64,000 nt of DNA from Flavobacterium sp. H122 (lineage in GTDB: Bacteria > Bacteroidota > Bacteroidia > Flavobacteriales > Flavobacteriaceae). How positions within the stretch are numbered: the first letter of the stretch is position 1; every line of letters begins with the position of its first letter. Below, piece after piece: positions 1 through 64,000 of the stretch. The notes beneath the pieces were generated by a model, which did no database searches, was not told the DNA's origin, and was given only the letters and a program-made list of their open reading frames with translations. Both the position numbers and the translations under genes were made by a program. The stretch spans positions 175,543 through 239,542 of the forward strand of contig NZ_SJZD01000005.1 in assembly GCF_004959765.1 (NCBI RefSeq). Reading direction: 5' to 3'.

Positions 1-255
1 TCACTTTTTATTTCGTTGGCTTCCATCACCATATTTCTTACTTTTTTTAAAAAAATAATTCATAATGATATATTCTCTCTTTTATCATTCGTCTTATTAC
101 CTTTAATAGCTTCCTATATAATACTGCTTTTTTTAGCAGATGAAGAGGGAAACTACATTTTGCTGTTTATCTGTGCGCTACTATTCCCTGTCTGGGTTTT
201 AATTATTTGGGAATATTATAAATTCAATAAAATAAAAAAGAATTTCGAGAAGTAA
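1..255 (+). CDS. Hypothetical membrane protein, C-terminal part (cut by window edge)
   Basis: The reading frame is open back to the first base of the window, so the true start lies outside; the only internal candidate start is a TTG at 16. What remains has two strongly hydrophobic segments (roughly residues 20-40 and 45-65 counted from that TTG) followed by a short Lys-rich tail (KIKKNFEK), the layout of a small inner-membrane protein with a cytoplasmic basic end. I do not recognise a family. Confidence 0.5.
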   Translation, partial: SLFISLASITIFLTFFKKIIHNDIFSLLSFVLLPLIASYIILLFLADEEGNYILLFICALLFPVWVLIIWEYYKFNKIKKNFEK

Positions 256-351
256 AAAACTACCGTTGCAAGTTGTTTTTGAATATCACAAGTAAAGGAT
301 TACCACTACAGGCAAAACATCAAAACATTTCACGGACAATCTGAATCAACA

Positions 352-1305
352 ATGAAAAAACTGATTTTAATAATTATACTATTCATATTCAAACTGAGTT
401 TTGGACAAACAGAATTTGCAGCTCCATTTGAATTATCAAAAAACAGAAAATTATCAGTCGATGCATTTACAGTTTTCGAAACTAATAAATATCTGGATTT
501 CAAAGAAAAAGACTCATTGGTAGAAATAATAAATGATTCCGTTTACAAAAAAACTGATCTGAACAATTATTTCGGATACAAAAAAAATTGGATTGAAATA
601 GAAAATGAAACCTTTGAAACATATAAACTTGGTGATGAAAAATACAACTATTCTTTTCATGACAACACAATGACCCAAACGTATACGAAATTTGGAAGTT
701 ATGGTGTGAGAAGAGAAATAAAAACAGTTTATAATTTGAAAGGATTTATCATCAATCGGGAGGAGAAAGTATTTGTTGGTGCTAATTATAATGAAACTAG
801 AATAATCATAAACCAATTTGATGATAAAAACAGAGTTTTGAAAATAACTCAAAAAACAGAATATGAAAATAAAAAACAAAATACCGAATCTGTAATAGAT
901 GTTGTTTACAACAAAAACAGCATAAAAATATCAAGTGCTGATGGAACTATTGTCTGCCGGTTTATAAAAGACAAAAACTCAATCGGGTTTATCTCCAAAT
1001 TAAGTCCCAGAGCAACAGCAGATGCTTTTATGTATGCAATCGGCCGGAATCGTCCTGACCAAGCCAAAGAATTCTGCACTGAGAAAATGGCGAAAAAGGT
1101 TCAGGAAATTTCAGATTTAAAAAAACAGATTGTGAGCGTGAGTTTTAAAGAAGGAACTGATAAATATTCACAATACAACGTAAAAATAAATGATATCTGG
1201 GAAATAAAATTTTCTACAAACGAAACAGAAAAATACAAAGTGAATCTAACGATAATCAAACAGCCCAATGGCTGGAAAATTGATGAGTGTAAAATTGAAA
1301 AATAA
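352..1305 (+). CDS. Secreted hypothetical protein, possible NTF2-like C-terminal domain
   Basis: A clear Sec signal peptide (MKKLILIIILFIFKLSFGQ, cleavage likely after the Gly-Gln region) opens a 317-residue protein. The middle part is rich in beta-forming, Asn/Lys-heavy sequence like the RHS/YD-like tracts of Bacteroidota surface proteins. The last 100 residues (from 'SPRATADAFMYAIGRNRP') look like an NTF2/DUF4878-type domain, with a helix for the first third and 'W-E-I-K-F ... W-K-I-D' strands at the end; this is an inference from pattern only. It stands alone, with 31 bases to the next gene on the same strand. Function unknown. Confidence 0.6.
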   Translation: MKKLILIIILFIFKLSFGQTEFAAPFELSKNRKLSVDAFTVFETNKYLDFKEKDSLVEIINDSVYKKTDLNNYFGYKKNWIEIENETFETYKLGDEKYNYSFHDNTMTQTYTKFGSYGVRREIKTVYNLKGFIINREEKVFVGANYNETRIIINQFDDKNRVLKITQKTEYENKKQNTESVIDVVYNKNSIKISSADGTIVCRFIKDKNSIGFISKLSPRATADAFMYAIGRNRPDQAKEFCTEKMAKKVQEISDLKKQIVSVSFKEGTDKYSQYNVKINDIWEIKFSTNETEKYKVNLTIIKQPNGWKIDECKIEK

Positions 1306-1336
1306 CAACCAGCAACAAATAAGCAAAAACTAAATA

Positions 1337-2176
1337 ATGACAAGACTATTTTTAGTTGCATTGGCTTCAATCACTTTACTGGCATCCTGTTCAGCCAACA
1401 AAAAACAATCCGGAGAATTTACAATTGAGAATACTGCCGACACGACTTTTTCAAAACAAAGTGTTTTAAAAATCAAAAGTTTAGACAATGCCGTTTTTGA
1501 TGCTGCAACCTTTACCGGTAATGACAAAATAGAAATTAAGTACCGTTTATTTAAACCAAAAAAACAGAAAAACAATAAAAAATATCCTTTAGTAGTGCTT
1601 TTTCATGGTTCAGGAGCGGTTGGGACAGACAATAAATCGCAGCTTGGAATTTTGGCAAAACTTTTTGCAGTTCCTGACATTCAGGAGAAATACCCTGCTT
1701 ATATACTGGCGCCTCAATTTCCCACCCGCTCTTCTGATTATCAAAAAGACACCAAAAGAAATTTACTTTCGTCAACATCAAGACCATGTCTTACTACAGT
1801 ATTTCAACTTATCGATTCTCTTAAGTCGAATTTGAACATTGACCATAAAAGAATTTATGTCATTGGCTTTTCAATGGGAGGTTCAACCGTTATCAATTCG
1901 TTAGCTGCAAAACCGGAATTATTTGCCGCAGGAATCAGTATTTCGGGGATACCGCAGTTTGACAAAACTCAGGAATTGAAAAACACTCCTATTTGGCTGA
2001 TTCACGGTATAGACGACACCGAAAATCCAATCAACAGTGATGAACAGTTTTACAGGGAGTCCGATAAAAATGTGCTGTTTTGGAAATTAAAAGCCACAGC
2101 ACATGACAATATTTTTACGTCACAGATTCTAGAAGAAACATTGCCGAAATGGTTGTTCGCTCAAAGAAAGAAATAA
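1337..2176 (+). CDS. Alpha/beta hydrolase lipoprotein (dienelactone hydrolase / phospholipase-like)
   Basis: The N-terminus carries a lipobox (LLASC, Cys18), so the enzyme is probably anchored to a membrane facing the periplasm. The alpha/beta-hydrolase fold is visible: 'VVLFHGSGAVG' (oxyanion region near residue 88), the nucleophile elbow G-F-S-M-G-G at residues 177-182 with Ser179, and later 'WLIHGIDD' (acid region) and 'ATAHDNIF' (catalytic His). Length (279) and order match the predicted-peptidase/feruloyl-esterase-like group common in Bacteroidota. Substrate cannot be told from sequence; carboxylic esters or short peptides are possible. Transcribed in the same direction as its neighbours but with separate spacing. 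Confidence 0.8.
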   Translation: MTRLFLVALASITLLASCSANKKQSGEFTIENTADTTFSKQSVLKIKSLDNAVFDAATFTGNDKIEIKYRLFKPKKQKNNKKYPLVVLFHGSGAVGTDNKSQLGILAKLFAVPDIQEKYPAYILAPQFPTRSSDYQKDTKRNLLSSTSRPCLTTVFQLIDSLKSNLNIDHKRIYVIGFSMGGSTVINSLAAKPELFAAGISISGIPQFDKTQELKNTPIWLIHGIDDTENPINSDEQFYRESDKNVLFWKLKATAHDNIFTSQILEETLPKWLFAQRKK

Positions 2177-2401
2177 AACCGATTTGTTTTAGTTTACAAA
2201 TAGCATCGTTTCATTCATTGATTGTCAAATAAAAACGTAAAATTCGAATTACAACTAACCTTATTTTATATTAATCATTTGTTACAAAAGCCTTTTTCCC
2301 TCTTAAATTTTACTTTCGATTCAAATAAACAGAAACCGTAGTAAAAATAAATTACATAATCAAAGTAAATTTCCCACTATTTTTTAACAAGGTTTTATTG
2401 C

Positions 2402-2409
2402 TATATTTG
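2402..2409 (+). promoter_or_regulatory. Bacteroidota -7 box upstream of LytTR gene
   Basis: TATATTTG matches the TAnnTTTG -7 element. Transcription would begin near 2415, so the ATG at 2417 would sit almost on the start site. The ATG at 2468, giving a leader of about 50 bases, is therefore the better start of the LytTR gene. No good TTG -33 element is at the usual 17-20 base distance. Confidence 0.4.
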
Positions 2410-2467
2410 TCTGTCAATGTCCTTTTCACATGCGAAAGCCAGTGGAAATTTCAAAGAAAACTATAAG

Positions 2468-2797
2468 ATGACAGAACAGCAAAATTTCACTTTTATAAAA
2501 TCCGACAAAAAACTGATCAAATTAAATTTTGATGATATCTTATTTGTAAAAGGATTGGGAAATTATGTAGAAATTTTTGTCAGAAATAACAAGAAATACA
2601 TCTATTACAAGACTTTAAAAGAACTCATTGACAAACTGCCTGACGAATTTATGAGAGTCCATAATTCAAATATCGTGAATCTGAAAAATGTGGATTACAT
2701 TGAAGACAATCATCTGATTATTGGCGAAAATAAAATTGTCATAGCAAAAAGCCACAAAGATTGTCTGCTAAAAAGTATAGACAAATTACTGCTCTGA
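2468..2797 (+). CDS. LytTR-family DNA-binding protein (orphan)
   Basis: The protein is essentially a single LytTR DNA-binding domain: 'IKSDKKLIKLNFDDILFVKGLGNYVEIF', then 'KYIYYKTLKEL' and 'FMRVHNSNIVNLKNVDYIED', the beta-strand pattern of this family (AgrA/LytR C-terminal domain). No receiver domain precedes it, and no histidine kinase gene is nearby, so it is an orphan regulator. The frame is open further back to an ATG at 2417, but the 17 extra residues are not LytTR-like and the -7 box sits just upstream, so I start at 2468. Targets are unknown; LytTR proteins usually act as transcription activators binding direct repeats. Confidence 0.85.
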   Translation: MTEQQNFTFIKSDKKLIKLNFDDILFVKGLGNYVEIFVRNNKKYIYYKTLKELIDKLPDEFMRVHNSNIVNLKNVDYIEDNHLIIGENKIVIAKSHKDCLLKSIDKLLL

Positions 2798-2891
2798 ATA
2801 AAGATTCCAACCGATTACATAAAAAACGGAACAAACAGAATAACTTATTTTATTTACTTCATTTTTGTGGGTTGCTTTGTAAAAAAAGATT

Positions 2892-3404
2892 ATGATACAT
2901 TTTTTATTTTACTTAGCAACCATGATATTTATGACAACGGGAAATTTAAACGCACAAAACAAATCATTTGAAAATGACGTAACAACTATTGACGCGCTGA
3001 TAAAAGCCAGTTATGAAGTTGTTTCAGGCGAAAAAGGAGCAAAAAGGCAATGGGAAAGAGACAACAATCTGCACCACCCAAAAGCAGTATATTCATTTTT
3101 TGACAAAGAAAGTAAGGAACAGGTTACTATGACTTTACAGGAATTTCATAAGCTAACCGATGACATGGTCTTTGCAACTGCTTTTTACGAAAAAGAGGTT
3201 AACAGGGAAGTCAGGCTTTTTGGCAATATTGCACACGTTTGGAGTACTTACGAAACAAGATTGGAAAAAAACGGAAAAGTTGCAAGAAGAGGAATAAACA
3301 GTATTCAGCTCATTTTTGAAAGTAATCGTTGGTATATTATTTCCTGGACATTTTGCGGTGAAAGTGACAAAAATTTAATTCCAAGAACATTTGACAGAAG
3401 TTAA
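2892..3404 (+). CDS. Secreted NTF2-like (SnoaL/DUF4440-type) protein
   Basis: A signal peptide (residues 1-22, ending 'TTGNLNAQ') precedes a 148-residue domain that reads as an NTF2-like fold: helical first part ('TTIDALIKASYEVVSG', an insertion with 'ALYSFFDK'-like strand), then 'REVRLFGNIAHVWSTYETRLEKNG' and 'SIQLIFESNRWYIISWTFCGE' strands that are typical of SnoaL/DUF4440 proteins. The family holds enzymes and pure binding proteins, so no reaction is proposed. It lies downstream of the LytTR gene in the same direction with a 94-base gap; whether they are co-transcribed is unclear. Confidence 0.65.
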   Translation: MIHFLFYLATMIFMTTGNLNAQNKSFENDVTTIDALIKASYEVVSGEKGAKRQWERDNNLHHPKAVYSFFDKESKEQVTMTLQEFHKLTDDMVFATAFYEKEVNREVRLFGNIAHVWSTYETRLEKNGKVARRGINSIQLIFESNRWYIISWTFCGESDKNLIPRTFDRS

Positions 3405-3544
3405 AAATCTGTTCAAGCAATAATTTTTACTCAATTGTAAAGTTGATTACAAACTATTTGTTGTGTTTTTTTTAGCAGAAAACAGACTAAAATCAAAACT
3501 TTGAATCATTATAGGTAACTTTAGCATATTACAATGCAATTTCT

Positions 3545-4066
3545 ATGGCAACAGGAAAAATTTTAAGGCTGACAATTTCTCTAATGATTTTAGGCTTCGT
3601 GATTTATTACTTTTATCCGGAAGACAGACTTCCAACCAATATCCAAATTGACAGGCTTGTTGTTAATAAATCGAAAAGACAGATGCATGCCTACGCTAAC
3701 GGGCAACTTGTCAAGACCTATAAAATTTCACTTGGCAAACAGCCGATTGGTGACAAGGAAATTGAAGGAGACAAAAAAACTCCGGAAGGCATTTACTTCA
3801 TCAACGATAAAAACCCGAATAGCGGTTACCATAAAAACTTAGGTATTTCTTATCCTAATAAAGAGGATATTGAAAATGTAAAAAGCCTTGGATTGCCTGC
3901 CGGGGGTGATGTTAAAATACACGGACTTAGAAACGGAGTTGGATTTATAGGCAAATTTCATCGTTGGCACGACTGGACTTTAGGATGTATAGCAGTTACT
4001 GATGAAGAAATTGATGAACTTTATAATGCAGTAAAAATTGATACTCAAATCGAAATCCTGCCTTGA
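3545..4066 (+). CDS. L,D-transpeptidase (YkuD family)
   Basis: One N-terminal membrane anchor (about residues 8-24) leads into a YkuD catalytic domain. The catalytic histidine is in 'KIHGLRN' (His126), and the nucleophile is Cys148 in 'DWTLGCIAVTDEE', close to the family signature HG-x(14-17)-(S/T)xGC(I/V)R-(M/L). At 173 residues it is a minimal, single-domain form like those of the ErfK/YbiS/YcfS/YnhG relatives. It probably makes 3-3 peptidoglycan cross-links or ties proteins to the cell wall in the periplasm. The Arg that normally follows the Cys region is replaced (Cys-Ile-Ala), a common variation in Bacteroidota members. Confidence 0.85.
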   Translation: MATGKILRLTISLMILGFVIYYFYPEDRLPTNIQIDRLVVNKSKRQMHAYANGQLVKTYKISLGKQPIGDKEIEGDKKTPEGIYFINDKNPNSGYHKNLGISYPNKEDIENVKSLGLPAGGDVKIHGLRNGVGFIGKFHRWHDWTLGCIAVTDEEIDELYNAVKIDTQIEILP

Positions 4067-4272
4067 CACAATCATCAGAAAAAAAATATATAACAGAGAC
4101 ACTGTTAACCATTCCAGATTTAAATCGGCAACAAGTATAAAACCATGAAATTTCCAACTTCACGTTTTAAAAAATTCAGCTGCATCAATTTATTAAAAAC
4201 TTGAAAGATTTTGGCTACATTTACACGGTAAATATAGAAACCTAATACTTAAAACTGTCTCATTCAAATAAA

Positions 4273-5094
4273 ATGAAAAACTTAATTAAATTCGCATTTT
4301 TAGGATTATTTATCACTTCATGTTCAACAACTGATGATAATGATCCAAATCATTTTGATGAACCTCTGACAACTAAAATGTTTCCATACATCATTTATCA
4401 CTCTTTATCACCAAGTAGTGAAAATAATTCAAAATTAAATTTTGAATACGACACAAATAAAAGACTCACAAAACAAATTGGAGGAATAATATCGGTTTCA
4501 GAAGCAATAGGTTTTAGTCACGTTTTCACTACCCAATTTTACACTTTGTTAACTTATAATTCCAATAAGGTAACAGTTGAAGAGCTTTCTTCAGGTGAAA
4601 TAAGTCCTCAAAAAAATACCCGATATTTTACCCTAAACACTAAAAATCAAATAATTACCAAAGAAATCCCAAACACTAAGAACTATTTATATAAAAAACT
4701 TACTTTTAAGTATTTAGACAATAAATTATCGGAAATTGAAACCACATTACCAAATATGCCCTACGACCCAACAGATCCATGGGATTATATACTGACATAT
4801 TCAGAAAAATTTTATTACGATTCTAATGGAAATCTGACCAAGACTGAATATTTTGAAAAGCGCAATGGTGTAAATAAAGGAGTGAAAATTATACGGACAT
4901 TCGAAGATTATGACAATTCAACCAATCCTTTCAAAAGACTGCAGTTATTGGATGACTTTTTCTACCGTTCACTTTCTAAAAATAATTTCAGAAAATATAC
5001 AGAAGTACATTATAACAACGATGAAATAACTTCTGAATCAACCAAAACCTGGGGTTTCAATTATGATCTTGACGGAAAAATAATCATAAATTAA
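4273..5094 (+). CDS. Hypothetical lipoprotein
   Basis: A signal peptide with lipobox (FITSC, Cys17) is followed by a short Asp/Asn linker (STTDDNDPN), a typical lipoprotein export signal region in Bacteroidota. The mature part is made of repeated 'Y(D/N)SNGNLTKTEYF / YDTNKRLTKQ / YDLDGKI' motifs, which resemble YD/RHS-type beta repeats spaced along the chain. The protein probably folds as a beta-sheet-rich surface protein. No catalytic motif is visible. It ends at a strong terminator shared with the convergent DUF721 gene. Confidence 0.65.
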   Translation: MKNLIKFAFLGLFITSCSTTDDNDPNHFDEPLTTKMFPYIIYHSLSPSSENNSKLNFEYDTNKRLTKQIGGIISVSEAIGFSHVFTTQFYTLLTYNSNKVTVEELSSGEISPQKNTRYFTLNTKNQIITKEIPNTKNYLYKKLTFKYLDNKLSEIETTLPNMPYDPTDPWDYILTYSEKFYYDSNGNLTKTEYFEKRNGVNKGVKIIRTFEDYDNSTNPFKRLQLLDDFFYRSLSKNNFRKYTEVHYNNDEITSESTKTWGFNYDLDGKIIIN

Positions 5095-5127
5095 AAAAAC
5101 AGATAATTATTATAAAAGCTGTTAAAC

Positions 5128-5174
5128 AAAAAACAAACCTCTTTTAAATCACTTTAAAAGAGGTTTGTTTTTTT
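5128..5174. terminator. Bidirectional rho-independent terminator
   Basis: A perfect 18-bp stem (5131-5148 with 5153-5170) closes a 4-base loop and is flanked by A and T runs on both sides, so it can stop transcription from both convergent genes. Confidence 0.9.
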
Positions 5175-5247
5175 ATTATCAAAATTTATGTTGTTTCTAA
5201 AAAATATTTTTTAGGATATTATAGGCAATAACATTAAACACTTCAAA

Positions 5248-5544
5248 CTACCTCAGCACCACATCTTTTACAATTTCACTGCCAAGCTCTTCATTAATCA
5301 TAGAAATGATTTTTGATTTACCGTAAGTAAGTTCTTCACGCAGTACGGCAGAAGTCAGTTCAACATACAACGTTGACCCTTTCAGAATAACATCCTTAGT
5401 GTAATTGTTCACGCCGTTACCCATCAGGTTTTTCCAGGCATCAGCCACAGAAATCTGGTTCAGGCCTTTTTCCAATTTATTGACCTGAATAATTTGTTTT
5501 AGGATATCCCCTATCGGGCTGTCGTTACTTAGTCGTTTCGCCAT
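5248..5544 (-). CDS. DUF721 family protein (DciA-like)
   Basis: The 98-residue protein has the features of DUF721: 'PIGDILKQIIQVNKLEKGLNQISVADAWKNLMG' with the conserved W-x-x-x-(V/M)-G, then the strand-turn 'LKGSTLYVELTSAVLREEL' and the ending 'IINEELG..IVKDVVLR'. DUF721 includes DciA, which loads the replicative helicase DnaB in bacteria lacking DnaC/DnaI; in Bacteroidota the member is usually one short gene near recF. Here recF is not in the window, so the DnaB-loading role is inferred from family membership only. It overlaps the upstream lipoprotein gene by 20 bases, suggesting coupled translation. Confidence 0.8.
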   Translation of the reverse strand: MAKRLSNDSPIGDILKQIIQVNKLEKGLNQISVADAWKNLMGNGVNNYTKDVILKGSTLYVELTSAVLREELTYGKSKIISMINEELGSEIVKDVVLR

Positions 5545-5947
5545 TTACATCAACTTTTGAGTAGTAATTTTCATTGCCGTTTTCGGCCTCTAAAACCAAT
5601 TCTTTATCTGAAATCTTTACGACTTTATCCTTGTGTTTTCCAAAGGAAGAACTGAACTCCAAATATAATCCGTCTTTATTTTCAACAGTTTGTATCTGTT
5701 CCTGCAGATCATCTGTCAAAAATTTACCGTTAGGCTGCCAGCGTACTTTTTTGTGGAAACCGGTTTTATTTTTAAACTCAAAATAATCGTAGTTTTCATT
5801 TGCCTTATATTCTTTTTCCTCGCCTTCGGCAGTTTCAACTTTCGCAATCTGCCAGTAGCCATTCAAATGATTTAACTCCGAAACTTCTACTTTTTCCACA
5901 CATGAGAAAAAGAATAAACCAAGTAAACTTATCAGTAATCTTTTCAT
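5525..5947 (-). CDS. Lipocalin-like lipoprotein, hypothetical
   Basis: The ATG at 5947 gives an immediate lipoprotein signal (MKRLLISLLGLFFFSC, lipobox FFFSC), whereas the longer frame starting at 5965 adds six residues ahead of it and is less likely. The mature part begins 'LNGYWQIAKVETAEGEEKEY', the G-x-W start of a lipocalin-like barrel, and continues with alternating strands ('YDYFEFKNKTGFHKKVRWQPNGKF', 'GLYLEFSSSFGKHKDKVVKISDKELVLE'). It lies directly upstream of the DUF721 gene and overlaps it, so the two are probably one transcript. Ligand unknown. Confidence 0.65.
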   Translation of the reverse strand: MKRLLISLLGLFFFSCVEKVEVSELNHLNGYWQIAKVETAEGEEKEYKANENYDYFEFKNKTGFHKKVRWQPNGKFLTDDLQEQIQTVENKDGLYLEFSSSFGKHKDKVVKISDKELVLEAENGNENYYSKVDVNGETTK

Positions 5948-5995
5948 GCTGTAAAAATAAAACATTCCGTTAAACCTTTACGAACAATTTTAGTC

Positions 5996-6003
5996 TAAAT
6001 TTG
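5996..6003 (+). promoter_or_regulatory. Bacteroidota -7 box upstream of serine hydrolase
   Basis: TAAATTTG fits TAnnTTTG and sits 20 bases ahead of the ATG at 6023, in the divergent gap between the lipocalin-like gene and the hydrolase. No convincing TTG -33 element was found. Confidence 0.4.
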
Positions 6004-6022
6004 AAATAACCAATCAACAATT

Positions 6023-7081
6023 ATGAAACCTTTGTATTTATTCCTTTTAGCTACTTTGAACCTTGTAAGCTGTTCTTCTGAAGAAGCAACTCAAAATCAG
6101 ACTATGTACTTTCCTCCCAACAATTCTTCAACCTGGGAAACCAAAAGTATATCCAGTCTTGGATGGAATCAGAATGCTTTACAGCCATTGAAAGATTATC
6201 TGACAGAAAAACATTCAAAATCATTCATGATACTTGTGAACGGAAGAATTGTAATGGAAGAATATTTCAACGGGCACACACAAACTACACCATGGTACTG
6301 GGCGAGTGCCGGTAAAACACTTACCTCTGCAGTTACAGGTATAGCACAACAAGAAGGTTTTTTAAATATTAATGATAAAGTTTCAAACTATTTAGGAACA
6401 GGTTGGACCAGTGAAACCTTAAGTCAGGAGAATTTAATTACCTGCAAAAACCTGCTGACCATGACATCGGGTTTGGATGATGAATATAATGCAGACTCAA
6501 CTTTGCCTCAGGATCTGATTTACAAAGCAGATGCCGGTAACCGCTGGGCATATGATAACGTGTATGTACTTTTACAGGATGTAGTTGCAGAAGCGGCGAA
6601 TCAGACTTGGTCGAATTATTTTTCAGCAAAACTAAAGACCCCTATTGGCATGAGTGGCTCGTGGGTGCAAACAGGTGATTTAAGCGTTTATTGGAGTGAC
6701 ACCAGAAGTATGGCACGTTTTGGACTATTGGCTTTAAATAAAGGCAAATGGAATGGAACACAAATCTTAAATGAAAACTTTTTCACAGAAGCAACAAACA
6801 CTTCACAAAACATCAATTTAGCTTATGGCTATTTATGGTGGCTTAATGGAAAAGCAAGCTACCATTTACCTCAAAGCCAGCTGCAGTTAAACGGAAGCAT
6901 TATTCCATCAGGACCAACAGATATGTTTATGGCTTTAGGGAAAAACGATCAGAAAATATATGTTATTCCAAGTAAAAAAATGGTTATTATTAGAATGGGC
7001 GATGCAGCCGATGGAAGCAACATGGCCCTTTCAGATTTTGACGAGGTTTTATGGGAAAAAATAAATGCGCTGATTAATTAG
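6023..7081 (+). CDS. Serine hydrolase lipoprotein, beta-lactamase fold (class C-like)
   Basis: The lipobox (LVSC, near residue 17) marks a lipoprotein. The catalytic domain is of the class C beta-lactamase/D-alanyl-D-alanine carboxypeptidase superfamily (PF00144): the S-x-x-K motif is 'SAGK' inside 'YWASAGKTLTSAVTGIA', followed by 'LLTMTSGLDDEYN' and a Tyr-x-Asn motif 'YDN' in 'RWAYDNVYVLLQDVV', and the C-terminal strand region includes 'AYGYLWWLNGK'. The 352-residue length fits. These proteins are usually esterases or peptidases rather than true antibiotic-inactivating enzymes, so no resistance role is inferred. Stop codon lies inside the following terminator hairpin. Confidence 0.85.
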   Translation: MKPLYLFLLATLNLVSCSSEEATQNQTMYFPPNNSSTWETKSISSLGWNQNALQPLKDYLTEKHSKSFMILVNGRIVMEEYFNGHTQTTPWYWASAGKTLTSAVTGIAQQEGFLNINDKVSNYLGTGWTSETLSQENLITCKNLLTMTSGLDDEYNADSTLPQDLIYKADAGNRWAYDNVYVLLQDVVAEAANQTWSNYFSAKLKTPIGMSGSWVQTGDLSVYWSDTRSMARFGLLALNKGKWNGTQILNENFFTEATNTSQNINLAYGYLWWLNGKASYHLPQSQLQLNGSIIPSGPTDMFMALGKNDQKIYVIPSKKMVIIRMGDAADGSNMALSDFDEVLWEKINALIN

Positions 7082-7088
7082 CGCATTT
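7063..7088. terminator. Bidirectional terminator overlapping the end of the hydrolase gene
   Basis: A 9-bp stem (AAATGCGCT with its complement, loop of 8) spans the stop codon, with T-rich sequence after it; it lies between convergent genes. Confidence 0.75.
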
Positions 7089-7094
7089 TTATTA

Positions 7095-7712
7095 TTAAGA
7101 TTTTATCCAATCAATTATTGCAGGATCATCAGGTTTGATATGTGGACCCAGAACCTGATCTAAATGTCCGTTTTCATTGATTAAGTATTTTTGAAAATTC
7201 CAGTGAACAGAATTATCTTTTAAACCGTTTTGAGATTTTTGTGTTAAAAATTTATATATAGGATGTATATTTTCCCCTTTAACCGAAATTTTGCCCATCA
7301 TAGGAAAAGTCACTCCGTAATTTTTTTTACAAAAAGCCATAATCTGCTCATTTGTACCAGGTTCCTGTTCGCCAAAATCATTTGAAGGAAATCCTACCAC
7401 AACAAATCCTTTCCCTTTGTATTTTTCATACATTGCCTCCAGTTGTTCGTACTGATCAGTAAAACCACATTCAGAAGCTGTATTCACCACCATCACTTTT
7501 TTACCTCTTAATTTAGCAAAATCAAAAGACTTTCCTTGTATATCAGCAGCTTGAAATTGATAAATAGCTTGTCCTTCCAGATTTTTTACAATCGTTATTT
7601 CCTGTTTTTCAATATTGGTACTTTTATTTGATTCATCATTTTTCAAAGTCTCCTCTTGGTTTTTACAGGAAAAAGCAAAGATTGTTAATATTACAAGTAA
7701 ACTTCTTTTCAT
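7095..7712 (-). CDS. Glutathione peroxidase-like lipoprotein
   Basis: A lipobox (FAFSC) predicts membrane anchoring, unusual for this cytosolic/periplasmic family. The conserved thiol-peroxidase core is present: 'VMVVNTASECGFTDQYEQLEAMY' with the peroxidatic Cys in the ECG position (ordinary Cys codon, no selenocysteine), 'VVGFPSNDFGEQEPG' with the conserved Gln and the downstream Asn, and 'VHWNFQKYLIN' with the conserved Trp-Asn-Phe. It lies beside a second, very similar gene at 7839-8399. The two probably arose by tandem duplication, and this copy gained a lipoprotein signal. Physiological reductant is more likely thioredoxin than glutathione. Confidence 0.9.
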   Translation of the reverse strand: MKRSLLVILTIFAFSCKNQEETLKNDESNKSTNIEKQEITIVKNLEGQAIYQFQAADIQGKSFDFAKLRGKKVMVVNTASECGFTDQYEQLEAMYEKYKGKGFVVVGFPSNDFGEQEPGTNEQIMAFCKKNYGVTFPMMGKISVKGENIHPIYKFLTQKSQNGLKDNSVHWNFQKYLINENGHLDQVLGPHIKPDDPAIIDWIKS

Positions 7713-7811
7713 TTTTTAGTCATTTTTGTTTTGGTTACAGCGAAATTAAAAAAAACTTAATACTAACCCTACATTTTTTAATAAAACTTAATGTTTTGTT
7801 AAAATACAAAA

Positions 7812-7832
7812 AAAGCTCTAAAAAAGAGCTTT
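7812..7832 (-). terminator. Terminator after the ccsBA-glutathione peroxidase transcript
   Basis: AAAGCTCT pairs with AGAGCTTT around a 5-base loop, and on the minus strand a T run follows. It separates this operon from the next peroxidase gene downstream. Confidence 0.8.
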
Positions 7833-7838
7833 AAATAG

Positions 7839-8399
7839 TTAAGATTTTATCCAATTTATTATTTCTTCGTCTATTGGTAAAGTTTGTGGTTGTATTACTT
7901 TCACCAAATGACCTTTTTCGTCAATAAGATATTTTTGAAAATTCCACTTTACCTCATTATCCTCTAATCCGTTTTTTGACTTTTGGGTTAAGAACAAATA
8001 CAAAGGATGTACATCTTCATCTTTAACCGAAATTTTTTCCATCATAGGAAATGTTACTCCGTAATTTCTTTGGCAAAAAGTTGCTATTTCATTATTGCTT
8101 CCTGGTTCCTGAGCACCAAAATTATTAGCTGGAAAACCTATAATTACAAAGTTATTATCCTTAAACGTTTCATACAATTCTTCTAATTGTTCATATTGAG
8201 GCGTAAGCCCGCATTCAGAAGCTGTATTGACAATCATGACTTTTTTGCCTTCCAAAGAAGCTAAATCAAAGTCGTTACCGCTTATATCTTTTACTTTAAA
8301 CTGATAGATAGTATTCATTTTAACAGTGTTTATTTTTTTATTTTGTCCAAAAGTTACAACAGACAAAAGCATTACTAAAGTTACAACAATTTTATACAT
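7839..8399 (-). CDS. Glutathione peroxidase-like protein (secreted)
   Basis: A signal peptide (MYKIVVTLVMLLSVVTFGQ) makes this a periplasmic thiol peroxidase. The same signature runs through it as in its neighbour: 'NTASECGLTPQYEQLE' (peroxidatic Cys), 'IGFPANNFGAQEPG' and 'VKWNFQKYLIDEKGH'. Its start overlaps the end of ccsBA by 8 bases, so the two are translationally coupled; a peroxidase next to a cytochrome c assembly gene suggests a shared need for thiol or oxidant handling in the periplasm, which is an inference. The terminator downstream ends this transcript. Confidence 0.9.
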   Translation of the reverse strand: MYKIVVTLVMLLSVVTFGQNKKINTVKMNTIYQFKVKDISGNDFDLASLEGKKVMIVNTASECGLTPQYEQLEELYETFKDNNFVIIGFPANNFGAQEPGSNNEIATFCQRNYGVTFPMMEKISVKDEDVHPLYLFLTQKSKNGLEDNEVKWNFQKYLIDEKGHLVKVIQPQTLPIDEEIINWIKS

Positions 8400-11300
8400 T
8401 TTGCTTTTTTAACTTTTGCACTTTGTACAATACAATACCTGAAAATACTAAAAACCCAATTAATATCCTAATATAGATTTGTACATTCTGTTTTTCACCA
8501 CTGGCATATGAATGCAATCCGCTTAAATGGAAGTTCACTCCAAAATAAGTCATTAATACAGATGCAAATGCCAATACACTGAAGAAGTTATAAATAAATT
8601 TACCTCTTAATGCAGGTACCAATCGCATATGTATTACAAAAGCATACACCATAATACTGATTAAAGCCCAGGTTTCTTTAGGATCCCAGCCCCAGTAACG
8701 CCCCCAGCTTTCGTTTGCCCACTGCCCTCCTAGGAAGTTACCAATTGTAAGCATTACTAAACCAACAGTCAGCGCCATTTCATTGATATAAGTAATTTCT
8801 TTAATGTTTAAGTCCATTACTTTTTTATTCTCTTTATTGGTAAACAGCATTAGCAGCATTGCCACTAATCCTAAAATCGCACCTAAAGCAAGTGGGCCAT
8901 AACTACCCACAATTATTGCTACGTGAATCATTAACCAATAGGAGTTTAAAACGGGTACTAAATTTCCAATTTGCGGGTCTAACCAACTCAGGTGTGCAGA
9001 CCACAAAATCATTGCTGCCACAAAAGCCGTCGAGGCTAGTGTTAAACTTGACTTTCTACCAAATACCAATCCAAAGAACATTATTGACCAACCAACATAA
9101 ATCATGGATTCATACGCATTACTCCAAGGTGCATGCCCTGATATATACCAACGGGCAATTAATCCTATAGTATGAAGACCGAACAACAATCCAATAATAA
9201 CATGAAAAGTATTCACAGAAAATCTTACCCATTTTTTCTTATTGAAAATATTTATAATCACAAATATGAACATAAGAATACCTGCCAACATATACCATGA
9301 ATATAGTTTTTTGAAAACATCATATTTATTATATAATATTTCAGTATCAATTTTATTATCCGATGGCCTTACAGATGCACCGTATTTTTTTTGATATTTT
9401 TCAATTCCCGTTACTAAACTGGTAGATAATTTATAATCCTTAGAAGCCGAAGCTTTATCCAATGAATTTAAGTAAAACGGCAGTACATTTTTAATTGTAT
9501 CCAACGATGTCCCTGTAGGATGGCTGATTTCCAGGAAACTTATCCATTTATTATTTTTATCTCCGGGAACAGGAAAAATCTTTAGTATTTGTCCTGAAAT
9601 TGCCGAGTACAAAAGATTTACTTTTTTGTCAGCATCAATAAAGTCCTTTTCAAACTGATTTGGAACAGTAGCTCTGTATGCTTTATCCAATTGCTGACTT
9701 AGCTTATAATTACCTCTTTTATCAAAAAAGTCAATTAATTTAGCATACTTAACTTTCTTCTCTATTCCTAATAATTTATGAATACTGTCATTATTCTTTT
9801 CCAAATAAACAATTGGAATTTCATACCAAACTTGCGGAAATTGTGTAATTGACAGGAATACCTGATCAGAATTCATGTCTTTATACATATCCTTCTTACT
9901 TACTTTTCGAAGTAATTCTGATGCAAATGTATTGATAGGCTTCATACGTCCGCCTTCATCCTGAATAACCAGACGGCCAAATTTAGCTGCTTCCTCCGCA
10001 GGAACTTTGTAACGTTTCAGGATAGAATCCACTTGCTGTTCTGTTGGGACTTTATGGTCATGCTTTTGAGCAAACCCTGAAAAACTCAAAAATAAAGCTG
10101 TCATTACTGCAATACCTGCTTTTTTAGCTCTCACTTTTTCAAGTTTTTTCTTTAAGCTATTGAAACGCGAATCACCAAAGAATAAAATCGCAATTAATCC
10201 TATATAAAGTAAAGTATAACCGATATAAGTTATCCAGGTTCCCCAAAAATCATGATTTACGGATAATTTGGTTCCTTTTTCATCAGGATCAAATCCAGAC
10301 TGGAAGAAACGGTAACCCTGATGGTCTAAAATATGATTCATATAAATTCGTGCATCAAAAGGTTTTTCATCCTGAATGGTCACCTGGCTTTCAAATGAAG
10401 AATAGCTTTTTTCTGTTCCAGGATATTTAGTGGCGATAAATTTATTCAAACGTATTTTAAATGGCAATTCATACACTTTGCTGCCATAGAAAACAGTATA
10501 CTCTAAACTTCCTAGTTTGAACGCCTGTGGCTCCCCTGGGCTTCCTTTTTGCCCCAAAAGTGTGATAGTATTTTCTTTACCTTCATTTGAAATTTTCAAG
10601 ACAAGAGCATCGTTACTTTCTTTGTCTTTATAATTTCCATTCGACTTATATTCTTTGACACCTTTTACGGCAGCTTCAGGAAAAACAAATTGTGATCCGC
10701 CCACGTTATACAATGAACGGTACATCAAAGCAGCCTTTTGGTCTTTTACTACCTGCCCCTTTAACTGGTCGGCCATACGCATGAAATTACCATCAAAAGG
10801 TGTCTCAATTGTAGAACCTTTATCGCTTATAGTAATATTTACAGCTCCGGCAGTATATTTATTTAAGGCAAAAAGAATATTATGAATACTGGCAACTTCA
10901 CCCTCTTTCAGATAATGTTCATGACGCTGCCCTCCTCCTGCTTCTACCATTTTAAGGAATAACACTCCTTTTTCATCGGGTTTTACAGTTTCTTTTGCTC
11001 CCATGATAAAATCAACCAATTCTACTTTAAATGGTATCTTCCCAAACTTATCTTCGTCCGTAAAACTATTATCAACAGCTCCTGACAATAAAAGTGGTTT
11101 TTCAAAAGTGCGTCTTTTAAACTCACCTTCATGCATACTGTCAACCAACAACGTTAAATACGTTCTGTCAGAAAAAAACTGATTTTCAGTTGCCCCTTCA
11201 CGAATAGGCATAATCCCTTCATAACTGATATAACGCGTTATAAATGCCCCCGCTAAAATAAAAATGAAAGATAAGTGCAGTAATAAAGTTGCCCATTTTT

Positions 11301-11523
11301 CTTTTTTGTACAGTTGGTATCTTACAATGTTTCCAACAAAATTTATAACAAAAAACACCATAATAACCTCGAACCACCAGGCATTGTAAATTATAAGCCT
11401 TGCTGTATCGGTATTATATGCATCTTCGATAAAAGTTCCCGCTGCCATTGCTGCTGCAAAAACCAAGAACAAAACAGCCATTAAACGGGTTGAAAATAGG
11501 AAAGAGAATATTTTTTTATCCAT
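8392..11523 (-). CDS. ccsBA: Cytochrome c biogenesis protein CcsBA (ResB-ResC fusion)
   Basis: About 1,040 residues carry both halves of the System II cytochrome c synthetase. The N-terminal ResB-like part has several membrane segments ('MAVLFLVFAAAMAAGTF', 'VIMVFFVINFVGNIVRY', 'FIFILAGAFITRYISYEG') and a large periplasmic domain; the C-terminal part is CcsA/ResC, with the haem-handling signature 'WGRYWGWDPKETWALI' and His-bearing membrane segments. The fused architecture is typical of Bacteroidota. The ATG at 11523 (MDKKIFSFLF) is preferred over the upstream MCDFKLN start because it begins right at the first membrane segment. The enzyme attaches haem covalently to CxxCH cytochromes outside the membrane. 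Confidence 0.92.
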   Translation of the reverse strand: MDKKIFSFLFSTRLMAVLFLVFAAAMAAGTFIEDAYNTDTARLIIYNAWWFEVIMVFFVINFVGNIVRYQLYKKEKWATLLLHLSFIFILAGAFITRYISYEGIMPIREGATENQFFSDRTYLTLLVDSMHEGEFKRRTFEKPLLLSGAVDNSFTDEDKFGKIPFKVELVDFIMGAKETVKPDEKGVLFLKMVEAGGGQRHEHYLKEGEVASIHNILFALNKYTAGAVNITISDKGSTIETPFDGNFMRMADQLKGQVVKDQKAALMYRSLYNVGGSQFVFPEAAVKGVKEYKSNGNYKDKESNDALVLKISNEGKENTITLLGQKGSPGEPQAFKLGSLEYTVFYGSKVYELPFKIRLNKFIATKYPGTEKSYSSFESQVTIQDEKPFDARIYMNHILDHQGYRFFQSGFDPDEKGTKLSVNHDFWGTWITYIGYTLLYIGLIAILFFGDSRFNSLKKKLEKVRAKKAGIAVMTALFLSFSGFAQKHDHKVPTEQQVDSILKRYKVPAEEAAKFGRLVIQDEGGRMKPINTFASELLRKVSKKDMYKDMNSDQVFLSITQFPQVWYEIPIVYLEKNNDSIHKLLGIEKKVKYAKLIDFFDKRGNYKLSQQLDKAYRATVPNQFEKDFIDADKKVNLLYSAISGQILKIFPVPGDKNNKWISFLEISHPTGTSLDTIKNVLPFYLNSLDKASASKDYKLSTSLVTGIEKYQKKYGASVRPSDNKIDTEILYNKYDVFKKLYSWYMLAGILMFIFVIINIFNKKKWVRFSVNTFHVIIGLLFGLHTIGLIARWYISGHAPWSNAYESMIYVGWSIMFFGLVFGRKSSLTLASTAFVAAMILWSAHLSWLDPQIGNLVPVLNSYWLMIHVAIIVGSYGPLALGAILGLVAMLLMLFTNKENKKVMDLNIKEITYINEMALTVGLVMLTIGNFLGGQWANESWGRYWGWDPKETWALISIMVYAFVIHMRLVPALRGKFIYNFFSVLAFASVLMTYFGVNFHLSGLHSYASGEKQNVQIYIRILIGFLVFSGIVLYKVQKLKKQNV

Positions 11524-11622
11524 GATTTGGAGATTCAATTTAAAGTCGCACAAAAATACTCAATTAGTTTCTTTAGATTATCAAAACCAATAATATTTTA
11601 AGAGTTTTTTATCAAAATAAAA

Positions 11623-11651
11623 AAGGCGGAATCCAAAACAGATTCCGCCTT
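11623..11651 (-). terminator. Rho-independent terminator
   Basis: AAGGCGGAATC pairs with GATTCCGCCTT across a 7-base loop; the minus-strand side continues into a T run. It ends the upstream minus-strand gene. Confidence 0.9.
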
Positions 11652-11671
11652 CAAAGTCAATATTAAGAAAC

Positions 11672-12115
11672 TTACGCTTTCTCAAATAATTTTTTCACAT
11701 CTTCGACAGTCATCATCTCAGAAATACCAGTCATTCCTGTTACTTTGTTTGTCGTCATGAACTGAACAGTTGTTTTTGCAGTTGTTTTTGAATAATGCAG
11801 CCACACATAATCATTAGGCAATTCTAATTTAATATCATACATAGGTGACGCATTAAATCCATCTGCAATGATTTTGAAAAAGTTTTCATAATCATTGTCT
11901 ACATTTTTGAATGAAAAGGTACGGATACCAGATTCTTCTGCATCTTCAATATTTTTATAGAAAAAGGTGTAGTTTGTACCTTCTTTTTGCACATAAATAT
12001 TACTTTGCCCTACTCTTCCCAATCTTTCTAATGGAGTTGTAGGAAGAACTTTAATTTGGCTAAATCCTGCCACTGAGCAGAATAACATTACAGCTAAGCT
12101 TAATAATTTTCTCAT
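11672..12115 (-). CDS. Secreted hypothetical protein
   Basis: A signal peptide (MRKLLSLAVMLFCSVAGFSQ) leads a 147-residue protein without a lipobox. The mature part has 'LERLGRVGQSNIYVQKEGTNYTFFYKNIED' and ends with 'TGMTGISEMMTVEDVKKLFEKA'; the alternation of short strands and a C-terminal helix suggests a small mixed alpha/beta domain. I do not recognise it beyond being a Bacteroidota-type periplasmic protein. It is a single-gene unit, flanked by a terminator on one side and a divergent gap on the other. Confidence 0.65.
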   Translation of the reverse strand: MRKLLSLAVMLFCSVAGFSQIKVLPTTPLERLGRVGQSNIYVQKEGTNYTFFYKNIEDAEESGIRTFSFKNVDNDYENFFKIIADGFNASPMYDIKLELPNDYVWLHYSKTTAKTTVQFMTTNKVTGMTGISEMMTVEDVKKLFEKA

Positions 12116-12276
12116 AAGTATATGATTTAAGGTTAAATTATGGACGCTAATATAAAATCTTTCTTCATTAATTCACCAATCTTTTAAAAAAAATATCAAC
12201 ATTTTTTGTTAAAAGCTTTAAAAATCAGCGCAGTACAAGATTTCAGGCTATTTACATTTTTTCGTATTTTAGCAAA

Positions 12277-13029
12277 ATGATTTCAATAGTTATTTTGGGC
12301 TCTGGAAATGTGGCTTCCCATTTGATTTCTGCTTTTCAGAAAAGCAATGAAATAGTAATAAAGCAGGTTTTTGCCAGAAATACATCGGTTACAATTCCTG
12401 ATTTCCCAAAAGAAAAAGTTATCCATTCGATAGACCAGCTTACAGATGCTGATGTTTATATAATTTCAGTTACTGATGCTGCTATAAATGAACTGGCAAA
12501 CCAAATTCCTTTTGAAAATAAATTTGTAGTCCATACTTCCGGGAGTATGCCTATGAACATACTCTCTGATAAAAACAGAAAAGGTGTTTTTTATCCTTTG
12601 CAGACGTTTACAAAAAACAAAGAAGTTGATTTTAAAGAAATCCCTATTTGTTTAGAGGCTGAAAATGACAAAGACTTTTTGTTATTGAATACTTTGGCTG
12701 GAAAAATCAGTTCAAAATGTTATCAAATAGATTCAGAACAACGTAAAGCAATTCATGTTGCGGCAGTTTTTGTCTGCAATTTTGTAAATCATTTATACCA
12801 ATTAGGAAATGAAATATGCAAAGAGAACAATATTCCCTTTGAAATTCTGCATCCGCTGATTGAAGAAACCGCCAATAAAATAAAAACACTGTCTCCTCAG
12901 GAAGCACAAACCGGACCAGCAAGAAGAAATGATACTGTAACGATAAATTCGCATCTTAATTTTTTAAATGATGCCAATAAAAAAGAAATCTATAAAATAT
13001 TAACCAAATCAATTATTGACAATGTCTAA
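12277..13029 (+). CDS. DUF2520 / F420-dependent oxidoreductase-like Rossmann protein
   Basis: The protein opens with a Rossmann nucleotide-binding turn ('VILGSGNVASHLISAF') and continues with a ProC-like N-domain ('VIHSIDQLTDADVYIISVTDAAINELANQIP', 'VVHTSGSMPMNIL'), then a helical DUF2520 C-domain ('RKAIHVAAVFVCNFVNHLYQLGNEICKENNIPFEILHPLIEETANKI'). Members are predicted NAD(P)-dependent oxidoreductases of unknown substrate. It is the first gene of a tight block; the KdsC-like gene starts 8 bases before its stop. Confidence 0.8.
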   Translation: MISIVILGSGNVASHLISAFQKSNEIVIKQVFARNTSVTIPDFPKEKVIHSIDQLTDADVYIISVTDAAINELANQIPFENKFVVHTSGSMPMNILSDKNRKGVFYPLQTFTKNKEVDFKEIPICLEAENDKDFLLLNTLAGKISSKCYQIDSEQRKAIHVAAVFVCNFVNHLYQLGNEICKENNIPFEILHPLIEETANKIKTLSPQEAQTGPARRNDTVTINSHLNFLNDANKKEIYKILTKSIIDNV

Positions 13030-13549
13030 GAGTTATAAAGAAATCATGAACGGCATCACTACTTTTGTTTTTGATGTAGATGGTGTTCTTACTGATGGTA
13101 CCGTTCATGTTACCCCTACAGGTGAAATGCTTCGTGAAATGAATATCCGTGATGGGTTTGCTATGAAAGCGGCTATAGAAAGTGGCTATAATGTTTGTAT
13201 TATTTCAGGCGGAAGCAATGAAGGTGTCCGTATACGATTACGCAATTTAGGCATCACAGACATTTATTTGGGTTCGCCTGATAAAGTGGAAACATTTAAA
13301 GAATATACAGACATATATAATATCAAACCGGAACAAGTATTATACATGGGTGACGATATTCCTGATTATCATGTAATGCAGTTAGTGGGTTTACCTACCT
13401 GCCCGCAGGATGCAAGTCCTGAAATTAAAGGAATTTCAAAATACATCTCTCATGTACATGGCGGCAAAGGAGCGGTACGTGATGTAATAGAACAGGTTAT
13501 GAAAGTTCAGGAAAAATGGAACACTTATTTTAACGGGAAGTTTTTTTAA
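13022..13549 (+). CDS. KdsC-like HAD phosphatase (3-deoxy-D-manno-octulosonate-8-phosphate phosphatase family)
   Basis: The HAD type C0 signature is complete: motif I 'FDVDGVLTDGTV' (nucleophile Asp), motif II 'CIISGGSNEG', a Lys in 'SPDKVETF' and motif III 'YMGDDIPDYHVMQLV' ending in the 'GLPTCPQDASPEIKGI ... HGGKGAVRDVIEQV' C-terminal segment that shapes the tetramer active site in KdsC. The enzyme should hydrolyse KDO-8-phosphate to KDO for LPS, although some homologues act on other sugar phosphates. I choose ATG 13022 over the TTG at 13016. It overlaps the DUF2520 gene, implying coupling. Confidence 0.85.
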   Translation: MSKSYKEIMNGITTFVFDVDGVLTDGTVHVTPTGEMLREMNIRDGFAMKAAIESGYNVCIISGGSNEGVRIRLRNLGITDIYLGSPDKVETFKEYTDIYNIKPEQVLYMGDDIPDYHVMQLVGLPTCPQDASPEIKGISKYISHVHGGKGAVRDVIEQVMKVQEKWNTYFNGKFF

Positions 13550-13580
13550 TGAATTCTTCAACAAACAGTAATAACAGAAA

Positions 13581-14504
13581 ATGAAATACCTAAATCTTAT
13601 CCGTTATAAAAACCTGCTAATGATTGCTGTAATGCAACTGACTGTGCTTTACGGTTTTTTAGAAATGCAGGAAATACCTTTAGCATTGGCAAAATGGCAA
13701 TACTACCTATTAATTATTGCAACGATATTCATTACTGCAGGCGGTTATATCATTAATGATATTTTTGACCAGGAAACCGATGCCATAAACAAACCTGAAA
13801 AAAGAGTCATCGGTACAAAAATTTCAGAAAATGCAGCCTACAATCTTTATGTTGGATTCACACTAACCGGTGTGGGGATAGGCTTTTACTTATCCAATGT
13901 AATCATGAGACCGGCGTTTGTAACAGTTTTTATACTCTGCGCTGCATTACTATATTTATACGCAACAAATTTAAAACAGATAGTATTGCTTAAAAACATA
14001 ATTGTATCGTCACTATTGGCATTCAGCATCATTATTGTTGGATTATACATGATTTTTCCAGCTACAGATTATACAAACCGTGACCAAATGCGCACCGTAT
14101 TTTCTGTATTGATTGATTTTTCTATCATGGCATTTATGATTAATTTTTTGCGGGAAATTGTAAAAGACGTAGAAGATGTGAAAGGTGACTACAATCAAGG
14201 CATTCAAACGCTGCCAATTATTTTAGGAATCAACAGAACATTGAAACTTGTATTTGGTTTAAGCTTTATTCCTATTGTTTTGATATTATTTTACATCTAC
14301 ATAAATTTATTCGAATTAACTTACGCCACTTTATACATTTTAGGATTTGTAATTGGTCCGTTACTGTATTTTGCTATAAAAATATGGACAGCCGACAGTC
14401 AAAAAGATTACAAACACTTAAGTAATGTACTAAAATTGGTAGTCTTTTTTGGAATACTGGCTATTGGCGTTATTGGAATAAACATGCACTATTATGCTTC
14501 GTAA
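13581..14504 (+). CDS. UbiA-family prenyltransferase (geranylgeranylglycerol-phosphate geranylgeranyltransferase-like)
   Basis: About eight hydrophobic segments span 307 residues. The first Asp-rich UbiA motif is 'INDIFDQETDAINKPEKRVIG' (N-x-x-x-D-x-x-x-D), and the second is 'REIVKDVEDVKGDYNQGIQTLPIILG'. The enzyme would join a polyprenyl diphosphate to an acceptor in the membrane. Bacteroidota homologues are usually annotated as digeranylgeranylglycerylphosphate-type enzymes, but the true acceptor in this group is not established. It sits between the KdsC-like gene and maf and overlaps the start of maf by 11 bases. Confidence 0.8.
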   Translation: MKYLNLIRYKNLLMIAVMQLTVLYGFLEMQEIPLALAKWQYYLLIIATIFITAGGYIINDIFDQETDAINKPEKRVIGTKISENAAYNLYVGFTLTGVGIGFYLSNVIMRPAFVTVFILCAALLYLYATNLKQIVLLKNIIVSSLLAFSIIIVGLYMIFPATDYTNRDQMRTVFSVLIDFSIMAFMINFLREIVKDVEDVKGDYNQGIQTLPIILGINRTLKLVFGLSFIPIVLILFYIYINLFELTYATLYILGFVIGPLLYFAIKIWTADSQKDYKHLSNVLKLVVFFGILAIGVIGINMHYYAS

Positions 14505-15075
14505 CAAATTTAAAGAACACAAAATTATATTAGCTTCAGGTTCGCCAAGACGCCAACAATTTTTCAGGGATTTTGATGTTGATTTTGAAATCAGAATCAA
14601 AGAAATAGAAGAAGTTTACCCTGAATCGCTGCAGTTTTTGGAAATTACAGATTATCTGGCGAAGCTGAAAGCTTCGGCATTTGACGGCGAATTGAAAGAG
14701 AACGAAATTCTTGTTACCAGCGACACTTTGGTATGGCATCAAAATAAAGCATTGGGTAAACCTATTGATTACAGCGATGCTTTCAATATGCTTAAAAGTT
14801 TATCGGATGCAACCCACGAAGTAATTACTTCGGTTTGTTTTAAAACTTCAAAAAAAGAAGAAATTATCAACGAAATTACAAAAGTTACTTTTAGTGATTT
14901 ATCCGATGAAGCTATTCACTATTATTTAGAAAACCACAAGCCTTTTGACAAAGCCGGAAGCTACGGAATCCAAGACTGGATAGGACTTACCGGTATTTCC
15001 AAAATTGATGGTTCCTACACAAACGTAGTTGGTTTACCTACCGAAAAAGTTTATCGTTATCTATTAAAATTTTAA
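14494..15075 (+). CDS. maf: Maf family nucleotide pyrophosphatase
   Basis: The N-terminal Maf signature 'IILASGSPRRQQF' is intact, followed by 'EVYPESLQFLEITDYLAKLKASAF', 'VTSDTLVWHQNKALGKPID' with the Asp used as general base, and 'DKAGSYGIQDW' near the C-terminus. Length (193) fits. Maf proteins hydrolyse nucleoside triphosphates, mostly dTTP/UTP and modified nucleotides, and keep them out of nucleic acids. The start codon lies inside the end of the UbiA gene, which points to coupled translation in one operon from DUF2520 to maf. Confidence 0.92.
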   Translation: MLRNKFKEHKIILASGSPRRQQFFRDFDVDFEIRIKEIEEVYPESLQFLEITDYLAKLKASAFDGELKENEILVTSDTLVWHQNKALGKPIDYSDAFNMLKSLSDATHEVITSVCFKTSKKEEIINEITKVTFSDLSDEAIHYYLENHKPFDKAGSYGIQDWIGLTGISKIDGSYTNVVGLPTEKVYRYLLKF

Positions 15076-15177
15076 GTTTTTAACTCCATTATAATTCTTT
15101 TGGCACAGTAATTGGATACTAATTGAAAAATGATTTCGTTATAGTATTAACCCAATATCTTTTAAAAATATAGAATT

Positions 15178-15789
15178 ATGAAAAAGTTACAATTTATTAT
15201 CGGAACCTTTTTAGTCCTGTTTACACTGCAGTCAAATGCGCAGGTTTCAGTAAGTCTAAATATTGGCGGACGCCCGGATTGGTGCGATCATTATCATGAA
15301 GATAGAGTACAGTATGTATATTTACCTGAATTAGAATGTTACTACGATAATTTTGCACAAGTTTACATTTACTATGGTCCAAGAGGTTGGGTTCGTTCTT
15401 CATACTTACCTGATTACTGCCACGGATATGATATTCACAGAGCACCGAGAGTTGTAATTGATTACAGAGGGGCTTCTCCTTGGGTAAATTTTGGTTACCA
15501 CAGTAAACATTACTGGAGAAACAATTACAGAAATTACCACAGAGAATATTACGGTCCTAATTACAACCGCAGAGGAAATCATGTAGCTGTTGTTGACAGA
15601 CGTGATTATAGAAATTACAGAGACAATGACAACTATTACAGAAGAGGTAATGATAATGATCATAGAGAATACAGAAGAGGAAACGATGATGATCGCAGAG
15701 AGTATAGAAGAGACAATGACGACAATCAAGGACGTGGAAACGGAAGAGGAAACGGACATGGAAATGGTCACGGTCACGGAAGAAGATAA
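15178..15789 (+). CDS. Secreted protein with Arg/Asp/Asn-rich repeat tail
   Basis: A signal peptide (MKKLQFIIGTFLVLFTLQSNAQ) leads into a Tyr/His-rich first half ('DWCDHYHEDRVQYVYLPELECYYDNFAQVYIYYGPRGW'). The C-terminal third is low complexity: about three tandem 11-residue units of the form Y-R-R-G-N-D-x-D-x-R-E at 15637-15735, then a Gly/Asn/His/Arg tail. The tail is strongly charged of both signs and probably disordered. The start is a good ATG with an AT-rich upstream region. Function is not known; a metal- or surface-binding role is conceivable from the His/Asp density. Confidence 0.7.
   Translation: MKKLQFIIGTFLVLFTLQSNAQVSVSLNIGGRPDWCDHYHEDRVQYVYLPELECYYDNFAQVYIYYGPRGWVRSSYLPDYCHGYDIHRAPRVVIDYRGASPWVNFGYHSKHYWRNNYRNYHREYYGPNYNRRGNHVAVVDRRDYRNYRDNDNYYRRGNDNDHREYRRGNDDDRREYRRDNDDNQGRGNGRGNGHGNGHGHGRR
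15637..15735 (+). repeat. Tandem 33-bp repeats coding for an 11-residue motif
   Basis: Three units (from 15637, 15670 and 15703) each encode Y-R-R-(G/D)-N-D-x-(D/N), and the first two end in R-E. The third is more diverged. Confidence 0.7.
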
Positions 15790-15815
15790 TTTTTCATCTA
15801 CTTAAATATGAAATT

Positions 15816-15843
15816 CAGAGAGCTAAGGCTCTCTGTTTTTTTT
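15816..15843 (+). terminator. Rho-independent terminator
   Basis: CAGAGAGC pairs with GCTCTCTG around a 4-base loop, followed by eight T. It ends the secreted repeat protein gene. Confidence 0.9.
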
Positions 15844-15901
15844 ATATCATCTTTAAGAAATAACCAAACACAGGGCGATGTCTATTTTCAATCATTTGCT
15901 T

Positions 15902-15909
15902 TATCTTTG
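15902..15909 (+). promoter_or_regulatory. Bacteroidota -7 box upstream of truA
   Basis: TATCTTTG fits TAnnTTTG. The TTG start codon of truA follows after 16 bases, so the transcript leader would be very short. No clear -33 TTG. Confidence 0.4.
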
Positions 15910-15925
15910 CAAATAAAAATACCTC

Positions 15926-16672
15926 TTGAGATACTTCATTGAATTCGCATACAAAGGGACAAATTATCATGGTTGGCAATACCAGCCTAACGCCATATCT
16001 GTTCAGGAAACCCTGAACAAAGTTTTTTCTACCCTACTCCAAGAAGAAATTGAAATTGTTGGTGCGGGAAGGACTGATAGCGGAGTTCATGCTTCGCAGA
16101 TGTTTGGCCATTTTGATACAGAAAAACAAATCGATCGGGCTAAATTAAAACAAAGAGCCAATTCATTTTTACCTAAGGATATAGCCATATTCAGAATTCT
16201 TCCTGTACATGATGAAGCCCATGCCAGATTCGATGCCACTTCAAGAACCTACCATTATTATATTACAAGTCTAAAAGATGTTTTTACCACTGAAACTGTT
16301 TGGTACAATCATCAGCCATTAGACATTGAATCAATGAATGAGGCTTGTAAAGTTTTGTTTGATCATATTGATTTTGAATGTTTTTCAAAAACACATACTG
16401 ATGTTCATACTTTTAACTGTAAAATAACAGAAGCCTACTGGCGTAAAGAAAATAATCAACTTATCTTTACCATCACTGCTGATCGTTTTTTGCGAAATAT
16501 GGTTCGTGCCATAGTAGGAACCATGGTGGACATTGGAACTCATAAAATCACTAAACAGGATTTGGTTACTATTATAGAAAGCAAAGACCGGCGCAAAGCT
16601 GGATTTTCAGTACCAGCTCAAGGATTATTTTTAAGTAAAATTACCTATCCATACATAGATGAAAGCATTTGA
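15926..16672 (+). CDS. truA: tRNA pseudouridine(38-40) synthase TruA
   Basis: The active-site signature 'GAGRTDSGVHASQMFGHF' is present with the catalytic Asp at residue 51, and the second half contains 'FKCF-like' 'HIDFECFSKTHTDVH' and 'FTITADRFLRNMVRAIVGTMVDIG', the family ending. It isomerises uridines 38-40 in the anticodon arm of tRNAs in the cytosol. The start must be TTG (LRYFIEF), because no ATG or GTG in frame lies between the -7 box and the conserved N-terminus. The ABC exporter gene begins 14 bases before its stop. Confidence 0.93.
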   Translation: MRYFIEFAYKGTNYHGWQYQPNAISVQETLNKVFSTLLQEEIEIVGAGRTDSGVHASQMFGHFDTEKQIDRAKLKQRANSFLPKDIAIFRILPVHDEAHARFDATSRTYHYYITSLKDVFTTETVWYNHQPLDIESMNEACKVLFDHIDFECFSKTHTDVHTFNCKITEAYWRKENNQLIFTITADRFLRNMVRAIVGTMVDIGTHKITKQDLVTIIESKDRRKAGFSVPAQGLFLSKITYPYIDESI

Positions 16673-18416
16673 TACGCACCTTTTTAAACGCATTCTTCAA
16701 TATACCAAGCCTTATAAATGGCGCTATTACAGTGTTATTGTATGGGCAGTTTTACTTTCAGTTTTTGCTGCTTTACGCCCTTATTTACTAAAAGACATCA
16801 TCGATGATTATGTAATCCCAAAAAAAGTGAATGGATTTATAATCATGATTAGTTTCATGGCTGTAACGCTCGTTTTAGAGGTTTTAGCTCAATTTTATTT
16901 CGTGTATTGGGCAAATATATTGGGACAGGACATAGTCAGAGACATCCGCATTAAGCTCTTCAAACATATTACAAGTTTCAAGGTAAAATATTTTGACCAT
17001 GAGCCAGTAGGCAAATTAATCACCCGTTCAGTTTCAGATATAGAAGCTATTGCCCGTATTTTCAGTCAGGGCTTGTTCATGATTTTAAGTGACTTACTTA
17101 AAATGCTGGCCATTTTAGTCTTTATGCTGGCCATGAACTGGAAACTGACACTTATTGTTATAGGTGCTATGCCCATATTGATTTATGCTACCCGCGTGTT
17201 TCAGATTAAAATGAAGTCGGCATTTGAAGAAGTGCGTACCCAGGTGGCTAACATGAATACTTTTGTACAGGAACGTGTTACCGGAATGAAAATCGTCCAG
17301 CTTTTTACCCGTGAAGAAACCGAATATCAAAAGTTTAAAGAAATAAACCATCTGCATCGTAAAGCCTGGGTGAAAAACGTTTGGTACAACTCTATTTTCT
17401 TCCCTATTGCTGATATTGTAACATATCTGACTTTGAGTTTAATCATTTGGTACGGTTCTATTCTGCTGTTAAATCACGATCCGTTTACAAATATTGGCCA
17501 TTTGTTTGCCTATACTATGTACATTTCAATATTTTTTACGCCGCTACGCCAAATTGCTGATAAATTCAATGAGATGCAGATGGGGATGATTGCCGCAAAC
17601 CGTGTTTTTGAAGTTCTTGATAAAAATACTGATGCAGAAGACAGCGGCTCTAAAACAGCTGCTAAGTTTGACGGAAAAATTGACTTCAAAAACGTAACTT
17701 TTGGTTATAAACCTGATGAGGATGTTCTTAAAAACATCAATTTGAATGTCAATTCAGGGGAAACCATAGCAATTGTGGGAGCAACCGGAGCCGGAAAATC
17801 AACAATCATCAATTTATTAAACCGTTTTTACGACATAAAATCGGGGACAATTTCTATAGATGATAAAAACATAAAAGATTTCACCTTAGACAGCTTACGC
17901 AGGCAAATTGCGGTGGTGCTGCAGGACGTATTTCTATTTGCAGACACCGTTCACAACAATATAACACTCAACAATCCTTCAATAACCCGTGAAGAAGTAA
18001 TTGAAGCTGCAAAAGCAATTGGTGCCCATAATTTCATTATGAGCTTACCGGGAAATTATGATTATGATGTCAAAGAACGCGGCGCAATGCTGTCTTCAGG
18101 CCAACGTCAGTTAATTGCTTTTTTGCGTGCCTATGTGAGCAATCCGAGTATCCTGATATTGGATGAGGCAACTTCTTCAATAGATGCCTACTTGGAAGAG
18201 TTAATTCAAAAAGCAACTGATACTTTAACAAAAGGCAGAACTTCTATTGTAATCGCACACCGTCTGGCAACTGTTGTCAATGCAGATAAAATTATAGTTT
18301 TAGACAAAGGAACTGTAGTAGAAGAAGGCACCCATCAGCAGTTACTACAAAATGAAAACGGTTATTACCGCAAATTGTACGAAGCTCAGTTTGTAAATCA
18401 TGCGGAAGAAATTTAA
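16659..18416 (+). CDS. ABC transporter, fused permease and ATPase (MsbA/exporter type)
   Basis: The N-terminal 310 residues are a six-helix exporter domain; the C-terminal part is an ATPase with Walker A 'GATGAGKST' near residue 374, Q-loop 'VVLQDVFLF', signature 'LSSGQRQL' and Walker B 'ILILDEATSSID', then 'IVIAHRLATV'. At 585 residues it is one half of a homodimer or heterodimer that exports lipids or drugs. No partner half is adjacent, so a homodimer is likely. It overlaps truA by 14 bases, and an acyl-CoA thioesterase gene follows after 29 bases. Confidence 0.9.
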   Translation: MKAFDTHLFKRILQYTKPYKWRYYSVIVWAVLLSVFAALRPYLLKDIIDDYVIPKKVNGFIIMISFMAVTLVLEVLAQFYFVYWANILGQDIVRDIRIKLFKHITSFKVKYFDHEPVGKLITRSVSDIEAIARIFSQGLFMILSDLLKMLAILVFMLAMNWKLTLIVIGAMPILIYATRVFQIKMKSAFEEVRTQVANMNTFVQERVTGMKIVQLFTREETEYQKFKEINHLHRKAWVKNVWYNSIFFPIADIVTYLTLSLIIWYGSILLLNHDPFTNIGHLFAYTMYISIFFTPLRQIADKFNEMQMGMIAANRVFEVLDKNTDAEDSGSKTAAKFDGKIDFKNVTFGYKPDEDVLKNINLNVNSGETIAIVGATGAGKSTIINLLNRFYDIKSGTISIDDKNIKDFTLDSLRRQIAVVLQDVFLFADTVHNNITLNNPSITREEVIEAAKAIGAHNFIMSLPGNYDYDVKERGAMLSSGQRQLIAFLRAYVSNPSILILDEATSSIDAYLEELIQKATDTLTKGRTSIVIAHRLATVVNADKIIVLDKGTVVEEGTHQQLLQNENGYYRKLYEAQFVNHAEEI

Positions 18417-18445
18417 AAATCATTATAAACAACTAATACTAAACA

Positions 18446-18847
18446 ATGGAAAAATTTTCAATCGAATTATCTGTAAGAGATTATGAATTAGATGTACAAG
18501 GCATCGTAAACAATTCGGTTTATCAAAATTATTTAGAACATGCGCGTCATGAGTTTTTACACCACCACGGAATTGATTTTGTTGATTTTGCACAAAACAA
18601 CATAATGCTGGTAGTAAAAAGCATCGAAATGAATTTCAAGAATTCATTGGTTAGCCGTGATAAATTTAAAATTGAAGTTTCAGCTGAGAAAGAAGGAAAT
18701 CTAAAAGTAGTTTTCAATCAGGATATTATCAGACTGGAAGACAATAAACCTATTTTGTCAGCAAAAGTAACCGGAGTTGCCATTAAAAACGGTAGACCTG
18801 TGGCACCGGATACTATTCCGCAGATAGAAAGCCTGATAATGAACTAA
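18446..18847 (+). CDS. Acyl-CoA thioesterase, hot-dog fold (4-hydroxybenzoyl-CoA thioesterase type)
   Basis: The 133-residue protein begins with 'LSVRDYELDVQGIVNNSVYQNYLEHARHEFLHHHGID', the YbgC/4HBT pattern with the catalytic Asp and the N-x-x-Y-x-x-Y-x-E helix, then a five-stranded sheet ('LVVKSIEMNFKNSLVSRDKFKIEV', 'VFNQDIIRLEDNKPILSAKVTGVAI'). It should hydrolyse acyl-CoA thioesters in the cytosol, substrate unknown. It shares direction with the ABC exporter and ends at a hairpin shared with folP. Confidence 0.85.
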   Translation: MEKFSIELSVRDYELDVQGIVNNSVYQNYLEHARHEFLHHHGIDFVDFAQNNIMLVVKSIEMNFKNSLVSRDKFKIEVSAEKEGNLKVVFNQDIIRLEDNKPILSAKVTGVAIKNGRPVAPDTIPQIESLIMN

Positions 18848-18854
18848 AATACAC

Positions 18855-18877
18855 AAAGGAACCTTAAAGGTTCCTTT
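18855..18877. terminator. Bidirectional terminator between thioesterase and folP
   Basis: AAAGGAACCT pairs with AGGTTCCTTT with a 3-base loop and T/A runs outside. Confidence 0.85.
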
Positions 18878-18879
18878 TC

Positions 18880-19701
18880 TTATAATTCAGAATACAGTTT
18901 TACACATTCCACAGCTTCTTTCACATCGTGAACCCGCAAAATTTTTGCTCCTTTTGTTAAAGCAATAGTATTCAAAAAAGTAGTTCCGTTTAAAGCTTCC
19001 TGCGGTGTAACCCCTAAAGTTTTACAAACCATAGATTTTCTTGAAACACCAACAAGAATTGGAAGTTCAGCAATTTGAAGCAATTCCATTTTTGAAAGCA
19101 GTTCGAAATTTTGTTCAAGTGTTTTGGCAAAACCAAAACCAGGATCCAAAATCAAATCATTAACTCCTAAACTTCTGGCTTTTTCTATTTTTTGGGAAAA
19201 ATAAAACAAAACTTCTTTGGTTAAATCTTCATAATCCGTAAGCGTATTCATGGTATTGGGCGTACCTCGCATGTGCATCATTATATACGGAACCTTATGT
19301 TTAGCCACAACTTCAAACATTTGATCGTCCAGTCCTCCTGCCGCTACATCATTAATCATTGTAGCGCCAAGTTTCAGACACTCATCTGCCACTTTGCTGT
19401 GAAACGTATCAATAGAAATCAATGTTTCTGGAAATTTATTTAAAATCAGTTCCATAGCAGGTGCCAGTCGTTCCAATTCTTCTTCGGCGGTTAAAAAAGT
19501 TGAATCAGGGCGTGTTGATTGTCCACCTAAATCAATAAATGCGGCGCCATCAGCCAGCATTTTTTCTACCTGACTTAAAATCAAGGCATCAGAAGACAGT
19601 TTTCCACCATCATAAAAAGAATCCGAAGTAATATTTACAATCCCCATCACTTTAGGAACCGACAAGTCTATGAGTTGATCTTTGCAATTTATTGTTGCCA
19701 T
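18880..19701 (-). CDS. folP: Dihydropteroate synthase
   Basis: The enzyme condenses para-aminobenzoate with dihydropterin diphosphate in folate synthesis. The family signatures are visible: 'VMGIVNITSDSFYDGG' (DHPP-binding loop), 'FIDLGGQSTRPDS', 'SIDTF', 'MINDVAAGG', 'YIMMHMRGTPNTM', 'LILDPGFGFAKT' and 'VGVSRKS' with the conserved Lys. An ATG at 19701 gives 'MATINCKDQL'; the slightly longer TTG form at 19707 is less likely. It is divergent from the DUF1599 gene. Confidence 0.94.
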   Translation of the reverse strand: MATINCKDQLIDLSVPKVMGIVNITSDSFYDGGKLSSDALILSQVEKMLADGAAFIDLGGQSTRPDSTFLTAEEELERLAPAMELILNKFPETLISIDTFHSKVADECLKLGATMINDVAAGGLDDQMFEVVAKHKVPYIMMHMRGTPNTMNTLTDYEDLTKEVLFYFSQKIEKARSLGVNDLILDPGFGFAKTLEQNFELLSKMELLQIAELPILVGVSRKSMVCKTLGVTPQEALNGTTFLNTIALTKGAKILRVHDVKEAVECVKLYSEL

Positions 19702-19774
19702 TAGCAATTTATTAACAGCTTATTATTGAATTTTCGCTATTTTTGAGCAATTTTGATACAAATATACTATAGTA

Positions 19775-20317
19775 ATGAGTAATACCTCTCAACAATACGA
19801 TGCAATAATTGCTATATGCCGCGATTTATACAGTAAAAAAATGAAAGATTACGGGAGCGCCTGGCGTATTTTACGTCTGCCTTCATTGACCGACCAGATT
19901 TTTATAAAGGCCCAACGCATCCGTTCGTTACAGGAAAATGAAGTAAGAAAAGTAGATGAAGGTGAAGCTTCCGAATTCATTGGTATAATCAATTATTCAA
20001 TAATGGCTTTGATTCAATTGGATAAAGGTGTGGCTGATCAACCCGATTTAGATGTAGAAGAAGCCGTAAAGCTGTATGACGAAAAAGTGCAGCTTACCAA
20101 AGATTTAATGGAAGCTAAAAATCACGATTATGGTGAAGCATGGCGTGATATGAGAGTTAGCTCATTAACAGATTTGATTTTACAAAAAATTCTTCGAGTA
20201 AAACAAATCGAAGACAATAAAGGAAAAACATTAGTTTCAGAAGGTATTGATGCTAATTATCAGGATATGATTAATTATTCTGTGTTTGCTTTAATACTAT
20301 TAGGAAATAACAAATAG
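19775..20317 (+). CDS. DUF1599 domain protein (two tandem copies)
   Basis: About 180 residues contain an internal duplication: the first half reads 'CRDLYSKKMKDYGSAWRILRLPSLTDQIFIKAQRI' and the second 'TKDLMEAKNHDYGEAWRDMRVSSLTDLILQKILRV', each with the conserved K-x-x-D-Y-G-x-A-W-R and S-L-T-D core of DUF1599. The family fold and function are unknown, though the residues suggest a metal-dependent or nucleotide-binding alpha-helical protein. It leads a run of same-direction genes: the BT_3928-type gene starts after 24 bases, and then the small membrane protein, TlpA-like and tpiA. Confidence 0.85.
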   Translation: MSNTSQQYDAIIAICRDLYSKKMKDYGSAWRILRLPSLTDQIFIKAQRIRSLQENEVRKVDEGEASEFIGIINYSIMALIQLDKGVADQPDLDVEEAVKLYDEKVQLTKDLMEAKNHDYGEAWRDMRVSSLTDLILQKILRVKQIEDNKGKTLVSEGIDANYQDMINYSVFALILLGNNK

Positions 20318-20341
20318 AATTCGCCTTGTATTTATTTAATT

Positions 20342-21436
20342 ATGAAAAAAAATATAACCATCCTTTTTAGAGTAATTATTGCTTTGCTTTTCATTGTATC
20401 AGCAGTGGCAAAAATGTATCCTTCGCCTTATTTTGCAATTTCCACCTTTGAAGTAAAACAATTATATCCATTAGGTTTTTCTGAAAGTATCGCTCCCTGG
20501 TTTTCAAGGATATTAATCGGAATCGAATTAGCCCTTGGATTTTTACTACTTCAGAATAATTACCTAAAGAAGATAATTATCCCTGCGACAATTGCACTAT
20601 TAGCTGTTTTTGTGATTCATTTATCGTATGAAAGTTTCATCAACGGCGGCAATTCAGGAAACTGTGGCTGTTTTGGTGAATTAATACCTATGACACCTAT
20701 TGAGGCTATTTTCAAGAATTTAATTGCCATGATTCTTCTTGGGTTATTATTATTCATGATTCCTAAAGACTCAAATCAAACACATAAATTCTGGCCTTTA
20801 GCAGTGGTAACCCTATTGACTATCATTACTATTTTTGTAATTGCTCCAATAAAGTCAAATGAAGAATTAGCTTTACCTACAGAACTTCCTACAGATAGTT
20901 CGTCCGTTTCAATTGTAGATTCAGTAGTTGTAACTAAAGATACGATAATCCCAACAGGAATTAAGAAAGATTCTGTCGCAAAAACAGAACCTAAAAAAGT
21001 AGAAGAAAAAGCTGCAAATGAACCGCCTAAAAAGAAATCAGGTTATGCCCAATTCTTTTCTAAAATAGATAACGGACGTAAAACGCTTTGTTTCTTTGTT
21101 CCTGGGTGCGACCATTGCCGTTTAGTTGCCAAAGAACTTACTGAACTAAAGAAAACAAATAAAAATGCTCCTGAAGTCTTTGTTCTTTTCATGAATGAGG
21201 AAGCAGACAAAATCCCTGATTTCTTTAAAGAAGCCGGCGCAGAATATCCTTATAAGATTGTGGAAATCATCCCGTTCTGGAAATTATTAGGAACAGGAAA
21301 AGACACCCCTGGCGTAAAATATTTATGGAATGGTAATGAGTACAAATACTATTTTGGAATTACAGAAAATCAGTTCAATCCAAAAGATTATGAACAGTTA
21401 ATAAATAAAACGTATCAAGAATTAAATAAAAAATAA
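20342..21436 (+). CDS. BT_3928-type DoxX/MauE membrane protein with thioredoxin-like C-terminus
   Basis: The first 150 residues hold four membrane helices of DoxX/MauE type ('VIIALLFIVSAVAKMYP', 'FSRILIGIELALGFLLL', and a short Cys-rich loop 'GNSGNCGCFGELIPMTP' reminiscent of MauE/VKOR-like redox loops). After a Ser/Thr/Lys-rich linker comes a thioredoxin-like segment with the C-x-x-C motif 'GCDHCRLVAKEL'. Together with the TlpA-like lipoprotein downstream it suggests periplasmic thiol redox work, but the partner protein is unknown. The arrangement DUF1599-BT_3928-tpiA is a familiar Bacteroidota neighbourhood. Confidence 0.8.
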   Translation: MKKNITILFRVIIALLFIVSAVAKMYPSPYFAISTFEVKQLYPLGFSESIAPWFSRILIGIELALGFLLLQNNYLKKIIIPATIALLAVFVIHLSYESFINGGNSGNCGCFGELIPMTPIEAIFKNLIAMILLGLLLFMIPKDSNQTHKFWPLAVVTLLTIITIFVIAPIKSNEELALPTELPTDSSSVSIVDSVVVTKDTIIPTGIKKDSVAKTEPKKVEEKAANEPPKKKSGYAQFFSKIDNGRKTLCFFVPGCDHCRLVAKELTELKKTNKNAPEVFVLFMNEEADKIPDFFKEAGAEYPYKIVEIIPFWKLLGTGKDTPGVKYLWNGNEYKYYFGITENQFNPKDYEQLINKTYQELNKK

Positions 21437-21438
21437 TC

Positions 21439-21621
21439 ATGTTCAAAATAGGAAATTCTAAAATTCATTTATATCTATCAATTGCATTTATCGTTTTAGG
21501 TTTTATTTTAATCCCTTTAACTGAAAATTCAAATACAACCAAAATAATTTGGGGAACATTGGCTTTTTTACATTGTATAAAACTTTATAAATATTTTACA
21601 CAACAAAAAACAGATAAATAA
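21439..21621 (+). CDS. Small membrane protein, hypothetical
   Basis: 60 residues starting 2 bases after the stop of the BT_3928-type gene, so very likely co-translated. Two hydrophobic segments ('HLYLSIAFIVLGFILIPLT' and 'IIWGTLAFLHCIKLYKYF') with a Lys/Gln-rich end. No family recognised. Confidence 0.6.
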   Translation: MFKIGNSKIHLYLSIAFIVLGFILIPLTENSNTTKIIWGTLAFLHCIKLYKYFTQQKTDK

Positions 21622-21662
21622 AATATTTGAATAAGAAATAACAGTAACGAAATTATAAAATC

Positions 21663-22160
21663 ATGAAAAAAATAATAATACTTGCATTAGCAGTAATTTT
21701 AAACCTTTCTTGTTCTAATACAAGAGAAAAATTATCAGATAAAGCCTTAAATTTTGAATTAACAAATGCAGCAGGCAAAAAAGTAGCTTTAAAGGAAATC
21801 ATCAAAAACCATAAAGGAAAAGCTGTGGTTTTAGAATTTTGGGCTTCTTGGTGTGGTGATTGTGTAAAGAATATGCCAAATGTAAAGAAATTACAAACTG
21901 AAAATCCAACTACCGATTTTGTTTTCATCTCATTTGACAAAACACCTGAAGCATGGAAAGCTGGTATTGAGAAACATGAATTAGTGGGCGAACAGTACTA
22001 TGTGGGTGAAACCATGAAAGGTGATTTTGGTAAAGCTGTTGGTATAGACTGGATTCCTCGTTATATGGTATTGAACCAAAAAGGGAAAGTTGAGCTTTAT
22101 AGAGCTATTGAAACAGATAATGAAAAAGTAGAAGCATTACTAAAAGGATTAGCGAACTAA
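21663..22160 (+). CDS. TlpA/ResA-like thiol-disulfide lipoprotein
   Basis: A lipoprotein signal (LILNLSC-like, 'VILNLSC') precedes a thioredoxin fold with the redox-active motif 'WASWCGDCVKNMP' (C-x-x-C), the cis-Pro loop 'WIPRYMVLNQKGK', and the family's 'VVLEFW' strand. TlpA/ResA-type proteins reduce periplasmic disulfides, for example in apocytochromes. Its position after the BT_3928-type redox membrane protein supports a joint function. CcsBA elsewhere in the window would be a natural user, which is inference. Confidence 0.85.
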   Translation: MKKIIILALAVILNLSCSNTREKLSDKALNFELTNAAGKKVALKEIIKNHKGKAVVLEFWASWCGDCVKNMPNVKKLQTENPTTDFVFISFDKTPEAWKAGIEKHELVGEQYYVGETMKGDFGKAVGIDWIPRYMVLNQKGKVELYRAIETDNEKVEALLKGLAN

Positions 22161-22205
22161 TTTAAGTGGTTGAATAAAGTTTGAAAGACATAAAAAAATA
22201 AAGAA

Positions 22206-22955
22206 ATGAGACAAAAGATAGTAGCCGGAAACTGGAAGATGAACAAAAATGCGTTACAAACTCAAGAATTGATTGCCGAATTATTACAAAAAGTTCCGCA
22301 AACAACTGCAAAAATAATCATTGCACCTACGTTTGTAAATCTGGCACAAGCTGTTAATCAAACAAAAGGAACAGCAATTGAAGTTGTTGCACAAAATATG
22401 CATCAGGCAGAAGGCGGTGCTTTTACAGGCGAAATCTCGGCAGATATGCTGACAAGCATTGGTATTAAAACTGTTATTTTAGGACATTCAGAACGTCGTG
22501 CTTATTTCCACGAAACAGATTCTTTATTAGCCAATAAAGTTGATACTGCTTTAAAACATGAGATGAAAATCATTTTTTGTTTTGGTGAAGAACTGAAAGA
22601 CCGTCATGATAAACAACATTTTAATGTGGTAGAATACCAATTAAAAGATACTTTGTTCCATTTAGATAAAAAAGACTGGCAAAACATAGTTTTAGCTTAT
22701 GAACCAGTTTGGGCTATTGGTACCGGCGAAACTGCTTCACCGGAACAGGCTCAGGAAATGCATAAATTCATCAGAGAAACAATTTTAGAGCGTTATGGCA
22801 GTGAAGTTGCTGAAAATGTATCAATTCTTTATGGAGGTAGTGTAAAACCAGATAATGCAAAAGAAATTTTCTCTCAACCTGATGTTGACGGTGGATTGAT
22901 AGGCGGTGCAGCATTAAAAGCAGATGATTTTATTGGAATTATAAATGGGATTTAA
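22206..22955 (+). CDS. tpiA: Triose-phosphate isomerase
   Basis: Glycolysis/gluconeogenesis enzyme interconverting dihydroxyacetone phosphate and glyceraldehyde-3-phosphate in the cytosol. Hallmarks: 'VAGNWKMNK' (catalytic Lys), 'VILGHSERRAYF' (catalytic His), 'VLAYEPVWAIGTG' (catalytic Glu), flexible loop 6 'GTGETASPEQAQ', and phosphate-binding 'ILYGGSVKPDN' and 'DGGLIGGAAL'. Length 249 is typical. Last gene of the DUF1599-BT_3928 run, ended by a strong hairpin. Confidence 0.97.
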   Translation: MRQKIVAGNWKMNKNALQTQELIAELLQKVPQTTAKIIIAPTFVNLAQAVNQTKGTAIEVVAQNMHQAEGGAFTGEISADMLTSIGIKTVILGHSERRAYFHETDSLLANKVDTALKHEMKIIFCFGEELKDRHDKQHFNVVEYQLKDTLFHLDKKDWQNIVLAYEPVWAIGTGETASPEQAQEMHKFIRETILERYGSEVAENVSILYGGSVKPDNAKEIFSQPDVDGGLIGGAALKADDFIGIINGI

Positions 22956-22983
22956 AAATTTCTATTTTAAAATTAATTAACTC

Positions 22984-23027
22984 AAAAAACCTTAAATTCA
23001 TTTACTTAAATAGATTTAAGGTTTTTT
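22984..23027 (+). terminator. Terminator after tpiA
   Basis: AAAAAACCTTAAAT pairs with ATTTAAGGTTTTTT across a 16-base loop, with further T after it. Confidence 0.8.
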
Positions 23028-23143
23028 TAAAACATTAATATCAATTACATCTTAAAACTACAGGAATAAAGGATTTAATCTCTATTCAGCAAAACAAAAT
23101 CTAACTAATTATCAATAAGTTAATTCAAGTCTCTAAACTAAAA

Positions 23144-23689
23144 ATGAAATACTTCTCAGCTCTTCTTATATCATTACTACTATTTTCCTGCAATGAAAAT
23201 AAAAAATCAGCAACCAATACTGATTTACCCTTTTTTCACTTTGACAAAGTAGAATACTACCGCCCTACTATTACAAAAGAAGAGCTTCATACAATAATAA
23301 CAAAGTCAAATAAAACAAGAGAAGAACAGGCATTATTACAAATCGTAACAGGTAATGTACCCGTATCCATAAAAGACACAATGTTTATAAAAAACATGGA
23401 AATTCTTAATTTTAAAAAAGATACTATTGACACCAAAATGCATTTAAAAATATCACATTTGTTTTCCTTCAGAGAAACTTCAGAACCTAAAAAAAACAAT
23501 TGCAGTTCAGAATATAGAGATGTTTTGATTTTCAGAAAAAACAACCATATAATTGGTATGGCAAAAGTTGATTTTAATTGCATGAAACACCAAATGATAG
23601 GTGAACGTTATAACGATTCGCAATTTGGTCAATCAGGCGAATATAAAGAATTGGAGAAGATATTGAAGCAATACAATCAGCAAAACTAA
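23144..23689 (+). CDS. Hypothetical lipoprotein
   Basis: Lipobox at residues 13-16 (LLFSC), then a Lys/Asn/Asp linker. The mature part (about 165 residues) contains 'FHFDKVEYYRPTITKEEL', a strand-helix start, and two Cys ('KNNCSSEY' and 'VDFNCMKH') that could form a disulfide. No family recognised. Isolated between tpiA and the DUF4256 gene, same direction. Confidence 0.6.
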   Translation: MKYFSALLISLLLFSCNENKKSATNTDLPFFHFDKVEYYRPTITKEELHTIITKSNKTREEQALLQIVTGNVPVSIKDTMFIKNMEILNFKKDTIDTKMHLKISHLFSFRETSEPKKNNCSSEYRDVLIFRKNNHIIGMAKVDFNCMKHQMIGERYNDSQFGQSGEYKELEKILKQYNQQN

Positions 23690-23781
23690 CGTTTTTTTAT
23701 AAGAATATCTTCTCTTAAATCAATTCAACTTCTATCTGTAAATAAATTACTACTTTAGTATAAATCAAATAAAAGCAAATC

Positions 23782-24339
23782 ATGGCTAACGATTTATCCG
23801 TAGAAGAAAAAGAAGCACTTATAATACTACTAAAAAACCGCTTTACAAAAAACCACTCTCGTCATAATGACTTACAATGGGATGCCATACAAGCAAAACT
23901 TGAAGCAAACCCTAAAAAGCTATGGTCACTCAATGAAATGGAAAAGACTGGTGGTGAACCTGATGTTATAGGACGAGATCAAACAACTGGTGAATATCTT
24001 TTTTGCGATTGTAGTATTGAATCCCCTAAAGGACGTAGAAGTTATTGCTACGATCGCGAAGCCTTAGATTCCAGAAAAGAACACAAACCCGAAAATTCGG
24101 CACTAGATTCTGCACAAGCCATGGGAATTGAATTACTTGATGAAACACAATATAGAGAATTGCAAAAACTGGGTATTTTTGATGCTAAAACCTCCTGCTG
24201 GATAAAAACTCCTGAAGCCATCAGAAAGCTGGGAGGGGCTTTATTTGCTGATTTTCGTTATGATACTGTTTTTATTTATCACAACGGCGCTTCATCCTAT
24301 TATGCGGCCAGAGGTTTTAGAGGAGTACTCAGGGTTTAA
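23782..24339 (+). CDS. DUF4256 domain-containing protein
   Basis: The 185 residues cover DUF4256 end to end: 'LLKNRFTKNHSRHNDLQWDAIQAKLEANPKKLWSLNEMEKTGGEPDVIG', 'CDCSIESPKGRRSYCYDREALDSRKEHKPENSA' and the C-terminal 'YHNGASSYYAARGFRGVLRV'. The Cys/His distribution (CDCS, YCYD) suggests metal or redox possibilities, but the family has no known activity. No signal peptide, so cytosolic. It is convergent with the TonB receptor gene; no clear terminator is seen in the 12-base gap. Confidence 0.85.
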   Translation: MANDLSVEEKEALIILLKNRFTKNHSRHNDLQWDAIQAKLEANPKKLWSLNEMEKTGGEPDVIGRDQTTGEYLFCDCSIESPKGRRSYCYDREALDSRKEHKPENSALDSAQAMGIELLDETQYRELQKLGIFDAKTSCWIKTPEAIRKLGGALFADFRYDTVFIYHNGASSYYAARGFRGVLRV

Positions 24340-24351
24340 ATTTGCACTATA

Positions 24352-26556
24352 TCAAAAACTATAAACAACTTTTCCTTTGATAAAAAAAGGAGTTCCAGGT
24401 GTAAAGTGTATTTCTTCTACACTTTGTGATTCATTCTCTAAGCGTGATTCAGTAGCAAACTGCGTTTCGTTCCATTCCGTATTGAAAAGGTTTTCGATAG
24501 TTAATCCATAAGTCATATTTTTCCATTTGTAATTCAGATTAAAATCAGTCATCATATATCCTTTGGCAACGATTGAATTATCTTCATTTGCAGGACGAGA
24601 TTTTAAATAACGGTATTGCAATCCTCCTGACCAATTTTTATAATTTTTCAGGCTTAGTCCCGCGGTTGTTGTAAAATCAGGTGCCAAAGGAATATAATTT
24701 TGACCTTGAGGTTCATTTACACTTCTTCCATACGTATAATTTGCATCAGCATCAAAAAACAAATATTGATTCAATTGGTATCGAATCCCTAGATCAATAC
24801 CTCTTCTAACCGATTTACCACTTGGTTCAACGATTCCTGCATCACCCACATAAACAAATTCCTGTTGTAAATCGAGCATCCATAAAGCGGTATTTACTAC
24901 TAATTTAGGCAATGGCTTATAGACAAATCCTAAATCAGCGCCAAATGAGGTTGGCAGTATTTTCTTTCCATTTTGCTCAACTACAACTCTGGCATCATTT
25001 GAATGAAAGCCGAAACCTGATTTCAAAAACAATTGAAAATTATTATTTTGAGCATAAATTAAATTTAGTTTAGGCAACAATTTTGCTTTACCCTCTGATT
25101 GTGTTTTATAAGTATCTACTAACTTATCCTGATAATTGAATTTAAAAAAATCAATGCGCAAAGACGGATTTATCTTAATTTTTCCGAAATTAAATTCGGC
25201 ATTCAAATAGGAAAAAATATTAGTTTGGTTAATATCTCCCAGTTTAATTCTTTCGAGAGTTTGCTGTCTGTTTTTGGTATGAGATAATTCAGAATCTATA
25301 GTTTCATCTGCTCTAAATCCAAATCCGAATTGCAATTGACTCCCATTCATTTTATGGCTTAATTCAGCATTCAAACCATAAATATCTCTATTTTCTTTTT
25401 GTCGTATTTGATCTCCATTTACTGGATCTTCAAGAAAGAATGTAAAATTAGAGTATAATTCAAATTGATAATTCGAATAAAAAACATTTGCATTGATATT
25501 TGTCTTTTCTGTTAAAGGTTTTAGTAAACTAACATTAAAATTAGTTCTTGAAGTAATTCCTCCTTCAGTATCATCAACAGCACCAAAACGCGAGATAGTT
25601 CCATTGTCTACTAATCGTTGTGGGATTTGTCCTGAAGCATCCCATTTACTACTAAATCTTGAAGCAAAAAAAGATACTTTTCCTGCGTTAGACAAATTCG
25701 TTGTATATTTTCCTAATATATTAATTCTTTTAAAATTTTGAGGCGAATCAAAAGGTCCGTCAGTTAAAACATACTCCGTAGCGAAATATGCTTTGTCTTT
25801 CGATTTTTGATCCAGTAAATTGAAAGCTCCAACGGTTCTTAGGGTGTTAAACTGTCCTATTTCTGCACTTATAAAACTCTTATCTAAATACTCTTTTGTT
25901 TTAAATGAAACGTATCCTGCTGTAGCAAAATCACCTTTATTAGCATAATAACTTCCTTTTCCAAAATCAATTTTATCAATAGTCTCCGGAATCACAAAAT
26001 GTAAATCGGCATACCCCTGACCATGAGCATGGGAAACCATATTAACAGGCATTCCATCGACAGATATAGCTATATCAGTTCCATGATCAATATCAAAACC
26101 TCGAAGAAAAATCTGATCGGCTTTCCCACCACCAGCATGTTGTCCAATAAATAGTCCTGGAACTTTTCTTAAAATTTCCTGAGATGATTTTACAGGTGAC
26201 GTTTGCAAATCTATCCTTGCTATTTCATTCAAAACATTTACTTTAGAAGAAATAGTTACTTCGTCTAATCGATATACATCTGGAGTTAAAATAATTTTAA
26301 AATCATTTACCTTATCTACTAAGTATGTCTTCTTTTTAAAACCCAAAGCTGAAACAAGTATCTCATCATTTGAACTGGTATTTTCTATTATAAAATTTCC
26401 TGTTTCATCAGAATGTGCATGTTTATTATTTTTGGCATTCACCAAATAAGCGCTTTCAACTGGGTAACCTAATGAATCCAAAACTATACCTTTTTGCATT
26501 TGAGAATGGACTTCAGTTACAAATAAAATAAAAACTATACTTAATAAATGTTTCAT
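24352..26556 (-). CDS. TonB-dependent outer-membrane receptor with CarboxypepD_reg-like domain
   Basis: Signal peptide (MKHLLSIVFILFVTEVHSQ), then a CarboxypepD_reg-like beta domain ('GIVLDSLGYPVESAYLVNAKNNKHAHSDETGNFII'), the plug domain ('LNEIARIDLQTSPVKSSQEILRKVPGLFIGQHAGGGKADQIFLRGFDIDHGTDIAISVDGMPVNMVSHAHGQGYADLHFVIPE') and a 22-strand barrel ending in Phe. The plug is rich in His (GQHAG, DIDHGTD, VSHAHGQG) as in a defined subfamily of these receptors. No SusD partner is adjacent, and there is no N-terminal signalling domain. It is translationally coupled to the TPR lipoprotein gene by a TAATG overlap. Substrate is unknown. Confidence 0.9.
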   Translation of the reverse strand: MKHLLSIVFILFVTEVHSQMQKGIVLDSLGYPVESAYLVNAKNNKHAHSDETGNFIIENTSSNDEILVSALGFKKKTYLVDKVNDFKIILTPDVYRLDEVTISSKVNVLNEIARIDLQTSPVKSSQEILRKVPGLFIGQHAGGGKADQIFLRGFDIDHGTDIAISVDGMPVNMVSHAHGQGYADLHFVIPETIDKIDFGKGSYYANKGDFATAGYVSFKTKEYLDKSFISAEIGQFNTLRTVGAFNLLDQKSKDKAYFATEYVLTDGPFDSPQNFKRINILGKYTTNLSNAGKVSFFASRFSSKWDASGQIPQRLVDNGTISRFGAVDDTEGGITSRTNFNVSLLKPLTEKTNINANVFYSNYQFELYSNFTFFLEDPVNGDQIRQKENRDIYGLNAELSHKMNGSQLQFGFGFRADETIDSELSHTKNRQQTLERIKLGDINQTNIFSYLNAEFNFGKIKINPSLRIDFFKFNYQDKLVDTYKTQSEGKAKLLPKLNLIYAQNNNFQLFLKSGFGFHSNDARVVVEQNGKKILPTSFGADLGFVYKPLPKLVVNTALWMLDLQQEFVYVGDAGIVEPSGKSVRRGIDLGIRYQLNQYLFFDADANYTYGRSVNEPQGQNYIPLAPDFTTTAGLSLKNYKNWSGGLQYRYLKSRPANEDNSIVAKGYMMTDFNLNYKWKNMTYGLTIENLFNTEWNETQFATESRLENESQSVEEIHFTPGTPFFIKGKVVYSF

Positions 26557-27845
26557 TATAAATACTGAATTTTGTTTTTCATATTAGGTCCTAACTCAAA
26601 AACACTTGCTTCTAATTCTTCTTTAATTGGCGCTACTTCATTTGGCATATCATTGGCTTTATAAATATTTGCTAAATGATATAGAACTTCAGGCTCAAAA
26701 GTTTTGTTGGCTACAAATTTTTGAGCTATGTCAAGAGCTTTTTTATGATCACCTTTTTTAAAGTAAGCCCAAGCTAACAAATCATAAGATTGGGGTGTTG
26801 GTCTGCTTTTTACTTCATTAGTAGCAATGGAAAAAGCGAATGAATGTGTATCTTTTTTTTTGGAGAACAATAAAGCGTTATACGAATTATACATAACCCC
26901 ATAATCCTCTTTAACAAGCATTTTAAAATAGTCTTTCAAATATTGTTCTTGGCGATCGTAATCCTTCTCAAATTCGGCAATCTCTGCCTTTAACAAATAA
27001 AAATCGGGGGAATTATGTCGTTTAGAAATATTTTCAATAATTCGTTTTGCTTCTTTTGTATTTTGCTCATGAGAAAAAGCAATCCAAGCCAAACCTTTTA
27101 AGGAATAAAAATTATTAGGTTCAATTTGAAGCGCTCTAAGATAGTAATTGTATGCCTTTTCAATTTTACCGGCATGACCATACATATCTCCTAAATTAGA
27201 ATACGACCAAGCTATTATTTTTTTATTATTCCACTTTAACGCAATTGAAGTCGCTTTTTCCATCATTGAAATCGCAGAATCAAGATTACCTTTATAATCG
27301 CTCCATTTTGCTAAACGAATCAAATAATCAAAATCATCCATATTATAAATTTGCTTTAAACTTTTATGAGCACTTTTATAATCACCTAACTCCATTTGAA
27401 TATCAAATAAAAGTTTGTGTGTCTCGGTAATTTTACTTTTTGTCTTCAACGCTTTTTGCGCTAAAAGTAATGCTTCACTAAATCTGTGTTGTGTTATATA
27501 ATTTCGGGCTAAAGCTCTTATAGATGATGCATCAGAATAATTAAGTCTTTCACAAGACTCAAAGAGATAATTTTCTGCTTTATACAAATATTTTATTTTT
27601 CCGGTTTGTTCGAAAAGTACTGTATAGTTAGACGCTATAATATTTAAATAGTTTATTTGAGTTGGGGCATTTTTAAATTTTTGTTCCCAAAAAAGAATTT
27701 CTTTTTGAGCAAAATCAATTGTGTTATTATCTTTTAATTCTAAAAAAGAATTATAATCAGAAGAATTCATAACATTACTATTTTCTTTATTACATCCAAT
27801 GATGAATAGTAAAAAGACACTAAAAAAGACAAAACCTGATTTCAT
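26556..27845 (-). CDS. TPR-repeat lipoprotein
   Basis: Lipobox 'FIIGC' near the N-terminus. The rest is a series of helix pairs with tetratricopeptide spacing: 'YNYYLRALQIEPNNFYSLKGLAWIAFSHEQ', 'FSEALLLAQKALKTKSKITETHKLLFDIQMELGDYKSAHKSLKQIY', 'DHKKALDIAQKFVANK'. Such proteins are usually scaffolds for multiprotein complexes at the membrane. Its stop and the TonB receptor start share one A (TAATG), so both are made from one message. A hairpin separates it from the DUF4331 genes upstream. Confidence 0.8.
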   Translation of the reverse strand: MKSGFVFFSVFLLFIIGCNKENSNVMNSSDYNSFLELKDNNTIDFAQKEILFWEQKFKNAPTQINYLNIIASNYTVLFEQTGKIKYLYKAENYLFESCERLNYSDASSIRALARNYITQHRFSEALLLAQKALKTKSKITETHKLLFDIQMELGDYKSAHKSLKQIYNMDDFDYLIRLAKWSDYKGNLDSAISMMEKATSIALKWNNKKIIAWSYSNLGDMYGHAGKIEKAYNYYLRALQIEPNNFYSLKGLAWIAFSHEQNTKEAKRIIENISKRHNSPDFYLLKAEIAEFEKDYDRQEQYLKDYFKMLVKEDYGVMYNSYNALLFSKKKDTHSFAFSIATNEVKSRPTPQSYDLLAWAYFKKGDHKKALDIAQKFVANKTFEPEVLYHLANIYKANDMPNEVAPIKEELEASVFELGPNMKNKIQYL

Positions 27846-27870
27846 AGATTAAAATTTAAAGTTTGAAAAT

Positions 27871-27903
27871 TTAAAGAGCATGCTAATTAAGCATGCTCTT
27901 TAA
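27871..27903 (-). terminator. Intergenic hairpin between DUF4331 and TPR genes (attenuator-like)
   Basis: A 13-bp inverted repeat (TTAAAGAGCATGC and its complement, 7-base loop) follows the second DUF4331 gene on the minus strand, but the T run after it is weak. It may stop part of the transcripts or protect the upstream message, setting DUF4331 expression above that of the TPR/TonB genes. Confidence 0.6.
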
Positions 27904-27908
27904 AGCTT

Positions 27909-28451
27909 TTACCAAGCAGAAGCTAAGTATGGGAAACTCGATAAGAAAGCTTTATCATTTACATCAACATTATCAGATGTTAAACCTGAATTAGACGTTC
28001 CAGATGGCCCTCCAAAAATTAATAATAATTCTACATCAATTACATCATCAGCAAGTGCTCTACCTGTTAATACATTTGTTCCATCAAAAAAAGTTGTCTT
28101 ACCTGATTTGCTTACATTTAAAACATCTGTTGCTAACAAACCTGTAAATTGATCTGCATTTTGTCCTAGAGCATTGGTTGTATAACCAGAATTTAGAGCC
28201 AACAGTCGGTTTTTAAATACTGTTTGATAACTTGAAGCCATTGAAGAAGGAATTGTCATATTGAAATTATCTTTAGGCGAACCAGATTCGATAAAAACTG
28301 TATTTATTGCAGGTCTAGCCATTTGATCTTTTTGCATGTATGTTCCTGAAAAATCAGGATCATAACTCATTGAATCATCATCATTACAACTAACGAATAA
28401 AAAAGTCGCAAAAAAAAGAACTGTCGTGATTTTATAAATATTTGATTTCAT
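27909..28451 (-). CDS. DUF4331 family lipoprotein (C-terminal half of the domain)
   Basis: Lipobox 'FLFVSC' with an acidic linker (NDDDSMSYDPD) precedes 160 residues that match the second half of DUF4331: 'MARPAINTVFIESGSPKDNFNMTIP', 'LAADV..VSKSGKTTFFDG-TNVLTGRALADDVIDVELLLIFGG' and the close 'VDVNDKAFLSSFPYLASAW'. The N-terminal half is missing here but is present in the neighbouring gene upstream, which carries its own signal peptide. The two therefore look like two separately exported halves of one domain. Confidence 0.75.
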   Translation of the reverse strand: MKSNIYKITTVLFFATFLFVSCNDDDSMSYDPDFSGTYMQKDQMARPAINTVFIESGSPKDNFNMTIPSSMASSYQTVFKNRLLALNSGYTTNALGQNADQFTGLLATDVLNVSKSGKTTFFDGTNVLTGRALADDVIDVELLLIFGGPSGTSNSGLTSDNVDVNDKAFLSSFPYLASAW

Positions 28452-28474
28452 AAGTATATATTTTAAAATGTGAA

Positions 28475-29125
28475 TTATTGTTTTTGTTTAGTTTCAACCC
28501 ATACATTGATCGAAGAAGAATTTCCTAATAATGTTTTAGGCATTTCAACTATTGTAGAAAGCACATTAGTCCCAGCAAAAGTGTCGGTTCCAGGATCATT
28601 AAATCCTGATGCAGTACCACCTAGAATAGCTTTATACTGATTCAAATCAAAAAAGAATGGATCATCTCTAGGTCCTGCAAAAAATTTCATTCCATTTTTA
28701 GTAGCAATTACAGGTGATTGACCATACTTAGAAATATCAACACTTCCTGAAGCGGCGTTAGTTTTAATTGTACTGGAAGTTCCAGTTGTTCCTGGAACTA
28801 CCGGACCAAAGAAATACATTTTACTACCTTTTTTAATTGCTTGAATCACTAAATCTTCAACATTATCGCCATTATTGTCGATGTTAACTTCCATCAAAAC
28901 ATTTTCGCTGAATGCTGCCGTAGCCGTAGCATTTGGGCTTAAAAGTCCTTGACTATTAATGACAAATACCATGTTGTTGCTATCCTGCCCCTGAAAAGCA
29001 TACACATCAGTAATATCATTACCGTTTCCTGTTACTGCCGGTGCGTCAGCATGATCTGCAGCAATTAACAACAAGCCTGTTGCAATTACCAGAGATAAAC
29101 CTAAATACAATTTTGTGTTTTTCAT
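28475..29125 (-). CDS. DUF4331 family secreted protein (N-terminal half of the domain)
   Basis: Signal peptide 'MKNTKLYLGLSLVIATGLLLIAA' begins at the ATG at 29125; the 16 residues from the longer frame (MKYLRKCYYKSLKNKK) lie ahead of it and look like leader. The mature start 'DHADAPAVTGNGNDITDVYAF' is the DUF4331 entry motif, followed by 'NTMVFVINSQGLL-like' and 'VLMEVNIDNNGDNVEDLVIQAI' calcium-like Asp-rich turns and 'AGPRDDPFFFDLNQYKAIL'. DUF4331 is of unknown function. First gene of the DUF4331-DUF4331-TPR-TonB operon, opposite to the sigma factor. Confidence 0.8.
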   Translation of the reverse strand: MKNTKLYLGLSLVIATGLLLIAADHADAPAVTGNGNDITDVYAFQGQDSNNMVFVINSQGLLSPNATATAAFSENVLMEVNIDNNGDNVEDLVIQAIKKGSKMYFFGPVVPGTTGTSSTIKTNAASGSVDISKYGQSPVIATKNGMKFFAGPRDDPFFFDLNQYKAILGGTASGFNDPGTDTFAGTNVLSTIVEMPKTLLGNSSSINVWVETKQKQ

Positions 29126-29268
29126 TTTTTTGTTTTTTAATGATTTATAATAACACTTACGTAAATACTTCAACCATGGTTTTAAAAAAGTAATGTTTTT
29201 TAAAAAAAAATATTAATCATTTGATTTTGTGCTATATTTACAGATGTATAAGTATTCATAATCCAAAT
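29126..29268. promoter_or_regulatory. Divergent regulatory region with TTACGTAA palindrome
   Basis: This gap lies between the DUF4331 operon and the ECF sigma gene, so it should hold both promoters. It contains a perfect 8-base palindrome TTACGTAA (29157-29164) and a TATATTTA -7-like box (29233-29240) ahead of the sigma gene. A sequence of the CGTAA type would suit an ECF factor acting on the DUF4331 side, but this is a guess. Confidence 0.35.
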
Positions 29269-29799
29269 ATGAGCCAGGAAGAAATAGTTGTATTACTCCA
29301 AAAAAAAGACGACAGGGCATATTCAATTTTATACGATATGTATGCAAAAAGTCTTTTTGCAGTGATTACTAATATTATAAATAATAGAGAAGAAGCAGAA
29401 GATATACTTCAGGAAGTTTTTATCAAAATTTGGAAAAACATGGATACTTACCATGAATCCAAAGGCCGTTTTTATACTTGGGTAATCAACATAGCCAGAA
29501 ATACAGCTATAGATAAATTACGTTCTAAAAACTTTAACAACAATAAAAAAAACCTAACTACCGATAATTTCGTACATCTCTTTGATGAAAGCAATAAATC
29601 ACTTTTTAAAATAGAAGCCATTGGCATTCAGGAATTTATAAAAAAACTAAAACCCAAATGCATTGCTTTAATCGATTTACTGTTTTTTAAAGGATATACA
29701 CAACAAGAGGCTTCTGAGGAATTAGAAATACCATTAGGAACAGTAAAAACTCAAAACAGGAATTGTATTAACGATTTAAGGGCTTTTTTAAAAATATAA
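29269..29799 (+). CDS. ECF RNA polymerase sigma factor
   Basis: The 177-residue protein has region 2 ('AYSILYDMYAKSLFAVITNIINNREEAEDILQEVFIKIWKNMDTYHESKGRFYTWVINIARNTAIDKLR') and region 4 ('QEASEELEIPLGTVKTQNRNCINDLRAFL'), with no region 1 or 3, the ECF layout. I start at the ATG 29269 (MSQEEIV); the longer frame from 29221 is not sigma-like. The anti-sigma gene begins on the last base of its stop codon (TAATG). It likely switches on the DUF4331 operon transcribed in the other direction, by comparison with other divergent ECF modules. Confidence 0.85.
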   Translation: MSQEEIVVLLQKKDDRAYSILYDMYAKSLFAVITNIINNREEAEDILQEVFIKIWKNMDTYHESKGRFYTWVINIARNTAIDKLRSKNFNNNKKNLTTDNFVHLFDESNKSLFKIEAIGIQEFIKKLKPKCIALIDLLFFKGYTQQEASEELEIPLGTVKTQNRNCINDLRAFLKI

Positions 29800-30581
29800 T
29801 GAACAGTAAAGAATATATAGAATCCGGAATATTAGAACTTTATGTTTATGGATTACTTGATGAAAAACAAAATCAAGAAATTTATGAACTATCAAAGACG
29901 AATAAAGAAGTTGAGGAAGAAATTTTATCAATAGAAAAATCTATATCATCATTATCTACAAGTTTTTCACCATTTTTATCCTCACAAAACTTTGAAAAGA
30001 TAAAAAATAAGCTTGAAATAAAACACGGGAATAACTTTGATACAAATTACAAGTCTACGACTAAAACAGTAGCTATATCGCGATATATCGGATGGGCGGC
30101 GGCCGCGGTGTTTTTAGTTTTCATAGGTTATCAGTACCAACAACAAGCAGAGCTGAAAGAAAACAATAAAAAATTGAATGAAATAGTAGTTAGTTCGAAA
30201 AATGAAAACGAAAAATTTTTAGAATATCTTGATGCGATTACTGATAATCAAACTACTATAGTATCCCTGGCGGGACAAACAGCAGCGCCAAAAGCTTCGG
30301 CTAAAGTCTATTGGAATAAAAAAACACAAAAAGTATATATTGATGCCTCCGGCTTACCGGAACCGCCAAGCGGAAAAGAATATCAAATATGGTCATTAAA
30401 ATTAAAACCTGCTTTAACCCCGACGAGCATTGGACTTTTATCGGATTTTACAAATAATGACATCAAAATATTTGAAGTTAACACAACCAGTGATGCTGAA
30501 GCTTTTGGTATAACATTAGAACCTAAAGGAGGCAGCAAAACCCCTACCATGGAACAATTATACACTTTAGGTGCTGTATAA
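29799..30581 (+). CDS. Anti-sigma factor, RskA-like
   Basis: Layout: a cytoplasmic N-terminal helical part (residues 1-90), one membrane segment ('YIGWAAAAVFLVFIGYQYQ', about 92-110), a short coiled region and a C-terminal domain of the RskA/anti-sigma-K type ('VYWNKKTQKVYIDASGLPEPPSGKEYQIWSLK', 'GITLEPKGGSKTPTMEQLYTLG'). The N-terminus lacks the HxxxCxxC zinc motif of ZAS anti-sigmas. It would hold the sigma factor at the membrane until a periplasmic signal releases it. It is translationally coupled to the sigma gene and ends at a hairpin. Confidence 0.8.
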   Translation: MNSKEYIESGILELYVYGLLDEKQNQEIYELSKTNKEVEEEILSIEKSISSLSTSFSPFLSSQNFEKIKNKLEIKHGNNFDTNYKSTTKTVAISRYIGWAAAAVFLVFIGYQYQQQAELKENNKKLNEIVVSSKNENEKFLEYLDAITDNQTTIVSLAGQTAAPKASAKVYWNKKTQKVYIDASGLPEPPSGKEYQIWSLKLKPALTPTSIGLLSDFTNNDIKIFEVNTTSDAEAFGITLEPKGGSKTPTMEQLYTLGAV

Positions 30582-30586
30582 AAAAA

Positions 30587-30617
30587 GAGCCATTCAAATT
30601 TGAATGGCCCTTTTTTT
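30587..30617 (+). terminator. Terminator after the anti-sigma gene
   Basis: GCCATTCAAA pairs with TTTGAATGGC, bounded by T runs on the 3' side and A runs on the 5' side. Confidence 0.8.
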
Positions 30618-30628
30618 ATTTTTAGATT

Positions 30629-30790
30629 TTACAGTTTCTTCTCTTTATTAAACTTTATCCAGGCTAAAATATACAATACTAAAGCTAATCCGTAAAAACC
30701 AATTGACACATAAATGTTTTTTACTGTCTGTGCCAGCAACAAAGCAGAAGTGGCAAATAAGAAAAAATGAAAGGCTTTAAAACTTTGCAT
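30629..30790 (-). CDS. 53-residue membrane protein downstream of ftsY
   Basis: The frame from ATG 30790 to the stop at 30629-30631 encodes 53 residues beginning MQSFKAFHFFLFATSALLLA, a hydrophobic N-terminal segment, followed by a second hydrophobic stretch (IGFYGLALVLYILAWI) and a basic end (KFNKEKKL). The start codon lies only 1 base after the ftsY stop, so it is very likely read from the ftsY transcript. No family is recognised. The two hairpin helices suggest a small inner-membrane protein, perhaps linked to membrane insertion through its neighbour. Confidence 0.5.
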   Translation of the reverse strand: MQSFKAFHFFLFATSALLLAQTVKNIYVSIGFYGLALVLYILAWIKFNKEKKL

Positions 30791-30791
30791 A

Positions 30792-31745
30792 TTATTTAAA
30801 GAATGAATCTACGAATTCGTATTTATTAAACACTTGAAGGTCGTTAATTCCTTCACCTACACCAATATATTTTACCGGAATCTGGAATTGGTCGGAAATA
30901 CCTATTACCACACCTCCTTTTGCGGTTCCGTCAAGCTTTGTAACTGCCAGACAAGTTACTTCAGTAGCCGCAGTAAACTCCTTTGCCTGTTCGAAAGCAT
31001 TTTGCCCTGTTGATCCGTCTAAAACCAATAAAACATCATGTGGCGCATCTCCAATCACTTTCTGCATTACACGCTTCACTTTGGTAAGCTCGTTCATTAA
31101 ACCAACTTTATTGTGTAATCGCCCGGCAGTATCAATAATAACAACATCTGCATCTTGTGCCACAGCACTCTGCAAAGTATCAAACGCTACCGAAGCAGGA
31201 TCACTGCCCATTTGCTGTCTTACAATTGGTACACCTACTCTATCAGCCCAAATTTGCAATTGGTCAATAGCTGCCGCACGGAAAGTATCGGCTGCCCCTA
31301 AAACAACTTTATATCCGGCTTTTTTAAACTGGTTTGCCAATTTGCCTATGGTTGTAGTCTTTCCAACACCATTTACCCCAACCACCATAATTACATACGG
31401 CTTCTTGTTGGCAGGAATAGTGAATTCTGTTTCTTCACCGGTATTTGTTTCGGAAAGTAAGCTGGCTATTTCCTCACGAAGAATTTTATTCAGCTCCTCA
31501 GTTCCTAAATATTTATCTTTAGAAACACGTTCCTCAATACGCTCAATAATTTTCAAGGTTGTATTCACACCTACATCAGAAGTAACCAATACTTCTTCAA
31601 GGTTATCCAATACGTCATCATCAACTTTAGATTTACCCGCAACAGCCTTGGTCAGCTTAGATAAAAAGGAAGTACTTGATTTTTCAAGTCCTTTATCTAA
31701 AGTCTCTTTTTTATCAGAAGAAAATATTTTTTTAAAGAAATTCAT
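30792..31745 (-). CDS. ftsY: Signal recognition particle receptor FtsY
   Basis: The NG domain is complete: N-domain helices ('FLSKLTKAVAGKSKVDDDVLDNLEEVLVTSDVGVNTT'), P-loop 'GVNGVGKTTTIGKLA', G2 'DTFRAAAIDQLQIWADR', G3 'VIIDTAGRLHNK', G4 'TKLDGTAKGG', and C-terminal 'YIGVGEGINDLQVFNKYEFVDSFF'. The acidic A domain is short (about 30 residues), as in most non-enterobacterial FtsY. It docks SRP-ribosome complexes at the membrane. The 53-residue protein follows 1 base downstream. Confidence 0.96.
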   Translation of the reverse strand: MNFFKKIFSSDKKETLDKGLEKSSTSFLSKLTKAVAGKSKVDDDVLDNLEEVLVTSDVGVNTTLKIIERIEERVSKDKYLGTEELNKILREEIASLLSETNTGEETEFTIPANKKPYVIMVVGVNGVGKTTTIGKLANQFKKAGYKVVLGAADTFRAAAIDQLQIWADRVGVPIVRQQMGSDPASVAFDTLQSAVAQDADVVIIDTAGRLHNKVGLMNELTKVKRVMQKVIGDAPHDVLLVLDGSTGQNAFEQAKEFTAATEVTCLAVTKLDGTAKGGVVIGISDQFQIPVKYIGVGEGINDLQVFNKYEFVDSFFK

Positions 31746-31812
31746 TTTTAATGATGAATTAAAAAATTATAAAATTGGTTGGTCGAAAATCCGAGCAAAT
31801 ATAAAATAAAAA

Positions 31813-31836
31813 AGCTACTTCCTAAAGAAAGTAGCT
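31813..31836 (-). terminator. Terminator of the ribosomal protein operon
   Basis: AGCTACTT pairs with AAGTAGCT; on the minus strand a long T run follows. It ends the rpmB-rpmG-DUF4295 transcript. Confidence 0.85.
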
Positions 31837-31858
31837 CAGTTATATTGAATAGATAAAA

Positions 31859-32011
31859 TTATTTCTTTTTTAGAAATTCATCAACTTCTTCTGGAGACAT
31901 GATAGCCTCAACAAAAGTGTAAGCGCCAGTTTTAGGAGATTTTACCATTTTAATAGCTTTTGATAATCTCTTAGAAGCTGTTTGTAAGGTTGCAACGGTT
32001 TTCTTTGCCAT
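31859..32011 (-). CDS. DUF4295 domain protein
   Basis: Fifty residues beginning MAKKTVATLQTASKRLSKAI, with the body 'VKSPKTGAYTFVEAIMSPEEVDEFLKKK'. This is DUF4295, a small protein in Bacteroidota that usually sits after rpmG. It is Lys-rich and probably associates with the ribosome or RNA, but the function is unknown. It is co-directional with rpmG, 40 bases away, and ends before a terminator. Confidence 0.8.
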   Translation of the reverse strand: MAKKTVATLQTASKRLSKAIKMVKSPKTGAYTFVEAIMSPEEVDEFLKKK

Positions 32012-32051
32012 GACTTATACTATTTACTGAAATTTTATAAAAAACTTCTAA

Positions 32052-32234
32052 TTATTTAATTTCTTTATGAACAGTCACTCTTTTTAAGATAGGGTTGAAT
32101 TTTTTAATTTCCAATCTATCCGGAGTGTTCTTTTTATTTTTAGTTGTAATGTAACGAGACGTTCCAGCTACACCAGAAGTTTTGTGCTCTGTACATTCTA
32201 AAATTACTTGGATTCTATTTCCTTTCTTTGCCAT
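32052..32234 (-). CDS. rpmG: 50S ribosomal protein L33
   Basis: A 60-residue basic protein with the L33 core '[44 protein letters not shown]' and C-terminal '[11 protein letters not shown]'. Only one of the usual zinc cysteines is present, so this is the zinc-independent (C-minus) form. It lies between rpmB and DUF4295 in a short ribosomal operon. Confidence 0.95.
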
Positions 32235-32261
32235 CTTGATATATATTTATTTAGGAATAGA

Positions 32262-32498
32262 TTATTTAATTAATCCGTTAGCCTGTGCTTGTTTCAACAC
32301 AGCTGAAATTCCGTTTTTATTAATCGTTTTAATAGTAGAAGCAGCTACTCTTAAAGTAATCCATCTATCTTCTTCAGGAAGGTAAAAACGTTTTTTAACC
32401 AAGTTAACAGAGAATTTTCTCTTTGTCTTGTTCATAGCGTGAGAAACGTTGTTTCCTACCATCGCTCTTTTTCCTGTAAGGTCACAAACTCTTGACAT
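32262..32498 (-). CDS. rpmB: 50S ribosomal protein L28
   Basis: 78 residues with the L28 start '[28 protein letters not shown]' and '[31 protein letters not shown]'. It is the first gene of the L28-L33-DUF4295 operon, preceded by a promoter candidate. It forms part of the large ribosomal subunit. Confidence 0.96.
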
Positions 32499-32533
32499 TA
32501 TCTTATCTTTTATCGTTATTCAAAATCAGGGTG

Positions 32534-32564
32534 CAAAGTAACAAAAAATAAAACGATTAAGCAA
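32534..32564 (-). promoter_or_regulatory. Promoter candidate for rpmB operon
   Basis: On the minus strand, TTG (32564-32562) is followed 20 bases later by TTACTTTG (32541-32534), one mismatch from the Bacteroidota TAnnTTTG box. The gap before the rpmB start fits. Confidence 0.45.
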
Positions 32565-32574
32565 AATATTTTTA

Positions 32575-33822
32575 TTAGTTTTTTAAAATTTCTTTATAAA
32601 CGAGCTCCATTCCTTTATTCACAGCCCTGTCAATTACTTTTTCACGGGGCTGGCCAAAATTAAACTCTTCAGTAAAAACACCTTGCGGCGTAGCTACACT
32701 TATAAAAACAGTACCAACTTCAGCATCTGCTTCTCCTTTTGAAGGTCCTGCATTTCCTGTTACGGCAATTACATAATCTACATTAAAAAGTTTTTGAGCA
32801 TTTAGCGCCATGACCTGAGCAACTTCAGCACTTACGACAGAATATTTTTGAATAATCTCTGAAGGAATTTTCAAAATATCTTCTTTGACCTGAGTGGCAT
32901 AGCTCACCACACTTCCTTTAAAATACACTGAAGCGCCCGGGACAGAAGCAAGCAATGATGCTATTTTTCCCCCTGTACAGCTTTCAGCCGTTGCAATGGT
33001 TAACTTTTTTTTCGTCATCAGTCTTCCCAACACAACTTCTAAAGTATCTTCTTCCTCAAAACCTACTAAACAATCCTGAATTTGTGGCTGCAATTTTTCA
33101 ATTTCGGCCTCAACTGCATCCTGAAGTACTTTTTCATCTGTACCGCGAGCTGTCAGGCGCAGGCGAACACTTCCTTGATTTGGCAGATATGCCAGCTTTA
33201 TAAATCCAGGCAGATTATCTTCCCAATCTTCAATCCGTTCAGCCAACAAGCTTTCACCTACTCCATAAGTCAGTAACGTTTTGTGAATAATATAAGGGCG
33301 GTCGAATTTCTCAATTAAACGAGATACTATCTCGTTTTCAACCAAATACTTCATCTCATAAGGAACGCCGGGCAGGGAAATAAAAATAGTATTCTCTTTT
33401 TCCATCCACATTCCCGGAGCAGTACCTACCCTATTAAAAAGCACTTCGCACCTTGAAGGCACCAAGGCCTGATCTTTATTAACCTGAGTTATCGGTCTCT
33501 TAAAATATGCCTCAATCAATTCAGTCACATGAGCCAATACCTCATTATTGTAAACCAAAGTATCATCCATGTATTCACACAAAGTTTTTTTGGTAATATC
33601 ATCTTTTGTAGGTCCTAACCCACCTGTAATCACAACCAAATCCACTTTGTTCTGAAGGCTCGCAAGTGTATTTAAGATATGCTGTTTTTCATCAGAAACC
33701 GAAAGCATTTCATGAACCCGAATACCAATTTTCTCCAATGCCTTAGCAATAAAACCCGAATTAGTATCTACAATCTGACCAATAAGGATTTCATCACCTA
33801 TAGTTACAATAGCTGCGTTCAT
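32575..33822 (-). CDS. cinA: CinA family nicotinamide-nucleotide amidohydrolase
   Basis: The N-terminal MoCF-like domain shows '[26 protein letters not shown]' and '[19 protein letters not shown]'; the C-terminal amidohydrolase domain has '[35 protein letters not shown]' and '[26 protein letters not shown]'. At 415 residues both domains are complete. It deamidates nicotinamide mononucleotide in NAD recycling and may have a pyrophosphatase activity. Despite the old name, a competence role is not implied. Downstream member of the FAH-Hpt-cinA run. Confidence 0.93.
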
Positions 33823-33863
33823 TAAATTTTAGATATTAGATTTTAGAATTCACCTAAAGACAC

Positions 33864-34208
33864 TTATACATTGAAATCTTTCTTCACCTCATCAAGAGCA
33901 GCATCAATACGCCCTTTTAAGCTTTTGTAAACTTCTTTGATTTCTTTTTTCTTGCCTTTATCACGAGTCCATTGCTCGATTTGAAGTATTTCATCTTTTG
34001 CAGCATCCATTCCCAGCAAATCCAGAGTCGGTTTAGTCTTATGCGCAAAACCATACGCTTTCGCATAATCCTTCTCTTTAATACCTTCTTTCATTTGCTT
34101 TACGTCCCCCGGAACTTCTTCCACAAAAAGCGTTATAATTTGACGTACGAAATCCTCGTCGTCGTCAGAAATCGCATATACTTTTGCTAAATTATAGTGT
34201 ATTGCCAT
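33864..34208 (-). CDS. Hpt-domain phosphotransfer protein
   Basis: 114 residues, a single histidine phosphotransfer domain: helices 'DFVRQIITLFVEEVPGDVKQMKEGIKEKDYAKAYGFAHKTKPTLDLLGMDAAKDEILQIEQW', with His56 in 'GFAHKTKPTLDLLG' being the phosphorylated residue. It would carry phosphate between a hybrid kinase and a response regulator, neither of which is in this window. It shares one base (TAATG-type) with the end of the FAH gene. Confidence 0.85.
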   Translation of the reverse strand: MAIHYNLAKVYAISDDDEDFVRQIITLFVEEVPGDVKQMKEGIKEKDYAKAYGFAHKTKPTLDLLGMDAAKDEILQIEQWTRDKGKKKEIKEVYKSLKGRIDAALDEVKKDFNV

Positions 34209-34819
34209 TATTTAACCTGAATCTTAAATAGTTGTTTATCTTCTATAAATCCTTCCAAAACATCTTCAGGATTTACTTTTGCCACACCAGCAGGAGTTCC
34301 TGTAAAAATAATATCACCTGTTTTAAGTGTAAAATATTGTGAAACACAAGCGATAATTTCGTCTATATTCCACAACATTTGATTCGTATTGCCTTTTTGA
34401 ACAGTTTGGGAGTTGTTTCTTAACTCAAAATTAAGATTTTCAAGCGAACTAAAATCTTTTTTCGATAAAAAGTCACCTATAACCGCTGAACCGTCAAAAG
34501 CTTTTGCTTTTTCCCAAGGCAGTCCTTTTTCTTTTAGTTTACCCTGTAAGTCACGAGCCGTAAAATCGATTCCCAATCCAATTTCGTCGTAGTATTTGTG
34601 AGCAAATTTGGCATCAATATATTTACCGACTTTATTAATCTTAACCAAAATTTCCACTTCGTGATGCACATCATTACTGAATTCAGGCAAAACAAAAGGA
34701 AATTGTTTTGGTAAAATTGCAGTATCCGGCTTCATAAAAATTACCGGTTCACTTGGACGTTCATTATTTAATTCAGAAATATGGTCTACATAATTGCGAC
34801 CTATACAGATTATTTTCAT
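34208..34819 (-). CDS. Fumarylacetoacetate hydrolase-family protein
   Basis: The FAH-fold C-terminal domain signature is present: 'KIICIGRNYVDHISELN', 'KPDTAILPKQFPFVLPEFSNDVHHEVEILVKIN' with the metal-binding E-x-E, 'DFTARDLQGKLKEKGLPWEKAKAFDGSAVIGDF' with the Asp, and 'IFTGTPAGVAKV'. At 203 residues it is the short form typical of YcgM-like acylpyruvate or oxaloacetate decarboxylases. Substrate cannot be told from the sequence; acylpyruvase is the most usual. Confidence 0.85.
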   Translation of the reverse strand: MKIICIGRNYVDHISELNNERPSEPVIFMKPDTAILPKQFPFVLPEFSNDVHHEVEILVKINKVGKYIDAKFAHKYYDEIGLGIDFTARDLQGKLKEKGLPWEKAKAFDGSAVIGDFLSKKDFSSLENLNFELRNNSQTVQKGNTNQMLWNIDEIIACVSQYFTLKTGDIIFTGTPAGVAKVNPEDVLEGFIEDKQLFKIQVK

Positions 34820-34838
34820 TTTATTTTCTTCATTAATA

Positions 34839-34935
34839 GTTGGCTTCGAGAGCCTCAGCCAACATGTCTGAGAACCTCAGCCAACAAATTTTAAAATGGA
34901 ATTTACTAAACGGTAACTGAGGTTCTCGAAGTTAC
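34839..34935. repeat. Inverted/direct intergenic repeat cluster
   Basis: The gap between the FAH and exonuclease genes is filled with related elements: a near-palindrome GTTGGCT...AGCCAAC (34839-34863), a second 'GAGAACCTCAGCCAAC' (34870-34885), and an inverse form 'CTGAGGTTCTCGAAG' inside GTAAC...GTTAC (34913-34935) that reaches the exonuclease stop codon. Such 'ctcgagaacctcag' units are dispersed repeats in flavobacteria. Confidence 0.6.
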
Positions 34936-35705
34936 TGTTTTGTATTCAACTTTCTCAATTTGATTGCCGTAAGTACTTTTTTAGTATAAAGAGGAAAATC
35001 AGCATTTTGAATCCAGCCAAAATACCCTGGTTCTCTATCAAAAACATCTTCCACTAAAGCTCCTTTATGCTTACCAAATGTGAAGAATTCCTGACCATCT
35101 TCGTTGAAAGCTATGAAACCCGCAAAATCAACCGATTTCTTTCTGGTAGTGAACTCCGACAATGATTTCATGTCATTTTCCAAATCAGGATAACGGTCCA
35201 GTTGTGCTTTTAAGATTTCATACGTAGCATGAGTATCAGCTTCTGCACTATGAGCGTTTTCAAGCGATTCCCCACAGTAAAATTTAAAAGCAGCACCCAA
35301 AGTACGTTCTTCTTTTTTATGAAAAATAGTCTGCACATCTACTGAAACCCTATTTTTCATGTCAAAATCAACTTCGGCACGCAAAAGCTCTTCCGCTAAT
35401 AAAGGAATATCAAATCGGTCAGAATTAAATCCTGCCAAATCAGAATCTTTTATCATACTGTGAACCATAGGAGCCAATTCTGAAAATGTAGGCTCATTAG
35501 CTACTTTTTCATTAGAAATTCCATGTATTGCAGTTGCCTGATACGGAATAGGAATAGTAGGATTTACCAACCATGTTTTACTTTCCTTATTTCCGTTAGG
35601 ATATACTTTTATGATCGCAATTTCCACTATCCGGTCTTTAGTAATGTCTGTACCCGTAGTTTCAAGATCAAAAAAGCAGATTGGTCTATTTAGTTTTAAT
35701 TCCAT
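34932..35705 (-). CDS. 3'-5' exonuclease, DnaQ-like (DEDDh)
   Basis: The Exo motifs are clear: Exo I 'CFFDLETTGTDITKDRIVEIAI' (Asp, Glu), Exo II 'DLAGFNSDRFDIPLL' (Asp), and Exo III 'AHSAEADTHATYEIL' with the final His and Asp. This is the RNase T/DNA polymerase epsilon-type DEDDh domain. The C-terminal 80 residues ('FAGFIAFNEDGQEFFTFGKHKGALVEDVFDREPGYFGWIQ') are the extension seen in flavobacterial members. It is either a polymerase III proofreading subunit or a repair exonuclease; I do not distinguish. The start is the first ATG of the conserved N-terminus. Confidence 0.88.
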   Translation of the reverse strand: MELKLNRPICFFDLETTGTDITKDRIVEIAIIKVYPNGNKESKTWLVNPTIPIPYQATAIHGISNEKVANEPTFSELAPMVHSMIKDSDLAGFNSDRFDIPLLAEELLRAEVDFDMKNRVSVDVQTIFHKKEERTLGAAFKFYCGESLENAHSAEADTHATYEILKAQLDRYPDLENDMKSLSEFTTRKKSVDFAGFIAFNEDGQEFFTFGKHKGALVEDVFDREPGYFGWIQNADFPLYTKKVLTAIKLRKLNTKQ

Positions 35706-35737
35706 TAATTAGTTTAGTTTGTAAAGCAAATATAAAA

Positions 35738-35768
35738 AAACCCGACTGGTTTAAAAACTGTCGGGTTT
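35738..35768 (-). terminator. Terminator after the E2 gene
   Basis: AAACCCGAC pairs with GTCGGGTTT, with a T run on the minus strand. Confidence 0.85.
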
Positions 35769-35789
35769 ATTATTTAAAAATTATTCATT

Positions 35790-37100
35790 TTAAATATCTC
35801 TGTTAATATCCCAAGCCTCAAGATAGTCAGCAACTCGTTTTACAAAGCTTCCTCCTAAAGCTCCATCAACAACTCTATGATCATAAGAGTGTGATAAGAA
35901 CATCTTTTGACGAATTCCTATAAAATCTCCTTCAGGCGTTTCAATAACTGCAGGCACTTTTCTAATAGCACCTAAAGCCAAAATACCTACTTGTGGCTGA
36001 TTGATAATTGGTGTTCCAAATACAGAACCAAAAGTACCCACATTTGTTACTGTATATGTTCCTCCTTGTGTATCATCCGGTTTCAATTTCCCGGCTTTAG
36101 CACGGTTTCCTAAATCATTAACCGCTTTAGCCATTCCTACTAAGTTTAATTGGTCTGCATTTTTAATTACAGGCACAATTAAATTCCCGTTTGGCAACGC
36201 CGCAGCCATACCCAAATTGATATTTTTCTTTTTAATGATATAATCACCTTCTACCGAAATATTCATTCCAGGAAAATCTCTTAAAGCTTTTGCAACTGCC
36301 TCCATAAAGATTGGGGTAAAAGTTAATTTTTCTCCTTCTCTTTTTTCGAAAGCATTTTTCACTTTATCTCTCCATTTTACGATGTTTGTCACATCAACTT
36401 CAATGAATGACTGCACGTGAGCGGAAGTCTGAACAGATTCCACCATGTATTTAGAGATAAGCTTACGCATTCTGTCCATTTCCACAATTTCATCAGCACC
36501 GTTTACAGATACGGGAACTGCCTGAGTTGATGTTTGAACCGGAGCCGGAACTGCTTTTGGAGCTTCTGACACAGCCGTTGCAGACTTACTTCCTCTATTT
36601 TTTATATAATTTAAGATATCTTCTTTATTTACTCTTCCATCTTTCCCTGAACCTGTAATTGATTCCAATTCTGCTAAAGAAACACCTTCGGCAGCTGCGA
36701 TGTTTTTCACTAATGGTGAAAAGAATTTATCAGACGAAGAAAAATCAGCAGGAGCTGCGATTTCTTTTGCAGTTTCAACAGTTTTAGCCACTTCAGCAAC
36801 CGGAGTCGAAGTTTCTGATGCCACAACAGTTGCTTTAGGGGCCGACTCTACCGCACCACCTTCAGTTTCAATGATTGCAATAGTCTGACCAACCTGAACT
36901 ACATCGTCTTTTTGGAATAAAATTTCAACTAATGTTCCTGAAACCTCACTTGGCACTTCGCTATCTACTTTATCGGTAGCAATTTCAAGCACTGCTTCGT
37001 CCATTTCAATTTTGTCGCCTACATTTTTTAACCAGTTTGTAACTGTTGCTTCAGCAACACTTTCACCCATTTTAGGTAATTTCAATTCAAACTTTGCCAT
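35790..37100 (-). CDS. 2-oxoacid dehydrogenase E2 (dihydrolipoamide acyltransferase)
   Basis: Domains in order: lipoyl domain with the lipoylated Lys44 in 'EIATDKVDSEVPS'; a Pro/Ala/Thr-rich linker; an E3-binding segment 'FFSPLVKNIAAAEGVSLAELESITGSGKDGRVNKEDILNYIKNRG'; a second Ala-rich linker; and the CoA acyltransferase domain ending in the catalytic 'HSYDHRVVDGALGGSF' (His and Asp). It could be pyruvate, 2-oxoglutarate or branched-chain specific. The linker and 'EIVEMDRMRKLISKYMVESVQTSAHVQSFIEVD' motif resemble the branched-chain group, but this is not firm, so no symbol is given. E1 genes are not in the window. Confidence 0.9.
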   Translation of the reverse strand: MAKFELKLPKMGESVAEATVTNWLKNVGDKIEMDEAVLEIATDKVDSEVPSEVSGTLVEILFQKDDVVQVGQTIAIIETEGGAVESAPKATVVASETSTPVAEVAKTVETAKEIAAPADFSSSDKFFSPLVKNIAAAEGVSLAELESITGSGKDGRVNKEDILNYIKNRGSKSATAVSEAPKAVPAPVQTSTQAVPVSVNGADEIVEMDRMRKLISKYMVESVQTSAHVQSFIEVDVTNIVKWRDKVKNAFEKREGEKLTFTPIFMEAVAKALRDFPGMNISVEGDYIIKKKNINLGMAAALPNGNLIVPVIKNADQLNLVGMAKAVNDLGNRAKAGKLKPDDTQGGTYTVTNVGTFGSVFGTPIINQPQVGILALGAIRKVPAVIETPEGDFIGIRQKMFLSHSYDHRVVDGALGGSFVKRVADYLEAWDINRDI

Positions 37101-37182
37101 ATTTTTAAACTAAAGTTGTGTTTTCGTATTTAGATTGCGAAATTACTAATTATTTTGATTAAAAATTTTACAAAATATAATT

Positions 37183-38343
37183 TTAATCAACTTTTACTAC
37201 TTCACCCTTGTCATTACTACTATTACTTCCCAGCATAAATTTAGAATCCATTGGAAGAATCTTAAAGGTAAAGCCTTTATTTTTATTTTTTTCTAAAAAA
37301 GCAATGATTTCTTTAAAAGAAAAACTATTGTTATCCAATATAAATTCGGTATGCCTTTTTAAGTTATTTGTTTGCGAAAATAACGGATTTTGAGAAATAT
37401 CTGTAACGTTCACTATATTTTTTTGTAAGACTTTCATTAAATGCCGATACAATTTTTCATCTTTTGACATCAAAACATACTCATCTACCTGATAATAAAT
37501 TTGCTTTTGCTGACTTTTTTTAAACAATGCAAATGCAAAAGCTCCAATTTTCATAAAAACATCAAAAATCCAGGAACCTCCAAAATGCTTTTTATAGAAG
37601 AACCGCATTGCCTCCCTAAACCGCTCTACATACTTCTCATCTCTAACGGTACTTTCCCCTTTATAATGTATTACACTGGTCTCATGGAAATAATAATTTT
37701 GATAACCCGCTTTTTTTATCAGATAACTTAAATCGATATCATCAGAGTACATAAAACAGTTTTCATCAAATCCACCAACCTGCAAATACAAATCACGTTT
37801 CATCACCATAAAAGCTCCCACGAGAATATCAACTTCACCTGATTCATTTTCAGATAAATGTTGTGCATAGTATTGATTAAATAAAGATGTCTTAGGAAAC
37901 AATTTATACAAACTGAAAATTTTGGTAAATGCCACCCAGGGATTTGGTACGCCACGTTTACATTCCGGCAAAAAATTCCCGGTTCCGTCAATGAGCTTAC
38001 AACCTATTATTCCGGTGGCAGGTTTCCAGTTTTCGCTTTTCAGTATTTTTAAAAAAGTATCTTCAGCTACTACGGTATCAGGATTAAGAATACAAATATA
38101 TTCTCCTTTGGCTTCTGCTGCACCAATATTATTTCCTTTAGGAAAACCAAAGTTTTCTTTGTTTTCAATCAGTTTTACATCAGGAAACCGGCTTCTCATC
38201 ATTTGACAACTATCATCCTCAGAAAAATTATCCACTACAATAATTTCCCCCTCAATACCTCCAAGTGCTTTTTGAACACTTAAAACACATTGTTCTAAAA
38301 AGTAGCGGACATTATAGTTTAGGATGATTACTGAGAGTTGCAT
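37183..38343 (-). CDS. Glycosyltransferase family 2 protein
   Basis: The GT-A fold opens with 'VIILNYNVRYFLEQCVLSVQKALGGIEGEIIVVDNFSEDDSCQMM' and shows the D-x-D-like 'FCMYSDDIDLSYLIKKAGY' region, with 'VGGFDENCFMYSDDIDL' typical of rhamnosyltransferases. A hydrophobic segment near residue 265 ('WIFDVFMKIGAFAFALF') anchors it to the membrane. A C-terminal tail of about 110 residues follows. Sugar and acceptor are unknown; cell-surface polysaccharide is probable. It is divergent from the CocE/NonD hydrolase gene. Confidence 0.85.
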   Translation of the reverse strand: MQLSVIILNYNVRYFLEQCVLSVQKALGGIEGEIIVVDNFSEDDSCQMMRSRFPDVKLIENKENFGFPKGNNIGAAEAKGEYICILNPDTVVAEDTFLKILKSENWKPATGIIGCKLIDGTGNFLPECKRGVPNPWVAFTKIFSLYKLFPKTSLFNQYYAQHLSENESGEVDILVGAFMVMKRDLYLQVGGFDENCFMYSDDIDLSYLIKKAGYQNYYFHETSVIHYKGESTVRDEKYVERFREAMRFFYKKHFGGSWIFDVFMKIGAFAFALFKKSQQKQIYYQVDEYVLMSKDEKLYRHLMKVLQKNIVNVTDISQNPLFSQTNNLKRHTEFILDNNSFSFKEIIAFLEKNKNKGFTFKILPMDSKFMLGSNSSNDKGEVVKVD

Positions 38344-38440
38344 ATTGCGAAAATAACTATTAACACGTAAATTCAGAAATTAACTCAGTACTAAATCTTG
38401 ATATTTTTTATTTTTTAGTAAATTCGAAAAAAAATTCAAA

Positions 38441-40291
38441 ATGAAATTAACTCTTCAATTTTTACTCTTTTTATTTTCTTTTAATACATTCTCACAGACG
38501 AACCTGGAAAAAGAATACACCAAGAAAGAACTTTATATAACCATGAGAGATGGTGTTAAACTTTTTACAAGCATCTATATCCCGAAAGATATTTCTACCA
38601 AAAACAAATATCCTTTTCTAATGACAAGAACTTGTTATAGTATTGAACCCTACGGAGAAGATAAATTCCCGGAGTATTTAGCGTACAACAAATTCATAGA
38701 AAAAGATAAATATATTTTTGTTTTTCAAGACGTCAGAGGGCGATACATGAGTGAGGGTACTTTCACCAATATGACGCCACAAGTGGATCATAAAACAAAA
38801 AAAGATATTGATGAAAGTACTGATACTTTCGACACTATAGACTGGCTAATCAAAAACATTGCCAACAACAACGGAAAAGCAGGTCAATACGGCATTTCTT
38901 ATCCTGGATTCTATACTGCCGTAGGAACATTAGCTAATCATCCGGCATTAGTTGCCTCTTCACCACAAGCGCCAATATCCGATTTCTTTTTTGATGATTT
39001 TCACCATAATGGTGCATTTTTAATGAGTTATTTTAGAACTTTCCCTGTTTTTGGAGTGCAGAAAACAACTGCAACAAGTCAGCACTGGTATGAAAACCAA
39101 ATGATCAAACCCACATCAAAAGACGGTTCTGTTTTTTATAAAGGAATAGGCACTCTTAAAGAAGCTGTTGACAAATATTACAAGGACAACTTTTTTATGC
39201 AGGAAGTTGTTAATCATCCGAGTTATGATGATTTCTGGAAAAAAAGAAACCTACTGCCTCATCTTAAAAACGTTAAACATGCTGTCATGACTGTTGGCGG
39301 ATGGTATGATGCAGAAGATTTAACCGGACCGCTGAACATTTACAAAACATTAGAGAAAAACAACCCTAAAACACAAAATACAATTGTAATGGGGCCATTT
39401 TCTCATGGTGGCTGGGCTCTTGAAAAAGGAAAACATTTCCATAACGATATCTATTTTGGAGATAGCATAACTACCCATTTTCAGAAAAATGTAGAACGAA
39501 AATTCTTTTACCATTATTTAAAAGACAATTCAAAAACTCCAGTTTCTTTACCTGAAGCTTATATGTTTGATACGGGAAAAAAAGTATGGAATGAATTTAC
39601 AAGCTGGCCTCCAAAAGAATCTAAAAAAGTAAATTTTTTCTTAACAGAAAACGGAAAACTGACCAATACAAAGTCTGATATTAACGGTTTTTCAGAATAC
39701 TACAGCGACCCTAACAAACCTGTTCCAAGTACTATGATTTATTCTGAAATGAACGGTTTCACACCAAGAAATTATATGTCGGAAGACCAGCGTTTTACTG
39801 CAAACCGTCCTGATGTATTGACTTTTACTACTGAATATTTGACCGAAGACCTGACTTTAGGAGGAGAAATAAATGCTATTTTAGATATCGCTTCCTCTTC
39901 ATCAGACGCCGATTTTGTGGTAAAACTAATAGATATTTACCCAGCTGACGAACCTGAGAATAAAGACAAACCTAACGTAGTATATGCTAATTACCACCAA
40001 ATGGTTCGCAGTGAAATCATGCCTGCTCGTTTTAGAAATAGTTTTGAAAAACCAGAAGCGTTAACACCTAATCAATCAACTGCAGTAAAATTCCGTTTAC
40101 AAGATGTGTTACACACCTTCAAAAAAGGACATAAAATTCAAATTCAAGTACAAAGTACCTGGTATCCTTTAATGGCTGTCAACCCGCAAAAGTTTTTAGA
40201 AAACCAGTATCTGGCCAACAAAGAAGATTACACAAAAGCCTTTATCAAAGTTTTTAACGATAGTCATCTGGAAGTTGATGTCATCAAATAA
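38441..40291 (+). CDS. CocE/NonD family hydrolase (X-Pro dipeptidyl-peptidase S15-like), secreted
   Basis: Signal peptide 'MKLTLQFLLFLFSFNTFSQ', then the S15/CocE domain: 'MRDGVKLFTSIYIPKD', the nucleophile elbow 'GQYGISYPGFYTAVG' (G-x-S-Y-x-G), 'TVGGWYDAEDLTGPLNIY' (Asp region) and 'GPFSHGGWALEKG' (catalytic His), followed by a C-terminal jelly-roll ('DLTLGGEINAILDIASSSSDADFVVKLIDIYP'). It hydrolyses an ester or peptide bond outside the cytoplasm; alpha-amino-acid ester hydrolase and X-Pro dipeptidase activities occur in the family. The 616-residue length is normal. Confidence 0.88.
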   Translation: MKLTLQFLLFLFSFNTFSQTNLEKEYTKKELYITMRDGVKLFTSIYIPKDISTKNKYPFLMTRTCYSIEPYGEDKFPEYLAYNKFIEKDKYIFVFQDVRGRYMSEGTFTNMTPQVDHKTKKDIDESTDTFDTIDWLIKNIANNNGKAGQYGISYPGFYTAVGTLANHPALVASSPQAPISDFFFDDFHHNGAFLMSYFRTFPVFGVQKTTATSQHWYENQMIKPTSKDGSVFYKGIGTLKEAVDKYYKDNFFMQEVVNHPSYDDFWKKRNLLPHLKNVKHAVMTVGGWYDAEDLTGPLNIYKTLEKNNPKTQNTIVMGPFSHGGWALEKGKHFHNDIYFGDSITTHFQKNVERKFFYHYLKDNSKTPVSLPEAYMFDTGKKVWNEFTSWPPKESKKVNFFLTENGKLTNTKSDINGFSEYYSDPNKPVPSTMIYSEMNGFTPRNYMSEDQRFTANRPDVLTFTTEYLTEDLTLGGEINAILDIASSSSDADFVVKLIDIYPADEPENKDKPNVVYANYHQMVRSEIMPARFRNSFEKPEALTPNQSTAVKFRLQDVLHTFKKGHKIQIQVQSTWYPLMAVNPQKFLENQYLANKEDYTKAFIKVFNDSHLEVDVIK

Positions 40292-40295
40292 TAGT

Positions 40296-40325
40296 AAAGC
40301 TGTCTTTTTAGGCAGCTTTTTTATT
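40296..40325 (+). terminator. Terminator after the CocE/NonD gene
   Basis: AAAGCTGTC pairs with GGCAGCTTT (one G-T pair), followed by six T. Confidence 0.85.
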
Positions 40326-40353
40326 TCCTCTTAATTAACTCAATACAAAAGAT

Positions 40354-40361
40354 TACTTTTG
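40354..40361 (+). promoter_or_regulatory. -7 box upstream of ABC-F gene
   Basis: TACTTTTG fits TAnnTTTG; the GTG start follows 16 bases later, implying a very short leader. Confidence 0.4.
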
Positions 40362-40377
40362 CAAAAAAATTACCAAA

Positions 40378-42240
40378 GTGAATTACTTATCAGTAGAAAA
40401 TATATCGAAGTCTTTTGGCGAACGCACTTTGTTTGAGAATATCTCATTCGGAATCAACAAAGACCAAAAAATAGCCTTCATTGCCAAGAATGGATCAGGC
40501 AAAACCTGCATCATGAAAATCATCAATGGTGAAGATGAACCGGATACCGGACAGGTGGTTGTACGTAAAGATATCAAAATGGCTTTCTTGTCACAAGATC
40601 ATAATCTACAAGACGAATTAACTATTGAAGAAAGCATATTTGCTTCAGACAATGAAGTCTTGAAAGTTATTGAAAAATATGAAAAAGCATTAGAAAATCC
40701 AGAAGATGAAGAAGCTTACCAAAAAGCTTTTGACGACATGGACCGCCACAATGCCTGGGATTTTGAAACACAATTCAAACAGATTTTATTCAAACTGAAA
40801 TTGGAAGATTTCAAACTAAAAGTTAAGAACCTTTCTGGTGGACAAAAAAAGCGTTTATCGTTAGCTATTATTTTGATAAATCGTCCTGATTTACTCATTC
40901 TAGATGAGCCAACCAACCACTTGGATCTTGAAATGATTGAATGGCTGGAAAGTTATTTTGCCAAAGAAAACATCACCTTGTTCATGGTAACGCACGACCG
41001 CTTCTTTTTAGAGCGAGTTTGTAATGAAATTATCGAATTAGACAACGGAAAATTATACCAATACAAAGGAAACTATTCTTACTATTTAGAGAAGAAAGAA
41101 GAACGTATTACTTCAGAAAATGCCAGCATTGATAAAGCCAAAAACTTATTCGTAAAAGAATTGGAATGGATGCGTCGCCAACCCAAAGCACGTACCACCA
41201 AGTCAAAGTCACGCCAAGACGACTTCTATGTTATCAAAGAAAAAGCACAAAGCCGACGCAAGGAAAATGTTGTGGAATTGGAAATTAATATGGAGCGTAT
41301 GGGAACCAAAATCATCGAGCTTCATAAAATCTCTAAAAAATTCAAAGACAAAATCATTCTTAATGATTTCAGTTTCGATTTCCAACGTGGCGAACGCATT
41401 GGCATCATTGGTAAAAACGGTACCGGAAAATCAACCTTCCTTAATTTACTTACTGGAACCATTCCTTTGGATAGCGGAAAAGTAATTAAAGGAGAGACCA
41501 TCAAAATAGGTTATTACACACAAAGCGGTATAGATCCTAAACCAGGTCAGCGCGTAATCGACATTATAAAAGAATACGGAGAATATATACCATTAGCTAA
41601 AGGACGAATTATTTCTGCTTCACAACTTTTGGAACGCTTTTTATTCGATTCTAAAAAACAATACGATTACGTAGAAAAACTGAGTGGTGGCGAATTGAAA
41701 CGTTTGTATTTGTGTACGGTTTTAATCCAAAACCCAAATTTCTTAATTCTGGATGAACCAACCAATGATTTGGATATTGTAACATTAAATGTTCTTGAAA
41801 GTTTCCTTTTAGACTATCCTGGATGCTTACTAGTGGTTTCTCATGACCGTTATTTCATGGATAAAATCGTGGATAATTTGTTTGTATTTAGAGGCGAAGG
41901 TGAAATTGAAAATTTCCCAGGCAACTATTCTGATTTCAGAGCTTATGAAGATAGCGTTGAGCCTGTAAAAGAAGAACCTAAGGAAAAAGTAAACTGGAAA
42001 CAAAATAATCCTTCGACTTCTGGCCTATCCTTTAACGAACAGAAAGAATTTCAAAAAATAGAACGCGAAATCAAGGATTTAGAGCAGAAGAAAAAAGAAA
42101 TCGAGCAATTGTTTTCTGATGGAAAATTATCCGATGCAGATATTGAAAAGAAAGCTAACGAATTGCAGAACATCATCAAAAAAATGGAAGAGAAAGAGGA
42201 ACGATGGTTTGAGTTAAGCGCAAAAATGGAGGGAAATTAG
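40378..42240 (+). CDS. ABC-F family ATPase (Uup/EttA-like)
   Basis: Two ATPase domains without membrane segments: Walker A 'AKNGSGKTC' and 'GKNGTGKST', signatures 'LSGGQKKRLSLA' and 'LSGGELKRLYLC', Walker B 'LLILDEPTNHLD' and 'FLILDEPTNDLD', with a linker between ('KAKNLFVKELEWMRRQPKARTTKSKSRQDDF', basic, of ABC-F type). The C-terminus ends with a long coiled coil ('FQKIEREIKDLEQKKKEIEQLF'), as in Uup. Such proteins act on the ribosome or on branched DNA intermediates. The start is GTG at 40378, giving 'MNYLSVENISKSFGERTLF'. Not a resistance gene on this evidence. Confidence 0.9.
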   Translation: MNYLSVENISKSFGERTLFENISFGINKDQKIAFIAKNGSGKTCIMKIINGEDEPDTGQVVVRKDIKMAFLSQDHNLQDELTIEESIFASDNEVLKVIEKYEKALENPEDEEAYQKAFDDMDRHNAWDFETQFKQILFKLKLEDFKLKVKNLSGGQKKRLSLAIILINRPDLLILDEPTNHLDLEMIEWLESYFAKENITLFMVTHDRFFLERVCNEIIELDNGKLYQYKGNYSYYLEKKEERITSENASIDKAKNLFVKELEWMRRQPKARTTKSKSRQDDFYVIKEKAQSRRKENVVELEINMERMGTKIIELHKISKKFKDKIILNDFSFDFQRGERIGIIGKNGTGKSTFLNLLTGTIPLDSGKVIKGETIKIGYYTQSGIDPKPGQRVIDIIKEYGEYIPLAKGRIISASQLLERFLFDSKKQYDYVEKLSGGELKRLYLCTVLIQNPNFLILDEPTNDLDIVTLNVLESFLLDYPGCLLVVSHDRYFMDKIVDNLFVFRGEGEIENFPGNYSDFRAYEDSVEPVKEEPKEKVNWKQNNPSTSGLSFNEQKEFQKIEREIKDLEQKKKEIEQLFSDGKLSDADIEKKANELQNIIKKMEEKEERWFELSAKMEGN

Positions 42241-42259
42241 TACGTTTATAAAAACCTTT

Positions 42260-42973
42260 ATGAAAAAACTTATTCTTTTATTTTTTATTTCGTTAACAAG
42301 CTTAAATCTTATTGCTCAAACAGAGCAAACATCAATATTGGAAAAAAAATGGATCGCTAAAATCAATGCAACAGCATTAATTGATGGTTTTTCTTTCCCC
42401 ACTATCCAATTTGCAGTCGAGCGAAAAATAAAACCATATTTCAGTATTCAAACCGAAGCCGGAATTCAAGCCTATAGTTTTAGAAACAATGCAGATACAC
42501 TTTCTGTTGACAATTCTGGTTTTAGATTAATTACAGAAGGTCGTTTTTATCTTTTTAACTATCTTAAAAAAGATAATACAAAAAAAAGAAAATCAGATGG
42601 ATTATATACCGGAATACAAGCTTTCTACAGAAAAAACAATTACAATGAACGATTTTACTATTTTCCTGATCAAAATAGTTATGATAATAACACAAATAAG
42701 ATAATTGATGATTATGGAATCAAAAAAGAAGTTTATGGAATTAATTTGTGTTTCGGATATCAAATTCCAATAAACAATCTTATTCTAGAACCTTATCTTT
42801 ATATTGGTGCTCTTAAAAGAAATATTAAAAATTTCGACAGAACCTATAATGAAAGCTTAGGACACGTTGAAGACGACGACATTCATGGTTTTATAAGATT
42901 TAATGACGAAGAAAAGGCATCGGGCAAAGGAGAAAACATTGCTTTTGGGCTTCGCATTGGATATAAATTTTAA
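42260..42973 (+). CDS. Outer-membrane beta-barrel protein, hypothetical
   Basis: Signal peptide (MKKLILLFFISLTSLNLIAQ), then alternating strands ('WIAKINATALIDGFSFPTIQFAVERKI', 'YFSIQTEAGIQAYSF', 'GFRLITEGRFYLF', 'EVYGINLCFGYQIP') ending in 'IAFGLRIGYKF' with the C-terminal Phe expected of a barrel. It follows the ABC-F gene after 19 bases. It resembles the DUF3575/OmpW-like small barrels of Bacteroidota; its role is unknown. Confidence 0.7.
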   Translation: MKKLILLFFISLTSLNLIAQTEQTSILEKKWIAKINATALIDGFSFPTIQFAVERKIKPYFSIQTEAGIQAYSFRNNADTLSVDNSGFRLITEGRFYLFNYLKKDNTKKRKSDGLYTGIQAFYRKNNYNERFYYFPDQNSYDNNTNKIIDDYGIKKEVYGINLCFGYQIPINNLILEPYLYIGALKRNIKNFDRTYNESLGHVEDDDIHGFIRFNDEEKASGKGENIAFGLRIGYKF

Positions 42974-42983
42974 GCAATTATAA

Positions 42984-43763
42984 ATGTCAGCCATCTTAAA
43001 ATCCTATCTGAATTTCTTAAAAAACTCCACCAATCAACATGGAGTCCACTCTCCTTTTGTATTTAGTTTAGTTACCAAATGTTTTTACGACAAAACCAAC
43101 TATCCTGAATACAAACTTTTAAAAGAGTTCCGAAATAGCTTATTACAAAACCACAACATAATTGAAGTAACCGATTTTGGTGCTGGGTCAAGAGTTTTTA
43201 AATCCAATCATAGAAAAGTTTCAGCCATAGCTAAGAATGCGGGCATATCTAAAAAAAGAGCTGAGTTGTTATTTCGAATTGTAAGATATTTTCAACCAAA
43301 TAATATTTTAGAAATTGGAACTTCATTAGGATTAGCTACTTCTGCTTTGGTTTTTGGAAATAAAAAAACAAAAATAACTACTTTAGAAGGTTGTCCAAAC
43401 ACATTAAAACAAGCGCAATCTCAATTTCAAAAATTCAATTTCAATAACATCGAATCGGTAAATACTGAATTTTCAAGTTATTTAACCAACTGCTCACTAA
43501 ATCCTGAACACTGGAAACTCATCTATTTCGACGGCAATCATTCAAAGAAAGCAACTTTAGAATACTTCGAATTATTACTTCCTACTATAACCAATGATTC
43601 TGTTTGGATTTTCGATGATATCCATTGGTCAAAAGATATGGAAGAAGCTTGGGAAATAATCAAAACCCATCCAAAAGTCACCGTTACCATTGATACTTTT
43701 CAATGGGGTTTCGTTTTTTTCAGAAGAGAACAGGAAAAAGAGCATTTTACAATCAGAGCTTAA
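42984..43763 (+). CDS. Class I SAM-dependent methyltransferase
   Basis: The SAM-binding motif I is 'NILEIGTSLGLATSALVFG', with the acidic residue after strand 2 in 'KITTLEGCPNTLKQA' and motif near 'WKLIYFDGNHSKKATLEYFELLLP'. This is the Methyltransf_24/O-methyltransferase layout, length 259. The N-terminal segment 'LNFLKNSTNQHGVHSPFVFSLVTKCFYDK' is specific to a Bacteroidota subgroup. The acceptor is unknown. It overlaps no gene and sits 10 bases after the barrel gene. Confidence 0.82.
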   Translation: MSAILKSYLNFLKNSTNQHGVHSPFVFSLVTKCFYDKTNYPEYKLLKEFRNSLLQNHNIIEVTDFGAGSRVFKSNHRKVSAIAKNAGISKKRAELLFRIVRYFQPNNILEIGTSLGLATSALVFGNKKTKITTLEGCPNTLKQAQSQFQKFNFNNIESVNTEFSSYLTNCSLNPEHWKLIYFDGNHSKKATLEYFELLLPTITNDSVWIFDDIHWSKDMEEAWEIIKTHPKVTVTIDTFQWGFVFFRREQEKEHFTIRA

Positions 43764-43768
43764 TCTAT

Positions 43769-43906
43769 TTAACCGCAAAGTGCGCCAAGTTTCCGCCAGG
43801 AACACTAAGTTCTATTTTTTTACTTAAATGCTGTCTTGCAATATTTTTGAGTGAATTTCCAAATTATTTGCGAACATTGCGAAAACTTGGCGCACTTTGC
43901 GGTTAA
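43769..43906. repeat. Large inverted repeat (flavobacterial intergenic type)
   Basis: Two 24-base arms are exact inverse complements: arm 1 at 43769-43792 (begins TTAACCGCAAAGTGCGCC) and arm 2 at 43883-43906 (ends GCGCACTTTGCGGTTAA), with 90 bases between. They can form a long hairpin after the methyltransferase gene. The units resemble the 'aaccgcaaag' elements seen repeatedly in flavobacterial intergenic DNA. Confidence 0.8.
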
Positions 43907-43976
43907 AAAACAATCTCCATTTTGTAACAAAAACCGATTTTATTTTACTAATAGTAGATCTTAATTCAAAAATCAA

Positions 43977-44690
43977 ATGAGTAATTCATTAATTAACATA
44001 AAAAATATCAAACGTGATTTCCAGCTAGGCAGTGAAACCATTAATGTTTTAAAAGGAATTGATCTTCAAATCAACAAAGGCGAATACGTTGCCTTAATGG
44101 GACCATCGGGCTCTGGAAAATCAACTTTAATGAACCTTTTAGGTTGCTTGGACACGCCTACTTCCGGACAATACATTCTTAACGGGAAAGATGTTTCTAA
44201 AATGGAGGATGATGAATTGGCAGAAATCAGGAATAAGGAAATAGGATTTGTTTTCCAGACTTTCAATCTTTTACCAAGAACAACGGCGCTGGACAATGTG
44301 GCCCTACCAATGATTTATGCCGGTTATTCTAAAAAAGAACGTTCTGAACGCGCTGAAGAAGTTCTAAAACAAGTTGGTTTAGGCGACCGGATGGACCACC
44401 AACCTAATCAACTTTCAGGAGGACAACGTCAGCGTGTAGCCGTAGCACGGGCATTAGTCAATCATCCATCAATAATACTTGCAGATGAACCTACAGGGAA
44501 TCTTGACAGTAAAACATCTGAGGAAATCATGAAACTATTTGGTGAAATTCATGCCAATGGAAACACTGTGATTCTGGTAACTCACGAAGAAGACATTGCA
44601 CAGCATGCCCATAGAATTATTCGTTTAAAAGACGGTTTAATTGAAACTGACCATTCAAAACAACAATCTAACATTTTGTTATCAGTTTAA
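43977..44690 (+). CDS. ABC transporter ATP-binding protein, LolD/MacB-like
   Basis: Walker A '[15 protein letters not shown]', Q-loop '[21 protein letters not shown]', signature '[15 protein letters not shown]', Walker B '[20 protein letters not shown]' and the H-loop '[16 protein letters not shown]' are all present in 237 residues. The sequence is of the LolD/MacB group, which energises FtsX-like permeases for lipoprotein release or export. No permease gene lies next to it, so its partner must be elsewhere. The next gene, an M16 peptidase, is on the same strand but 47 bases away. Confidence 0.88.
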
Positions 44691-44737
44691 AAAAATCTAA
44701 AACTATTTTTGACTCTATAAATTAATTTTTAACTAAA

Positions 44738-47665
44738 ATGCTAAACAAATTCAAATTAGCTTTAGTTGCAGTAGCCTTATCAACTGTAACATTTGCCCAA
44801 AGTCAGTACCAGTGGAAAGAAGCCTCTGGAAATGGTTACACATACAAGTATGTGACCAATGACCCAACAAAAGCACGCTTTTACACTTTAAAAAACGGTT
44901 TAACTGTAATTTTAAGCCCTACAAAAAAAGATCCTAGAATTCAAGCTTATGTTGCTGTGAAAGCAGGTAGTAAAACAGATCCTTCTACGAACACAGGATT
45001 AGCACACTACTTAGAGCACATGTTGTTTAAAGGAACTGACAAATATGGTTCTTTAGATTGGGCTAAAGAGCAAGTTGAATTAAACAAAATTGATGGTTTA
45101 TACGAACAGTACAATAAAACAACTGACGAAGCAAAACGTAAAGCCATCTATAAAAAAATCGATTCTATTTCAGGAGTAGCAAGTAAATATGCTATTGCCA
45201 ACGAATACGACAAAATGATGAGCGCAATGGGAGCACAAGGCACAAATGCTTTCACTTCTTTTGAACAAACAGTGTATACAGACGATGTTCCAAGCAGCTC
45301 AATTGACAAATACTTAACGGTTCAGGCTGAAAGATTCCGCAACCCGGTTTTACGTATTTTCCATACAGAATTAGAAGCTGTTTACGAAGAGAAAAACCGT
45401 ACTTTGGACAATGATGGCCGTAAAGTTTTTGAAACATTATTTGCCAACTTATTTCAAAAACATAATTATGGATTACAAACAACTATTGGAACTGTTGAAC
45501 ATTTGAAAAATCCATCATTAGTTGAAATCCGAAAATATTTTAACAAATACTATGTTCCAAATAATATGGGGGTAATTTTATCAGGTGACTTCAATCCGGA
45601 TGAAATTATTGTAAAAATTGACAAGGCTTTTGGACCGATGCAAAACAAAACTATTGAAAAATATACTTTCCAGCCTGAAGCTCCTATTGCTGCCCCTATA
45701 ATAAAAGAAATTGTTGGACCGGATGCTGAAAGTTTAACTATTGGTTACCGTTTACCTGGAAACAAAGACAAAGATGCATTGCTAGCTGATTTAGTAGGCC
45801 AAATCCTAACTAACGGAAAAGCAGGTTTATTAGACTTAAACTTAGTTAAAAAACAAAAATTACTAAGAGCCAGTGCTTTCACTTATACATTAATCGATCA
45901 TGGTGTTCTTTATTTTTCAGCAGCTCCTACAAACGGACAATCGCTTGAAGAAGTGAAGACTTTAGTATTGGCTGAAATTGAAAACTTGAAAAAAGGAAAT
46001 TTTGATGACAATTTGATTCCTTCAATCATCAACAACATCAAAAAGTCCAAAATTTATGAAACTGAGAAATATTCAGACAGAGCAAGCACTTTAATGGATG
46101 CTTTTACTTCTGAATTGGATTGGAAAGACCAAGTTGCATATGTAAACGATTTATCTAAAATCAAAAAAGAAGACATTGTTGCATTTGCCAACAAATATTT
46201 AGGTGAAAACTATGTTGCCATTTTAAAACGTAAGGGAGAAGCTCCTAAATCGAATAAAATTGAAAAACCATCAATCACACCGGTTGAAACAAATGCCGAC
46301 AAACAATCAGCTTTTGTAAAAATGGTTAATGAAATGCCTAGTACTCCTGCACAGCCTGTATTTTTAGACTTTAACAAAGACATTGAAAAATCTAAAATCG
46401 GTAAAGCGGAAGTATTATATGTAGCGAACAAAGACAATGATATTTTCCGTTTAAAATACCGTTATAAAATTGGTTCATTAAACGACTTAAAACAATCAAT
46501 AGCTTCTCAATATGTACAGTTTTTAGGAACAGATAAAATGAGTGCTGAACAAATTTCGAAAGAGTTTTACAAAATTGCCTGCAGCTTCAATGTAAGCACC
46601 GGAGAAGAATACACTACAGTTTCTGTTGAAGGTTTACAGGAAAACTTTGAAAAAGCGGTTAAATTATACGAAGAAGTAATAAGTGGTGTAAAAGCTGACG
46701 AAGCTGCATTAAAAGCATTAAAAGCTCGTTTAGCGAAAGCCCGTAAAGATGCAAAAGCTAATAAAGGAGCAATTCTTCAAGGATTAACAAGCTATGCTCA
46801 GTTTGGTCCTAAAAACAAATTCAACAATACACTTTCTGATAAAGACCTGGAAGCTATCACTGCTCAGGAATTGTTGGATCGTATCAAGAACTTAAACAAT
46901 TACGAGCAGACTATCATTTATTACGGTCCGCAGCCTTTAACAGCTATTGTTGGTAAATTAAAAACTACGCACACAGTACCTGCAGCATTTGCAGTGGCGC
47001 CGGCTATGAAGGATTTCAAACAAATTGCTCAAACAGCAAACCAAGTATTATTCACTGATTATGACATGGTTCAGGCTGAAACACGTTGGATCAGAAACAC
47101 TGAAAATTATGATGCGAACAAAGCACCAATGGTAAATGTTTTCAATAACTACTTTGGCGGCGGTATGGGTTCATTAGTTTTCCAGACAATTCGTGAAAGT
47201 AAAGCTTTAGCTTACAGTACTTACGGTTTTTATGTTGCTCCGCAAAAGAAAGATCAACAATATTACATGTTAGGTTATGTAGGAAGTCAGGCAGACAAAT
47301 TCAAAGAAGCGACAGTTGCAATGAATGAATTATTGACAAAAATGCCTGAATTACCTAACAATTTAGATTTAGCTAAAACAGGTGTTAAAAAAGACATTCA
47401 AACAGAACGTATCACGCAGGACAATATCATTTTCACTTATTTAGCGAATAAACAATTGGGTGAAACGACTGATATCAGAAAGAAAATCTACAACTCTGTA
47501 GATGCAATCTCGATGCAGGATGTACAAAATTTCCACAAAAACAATTTCTCTGGAAAGCCATATACGTATGCTATTGTAGCTTCTGAGAAAAAAGTTACTA
47601 TGGATGATATGAAAAAATTAGGTGAAGTGAAGAAAATCTCTTTGGAAGAGTTATTTGGATACTAA
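44738..47665 (+). CDS. M16 family metallopeptidase (insulinase-like), secreted
   Basis: Signal peptide 'MLNKFKLALVAVALSTVTFAQ'. The first M16 domain has the inverted zinc motif H90-Y-L-E93-H94 in 'GLAHYLEHMLFKG' and the downstream Glu in 'LEAVYEEKNRTLDN'. The second half (about residues 500-970) is the inactive M16_C domain with 'RESKALAYS', the usual R-x-x-x-x-x-Y partner segment. At 975 residues it is the two-domain periplasmic/outer-membrane type. It likely degrades small peptides in the periplasm. A terminator follows. Confidence 0.9.
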   Translation: MLNKFKLALVAVALSTVTFAQSQYQWKEASGNGYTYKYVTNDPTKARFYTLKNGLTVILSPTKKDPRIQAYVAVKAGSKTDPSTNTGLAHYLEHMLFKGTDKYGSLDWAKEQVELNKIDGLYEQYNKTTDEAKRKAIYKKIDSISGVASKYAIANEYDKMMSAMGAQGTNAFTSFEQTVYTDDVPSSSIDKYLTVQAERFRNPVLRIFHTELEAVYEEKNRTLDNDGRKVFETLFANLFQKHNYGLQTTIGTVEHLKNPSLVEIRKYFNKYYVPNNMGVILSGDFNPDEIIVKIDKAFGPMQNKTIEKYTFQPEAPIAAPIIKEIVGPDAESLTIGYRLPGNKDKDALLADLVGQILTNGKAGLLDLNLVKKQKLLRASAFTYTLIDHGVLYFSAAPTNGQSLEEVKTLVLAEIENLKKGNFDDNLIPSIINNIKKSKIYETEKYSDRASTLMDAFTSELDWKDQVAYVNDLSKIKKEDIVAFANKYLGENYVAILKRKGEAPKSNKIEKPSITPVETNADKQSAFVKMVNEMPSTPAQPVFLDFNKDIEKSKIGKAEVLYVANKDNDIFRLKYRYKIGSLNDLKQSIASQYVQFLGTDKMSAEQISKEFYKIACSFNVSTGEEYTTVSVEGLQENFEKAVKLYEEVISGVKADEAALKALKARLAKARKDAKANKGAILQGLTSYAQFGPKNKFNNTLSDKDLEAITAQELLDRIKNLNNYEQTIIYYGPQPLTAIVGKLKTTHTVPAAFAVAPAMKDFKQIAQTANQVLFTDYDMVQAETRWIRNTENYDANKAPMVNVFNNYFGGGMGSLVFQTIRESKALAYSTYGFYVAPQKKDQQYYMLGYVGSQADKFKEATVAMNELLTKMPELPNNLDLAKTGVKKDIQTERITQDNIIFTYLANKQLGETTDIRKKIYNSVDAISMQDVQNFHKNNFSGKPYTYAIVASEKKVTMDDMKKLGEVKKISLEELFGY

Positions 47666-47686
47666 AATCCTTTAAAATAATTTCTG

Positions 47687-47717
47687 AAAAGACCGTTCGA
47701 AAGAATGGTCTTTTTTT
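47687..47717 (+). terminator. Terminator after the M16 peptidase
   Basis: AAAAGACCGTTC pairs with GAATGGTCTTTT (one G-T pair) around GAAA, then T. Confidence 0.9.
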
Positions 47718-47724
47718 ATTTAAA

Positions 47725-47850
47725 AATTTAACCGCTAAGTCCACAAAGAATTACGCGAAGCGCGCAATATAAACTTTGTGTGACTCTGTGCTGAACTTTG
47801 TGTAACTCTGTGAAACAAAACTTCCAAATGAAAACATACACAACAACAGC
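47725..47850 (+). repeat. Degenerate duplicate of adenosyltransferase leader and 5' end (copy 1)
   Basis: This segment repeats, with substitutions and a 10-base length difference, the one at 47928-48050: 'aatttaaccgctaag', 'caaagaattac', 'aactttgt', 'ctctgtgaaacaaaa' and then an ATG at 47828 followed by a reading frame M-K-T-Y-T-T-T-A-K that mimics M-K-V-Y-T-K-T-G-D of the functional gene. It stops after 14 codons. Confidence 0.65.
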
Positions 47851-47927
47851 AAAAAGTGTAATTAAACATTAAAAAACTATACAAAAGGTTTTAATCGATA
47901 ACAATTTTATATTTTTGGATTTGGAAA

Positions 47928-48021
47928 AATTTAACCGCTAAGTTTGCAAAGAATTACACAAAGGACGCAATAAAAACTTTGTAAAGCTCTGTACTGAACT
48001 CTGTGAAACAAAAAACTCAAA
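47928..48021 (+). repeat. Leader copy 2 upstream of the adenosyltransferase gene
   Basis: The intact member of the pair. The ctctgtgaaacaaaa element immediately precedes the ATG at 48022 of the functional gene. It also resembles dispersed 'aaccgctaag...ctctgtgaaac' elements. Confidence 0.6.
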
Positions 48022-48591
48022 ATGAAAGTATATACAAAAACAGGAGATAAAGGAACCACAGCCTTATTTGGAGGCACCCGCGTTCCTAAACACCATATCC
48101 GAATTGAAAGCTACGGAACCGTTGATGAATTAAATTCACATATTGGTTTAATCCGTGATCAGGAGATTAATCCATTATACAAAAATGTTTTGATTGAAGT
48201 TCAGGACCGATTGTTTACTCTCGGTGCAGTTCTTGCCACTCCACCTGAAAAGGAAGTTTTGAAAAATGGAGAAAAACGACTTAAAAATTTAGGAATATCA
48301 GAAGCCGATATTGAATATCTTGAAAATGAAATCGATGCTATGGAAGCCGATTTACCTCCTATGACACATTTTGTCCTACCAGGAGGCCACTCCACTGTGT
48401 CATATTGTCATATAGCACGCTGTGTATGCCGTCGTGCCGAGCGTTTAGCTACCCATTTGCATGAAATTGAGCCTACCGATGAGCTTGTTTTGAAGTACCT
48501 GAACCGACTTTCTGACTATCTTTTTGTACTGGCACGAAAGTTGTCACTTGATTTGCACGCTGACGAGGTACCATGGATACCTAGAAAGTGA
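48022..48591 (+). CDS. pduO: Cob(I)alamin adenosyltransferase, PduO type
   Basis: The N-terminal ATP-binding glycine-rich motif 'YTKTGDKGTTALFGGTRVPK' and the second motif 'RIESYGTVDELNSHIGLIRDQ' are complete, as is 'RCVCRRAERLATHLHEIEP' with the Arg that binds ATP, and the C-terminal 'YLNRLSDYLFVLARKLS'. At 189 residues this is a single-domain PduO-type enzyme (not CobA/BtuR). It converts cob(I)alamin to adenosylcobalamin in the cytosol. The region upstream is duplicated (see repeats). Confidence 0.9.
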   Translation: MKVYTKTGDKGTTALFGGTRVPKHHIRIESYGTVDELNSHIGLIRDQEINPLYKNVLIEVQDRLFTLGAVLATPPEKEVLKNGEKRLKNLGISEADIEYLENEIDAMEADLPPMTHFVLPGGHSTVSYCHIARCVCRRAERLATHLHEIEPTDELVLKYLNRLSDYLFVLARKLSLDLHADEVPWIPRK

Positions 48592-48713
48592 TTTCAGATT
48601 GCTGATTTCAGAATTTAGAATTATGAAATATCCTTCAAAAATCTAACATCTAAACTCTAAAATCAAAAATCAATAAGTTCTTAAAATTTAACTGAAAATA
48701 AATCAAAAAAAAC

Positions 48714-48743
48714 TTGATTTTTTAAGTAGAAAAATTATATTTG
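48714..48743 (+). promoter_or_regulatory. Canonical Bacteroidota promoter (TTG-N19-TATATTTG)
   Basis: TTG at 48714-48716, 19 bases, then TATATTTG at 48736-48743. Both elements and the spacing match the Bacteroidota consensus, and the DUF2795 start is 23 bases on. Confidence 0.7.
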
Positions 48744-48766
48744 CACAAATTAAAAATTTAACTGAG

Positions 48767-48988
48767 ATGTATTGGACATTAGAATTGGCATCGTATTTAA
48801 GTGATGCTCCGTGGCCTGCTACCAAAGACGAATTAATCGACTACGCTATCAGAACAGGCGCTCCTCTGGAGGTGGTAGAAAATCTACAATCTATCGAAGA
48901 TGAGGGAGAAATCTATGAATCGATGGAAGAAATTTGGCCAGACTATCCAACAGACGAAGATTATCTTTGGAACGAGGATGAATATTAA
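48767..48988 (+). CDS. DUF2795 domain protein
   Basis: A 73-residue acidic protein: '[72 protein letters not shown]'-type sequence that covers DUF2795, a helical family with a hydrophobic core of unknown role. The C-terminus is strongly acidic. It has its own promoter and terminator and lies just upstream of secA, as in many flavobacteria. Confidence 0.85.
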
Positions 48989-49002
48989 TCATAAAACCTA
49001 CT

Positions 49003-49028
49003 AAAAAAGTCTCGTCAGAGGCTTTTTT
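49003..49028 (+). terminator. Terminator between DUF2795 and secA
   Basis: AAAAAAGTCTC pairs with GAGGCTTTTTT (one G-T pair), loop GTCA, then T run. Confidence 0.8.
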
Positions 49029-49065
49029 TTTGGTATTTTTACAGACATTTTTTAAAACAAACCGT

Positions 49066-52000
49066 ATGAGTTTCATTAACAATATATTAAAAGTTTTTGT
49101 AGGCGACAAATCACAAAAAGACGTCAAAGCTATTGAGCCTATTATTAACAAAATAAGATCTTTTGAAAGCACACTTAATGCATTATCAAATGATGAATTA
49201 AGAGCTAAAACTGTCGAGTTCAAAGAAAAAATCAAACAAGCCCGTGAAGAAAAAGATGCTAAAATTGCAAAACTGAAAATAGATGTAGAAGCTATCGAAG
49301 ATATTGATGCACGTGAAGACGTATATTCAGAAATTGACAAGCTTGAAAAAGAAGCCTATGAAATTTCCGAAAAAACTTTAAACGAAATTCTTCCTGAAGC
49401 TTTTGCAGTAGTTAAAGAAACGGCACGCCGTTTTAAAGAAAATACTCAGATTAAAGTAAAAGCAACACCTAAAGACCGCGAACTTTCAGCTGCAAAATCA
49501 TACATCACAATTGAAGGTGACGATGCAGTATGGGCTAACTCATGGGACGCTGCAGGTAAAACAGTTACCTGGGACATGATCCACTATGATGTGCAAATGA
49601 TTGGTGGTGTTGTACTTCACCAAGGTAAAATTGCCGAAATGCAAACAGGTGAAGGTAAAACATTAGTAGCGACATTGCCATTATATTTAAATGCCTTAAC
49701 TGGAAATGGTGTTCATTTAGTTACCGTAAACGATTACCTGGCACGCCGTGACAGCACATGGAAAGCACCTTTATTCGAATTCCACGGTTTAACAGTTGAT
49801 TGTATTGACAATCACCAACCTAACACTGAAGCACGCCGTAAAGCATACGAAGCTGATATTACTTACGGAACCAATAACGAATTTGGTTTTGACTATTTAC
49901 GTGACAACATGGCTCACTCGCCTAGCGACTTGGTACAACGTAAACACAACTATGCAATTGTCGACGAGGTTGACTCTGTATTAGTTGATGACGCGCGTAC
50001 TCCGTTAATTATCTCAGGTCAGGTTGTTGATGGTGACCGTCACGAATTCAACGAATTAAAACCTTTCATCGATAATTTAGTTGGCATGCAGCGTCAATTA
50101 GCTAACGGATTCTTATCTGAAGCTAAAAAATTAATGAAAGAAGGCAACACAAAAGAAGCGGGCTTTCAATTATTACGTGCCCACCGTGCTTTACCAAAAA
50201 ACAAAGCCTTAATCAAATTCTTATCAGAAGAAGGAGTAAAACAATTACTTCAAAAAACTGAAAATGAATATATGGCTGATAACAACCGTAAAATGCCCCA
50301 AGTTGACGAAGCATTGTACTTTGTTATTGAAGAGAAAAACAATCAGGTTGAACTTACAGAAAGCGGTATTAAAGAATTATCTAAAAACACTGATGATAAA
50401 TTCTTCGTTTTACCGGATATAGGTACAGAAATCGCCAACATAGAAAAAGCTAATCTTTCGAAGGAAGAAGAAGCTGAGAAGAAAGAAGTTTTATTTGCTG
50501 ATTTCTCTGTAAAAAGCGAACGTATACACACGTTAACACAATTATTAAAAGCATACGCTTTGTTTGAAAAAGACACTGAGTATGTAGTAATGGATAACGA
50601 AGTAATGATCGTTGACGAGCAAACAGGCCGCATCATGGATGGCCGCCGTTATTCTGACGGGCTACACCAGGCGATTGAAGCTAAAGAAAATGTTCGTATT
50701 AAAGAAGCTACGCAAACTTACGCAACCATTACATTACAGAACTATTTCCGTATGTACAGCAAACTTGGCGGTATGACAGGTACAGCTGTTACAGAAGCTG
50801 GAGAATTCTGGGAAATCTATAAATTAGACGTAGTTGAAATTCCTACCAACAGAAAAATTTCCCGTGATGATAAAGAGGATTTGATTTACCGCTCGGTACG
50901 TGAAAAATTCAATGCAGTAGCTAATGACGTACAAGAATTGGTAAACCAAGGACGTCCGGTGTTAATTGGTACAACTTCGGTTGAAATATCTGAATTATTA
51001 AGCCGTATGCTTAAAATGAAAGGCATCAACCATAATGTATTAAATGCTAAATTACACAAACAAGAAGCACAAATTGTTGCCGAAGCCGGTAAACCAGGGG
51101 TGGTAACGATCGCAACAAATATGGCCGGTCGTGGTACCGACATCAAATTGACTGACGAAGTAAAAGCTGCCGGTGGTTTAGCTATCATAGGCACTGAACG
51201 TCACGATTCTCGTCGTGTTGACCGTCAGTTACGTGGTCGTGCAGGCCGTCAGGGAGACGTAGGTAGTTCACAATTCTATGTTTCATTGGAAGACAACCTA
51301 ATGCGTTTATTTGGTTCAGACCGTGTCGCAAAAATCATGGACCGCATGGGCTTAAAAGAAGGTGAAGTTATCCAGCATTCGATGATGACCAAATCTATCG
51401 AAAGAGCACAGAAAAAAGTTGAAGAAAACAACTTTGGCGTTCGTAAGCGTTTATTGGAATATGATGACGTAATGAACTCACAACGTGAGGTGGTTTACAA
51501 ACGCCGCCGCCATGCATTACACGGAGAGCGTTTAAAACTGGATATTGCTAACATGATTTATGATGTTTGTGATAACATTGTAGAAAAAAATAAATTAACG
51601 AAAGACTTCAAAAATTTCGAATTTGAATTAATCCGTTATTTATCAATCACATCTCCTATATCACAAGCTGATTTTGACAAATTACCGGATGCAAAAATCA
51701 CTTCATTAATTTACAGTGCGGCAACCGAATATTATCATGACAAAAACAACCGTGATGCCAATGAAGCATTCCCGATTATCAAGAATGTTTACGAAAATCC
51801 AAACAATCAGTTTGAACGTATTGTAGTTCCTTTCAGTGACGGCATCAAAACTTTGAACGTGGTTACCGACCTGAAAAAGGCGTATGAATCTCAAGGAAAG
51901 CAATTGGTTGCCGATTTCGAAAAGAACATCACACTGGCTATTGTGGATGAAGCATGGAAAAAGCATTTACGCAAAATGGACGAATTAAAACAATCAGTTC

Positions 52001-52431
52001 AACTTGCAGTACACGAACAAAAAGATCCGTTATTGATTTATAAATTTGAATCGTTCAATTTGTTCAAAAACATGTTGGATGGGATCAATAAAGATGTTAT
52101 TTCTTTCTTATTCAAAGCAGATTTACCACATCAAAACGATTCGATTCAGGAAGCAATCGAAGATGTTCAACATGACAGCTATATTGAAAGCAAAGAAGAA
52201 GTATTAAACATGGAAGAACAAGCTGAAAGAAGAAGCCGTGAAGCTGTGCAAAATGCAGGACATCCACAGCAGCACCATGTAACGGAAACTATTGTTCGTG
52301 ACCAGCCTAAGATTAACCGTAATGATAACGTTACTATCAAACACATCATGAGCGGTAAATCAGAAACCATGAAGTTCAAAAAAGCAGAACCGCTTTTAGC
52401 TTCTGGAGAATGGGTTATCGTAAATGAGTAA
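49066..52431 (+). CDS. secA: Preprotein translocase ATPase SecA
   Basis: 1,121 residues from the ATG at 49066 (MSFINNILK); the longer frame from 49030 adds 12 residues that overlap the upstream terminator and are not SecA-like. Key motifs: '[32 protein letters not shown]' (Walker A near residue 192), '[10 protein letters not shown]', '[17 protein letters not shown]', '[14 protein letters not shown]', '[14 protein letters not shown]' and '[12 protein letters not shown]'. The C-terminus ('[27 protein letters not shown]') lacks the Cys-x-Cys-x8-Cys-His zinc finger of many SecA proteins. It drives Sec secretion at the cytoplasmic membrane. Confidence 0.96.
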
Positions 52432-52452
52432 TCTCACAATCTAAATTATACC

Positions 52453-52487
52453 AATCCCTAATTACTTAAAGTAGTTAGGGATTTTTT
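52453..52487 (+). terminator. Terminator after secA
   Basis: AATCCCTAATTAC pairs with GTAGTTAGGGATT (one G-T pair) with a 5-base loop, then T run. Confidence 0.9.
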
Positions 52488-52563
52488 ATGCTGTATTTGT
52501 AACTTATTCGGTAGTTTAAAAATTGTCAATGAAATGGTTTATTAACAAAAAAAGAGCCGGTTT

Positions 52564-52592
52564 TGCACTGCCCAAAAAAGTTAGACACTATT
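52564..52592. mobile_element. IS3-type end-like scrap
   Basis: The segment 'TGCACTGCCCAAAAAAGTTA' continuing GACAC resembles the terminal inverted repeats of IS3-family elements (TGxACTGxxCCxAAAAAGTTxGACA). No transposase frame and no matching second end are found nearby, so at most this is a solo relic. The 311-base gap after secA is otherwise empty apart from the terminator. Confidence 0.35.
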
Positions 52593-52742
52593 TTGGAAAA
52601 AAGTCAAGTATGACTATGCATTTAAAATAGAATACACATATTAATCATAAATGTAATATAAATTAAATCATAACTTAATTCTACACACATTAAACGTTAA
52701 TATATTCTACATCTCAATCAATGTAAAAACAAATAACTTGGT

Positions 52743-54464
52743 TTACACTTTCTTTCTAATTCTGTTTTTGTAATAATTAGTAAATATTTCACAATTTGAA
52801 ATCATTTCTTCATATTCATCTTTATATTTAAATTTAAAATTTTTAAATGATTTTCCATTCAACTTCTCCTTTAATTTATAATACTCCATATCCCAGAAAT
52901 AGTCTCTTTTGGTCAAGTATTCATACTCATTTTTTCTGGCTTCACATTTTGCAATCATGTAAGCACACAGCACCTTAAACTTATCATCTTTAGTATATTT
53001 AAAAGCTTGTTCATAAAGATTTTTTGCCTGTGAACATGTATAATATTCCTTCTCATCCTTCATATTAGCTTCAGCGGCAGAAGATGACCAATAAATCCTT
53101 TTGAGCATCCAAGAATTACCATAATAACTCATATTGTAATAACAGTTAGCAGCAAGAAAATAATCTATATCTCTTCTAGCGTTCTTAACGTTTTTTGCTC
53201 TTTTTAAATAATTTATTAATTCAAGAGTTACTTTAGCTTTTGTAAAATTGTTTGCCGTTTGCTTAGAATCATAATTCATATAACCCTTTATTTTATAAAA
53301 AGGATTTTCATTAAATAAAAGGTTTGTGTAATGTGTTTTGCTAATTTTAGAAAAATAAAAGTAAGCTTGTTCCAGCTTGTCTTCCCTCATATATTTAACA
53401 CCTAATAAATCATAAACCCGATTGGGATCATTTTTCAATATTCTTTTTTTCCATCTATCAAATGAATCTGATTTCAAATTCATTTCATTAACAATCTTTT
53501 GAAGATCAAGTGTATTTAAATCTGCATCTATATATCCATACCAATCACTATAAAAATCATCTTGTAATGTAATTTTACGTGTACGTGATTTCCAAAAGAT
53601 TGAGTTTACACTATCGTATTCTCCATCCAATATTATCTGAGAAATTAAATACCCAGCATCTACTTTATTATTTAAAAACTCTAGTTCTTTTGCTATCGCA
53701 AACAAAAAGGAAAAATTTTTATTCTTTGATTCTCTTAAAACAATAGGTTTTATTTCACCTAAAATAATTGCTTTATCTATTTTTTGATTAGCAGTTAAAC
53801 TCAAGGCTTTTACTATATCTAATTGTCTTTTTATATCTTTATCTATGCCCTTTCTCTCTAAAGGTTTCAATGTTTGAATGGAACTATTGTAATCTTTGGT
53901 CAAAAATTCTAAATAACTTTTTACTAGCAAATAAAAATTTTTATTCTCTACTTTTTCGAAATCTAATTTACTTACTACTTCTAAAAGTTTTTCCGCATAT
54001 TTCCTATCTACTTCTACCCTATTTAATAATCTGCCTGAATTTGTATTTTCCCAATAATCAGGCCTTAAAGCCGGTAAAAACATAGTATAAATTGGAGTTA
54101 GCACCCAGTCTTCAATTTTATTAATTTCTCTTAATAAAAGAAAACTTAAACCAATATTAGCAGGATCTAGTTCAATTACTTTTTGTATGGCATCTAAGTT
54201 AGGTTTGATGTTTTTAAAAGAATACAAAACATAAACATTTGCTTTTTCCTGATTTGTTTTTGCAAACTTTAAAACTTGTCCTAAAGGAATATTTTTATTG
54301 AAATGCCATTGAATATTAAACCTATTATCAGTACCTCTAACAAAAACCTGAGCTGCCAAAAAGTTAGCCTTCACCTTATCCTCTTCGGCGTTCATCCTGT
54401 AATACAATGCCCAATTATCAATAAAATCTTTTGTTTTAAATTGATTTATATATTCGCGATACAA
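52743..54464 (-). CDS. Long C-terminal fragment of a broken secreted protein
   Basis: No ATG or GTG lies at the start of this frame: the earliest start codon is a TTG at 54464, and the coding-like sequence continues upstream ('KKRYYYQIFKLLDYSSYANQ') until about 54540, into the frame of the gene at 54535-55053. The two are therefore parts of one gene of about 770 residues, split at a run of nine A on the coding strand. The body is helical with many Tyr/Asn/Asp residues and short TPR-like or helical-repeat stretches ('AYFYFSKISKTHYTNLLF', 'SQAKNLYEQAFKYTKDDKFKVLCAYMIAK'). Function unknown. Confidence 0.75.
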   Translation of the reverse strand: MYREYINQFKTKDFIDNWALYYRMNAEEDKVKANFLAAQVFVRGTDNRFNIQWHFNKNIPLGQVLKFAKTNQEKANVYVLYSFKNIKPNLDAIQKVIELDPANIGLSFLLLREINKIEDWVLTPIYTMFLPALRPDYWENTNSGRLLNRVEVDRKYAEKLLEVVSKLDFEKVENKNFYLLVKSYLEFLTKDYNSSIQTLKPLERKGIDKDIKRQLDIVKALSLTANQKIDKAIILGEIKPIVLRESKNKNFSFLFAIAKELEFLNNKVDAGYLISQIILDGEYDSVNSIFWKSRTRKITLQDDFYSDWYGYIDADLNTLDLQKIVNEMNLKSDSFDRWKKRILKNDPNRVYDLLGVKYMREDKLEQAYFYFSKISKTHYTNLLFNENPFYKIKGYMNYDSKQTANNFTKAKVTLELINYLKRAKNVKNARRDIDYFLAANCYYNMSYYGNSWMLKRIYWSSSAAEANMKDEKEYYTCSQAKNLYEQAFKYTKDDKFKVLCAYMIAKCEARKNEYEYLTKRDYFWDMEYYKLKEKLNGKSFKNFKFKYKDEYEEMISNCEIFTNYYKNRIRKKV

Positions 54465-54534
54465 GTCAATTGATTCTTGGTTTGCATAAGAAGAATAGTC
54501 TAAAAGTTTAAAAATTTGGTAATAATATCTTTTC

Positions 54535-55053
54535 TTAACTATTGTTTTTTTTTATGGATACTATCTTTTTTTTAGCAAATGCAATTTTTTTCTGAATAAA
54601 CTGATTTTTCTTGTAATCCTCTTTTTCCCAAAGTTCATTACTGTTTGTCTCAGCAATTTTTTCAACTTCTTTGGCAAATTTCAAATAATCTATTGTCTCA
54701 AAATCTTTGCTTTTAAATAAATATTGAATAAATAAATTTTTGCTTTTTCCATTACATTCTTCGATCCCAATTTCAAAAATTGCTTTTCTAATCTCAGGCA
54801 ATGAAACCTTGTATTCACAATGCTTTTGCCATTCGACATCATTTTCTGTAATATTGCTGTTCAATTTAGTATCATCTCCTGAATAATAATTATAATAAGT
54901 ATAATTATACATCCAAAAACGATCATATTTAAAGTTTTGAGGATTAAAAACACTAAACCGTATATCTTCACCGTATGGATAAAAATAACACGCATAAGTA
55001 TTTGGTATAAAACTAAATACTAAAAGAAGTGTAAAACTTACCCAAAGTTTCAT
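54535..55053 (-). CDS. N-terminal fragment of the broken secreted protein (signal peptide)
   Basis: Signal peptide 'MKLWVSFTLLLVFSFIPNTYA', then 'CYFYPYGEDIRFSVFNPQNF' and 'EVEKIAETNSNELWEKEDYKKNQFIQKKIAFAKKKIVSIKKNNS' before the stop at 54535. The frame shifts at a 9-A run just before the stop: removing one A would join it smoothly to the large frame downstream. The true gene product would be about 770 residues. Its start lies 41 bases inside the end of the previous gene in the operon (55013-56062). Confidence 0.75.
   Translation of the reverse strand: MKLWVSFTLLLVFSFIPNTYACYFYPYGEDIRFSVFNPQNFKYDRFWMYNYTYYNYYSGDDTKLNSNITENDVEWQKHCEYKVSLPEIRKAIFEIGIEECNGKSKNLFIQYLFKSKDFETIDYLKFAKEVEKIAETNSNELWEKEDYKKNQFIQKKIAFAKKKIVSIKKNNS
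54545..54553 (-). other. Homopolymer A9 (coding strand) causing or allowing frameshift
   Basis: Nine T on the + strand at 54545-54553, reading as nine A in the coding strand between codons for Ser-Ile and Asn-Asn-Ser. Removing a single A restores the frame to 'K-T-I-V-K-K-R-Y-Y-Y'. Confidence 0.85.
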
Positions 55054-56062
55054 AATTGTAAGATTTTAAATTGTTAGAATCTAAGTGAAATAATATTACT
55101 GTACTTTTTTTATCAAGCTGTACTTTTGACTTCAATATTTTTATAACATCCTGCACAGTATTTTGATTGACTTCTTCAAACTTTAATTTATCACCCTGTC
55201 GGTAATAAACTTCATTTATAACACTGTCCTTAGTAACTTCATACCACAGACTACTTTTTCTTGTTGCAATTTTTTTTAAATCACCTGCATTTAAATTTGT
55301 AAATCTTTGAAATTGGTCATATTGATAGTGATAACACCAAGAAAATATCGGCAAAGCGATATCCATATGCAGTGGATATTTTTCAACTACAGTTAAATAT
55401 GATTTTAATTCTTCAATATCAAGAATAGAATTTTTTGATTTACTTTCAAAAGGCTGCATTAAGTTATAACACATTAAAGTGACCTTTTTAACGGGAGGAA
55501 CCCCCATCTTACTTCTGTATTTATATGGATACAAGCGTAAAGTACAACTCAAATCAATTTTCGATTTTTTATGAAATTCTCTCAAAAAGTAAAAATAATT
55601 TTCTTTAGATTTTAATGTCCAATCACAATCAAATTGAATTTCCTTAATCTCATTGTTCTTTGTAGAAAAGTGCTCCCTCTTGTATTTTTTTACAAGAAAT
55701 TCAACATTTGAAATTAAAGTATCTATTTCACTCTTTGAACTTTTGATAAAAACTTCATTTTTAATAAAAACAGCAGGGACAACATTACTATTAACTTCTT
55801 CATTCTTACCCTCATAATTATAGATATCCAATCTGTTTTTTGAAATAGGAATGTTACCCATTGTTTCATCATGTGTGACTTCAAAAAATTTAACATAAAG
55901 CTTTTTAACATTTAAGGTGTCTAAGCATTTATTTTCATCATCACTTAAACTATATTCACCTGATTTCCAATAATAAAAAGCACGTTCAACTCTATCAATT
56001 TTATTATCATGACAAGAGACAAGCAATACTAAAAATAGTATACCAAAAAAAAGGTGTTGCAT
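55013..56062 (-). CDS. Lipoprotein of unknown function with GH18-like barrel pattern
   Basis: The ATG at 56062 gives 'MQHLFFGILFLVLLVSC' with lipobox LVSC. The longer frame to 56134 adds 24 residues of no signal-like character. The mature region holds 'EIKEIQFDCDWTLKSKENYFYFLREFHKKS', which resembles the beta-4 motif (D-x-x-D-x-D-x-E) of glycoside hydrolase family 18 barrels, except that the position of the catalytic Glu is Thr; then 'VPPVKKVTLMCYNLMQ' and 'PLHMDIALPIFSWCYHYQ' fit later barrel strands. So it may be an inactive GH18-like protein; this is an inference. It overlaps the next gene by 41 bases. Confidence 0.6.
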   Translation of the reverse strand: MQHLFFGILFLVLLVSCHDNKIDRVERAFYYWKSGEYSLSDDENKCLDTLNVKKLYVKFFEVTHDETMGNIPISKNRLDIYNYEGKNEEVNSNVVPAVFIKNEVFIKSSKSEIDTLISNVEFLVKKYKREHFSTKNNEIKEIQFDCDWTLKSKENYFYFLREFHKKSKIDLSCTLRLYPYKYRSKMGVPPVKKVTLMCYNLMQPFESKSKNSILDIEELKSYLTVVEKYPLHMDIALPIFSWCYHYQYDQFQRFTNLNAGDLKKIATRKSSLWYEVTKDSVINEVYYRQGDKLKFEEVNQNTVQDVIKILKSKVQLDKKSTVILFHLDSNNLKSYNYETLGKFYTSFSI

Positions 56063-56134
56063 AAAAATGAGGATTATTGAATTGTATATTTCAACGTTAA
56101 AATTAAGTTTATTTACATAAAAGCCAATTATCAA

Positions 56135-56591
56135 ATGGTATCTTTTTACTATTTTAAAAATTTTATTTCAAAGGAATATTTTGTAGAATTTTAAATATTT
56201 TGAACGGAAGAAATATAAACACTTTTATAGTAAAACAAACCACATAATATATCCATAAATTCATTTCTAAAACATCACATTCTGAATCTGCATAACAAGC
56301 TAAACATGTGCTTTAGTTTCGTTTTATTTTGCGTAAATCATCATCAATACTTCAAGAATTAGAGAATTCACATTAGATATCCACTCAGGATAAAAAACGC
56401 AAGATTTACAACTGTTAATCAAAAATTGACAAAATCAGCTAACTAAGACTATATTTTCACTCTCTTTGCGTCCACGGGTAGATGCACATTGCAACGAAAG
56501 ATTTTTATTTTAGCTTGTTAAAAGAACATTGTATATTTATGAATTAGTGACAAGCACACTAAAACGAAACTAAAAAACAAGAAAACATATT
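56135..56591. other. 457-base gap without a gene
   Basis: Very A+T-rich, with no reading frame worth calling and no tRNA. A TATATTTA box occurs at 56532-56539 upstream of the GNAT gene, not at proper distance from a TTG. Nothing else was seen. Confidence 0.6.
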
Positions 56592-57053
56592 ATGGATATT
56601 GAAATCAAAAAAATTAATTCCACTGAAAGTGAAATAGTAACTGAACTATTTGATAAATATCGAATATTTTACAAACAACCTTCAGATATAGAACTCGCAA
56701 ATATATATATAAAAGAACGCCTTGAACAAAATGAAGCACAAATCTATGTTGCATTCATAAAAGAAAATCTAAAACCAATAGGATTTACACTGTTATATCC
56801 AAAATTCTCTTCAGTCTCAGCTAAAAAGAATTGGCATATTGGAGATTTATATGTTGAAATGGATCAAAGAAAGAAAGGTATTGGAGAAAAATTACTAAAT
56901 ACAGCTTTAAGTTTTGCAAAAAATGAAGGAGCTAATTTCATTTCATTGAATACCGCTATTGACAATTATTCTGCTCAAAAACTTTATGAGAACTTTGGCT
57001 TTGTAAAACAAGAATACTTACCAGGATATTTATATTATCAATTTAATCTCTAA
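56592..57053 (+). CDS. GNAT family N-acetyltransferase
   Basis: 153 residues with the GNAT fold: 'AQIYVAFIKENLKPIGFTLLYPKFSSVSAKKNWHIGDLYVEMDQRKKGIGEKLLNTALSFAKNEGANFISLNTAIDNYSAQKLYENFGFVKQEYLPGY'. The acetyl-CoA-binding loop is 'QRKKGIGEKLL' (R/Q-x-x-G-x-G/A). The protein acetylates an amine on an unknown small molecule or protein. Its frame, AT-rich surroundings and neighbouring pseudogene place it in an accessory region. Confidence 0.85.
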   Translation: MDIEIKKINSTESEIVTELFDKYRIFYKQPSDIELANIYIKERLEQNEAQIYVAFIKENLKPIGFTLLYPKFSSVSAKKNWHIGDLYVEMDQRKKGIGEKLLNTALSFAKNEGANFISLNTAIDNYSAQKLYENFGFVKQEYLPGYLYYQFNL

Positions 57054-57233
57054 AATAACACCAGCCACTAACAGTGATTTGTCCCAACAGCCGCAATTAT
57101 CTTAATCACACACCGGTTTTCCGTTGAAAATCTAATCTTATCAAAAAATAAATCACTCCATCCGGGTCACTACTGTACCAAACCATGAAACATTAGTCAG
57201 AAGTCAAAAAAAAAAGAAAAAAATGAATCAAAT

Positions 57234-57836
57234 ATGACTGTAATAATTTCGAAAATTATAATCATATTCACTTTTTTTACTATTTCATGTAAAAACAAAA
57301 AGAAGGAATCAGTACCAATGTGGAATGTTAATAATTCAGACATTGCCAGATGGAAAGAAGATGCATTAACCAAAGGCGATACAAATGCTTATTATAATTT
57401 AAGTAAAGATTATGCGGATTCACCATATGAAGGATTTTTAGAAACTGCACTCATAATGGCTAACAAATAAGAATACCATTTGGCTTTTTCGGACACATAT
57501 GATTGTTTAACTGATGTTGATAGAAAATTTGGCGAACATGAATTGGAACCGCTAAATGAAGAAACCAGAAAGTTAGCAATTGACATACTGAAAAAAGGCG
57601 CTAAAAAAAGAAATCGTGAATGTCAACATAAATTTGGAGAGTTATATACTGAAGGGATTTATCTCGAAAAAGATGTTAAAAAAGGGAACTAACTAATTAA
57701 AGAAAGCGAATAAAACAAACAGAACTCCTCAAGATATGAAAAACTTTACTTAACAAGCGAAAAGATTTCTGGAACTACATCTAAAGCAAACGCCTTGTTT
57801 CAAACATCCCCTGGTCCTTCTGTAGAATCAGAATAA
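57234..57836 (+). pseudogene. Decayed Sel1-like lipoprotein gene
   Basis: One reading frame with three internal in-frame stops: TAA at 57468-57470, TAA at 57690-57692 and TAA at 57711-57713, with coding-like sequence before and after each ('MTVIISKIIIIFTFFTISC' lipobox signal, 'NSDIARWKEDALTKGD', then 'LAFSDTYDCLTDVDRKFG' and 'CQHKFGELYTEGIYLEKDVKKGN'). The last segment is a Sel1-type repeat. Nothing requires a frameshift; each break is a nonsense change. The frame finally ends at 57834-57836. Confidence 0.75.
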
Positions 57837-57847
57837 TTATAAAAATA

Positions 57848-57876
57848 AAAAAGGCCTTCAAATGAAGACCTTTTTT
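57848..57876 (-). terminator. Terminator after tRNA-Thr
   Basis: Imperfect stem (AAGGCCTTCA with TGAAGACCTT, one mismatch) followed on the minus strand by TTTTTTATTTT, just after the 3' end of the tRNA. Confidence 0.7.
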
Positions 57877-57878
57877 GG

Positions 57879-57952
57879 AGCCGATGGAGGGACTCGAACC
57901 CACGACCTGCTGATTACAAATCAGCTGCTCTAGCCAGCTGAGCTACACCGGC
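57879..57952 (-). tRNA. tRNA-Thr (anticodon TGT), copy 1
   Basis: On the minus strand a full cloverleaf: acceptor GCCGGTG with CATCGGC, D-arm AGCTCAGCTGGCTAGAGC, anticodon arm with loop TTTGTAA (anticodon TGT) closed by GCTGA/TCAGC, and T-arm 'GTGGGTTCGAGTCCC'. The CCA tail is encoded at 57876-57878. Sequence is identical to the copy at 58054-58127. Confidence 0.95.
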
Positions 57953-57982
57953 AAAGTGTATTTACAATATTTTAAAAAATTT

Positions 57983-58000
57983 GAGCCGATGGAGGGACTC
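57983..58000 (-). pseudogene. 3'-end tRNA-Thr remnant
   Basis: GAGCCGATGGAGGGACTC matches the 3' end (T-arm and acceptor) of the two complete tRNA genes on either side, but the rest is absent; the match stops where the dispersed repeat starts. Confidence 0.65.
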
Positions 58001-58041
58001 CTTTCGACAAGCTCAGGATAAATTTCTCGTCCTGAAACTTT
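58001..58041. repeat. Dispersed CTTTCGACAAGCTCAGGA-type repeat
   Basis: CTTTCGACAAGCTCAGGATA followed by a partial inverse copy (TCGTCCTGAAACTT). This kind of unit is spread over many bacterial genomes. Here it adjoins the tRNA remnant. Confidence 0.6.
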
Positions 58042-58053
58042 AAATTTTATTGG

Positions 58054-58127
58054 AGCCGATGGAGGGACTCGAACCCACGACCTGCTGATTACAAATCAGC
58101 TGCTCTAGCCAGCTGAGCTACACCGGC
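58054..58127 (-). tRNA. tRNA-Thr (anticodon TGT), copy 2
   Basis: Identical to the copy at 57879-57952 over all 74 bases, with encoded CCA at 58051-58053. Same strand; the two copies are 101 bases apart. Confidence 0.95.
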
Positions 58128-58208
58128 GACTCAAATACGGGTGCAAATATAATAGAGTTTTTTAAACTTCCAAAACCTTACACCCTAATTTTTATAGCTT
58201 TTTTTCAA

Positions 58209-58475
58209 TTATAATGCGTTGATTTTATCAACTAATTGGTTAGCAGTCACTTCTAAATCTTTATTGATTTGTCTGAAATGTGCTTTTTTATTTTCTACAT
58301 TATTAGCGTTTACTTTTTTAATTAAGCCATCAAAAGCAGTTAAAGCCTCATCAATGATTCCATTAGTAGCTTCTGTAGGTTGTCCTGTTGAAGTCATTTC
58401 ATATAAATAAACTGCTTCAATGATATCACCAATTACATAGTTGATGTCTTTTTTTAAGTTTCTAACACTTGCCAT
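58209..58475 (-). CDS. Conserved hypothetical protein, alpha-helical
   Basis: 88 residues with no signal peptide and almost only helix-forming sequence: 'ASVRNLKKDINYVIGDIIEAVYLYEMTSTGQPTEATNGIIDEALTAFDGLIKKVNANNVENKKAHFRQINKDLEVTANQLVDKIN'. Heptad-like spacing suggests a small helical bundle. Single transcription unit close to tRNA-Thr. No family or function recognised. Confidence 0.7.
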   Translation of the reverse strand: MASVRNLKKDINYVIGDIIEAVYLYEMTSTGQPTEATNGIIDEALTAFDGLIKKVNANNVENKKAHFRQINKDLEVTANQLVDKINAL

Positions 58476-58530
58476 TTGTATTTATTTTAAATTACGGTTG
58501 CAAAAGTACAATTATTCTTCTGAATAATCA

Positions 58531-59496
58531 TTAGGAAATCGTTATTTCTAACAAGTTTGCCTTACCAACCAACTGAAAATCAGAAATTGAAGCCGGAATT
58601 AAAACTGTATCGCCTTTTTTAAAATCAAAATTCTCTTCGTTTATATTTACAGAAAAACTGCCTTCTGTACACATATATACTAAAAATGAATCTCCGGAAT
58701 TACCCTTATTTATCTCTCCCTCAAGCACAATCACATTTGTTGTAAAATAAGGACAATCGACTATACTTACCGATTCATTGCTTTTTAAACTATATTCTTT
58801 ACGAGCATTGGTCTTCTTGTAATTTATAGCATCAAGCGCTAAATCCACATGCAATTCACGTAAATTTCCGTTCGCATCTTTTCTCTCAAAATCATACAAA
58901 CGGTACGTAATGTCTGATGTCTGCTGAATTTCAGCTATTAAAGTCCCGGCACCTATAGCATGTACTGTTCCTGTTTCAAGAAAAAAAACGTCTCCTTTTT
59001 TAACCGGTATTTCATCTAAAATGGAAACCAATTTTTTATTTTCCAAATGGCTGAGATATTCCTCTTTTGAAGAATCATTTTTAAAACCTATAATCAACTT
59101 TGCATTTTCATCAGCCTGCATCACATACCACATTTCAGTTTTACCGAATGAATTGTGTCTTTGCTTTGCCAGCTCATCATTTGGATGCACCTGAATAGAC
59201 AAATCTTCTTTGGCATCTAAAAATTTAAACAGCAATGGAAATTCACTTCCAAAACGCTTATAAACTTCTTTACCAAGTATTTCTTCAGGAAATTGCTCTA
59301 AAAGAGAAGTTAGCGACATTCCTTTGTAAAATCCGTTACCCACCACACTCACATCACCTGAAACAGCAGACAACTCCCAGCTTTCACCGGTAGTTTCATT
59401 TACTGATTTTTTATTCAAAACAGACTTTAATTTATTTCCTCCCCAAATTCTTTCTTTCAAAATTGGCTCGAAAACTAAAGGATACATCTTCATCAT
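58531..59496 (-). CDS. manA: Mannose-6-phosphate isomerase, class I (type I PMI)
   Basis: The zinc-binding cupin motifs are visible: 'LSIQVHPND' with the Q-x-H, 'TEMWYVMQADENAKLIIGFK', 'FFLETGTVHAIGAGTLIAEIQQTSDITYRLYDF' with the Glu and His, and the conserved N-terminus 'PLVFEPILKERIWGGNKL'. At about 320 residues it is the short bacterial form. It interconverts mannose-6-P and fructose-6-P in the cytosol. Its ATG at 59496 overlaps the bcp stop codon by one base (TGATG); a TTG at 59499 is an alternative. Confidence 0.9.
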   Translation of the reverse strand: MMKMYPLVFEPILKERIWGGNKLKSVLNKKSVNETTGESWELSAVSGDVSVVGNGFYKGMSLTSLLEQFPEEILGKEVYKRFGSEFPLLFKFLDAKEDLSIQVHPNDELAKQRHNSFGKTEMWYVMQADENAKLIIGFKNDSSKEEYLSHLENKKLVSILDEIPVKKGDVFFLETGTVHAIGAGTLIAEIQQTSDITYRLYDFERKDANGNLRELHVDLALDAINYKKTNARKEYSLKSNESVSIVDCPYFTTNVIVLEGEINKGNSGDSFLVYMCTEGSFSVNINEENFDFKKGDTVLIPASISDFQLVGKANLLEITIS

Positions 59497-59957
59497 CAAA
59501 TCAAACTTTTTACTTTCTCAACCGTTTTTTCCAAATGGTTTTCAGCATTCATATCATTAAAAACCATCTGAATAATACCTTTTTTATCCACCACAAACGT
59601 AACCCTACCTGGCAAAATACCTAAAAGATTGGCTTTTACACCAAAAAGCTTACGAAGTGACTTATCTCCATCTGACAATAAAATAAAAGGCAAATCGTAT
59701 TTACTGGCAAATTTTTTATGCGCTGGAACACTGTCACCGCTGATACCTATAACTTCGGCACCAATAGCTTTAAATTCCTCATACTGATCGCGTAAAAAAC
59801 ATGCCTGTTTAGTACAGCCCGGCGTATCATCTTTTGGATAAAAATAAATCACCAAAACTTTCTTTCCTAAAACAGAGTCAATATAAAAATCATTCCCGTT
59901 TTGGTCTTTTGCACCAAATGAGGGTAATTTATCTCCAACTTTTAATCCTTCCTGCAT
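59496..59957 (-). CDS. bcp: Peroxiredoxin Bcp (thioredoxin-dependent thiol peroxidase)
   Basis: The Bcp signature 'DDTPGCTKQACFLRDQYEEF' has the peroxidatic Cys and, five residues on, the resolving Cys. Other family parts: 'KLPSFGAKDQNGNDFYID', 'VLVIYFYPKDDTPGC', 'KSLRKLFGVKANLLGILPGRVTFVVDKKGIIQMVFNDM'. It reduces organic and hydrogen peroxides using thioredoxin, in the cytosol. In an operon with queD-like (3-base gap upstream) and manA. Confidence 0.93.
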   Translation of the reverse strand: MQEGLKVGDKLPSFGAKDQNGNDFYIDSVLGKKVLVIYFYPKDDTPGCTKQACFLRDQYEEFKAIGAEVIGISGDSVPAHKKFASKYDLPFILLSDGDKSLRKLFGVKANLLGILPGRVTFVVDKKGIIQMVFNDMNAENHLEKTVEKVKSLI

Positions 59958-59960
59958 TTT

Positions 59961-60371
59961 TTAAGTTCCTTTATATACTACAAAATTACGGGGAGTCTCA
60001 TAAAGAGTCACCTCTAAATCCAGTTCCGGTTTGATTCTTTTTCTGATTTTATTCCAAATCACCACTGAAATATTCTCTGCAGTTGGATTCAAATTAAAAA
60101 AATTAGGGACATCAAGATTCAAATTTTTATGATCAAAAGCAACTTCAACTTCCTCGTAAATAATATCTGCCAAATCTTTAATATCAATAACATAACCGGT
60201 CTCTGGACTAATTTCTCCCGTCACACCAACTATCAGCTCATAATTATGTCCGTGAAAATTGGGATTATTGCATTTCCCAAAAACACGTTGGTTCTGCTCA
60301 TCACTCCAGTCTTTTCTGTACAAGCGGTGCGCTGCATTGAAATGAGCTTTTCTGTTTACTGTTACTTTCAT
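59961..60371 (-). CDS. queD: 6-pyruvoyltetrahydropterin synthase/QueD-family protein
   Basis: Zinc-binding His residues are in 'HFNAAHRLYRKDW' and 'NFHGHNYELIVGVTG'; the catalytic Cys is 'VFGKCNNPNFHGHN', and the acid in the late 'TAENISVVIWNKI' Glu. 136 residues. It makes 6-carboxy-5,6,7,8-tetrahydropterin for queuosine synthesis, or 6-pyruvoyltetrahydropterin in other members; QueD is the normal bacterial assignment. It overlaps the idi stop by 4 bases (ATGA). Confidence 0.88.
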   Translation of the reverse strand: MKVTVNRKAHFNAAHRLYRKDWSDEQNQRVFGKCNNPNFHGHNYELIVGVTGEISPETGYVIDIKDLADIIYEEVEVAFDHKNLNLDVPNFFNLNPTAENISVVIWNKIRKRIKPELDLEVTLYETPRNFVVYKGT

Positions 60372-60895
60372 AATGTGTGTTCTTCCAGAAAATGATAAAA
60401 CTCGTCAAAAATAATCTTAAACCAAACCGTATAAATATCCGGGTTGGATTCAATATCTTTTTTAATATCTTCTATAGGCATCCATTTCCAGGATTCAACC
60501 TCTTCAGGATTAATAACCGGTTCATCATTATAATAACCAATCATAACATGATCCAGCTCATGTTCAGTCAAACCATTATCAAAAGGAGCCTTATAAATAA
60601 AATTAAAAAGTTCTTTCAGCTCAACATCAAACCCCATTTCTTCCTGTAATCTTCTTCTCCCCGCCTGAACATTCGTTTCACCTTCACGCTGATGACTGCA
60701 GCAGGTATTTGTCCAAAGCAATGGTGAATGATATTTGTGATTTGCTCTTTGCTGCAGCATTATTTCACCTTTATCATTTAATACGAAAACAGAAAAAGCA
60801 CGGTGCAATAAGGCTTTTTCATGAGCTTCCATTTTTGGCATCAAGCCAATCGGCTCATCTTTTTCGTTAACTAAAATTACTTTCTCTTCAATCAT
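60368..60895 (-). CDS. idi: Isopentenyl-diphosphate delta-isomerase, type I
   Basis: Nudix-fold type I IDI: 'EEKVILVNEKDEPIGLMPKMEAHEKALLHRAFSVFVLNDKGEIMLQQRANHKYHSPLLWTNTCCSHQREGE' with the catalytic Cys in 'TNTCCSHQ', and 'RRRLQEEMGFDVEL' the Nudix-like box; the active Glu is in 'TEHELDHVMIGYYNDEP'. It isomerises IPP and DMAPP. First gene of the idi-queD-bcp-manA operon, with tight overlaps throughout. Confidence 0.93.
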   Translation of the reverse strand: MIEEKVILVNEKDEPIGLMPKMEAHEKALLHRAFSVFVLNDKGEIMLQQRANHKYHSPLLWTNTCCSHQREGETNVQAGRRRLQEEMGFDVELKELFNFIYKAPFDNGLTEHELDHVMIGYYNDEPVINPEEVESWKWMPIEDIKKDIESNPDIYTVWFKIIFDEFYHFLEEHTL

Positions 60896-61082
60896 AAAAT
60901 TAATTTGCCGGGTAAAAATACGAAAACTATACCAAAACCTAACAGGGATTGCACTTAGTTATTTCAATCTACGTTCTATAAAGATATGTCTACCAAAAAA
61001 ACTTTTTTTCATACCACATAAAATAAACTCTTATTATTTTAGTTTTCAATAAAAACCCAAATAATTAAACATTATCAATTCT

Positions 61083-61457
61083 ATGAAAAAAATCATTTAT
61101 TTCTTCATGACAATTCTGCTGTTGGTTTCATGCGACAGTGGCAGCGAAGAAAGCAATTTATCGAGAGATGTCAGATATGAAGTCAGCGGTACTTTCGACG
61201 GAAGTATTGGTATAAGCTATACAACTCAAAGTGGCGGCGTTGTAAATGGGAACATTTCCAGTTTACCATGGAATTTAAGCATAACTTACGATTCAACTGT
61301 CACAAGCGCATCTTTTGCAGCCGCAGGAAACAGTGGCACAAGCGGAAAGACTTTAACTATCAAAGTTTTCAGAGGCGACACTTTAATTTCAACCACAAAT
61401 GCCACTGCAGGACCGGAAGGATCCTTCACCATGTCAGTCCCAACAATTGTATTTTAA
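61083..61457 (+). CDS. Hypothetical lipoprotein
   Basis: Lipobox 'LLVSC' with acidic linker 'DSGSEESNLSRD'; a mature part of about 100 residues, rich in Ser/Thr/Gly with alternating strands ('YEVSGTFDGSIGISYTTQSGG', 'WNLSITYDSTVTSASFAAAGNSGTSGKTLTIKVFRGDTLI'). A small beta-sandwich is likely. No family recognised. It ends at a hairpin shared with the convergent FAD oxidoreductase gene. Confidence 0.65.
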   Translation: MKKIIYFFMTILLLVSCDSGSEESNLSRDVRYEVSGTFDGSIGISYTTQSGGVVNGNISSLPWNLSITYDSTVTSASFAAAGNSGTSGKTLTIKVFRGDTLISTTNATAGPEGSFTMSVPTIVF

Positions 61458-61465
61458 AAAACAAG

Positions 61466-61495
61466 CAGAGAGTAGTTTTACTCTCTGTTTTCTTT
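61466..61495. terminator. Bidirectional terminator
   Basis: CAGAGAGTA pairs with TACTCTCTG with a 4-base loop, T runs on both sides. Confidence 0.85.
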
Positions 61496-63052
61496 TTATA
61501 AAGACTCTACAACTTTAACAGCACATTTTTCACCATCAATTGCTGCCGATATAATCCCACCTGCATAACCTGCACCTTCACCGCATGGATACAACCCTTT
61601 GATCTGTAAATGCTCATATGTAAAATTATCACGCGGAATTCTAACCGGTGAAGAGGTTCTGCTTTCAGGAGCGTGTAGAATAGCATCATTTGTATAATAT
61701 CCTTTCATTGATTTGCCAAACTGAACAAATCCCTCACGCATTATCTGTGTTAAAAATCCCGGAAACACCTCACCTAATTCAATGCTTTCCGTACCAGGCA
61801 CGTATGAAGTTTTAGGAATACTGGAAGAAATCTTTTTTTGTGAAAAATCAACCATTCTTTGAGCGGGTACTTTTTGAGTCTGACCGGCTAAATGCCACGC
61901 TTTTTGCTCGATTGCTTTTTGAAATTCCATCCCTGCCAATGCCCCGAATTTTGCAAAAGGTTTAAAATCCTCCAGTTTCAATTCAACTACTATTCCAGAG
62001 TTGGCAGTTGCCTGATCACGTTTTGACGGTGACCATCCGTTTGTAACCACTTCACCCGGACTGGTTGCGCAGGGAGCAATCACCCCACCCGGACACATAC
62101 AAAAAGAATACATCCCACGGCCATTAACCTGCTTCACTATAGAATATGGTGCCGGTGGCAAATATTCACCCCTGAAATCACAGGAATACTGAATACTGTC
62201 AATTAATGTCTGCGGATGCTCGGCACGAACACCAAGAGCAAACGGTTTTGCTTCTATCAATATTTTTTTCCTGTCCAGCAATTCAAAAATATCACGAGCT
62301 GAATGCCCTGTCGCCAGAATTAACTTTTTGGCATGTATTTTATCTCCGTTCTGAACAACTACTCCGTCGATTTCGTTATTTTTCAGTAAAATATCAGTTA
62401 CACGGGTTTCAAACAGAACCTGACCTCCAAATTCTATTATTTTTTCTCTGATATCCTGAATTATCTGAGGCAATTTATTGGTTCCGATATGCGGATGCGC
62501 ATCAACTAAAATCTCAGATGACGCTCCAAAAGCCACCAATAACTTTAAAATCCTGTCAACATCCCCTCTTTTTTTAGAACGGGTGTATAATTTCCCGTCA
62601 GAATAAGTCCCTGCTCCTCCCTCTCCAAAACAATAATTAGAATCTTCATTTACAATATGATCCCTATTGATTGCCTTCAAATCCCTGCGGCGTCCTCGCA
62701 CATCTTTTCCTCTTTCAATCAGAATAGGCCTTACTCCAAGCTCAATTAACTGTAAAGCCGCAAATAGTCCCGCAGGACCTGCCCCTACGACAATCACTTC
62801 AGGAGCGTTTGAAACATTTTTATATTCAGGAAGTTCCGGTTTATCAACAACCACCTCTTCATCCTGAAAAAAAACATTTACTTTTAAATTAAATTTTACC
62901 GCTTTCTGGCGTGCATCTATCGAACGCTTTTCAATACTTAAATGCTTAATTTCTTTTGAAGACACCTGCATTAATTTTGCCAAATGTTCTTTAAGCATTG
63001 TTTCATCTGACGCAATTTCCGGCGGTACTTGTATTTGAAGTTCTCTTGACAT
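61496..63052 (-). CDS. FAD-dependent NAD(P) oxidoreductase (dehydrogenase-like)
   Basis: After a 90-residue N-terminal domain ('LQIQVPPEIASDETMLKEHLAKLMQVSSKEIKHLSIEKRSIDARQKAVKFNLKVNVF') comes the Rossmann FAD-binding segment 'EVIVVGAGPAGLFAALQLIELGVRPILIERG', 'GEGGAGTYSDGKLYTRS', 'IGTNKLPQIIQDIREKI', 'KLILATGHSARDIFELL', 'MYSFCMCPGGVIAPCATSPGEVVTNGWSP' and the C-terminal 'GEGAGYAGGIISAAIDG'. These are hallmarks of the FAD-dependent dehydrogenase family that includes uncharacterised bacterial oxidoreductases. Electron donor and substrate unknown. It is convergent with the lipoprotein gene. Confidence 0.85.
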   Translation of the reverse strand: MSRELQIQVPPEIASDETMLKEHLAKLMQVSSKEIKHLSIEKRSIDARQKAVKFNLKVNVFFQDEEVVVDKPELPEYKNVSNAPEVIVVGAGPAGLFAALQLIELGVRPILIERGKDVRGRRRDLKAINRDHIVNEDSNYCFGEGGAGTYSDGKLYTRSKKRGDVDRILKLLVAFGASSEILVDAHPHIGTNKLPQIIQDIREKIIEFGGQVLFETRVTDILLKNNEIDGVVVQNGDKIHAKKLILATGHSARDIFELLDRKKILIEAKPFALGVRAEHPQTLIDSIQYSCDFRGEYLPPAPYSIVKQVNGRGMYSFCMCPGGVIAPCATSPGEVVTNGWSPSKRDQATANSGIVVELKLEDFKPFAKFGALAGMEFQKAIEQKAWHLAGQTQKVPAQRMVDFSQKKISSSIPKTSYVPGTESIELGEVFPGFLTQIMREGFVQFGKSMKGYYTNDAILHAPESRTSSPVRIPRDNFTYEHLQIKGLYPCGEGAGYAGGIISAAIDGEKCAVKVVESL

Positions 63053-63140
63053 GTATCGTTATTTCTTTGGCAAAATTAAGTTTTTATTTTTTGTTAAAAA
63101 AAAACACTTATTTTTACTTTTCAAACAAATCAAAACAAAC

Positions 63141-64000
63141 ATGATGAAAAAAATATTTTCGTTAGTTTTTCTACTAATAAGTTCTGTTCAATTTGCTCAA
63201 ACTATTAACGCTACACTTGATATTGACAATTGCTTAAACATTCTGCCAAAAGCAGGAACTTACACTCTTGATGGTCAGGAAAACGGAAAAAACAAATACG
63301 TTTTAGGCACTGACTTAAAAATTGTATGGTCGGACATTTTTTACAGATGGGAATTACAGGAGTATTATGAAGACACCTGGACTACAGCTTTTTACAATGA
63401 CAAAAACTCGGATCTCCCTCCTACTATTTGCTGGTTATCTGACTCTTGCTCAGGAACTTTGACCCTTGGGGGCAATGATGCTATTCCAGTAATAAATACA
63501 CCCACTATTTTAATGAGCTCAGAAACTGCAAACACGGTAACTTATACTGTAACTTTTATATCAGAATTGAACAATCTAAGCAGTTCAAATTTTACTCTTC
63601 AAACCAGAGGTGATATTATTGCAAATATCAGTTCTGTTACACAAACAACAAATACAAATATCTGGAATGTGACAATAGATTGGTCCGGAGAAGGTGATAT
63701 ACGATTGGATTTGACAAACGATTTGGGTTGTACCCCCCTGATAAGTTGTGGTGCAGTAGCCAGAAGTGACTACTTTAACTCATACACAGCACCTTTGACT
63801 TTAAATGCTGGAGATATCGCTTTCACCGGCTACAATAGTTATAACTATGTTGCTGACCCACAATTTTCAGCGGATTTCAGCTTTGTTGTCTTAAAAAACG
63901 GCGGTTTGCCGGCAGGAACGAAACTTTTTTTTACTGATAGCGGATACAACAACAACACGTCCAGTTTATCAAATATTGAAGGTGGTTTTATTTTAAATTT
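63141..64000 (+). CDS. Secreted surface protein, N-terminal part (runs off the window)
   Basis: The frame is open from the ATG at 63141 to the last base, so the C-terminus is outside the window. The signal peptide is 'MMKKIFSLVFLLISSVQFAQ'. The mature part has beta-rich domains: 'TLDIDNCLNILPKAGTYTLDG', 'YTVTFISELNNLSSSNFTLQT', and 'LNAGDIAFTGYNSYNYVADPQFSADFSFVVLKNGGLPAGTKLFFTDSGYNNN', a repeat domain commonly found in Bacteroidota type IX-secreted proteins. A C-terminal sorting domain would be expected but cannot be seen here. The adhesin role is inferred. Confidence 0.75.
   Translation, partial: MMKKIFSLVFLLISSVQFAQTINATLDIDNCLNILPKAGTYTLDGQENGKNKYVLGTDLKIVWSDIFYRWELQEYYEDTWTTAFYNDKNSDLPPTICWLSDSCSGTLTLGGNDAIPVINTPTILMSSETANTVTYTVTFISELNNLSSSNFTLQTRGDIIANISSVTQTTNTNIWNVTIDWSGEGDIRLDLTNDLGCTPLISCGAVARSDYFNSYTAPLTLNAGDIAFTGYNSYNYVADPQFSADFSFVVLKNGGLPAGTKLFFTDSGYNNNTSSLSNIEGGFILN

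Follow-up and report, generated by a model that had tools for sequence, protein, structure and literature searches.

A predicted secreted helical protein of Flavobacterium sp. H122, interrupted by one base at a nine-A run in an assembly with further genes out of frame at long A/T runs

In the 64,000-nucleotide stretch of Flavobacterium sp. H122 DNA analysed here (the window), two adjoining minus-strand reading frames, 54535-55053 and 52743-54545, are, by comparison with homologous proteins, one gene of about 770 residues, whose frame is lost at a run of nine A on the coding strand (A9; 54545-54553, minus strand, nine T on the plus strand). On the reading that we prefer this would be an ordinary flavobacterial gene, which follows a GH18-like lipoprotein gene in a unit of two, and its A tract would be read as nine, not eight. 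The surplus base is probably an unprogrammed change of tract length rather than an evolved switch. As to its cause, a homopolymer over-call in the assembly is the leading single explanation and may well be correct, if short of what we would call likely, while a genuine frameshift of recent origin, leaving just the N-terminal domain of the protein, is a possible but lesser candidate. Taken alone the window gene matters little: its product is a conserved, dispensable-looking secreted protein that either owes its interruption to a single misread base or has been lost from one strain. The genome-wide pattern of which it is part is the more interesting lead.

The position of the frame change is closely defined. 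The 5' part (54535-55053, minus) begins with ATG and encodes 172 residues, comprising a signal peptide (the N-terminus is signal-peptide-like as judged by eye) and an N-terminal domain, and terminates just past the A9 run. The 3' part (52743-54545, minus) spans about 600 codons and, from its open frame and a model of the intact homologue L031, would form a TPR-like α-solenoid. The two open frames share 14 nt (54538-54551), of which A9 occupies the upstream half; the 5' frame stops just after A9 and the stop closing the 3' frame reaches into its start, so that the frame must change within this overlap, in or beside A9. The run carries one surplus base, and eight A would preserve the frame. A second run (A8; 54566-54573, minus) lies just upstream and is the sole other run of at least eight in the gene. 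Within the first 40 codons of the 3' frame the sole possible start (ATG, GTG or TTG) is the TTG at 54464, which opens a 573-residue frame (52743-54464, minus), and the frame remains open from there back to A9. A sequence-only reading of this DNA had described a first frame with a signal peptide and a second with neither ATG nor GTG near its start, meeting at nine A from which deletion of one would restore continuity, and all of this holds. It had also proposed that coding sequence extends upstream of the second frame's start as far as A9, which the open frame bears out together with alignments of the 3' piece to homologues L345 and L346 that begin at its residue 1, upstream of the TTG.

Comparison with relatives argues strongly for a single gene. 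When the 5' and 3' pieces were searched separately against genomes of the genus (one genome per species), matches to the 3' piece turned up in 51 of 150 genomes and matches to the 5' piece in 32 (own genome included in both); outside the own genome, the 31 genomes matched by the 5' piece all have it within open frames of 751-806 residues. Among loci L002-L080 both pieces occur together in 67 ORFs, with the 5' piece found in 69 and the 3' piece in 81 (the two collections share some records). In a larger sample the 3' piece was present at E <1e-40 in 62 of 398 genomes, and 59 of the 61 non-own genomes have an open frame of at least 750 residues, counting one (G284) that lists stops inside the match; the two exceptions are a frame that begins at a contig edge (G003) and a split gene (G248). 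The earlier expectation of one protein of about 770 residues belonging to an uninterrupted family is thus confirmed, the close homologues being continuous frames of about 750-790 residues. In the closest relatives the pieces abut; in L345, residue 165 of the 5' piece aligns at position 172 and the 3' piece begins at 175. The closest relatives, G273 and G189, share 55% identity in the 3' part and align across the junction, and no relative above 55% in that part was found among 398 + 120 genomes. That the frames are two genuine genes, the second starting at TTG 54464, would fit the 573-residue frame which this codon opens; however, both parts lie in one frame in those 67 ORFs, the protein match of the 3' part reaches upstream of the TTG to A9, and the two relatives with split genes (L040 and L065) are split at other positions. 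We consider separate genes extremely improbable and reject them, as homologues carry both parts in one frame.

The intact protein is predicted to be a secreted, mostly helical, TPR-like solenoid. The model of L031 is nearly all-helical (mean pLDDT 85.7) and has no Foldseek match at E 0.001 or better. A second structural look returned TPR-type solenoids at large rmsd, the best of them SprE of the type 9 secretion translocon (VIA Z 11.2, rmsd 10.2), values in the usual range for helical repeats. The TPR_2 profile matches 5 of 35 family members weakly (E up to 0.1), and beyond such weak TPR matches no Pfam or NCBIfam family covers the protein. The junction corresponds to residue 171 of L031, which the model places between two helices where the solenoid begins, so that a truncated product would consist of the N-terminal domain alone.

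Directly upstream on the same strand lies the partner gene (55013-56062, minus), which overlaps the 5' part by 41 nt and encodes a lipoprotein-like product with a GH18-like TIM barrel; its start at 56062 is taken from the ORF, and searches used 55016-56056. The arrangement recurs in 74 of 79 loci, and the partner also precedes the split gene of L065; it is not directly upstream in L023 and L068, which begin at a contig edge, nor in L079 and L080, which have it elsewhere. The partner model forms a TIM barrel (mean pLDDT 91.5) that matches SleL (4s3k) with E 3.8e-12, Z 19.3 and rmsd 4.4 over 277 residues, placing it in the GH18 TIM-barrel fold. Searching solved structures by sequence profile was uninformative for the solenoid and the partner protein alike. 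In GH18 enzymes the catalytic Glu stands next to a D-x-D-x motif. All 36 partner sequences carry an unchanged D-C-D-W motif, and none has the Glu, its place being taken by T in 32, S in 3 and A in 1; the window protein reads D-C-D-W-T. The two genes may thus encode proteins that are secreted as a pair, in which a GH18-like lipoprotein, inactive or carbohydrate-binding, accompanies a helical scaffold.

The tract itself is not shared by the family. None of 30 distinct homologues (27 + 4 with one shared, as L002 has the same sequence as L031) has an A-run of eight or more at the junction, while some carry runs of 8-11 A at other, scattered positions inside open frames. The junction is therefore not a conserved programmed site, and a programmed frameshift was rejected on this ground. 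A canonical -1 ribosomal frameshift was rejected by direction, since with one surplus base the ribosome would have to shift +1 or -2, unlike at a -1 heptamer. The same comparison bears on the suggestion in the sequence-only reading of a contingency locus, in which replication slippage would alter tract length and switch the protein on and off in sub-populations. The secreted product and the closeness of A9 to an A8 would suit such a locus, as would the G273 gene described below, but the tract is kept in none of the 30 homologues (relatives of at most 55% identity in the 3' part), runs of at least eight being scattered elsewhere, and the other broken genes of the own genome share no switching theme. 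Phase variation thus finds no comparative support, and we regard it as quite unlikely.

The family has been broken elsewhere as well. In F. hibisci (L040, identical in sequence to L351 of G248) the gene is split at ~5680-5780 with no homopolymer of at least six nearby, and in F. algicola (L065) at ~5982, at an A8; in both the partner gene is open. The solenoid gene thus appears to be lost now and then by different lesions, which makes real loss in the window plausible and counts against an over-call.

If the break is real it would be recent or bypassed. No second lesion occurs within the 600 codons of the 3' part, and neither relaxed selection nor acceleration was detected there in trees built for each part: the window branch measures 0.89 (5' part) and 0.40 (3' part), closely similar to the branch of the intact L031 (0.88 and 0.44). 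With L003 as outgroup, changes unique to the window sequence versus L031 number 20:10 and 76:60, higher for the window in both parts; with four other outgroups the order in the 3' part is reversed, the window having fewer such changes than L031. A long-decayed pseudogene is rejected by the absence of further lesions and of acceleration. Given this lack of relaxation, the break is either recent, an artefact or circumvented in function.

To place the gene in its genomic setting we examined other frame changes in the assembly, an AT-rich 3.33 Mb in 47 contigs. Across 644 kb (29 stretches and the window) coding frames change directly at 191 places, mostly between ordinary neighbouring genes. Only four lack a possible start nearby and have at least 240 nt of coding sequence on both sides: the window gene (A9), L173 (A9), L177 (A13) and L167. 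The last, near position 3885 of its locus on contig C12, is a change between frames of 1421 nt and 2821 nt with no homopolymer of at least six at the junction, the only listed run being a T7 at a distance of 51 nt.

A survey of the A/T runs themselves took in all 54 runs of at least ten (the genome count is 54) and 112 of the 158 runs of exactly nine. At 341 A8 sites, 138 runs lie in frame and no break is convincing; at the 112 A9 sites 30 lie in frame and 3 mark breaks; at the 54 longer sites 2 lie in frame and 12 mark breaks, 11 without dnaX. These rows were set by eye: a T9 in L220 was dropped as chance, a second run in L204 was counted with the first, and four A8 junction calls were judged not convincing. 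Besides the window gene, thirteen genes are out of frame at runs of at least nine. In six, recognisable parts of one protein stand on both sides of the run: an MvdC-type ATP-grasp protein (L120), a DUF4369 plus AhpC/TSA protein (L173), a glycosyltransferase 2 plus DUF2062 protein (L177), a peptidase M1 (L191), a histidine kinase (L200) and an M15 dipeptidase (L181). The other seven (L189, L194, L204, L215, L231, L234 and L235) are recognised from coding frames alone, and a Pfam scan of L194, L215, L234 and L235 gave no support for one protein. No common switching theme was found among the broken genes. One surplus base is seen in 9 of 9 breaks at exactly A10 or T10, and also in the window gene, L177 and dnaX; L120, L173 and L204 are in the other phase. 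Both mutS and mutL are intact open frames, so that there is no obvious mutator, and on these two genes a mutator arising from lost mismatch repair is rejected.

Relatives examined in the same way do not share this pattern. In G189, G022, G010 and G133, 101 sites of ten or more include 5 runs in frame, 4 dnaX genes and no other break, and 69 A9 sites include 5 in frame and no break. Three of these genomes (G022, G010 and G133) were searched for runs of exactly ten, so that longer runs enter only by chance, and G189 contributed 30 of its 33 sites of ten or more and 42 of its 120 A9 sites. Nine junction calls at the longer control runs comprise the 4 dnaX genes and five (L433, L441, L272, L258 and L291) read by eye as gene boundaries or non-genes, and all 3 A9 calls were likewise read as boundaries. 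At runs of at least ten the own genome is an outlier, with breaks to in-frame runs at 11:2 versus 0:5 in the four relatives (Fisher p 0.0025, exploratory, the sites being non-independent and the comparison made after the pattern was seen). At A9 alone the ratios are 3:30 and 0:5 (p = 1), so that the excess and its steep rise with length hold for runs of at least ten and are not significant for nine. Two further genomes, G231 and G273 (10 loci each), have 4 runs of at least ten in frame and one break, a G231 call (L377) being read by eye as a gene boundary. The break lies in G273 (L384, 1340-2175), where a gene for a Dam-family adenine methyltransferase is out of frame at T11; it is a candidate phase-variable gene, and length-variable tracts may accordingly occur in the genus.

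The over-call leads among the explanations because 11 non-dnaX genes of the own genome are out of frame at A/T runs of at least ten, and none is at 101 such sites in the four relatives. Over-reading of long A-runs would account for the excess, for its steep rise with length and for the mostly constant surplus of one. Other observations weigh against it. No convincing break occurs at A8 runs, breaks at A9 alone are not significantly more frequent than in relatives, and in-frame A9 runs are commoner in the own genome (30 of 112 versus 5 of 69 in relatives), a surplus that over-calling does not explain. In addition, three A9 runs that share their flanks within the tandem repeat of L121 agree with one another. 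This repeat (contig C1, 650-655 kb) is an array of about eight 314-bp units, some with A9 and some with A7. Taken together, the genome-wide breaks point more to over-calling, or to a true burst of tract expansion, than to a switch in the window gene.

Slippage of RNA polymerase offers a different way to read a true A9, and the genus provides a precedent for it in dnaX. A search with the dnaX context pattern picked out 67 of 150 genomes. Among 30 dnaX loci read (29 of the 67 and the own copy; L315-L344 and L179, a 31st locus being another gene), an A10 is out of frame by the same amount in 27 and in frame in 2. In the own copy (L179, contig C1, ~9.1 kb) the sequence to either side of the tract matches DNA polymerase III gamma/tau. 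This copy is out of frame at an A12, the only length other than A10 seen, which is possibly another sign of length inflation, or a real expansion. A two-ORF dnaX with ten A has been attributed to transcriptional realignment (PMC3711429), and the layout described there is the one found in the own genome and in 27 of the 30 loci. From this layout the genus probably has a slipping polymerase. In the window gene the template would then truly hold nine A, and slippage would yield a minority of in-frame transcripts and from them some full-length protein, as the sequence-only reading had also suggested. The open frame of the 3' part and its slower evolution relative to the 5' part would agree with such a rescue. 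The required mRNA changes differ, however, the window gene needing one A fewer or two more and the A10 of dnaX one A added or two fewer; the dnaX tract is conserved across the genus and that of the window gene is not; and the four relatives with the same A10 dnaX layout have no other out-of-frame A10 gene. What survives of the suggestion is that slippage may occur in the genus; for this gene rescue is possible and not favoured, and we would give it little weight.

A described counterpart of the junction is tssM1 of Citrobacter rodentium, where transcriptional frameshifting occurs at 11 A, and where slippage and both products were demonstrated (PMC4256274). As there, an A-run stands just before a stop with the rest of the protein in another frame; the window run is shorter and known from sequence. 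Products of the 11-A tssM template were found with 10 to 15 A, a range that includes the loss of one A but consists mostly of gains. According to two further papers, selection against A/T runs shows at length nine in a large proportion of 108 bacterial genomes (PMC1088944), and flavobacterial endosymbiont genes with homopolymer frameshifts may still work (PMC3971599). A search of the literature on Flavobacterium phase variation, transcriptional slippage and 454 homopolymer frameshifts, in titles and the beginnings of abstracts, returned nothing on the present case. By analogy with insect endosymbionts, this Flavobacterium might carry a dozen or more genes truly out of frame at A-runs of at least nine, the window gene among them, that are tolerated via RNA polymerase slippage, a reading we think unlikely. 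Were it true, many useful genes would lie out of frame at long A-runs and polymerase slippage would act as a general buffer outside endosymbionts; were the pattern an artefact, about a dozen gene calls in the assembly would be wrong. Poly-A frameshifts accompanied by polymerase infidelity have reportedly been described in insect endosymbionts, by Tamas et al. in 2008 and Wernegreen et al. in 2010. The present genome differs from these in its size (3.3 Mb), in having surveyed relatives that lack the pattern and in being known from an assembly, in which over-calling may occur; it resembles them in its AT-richness and in having several genes whose frame is broken at A-runs of roughly nine or longer while the downstream frame stays open.
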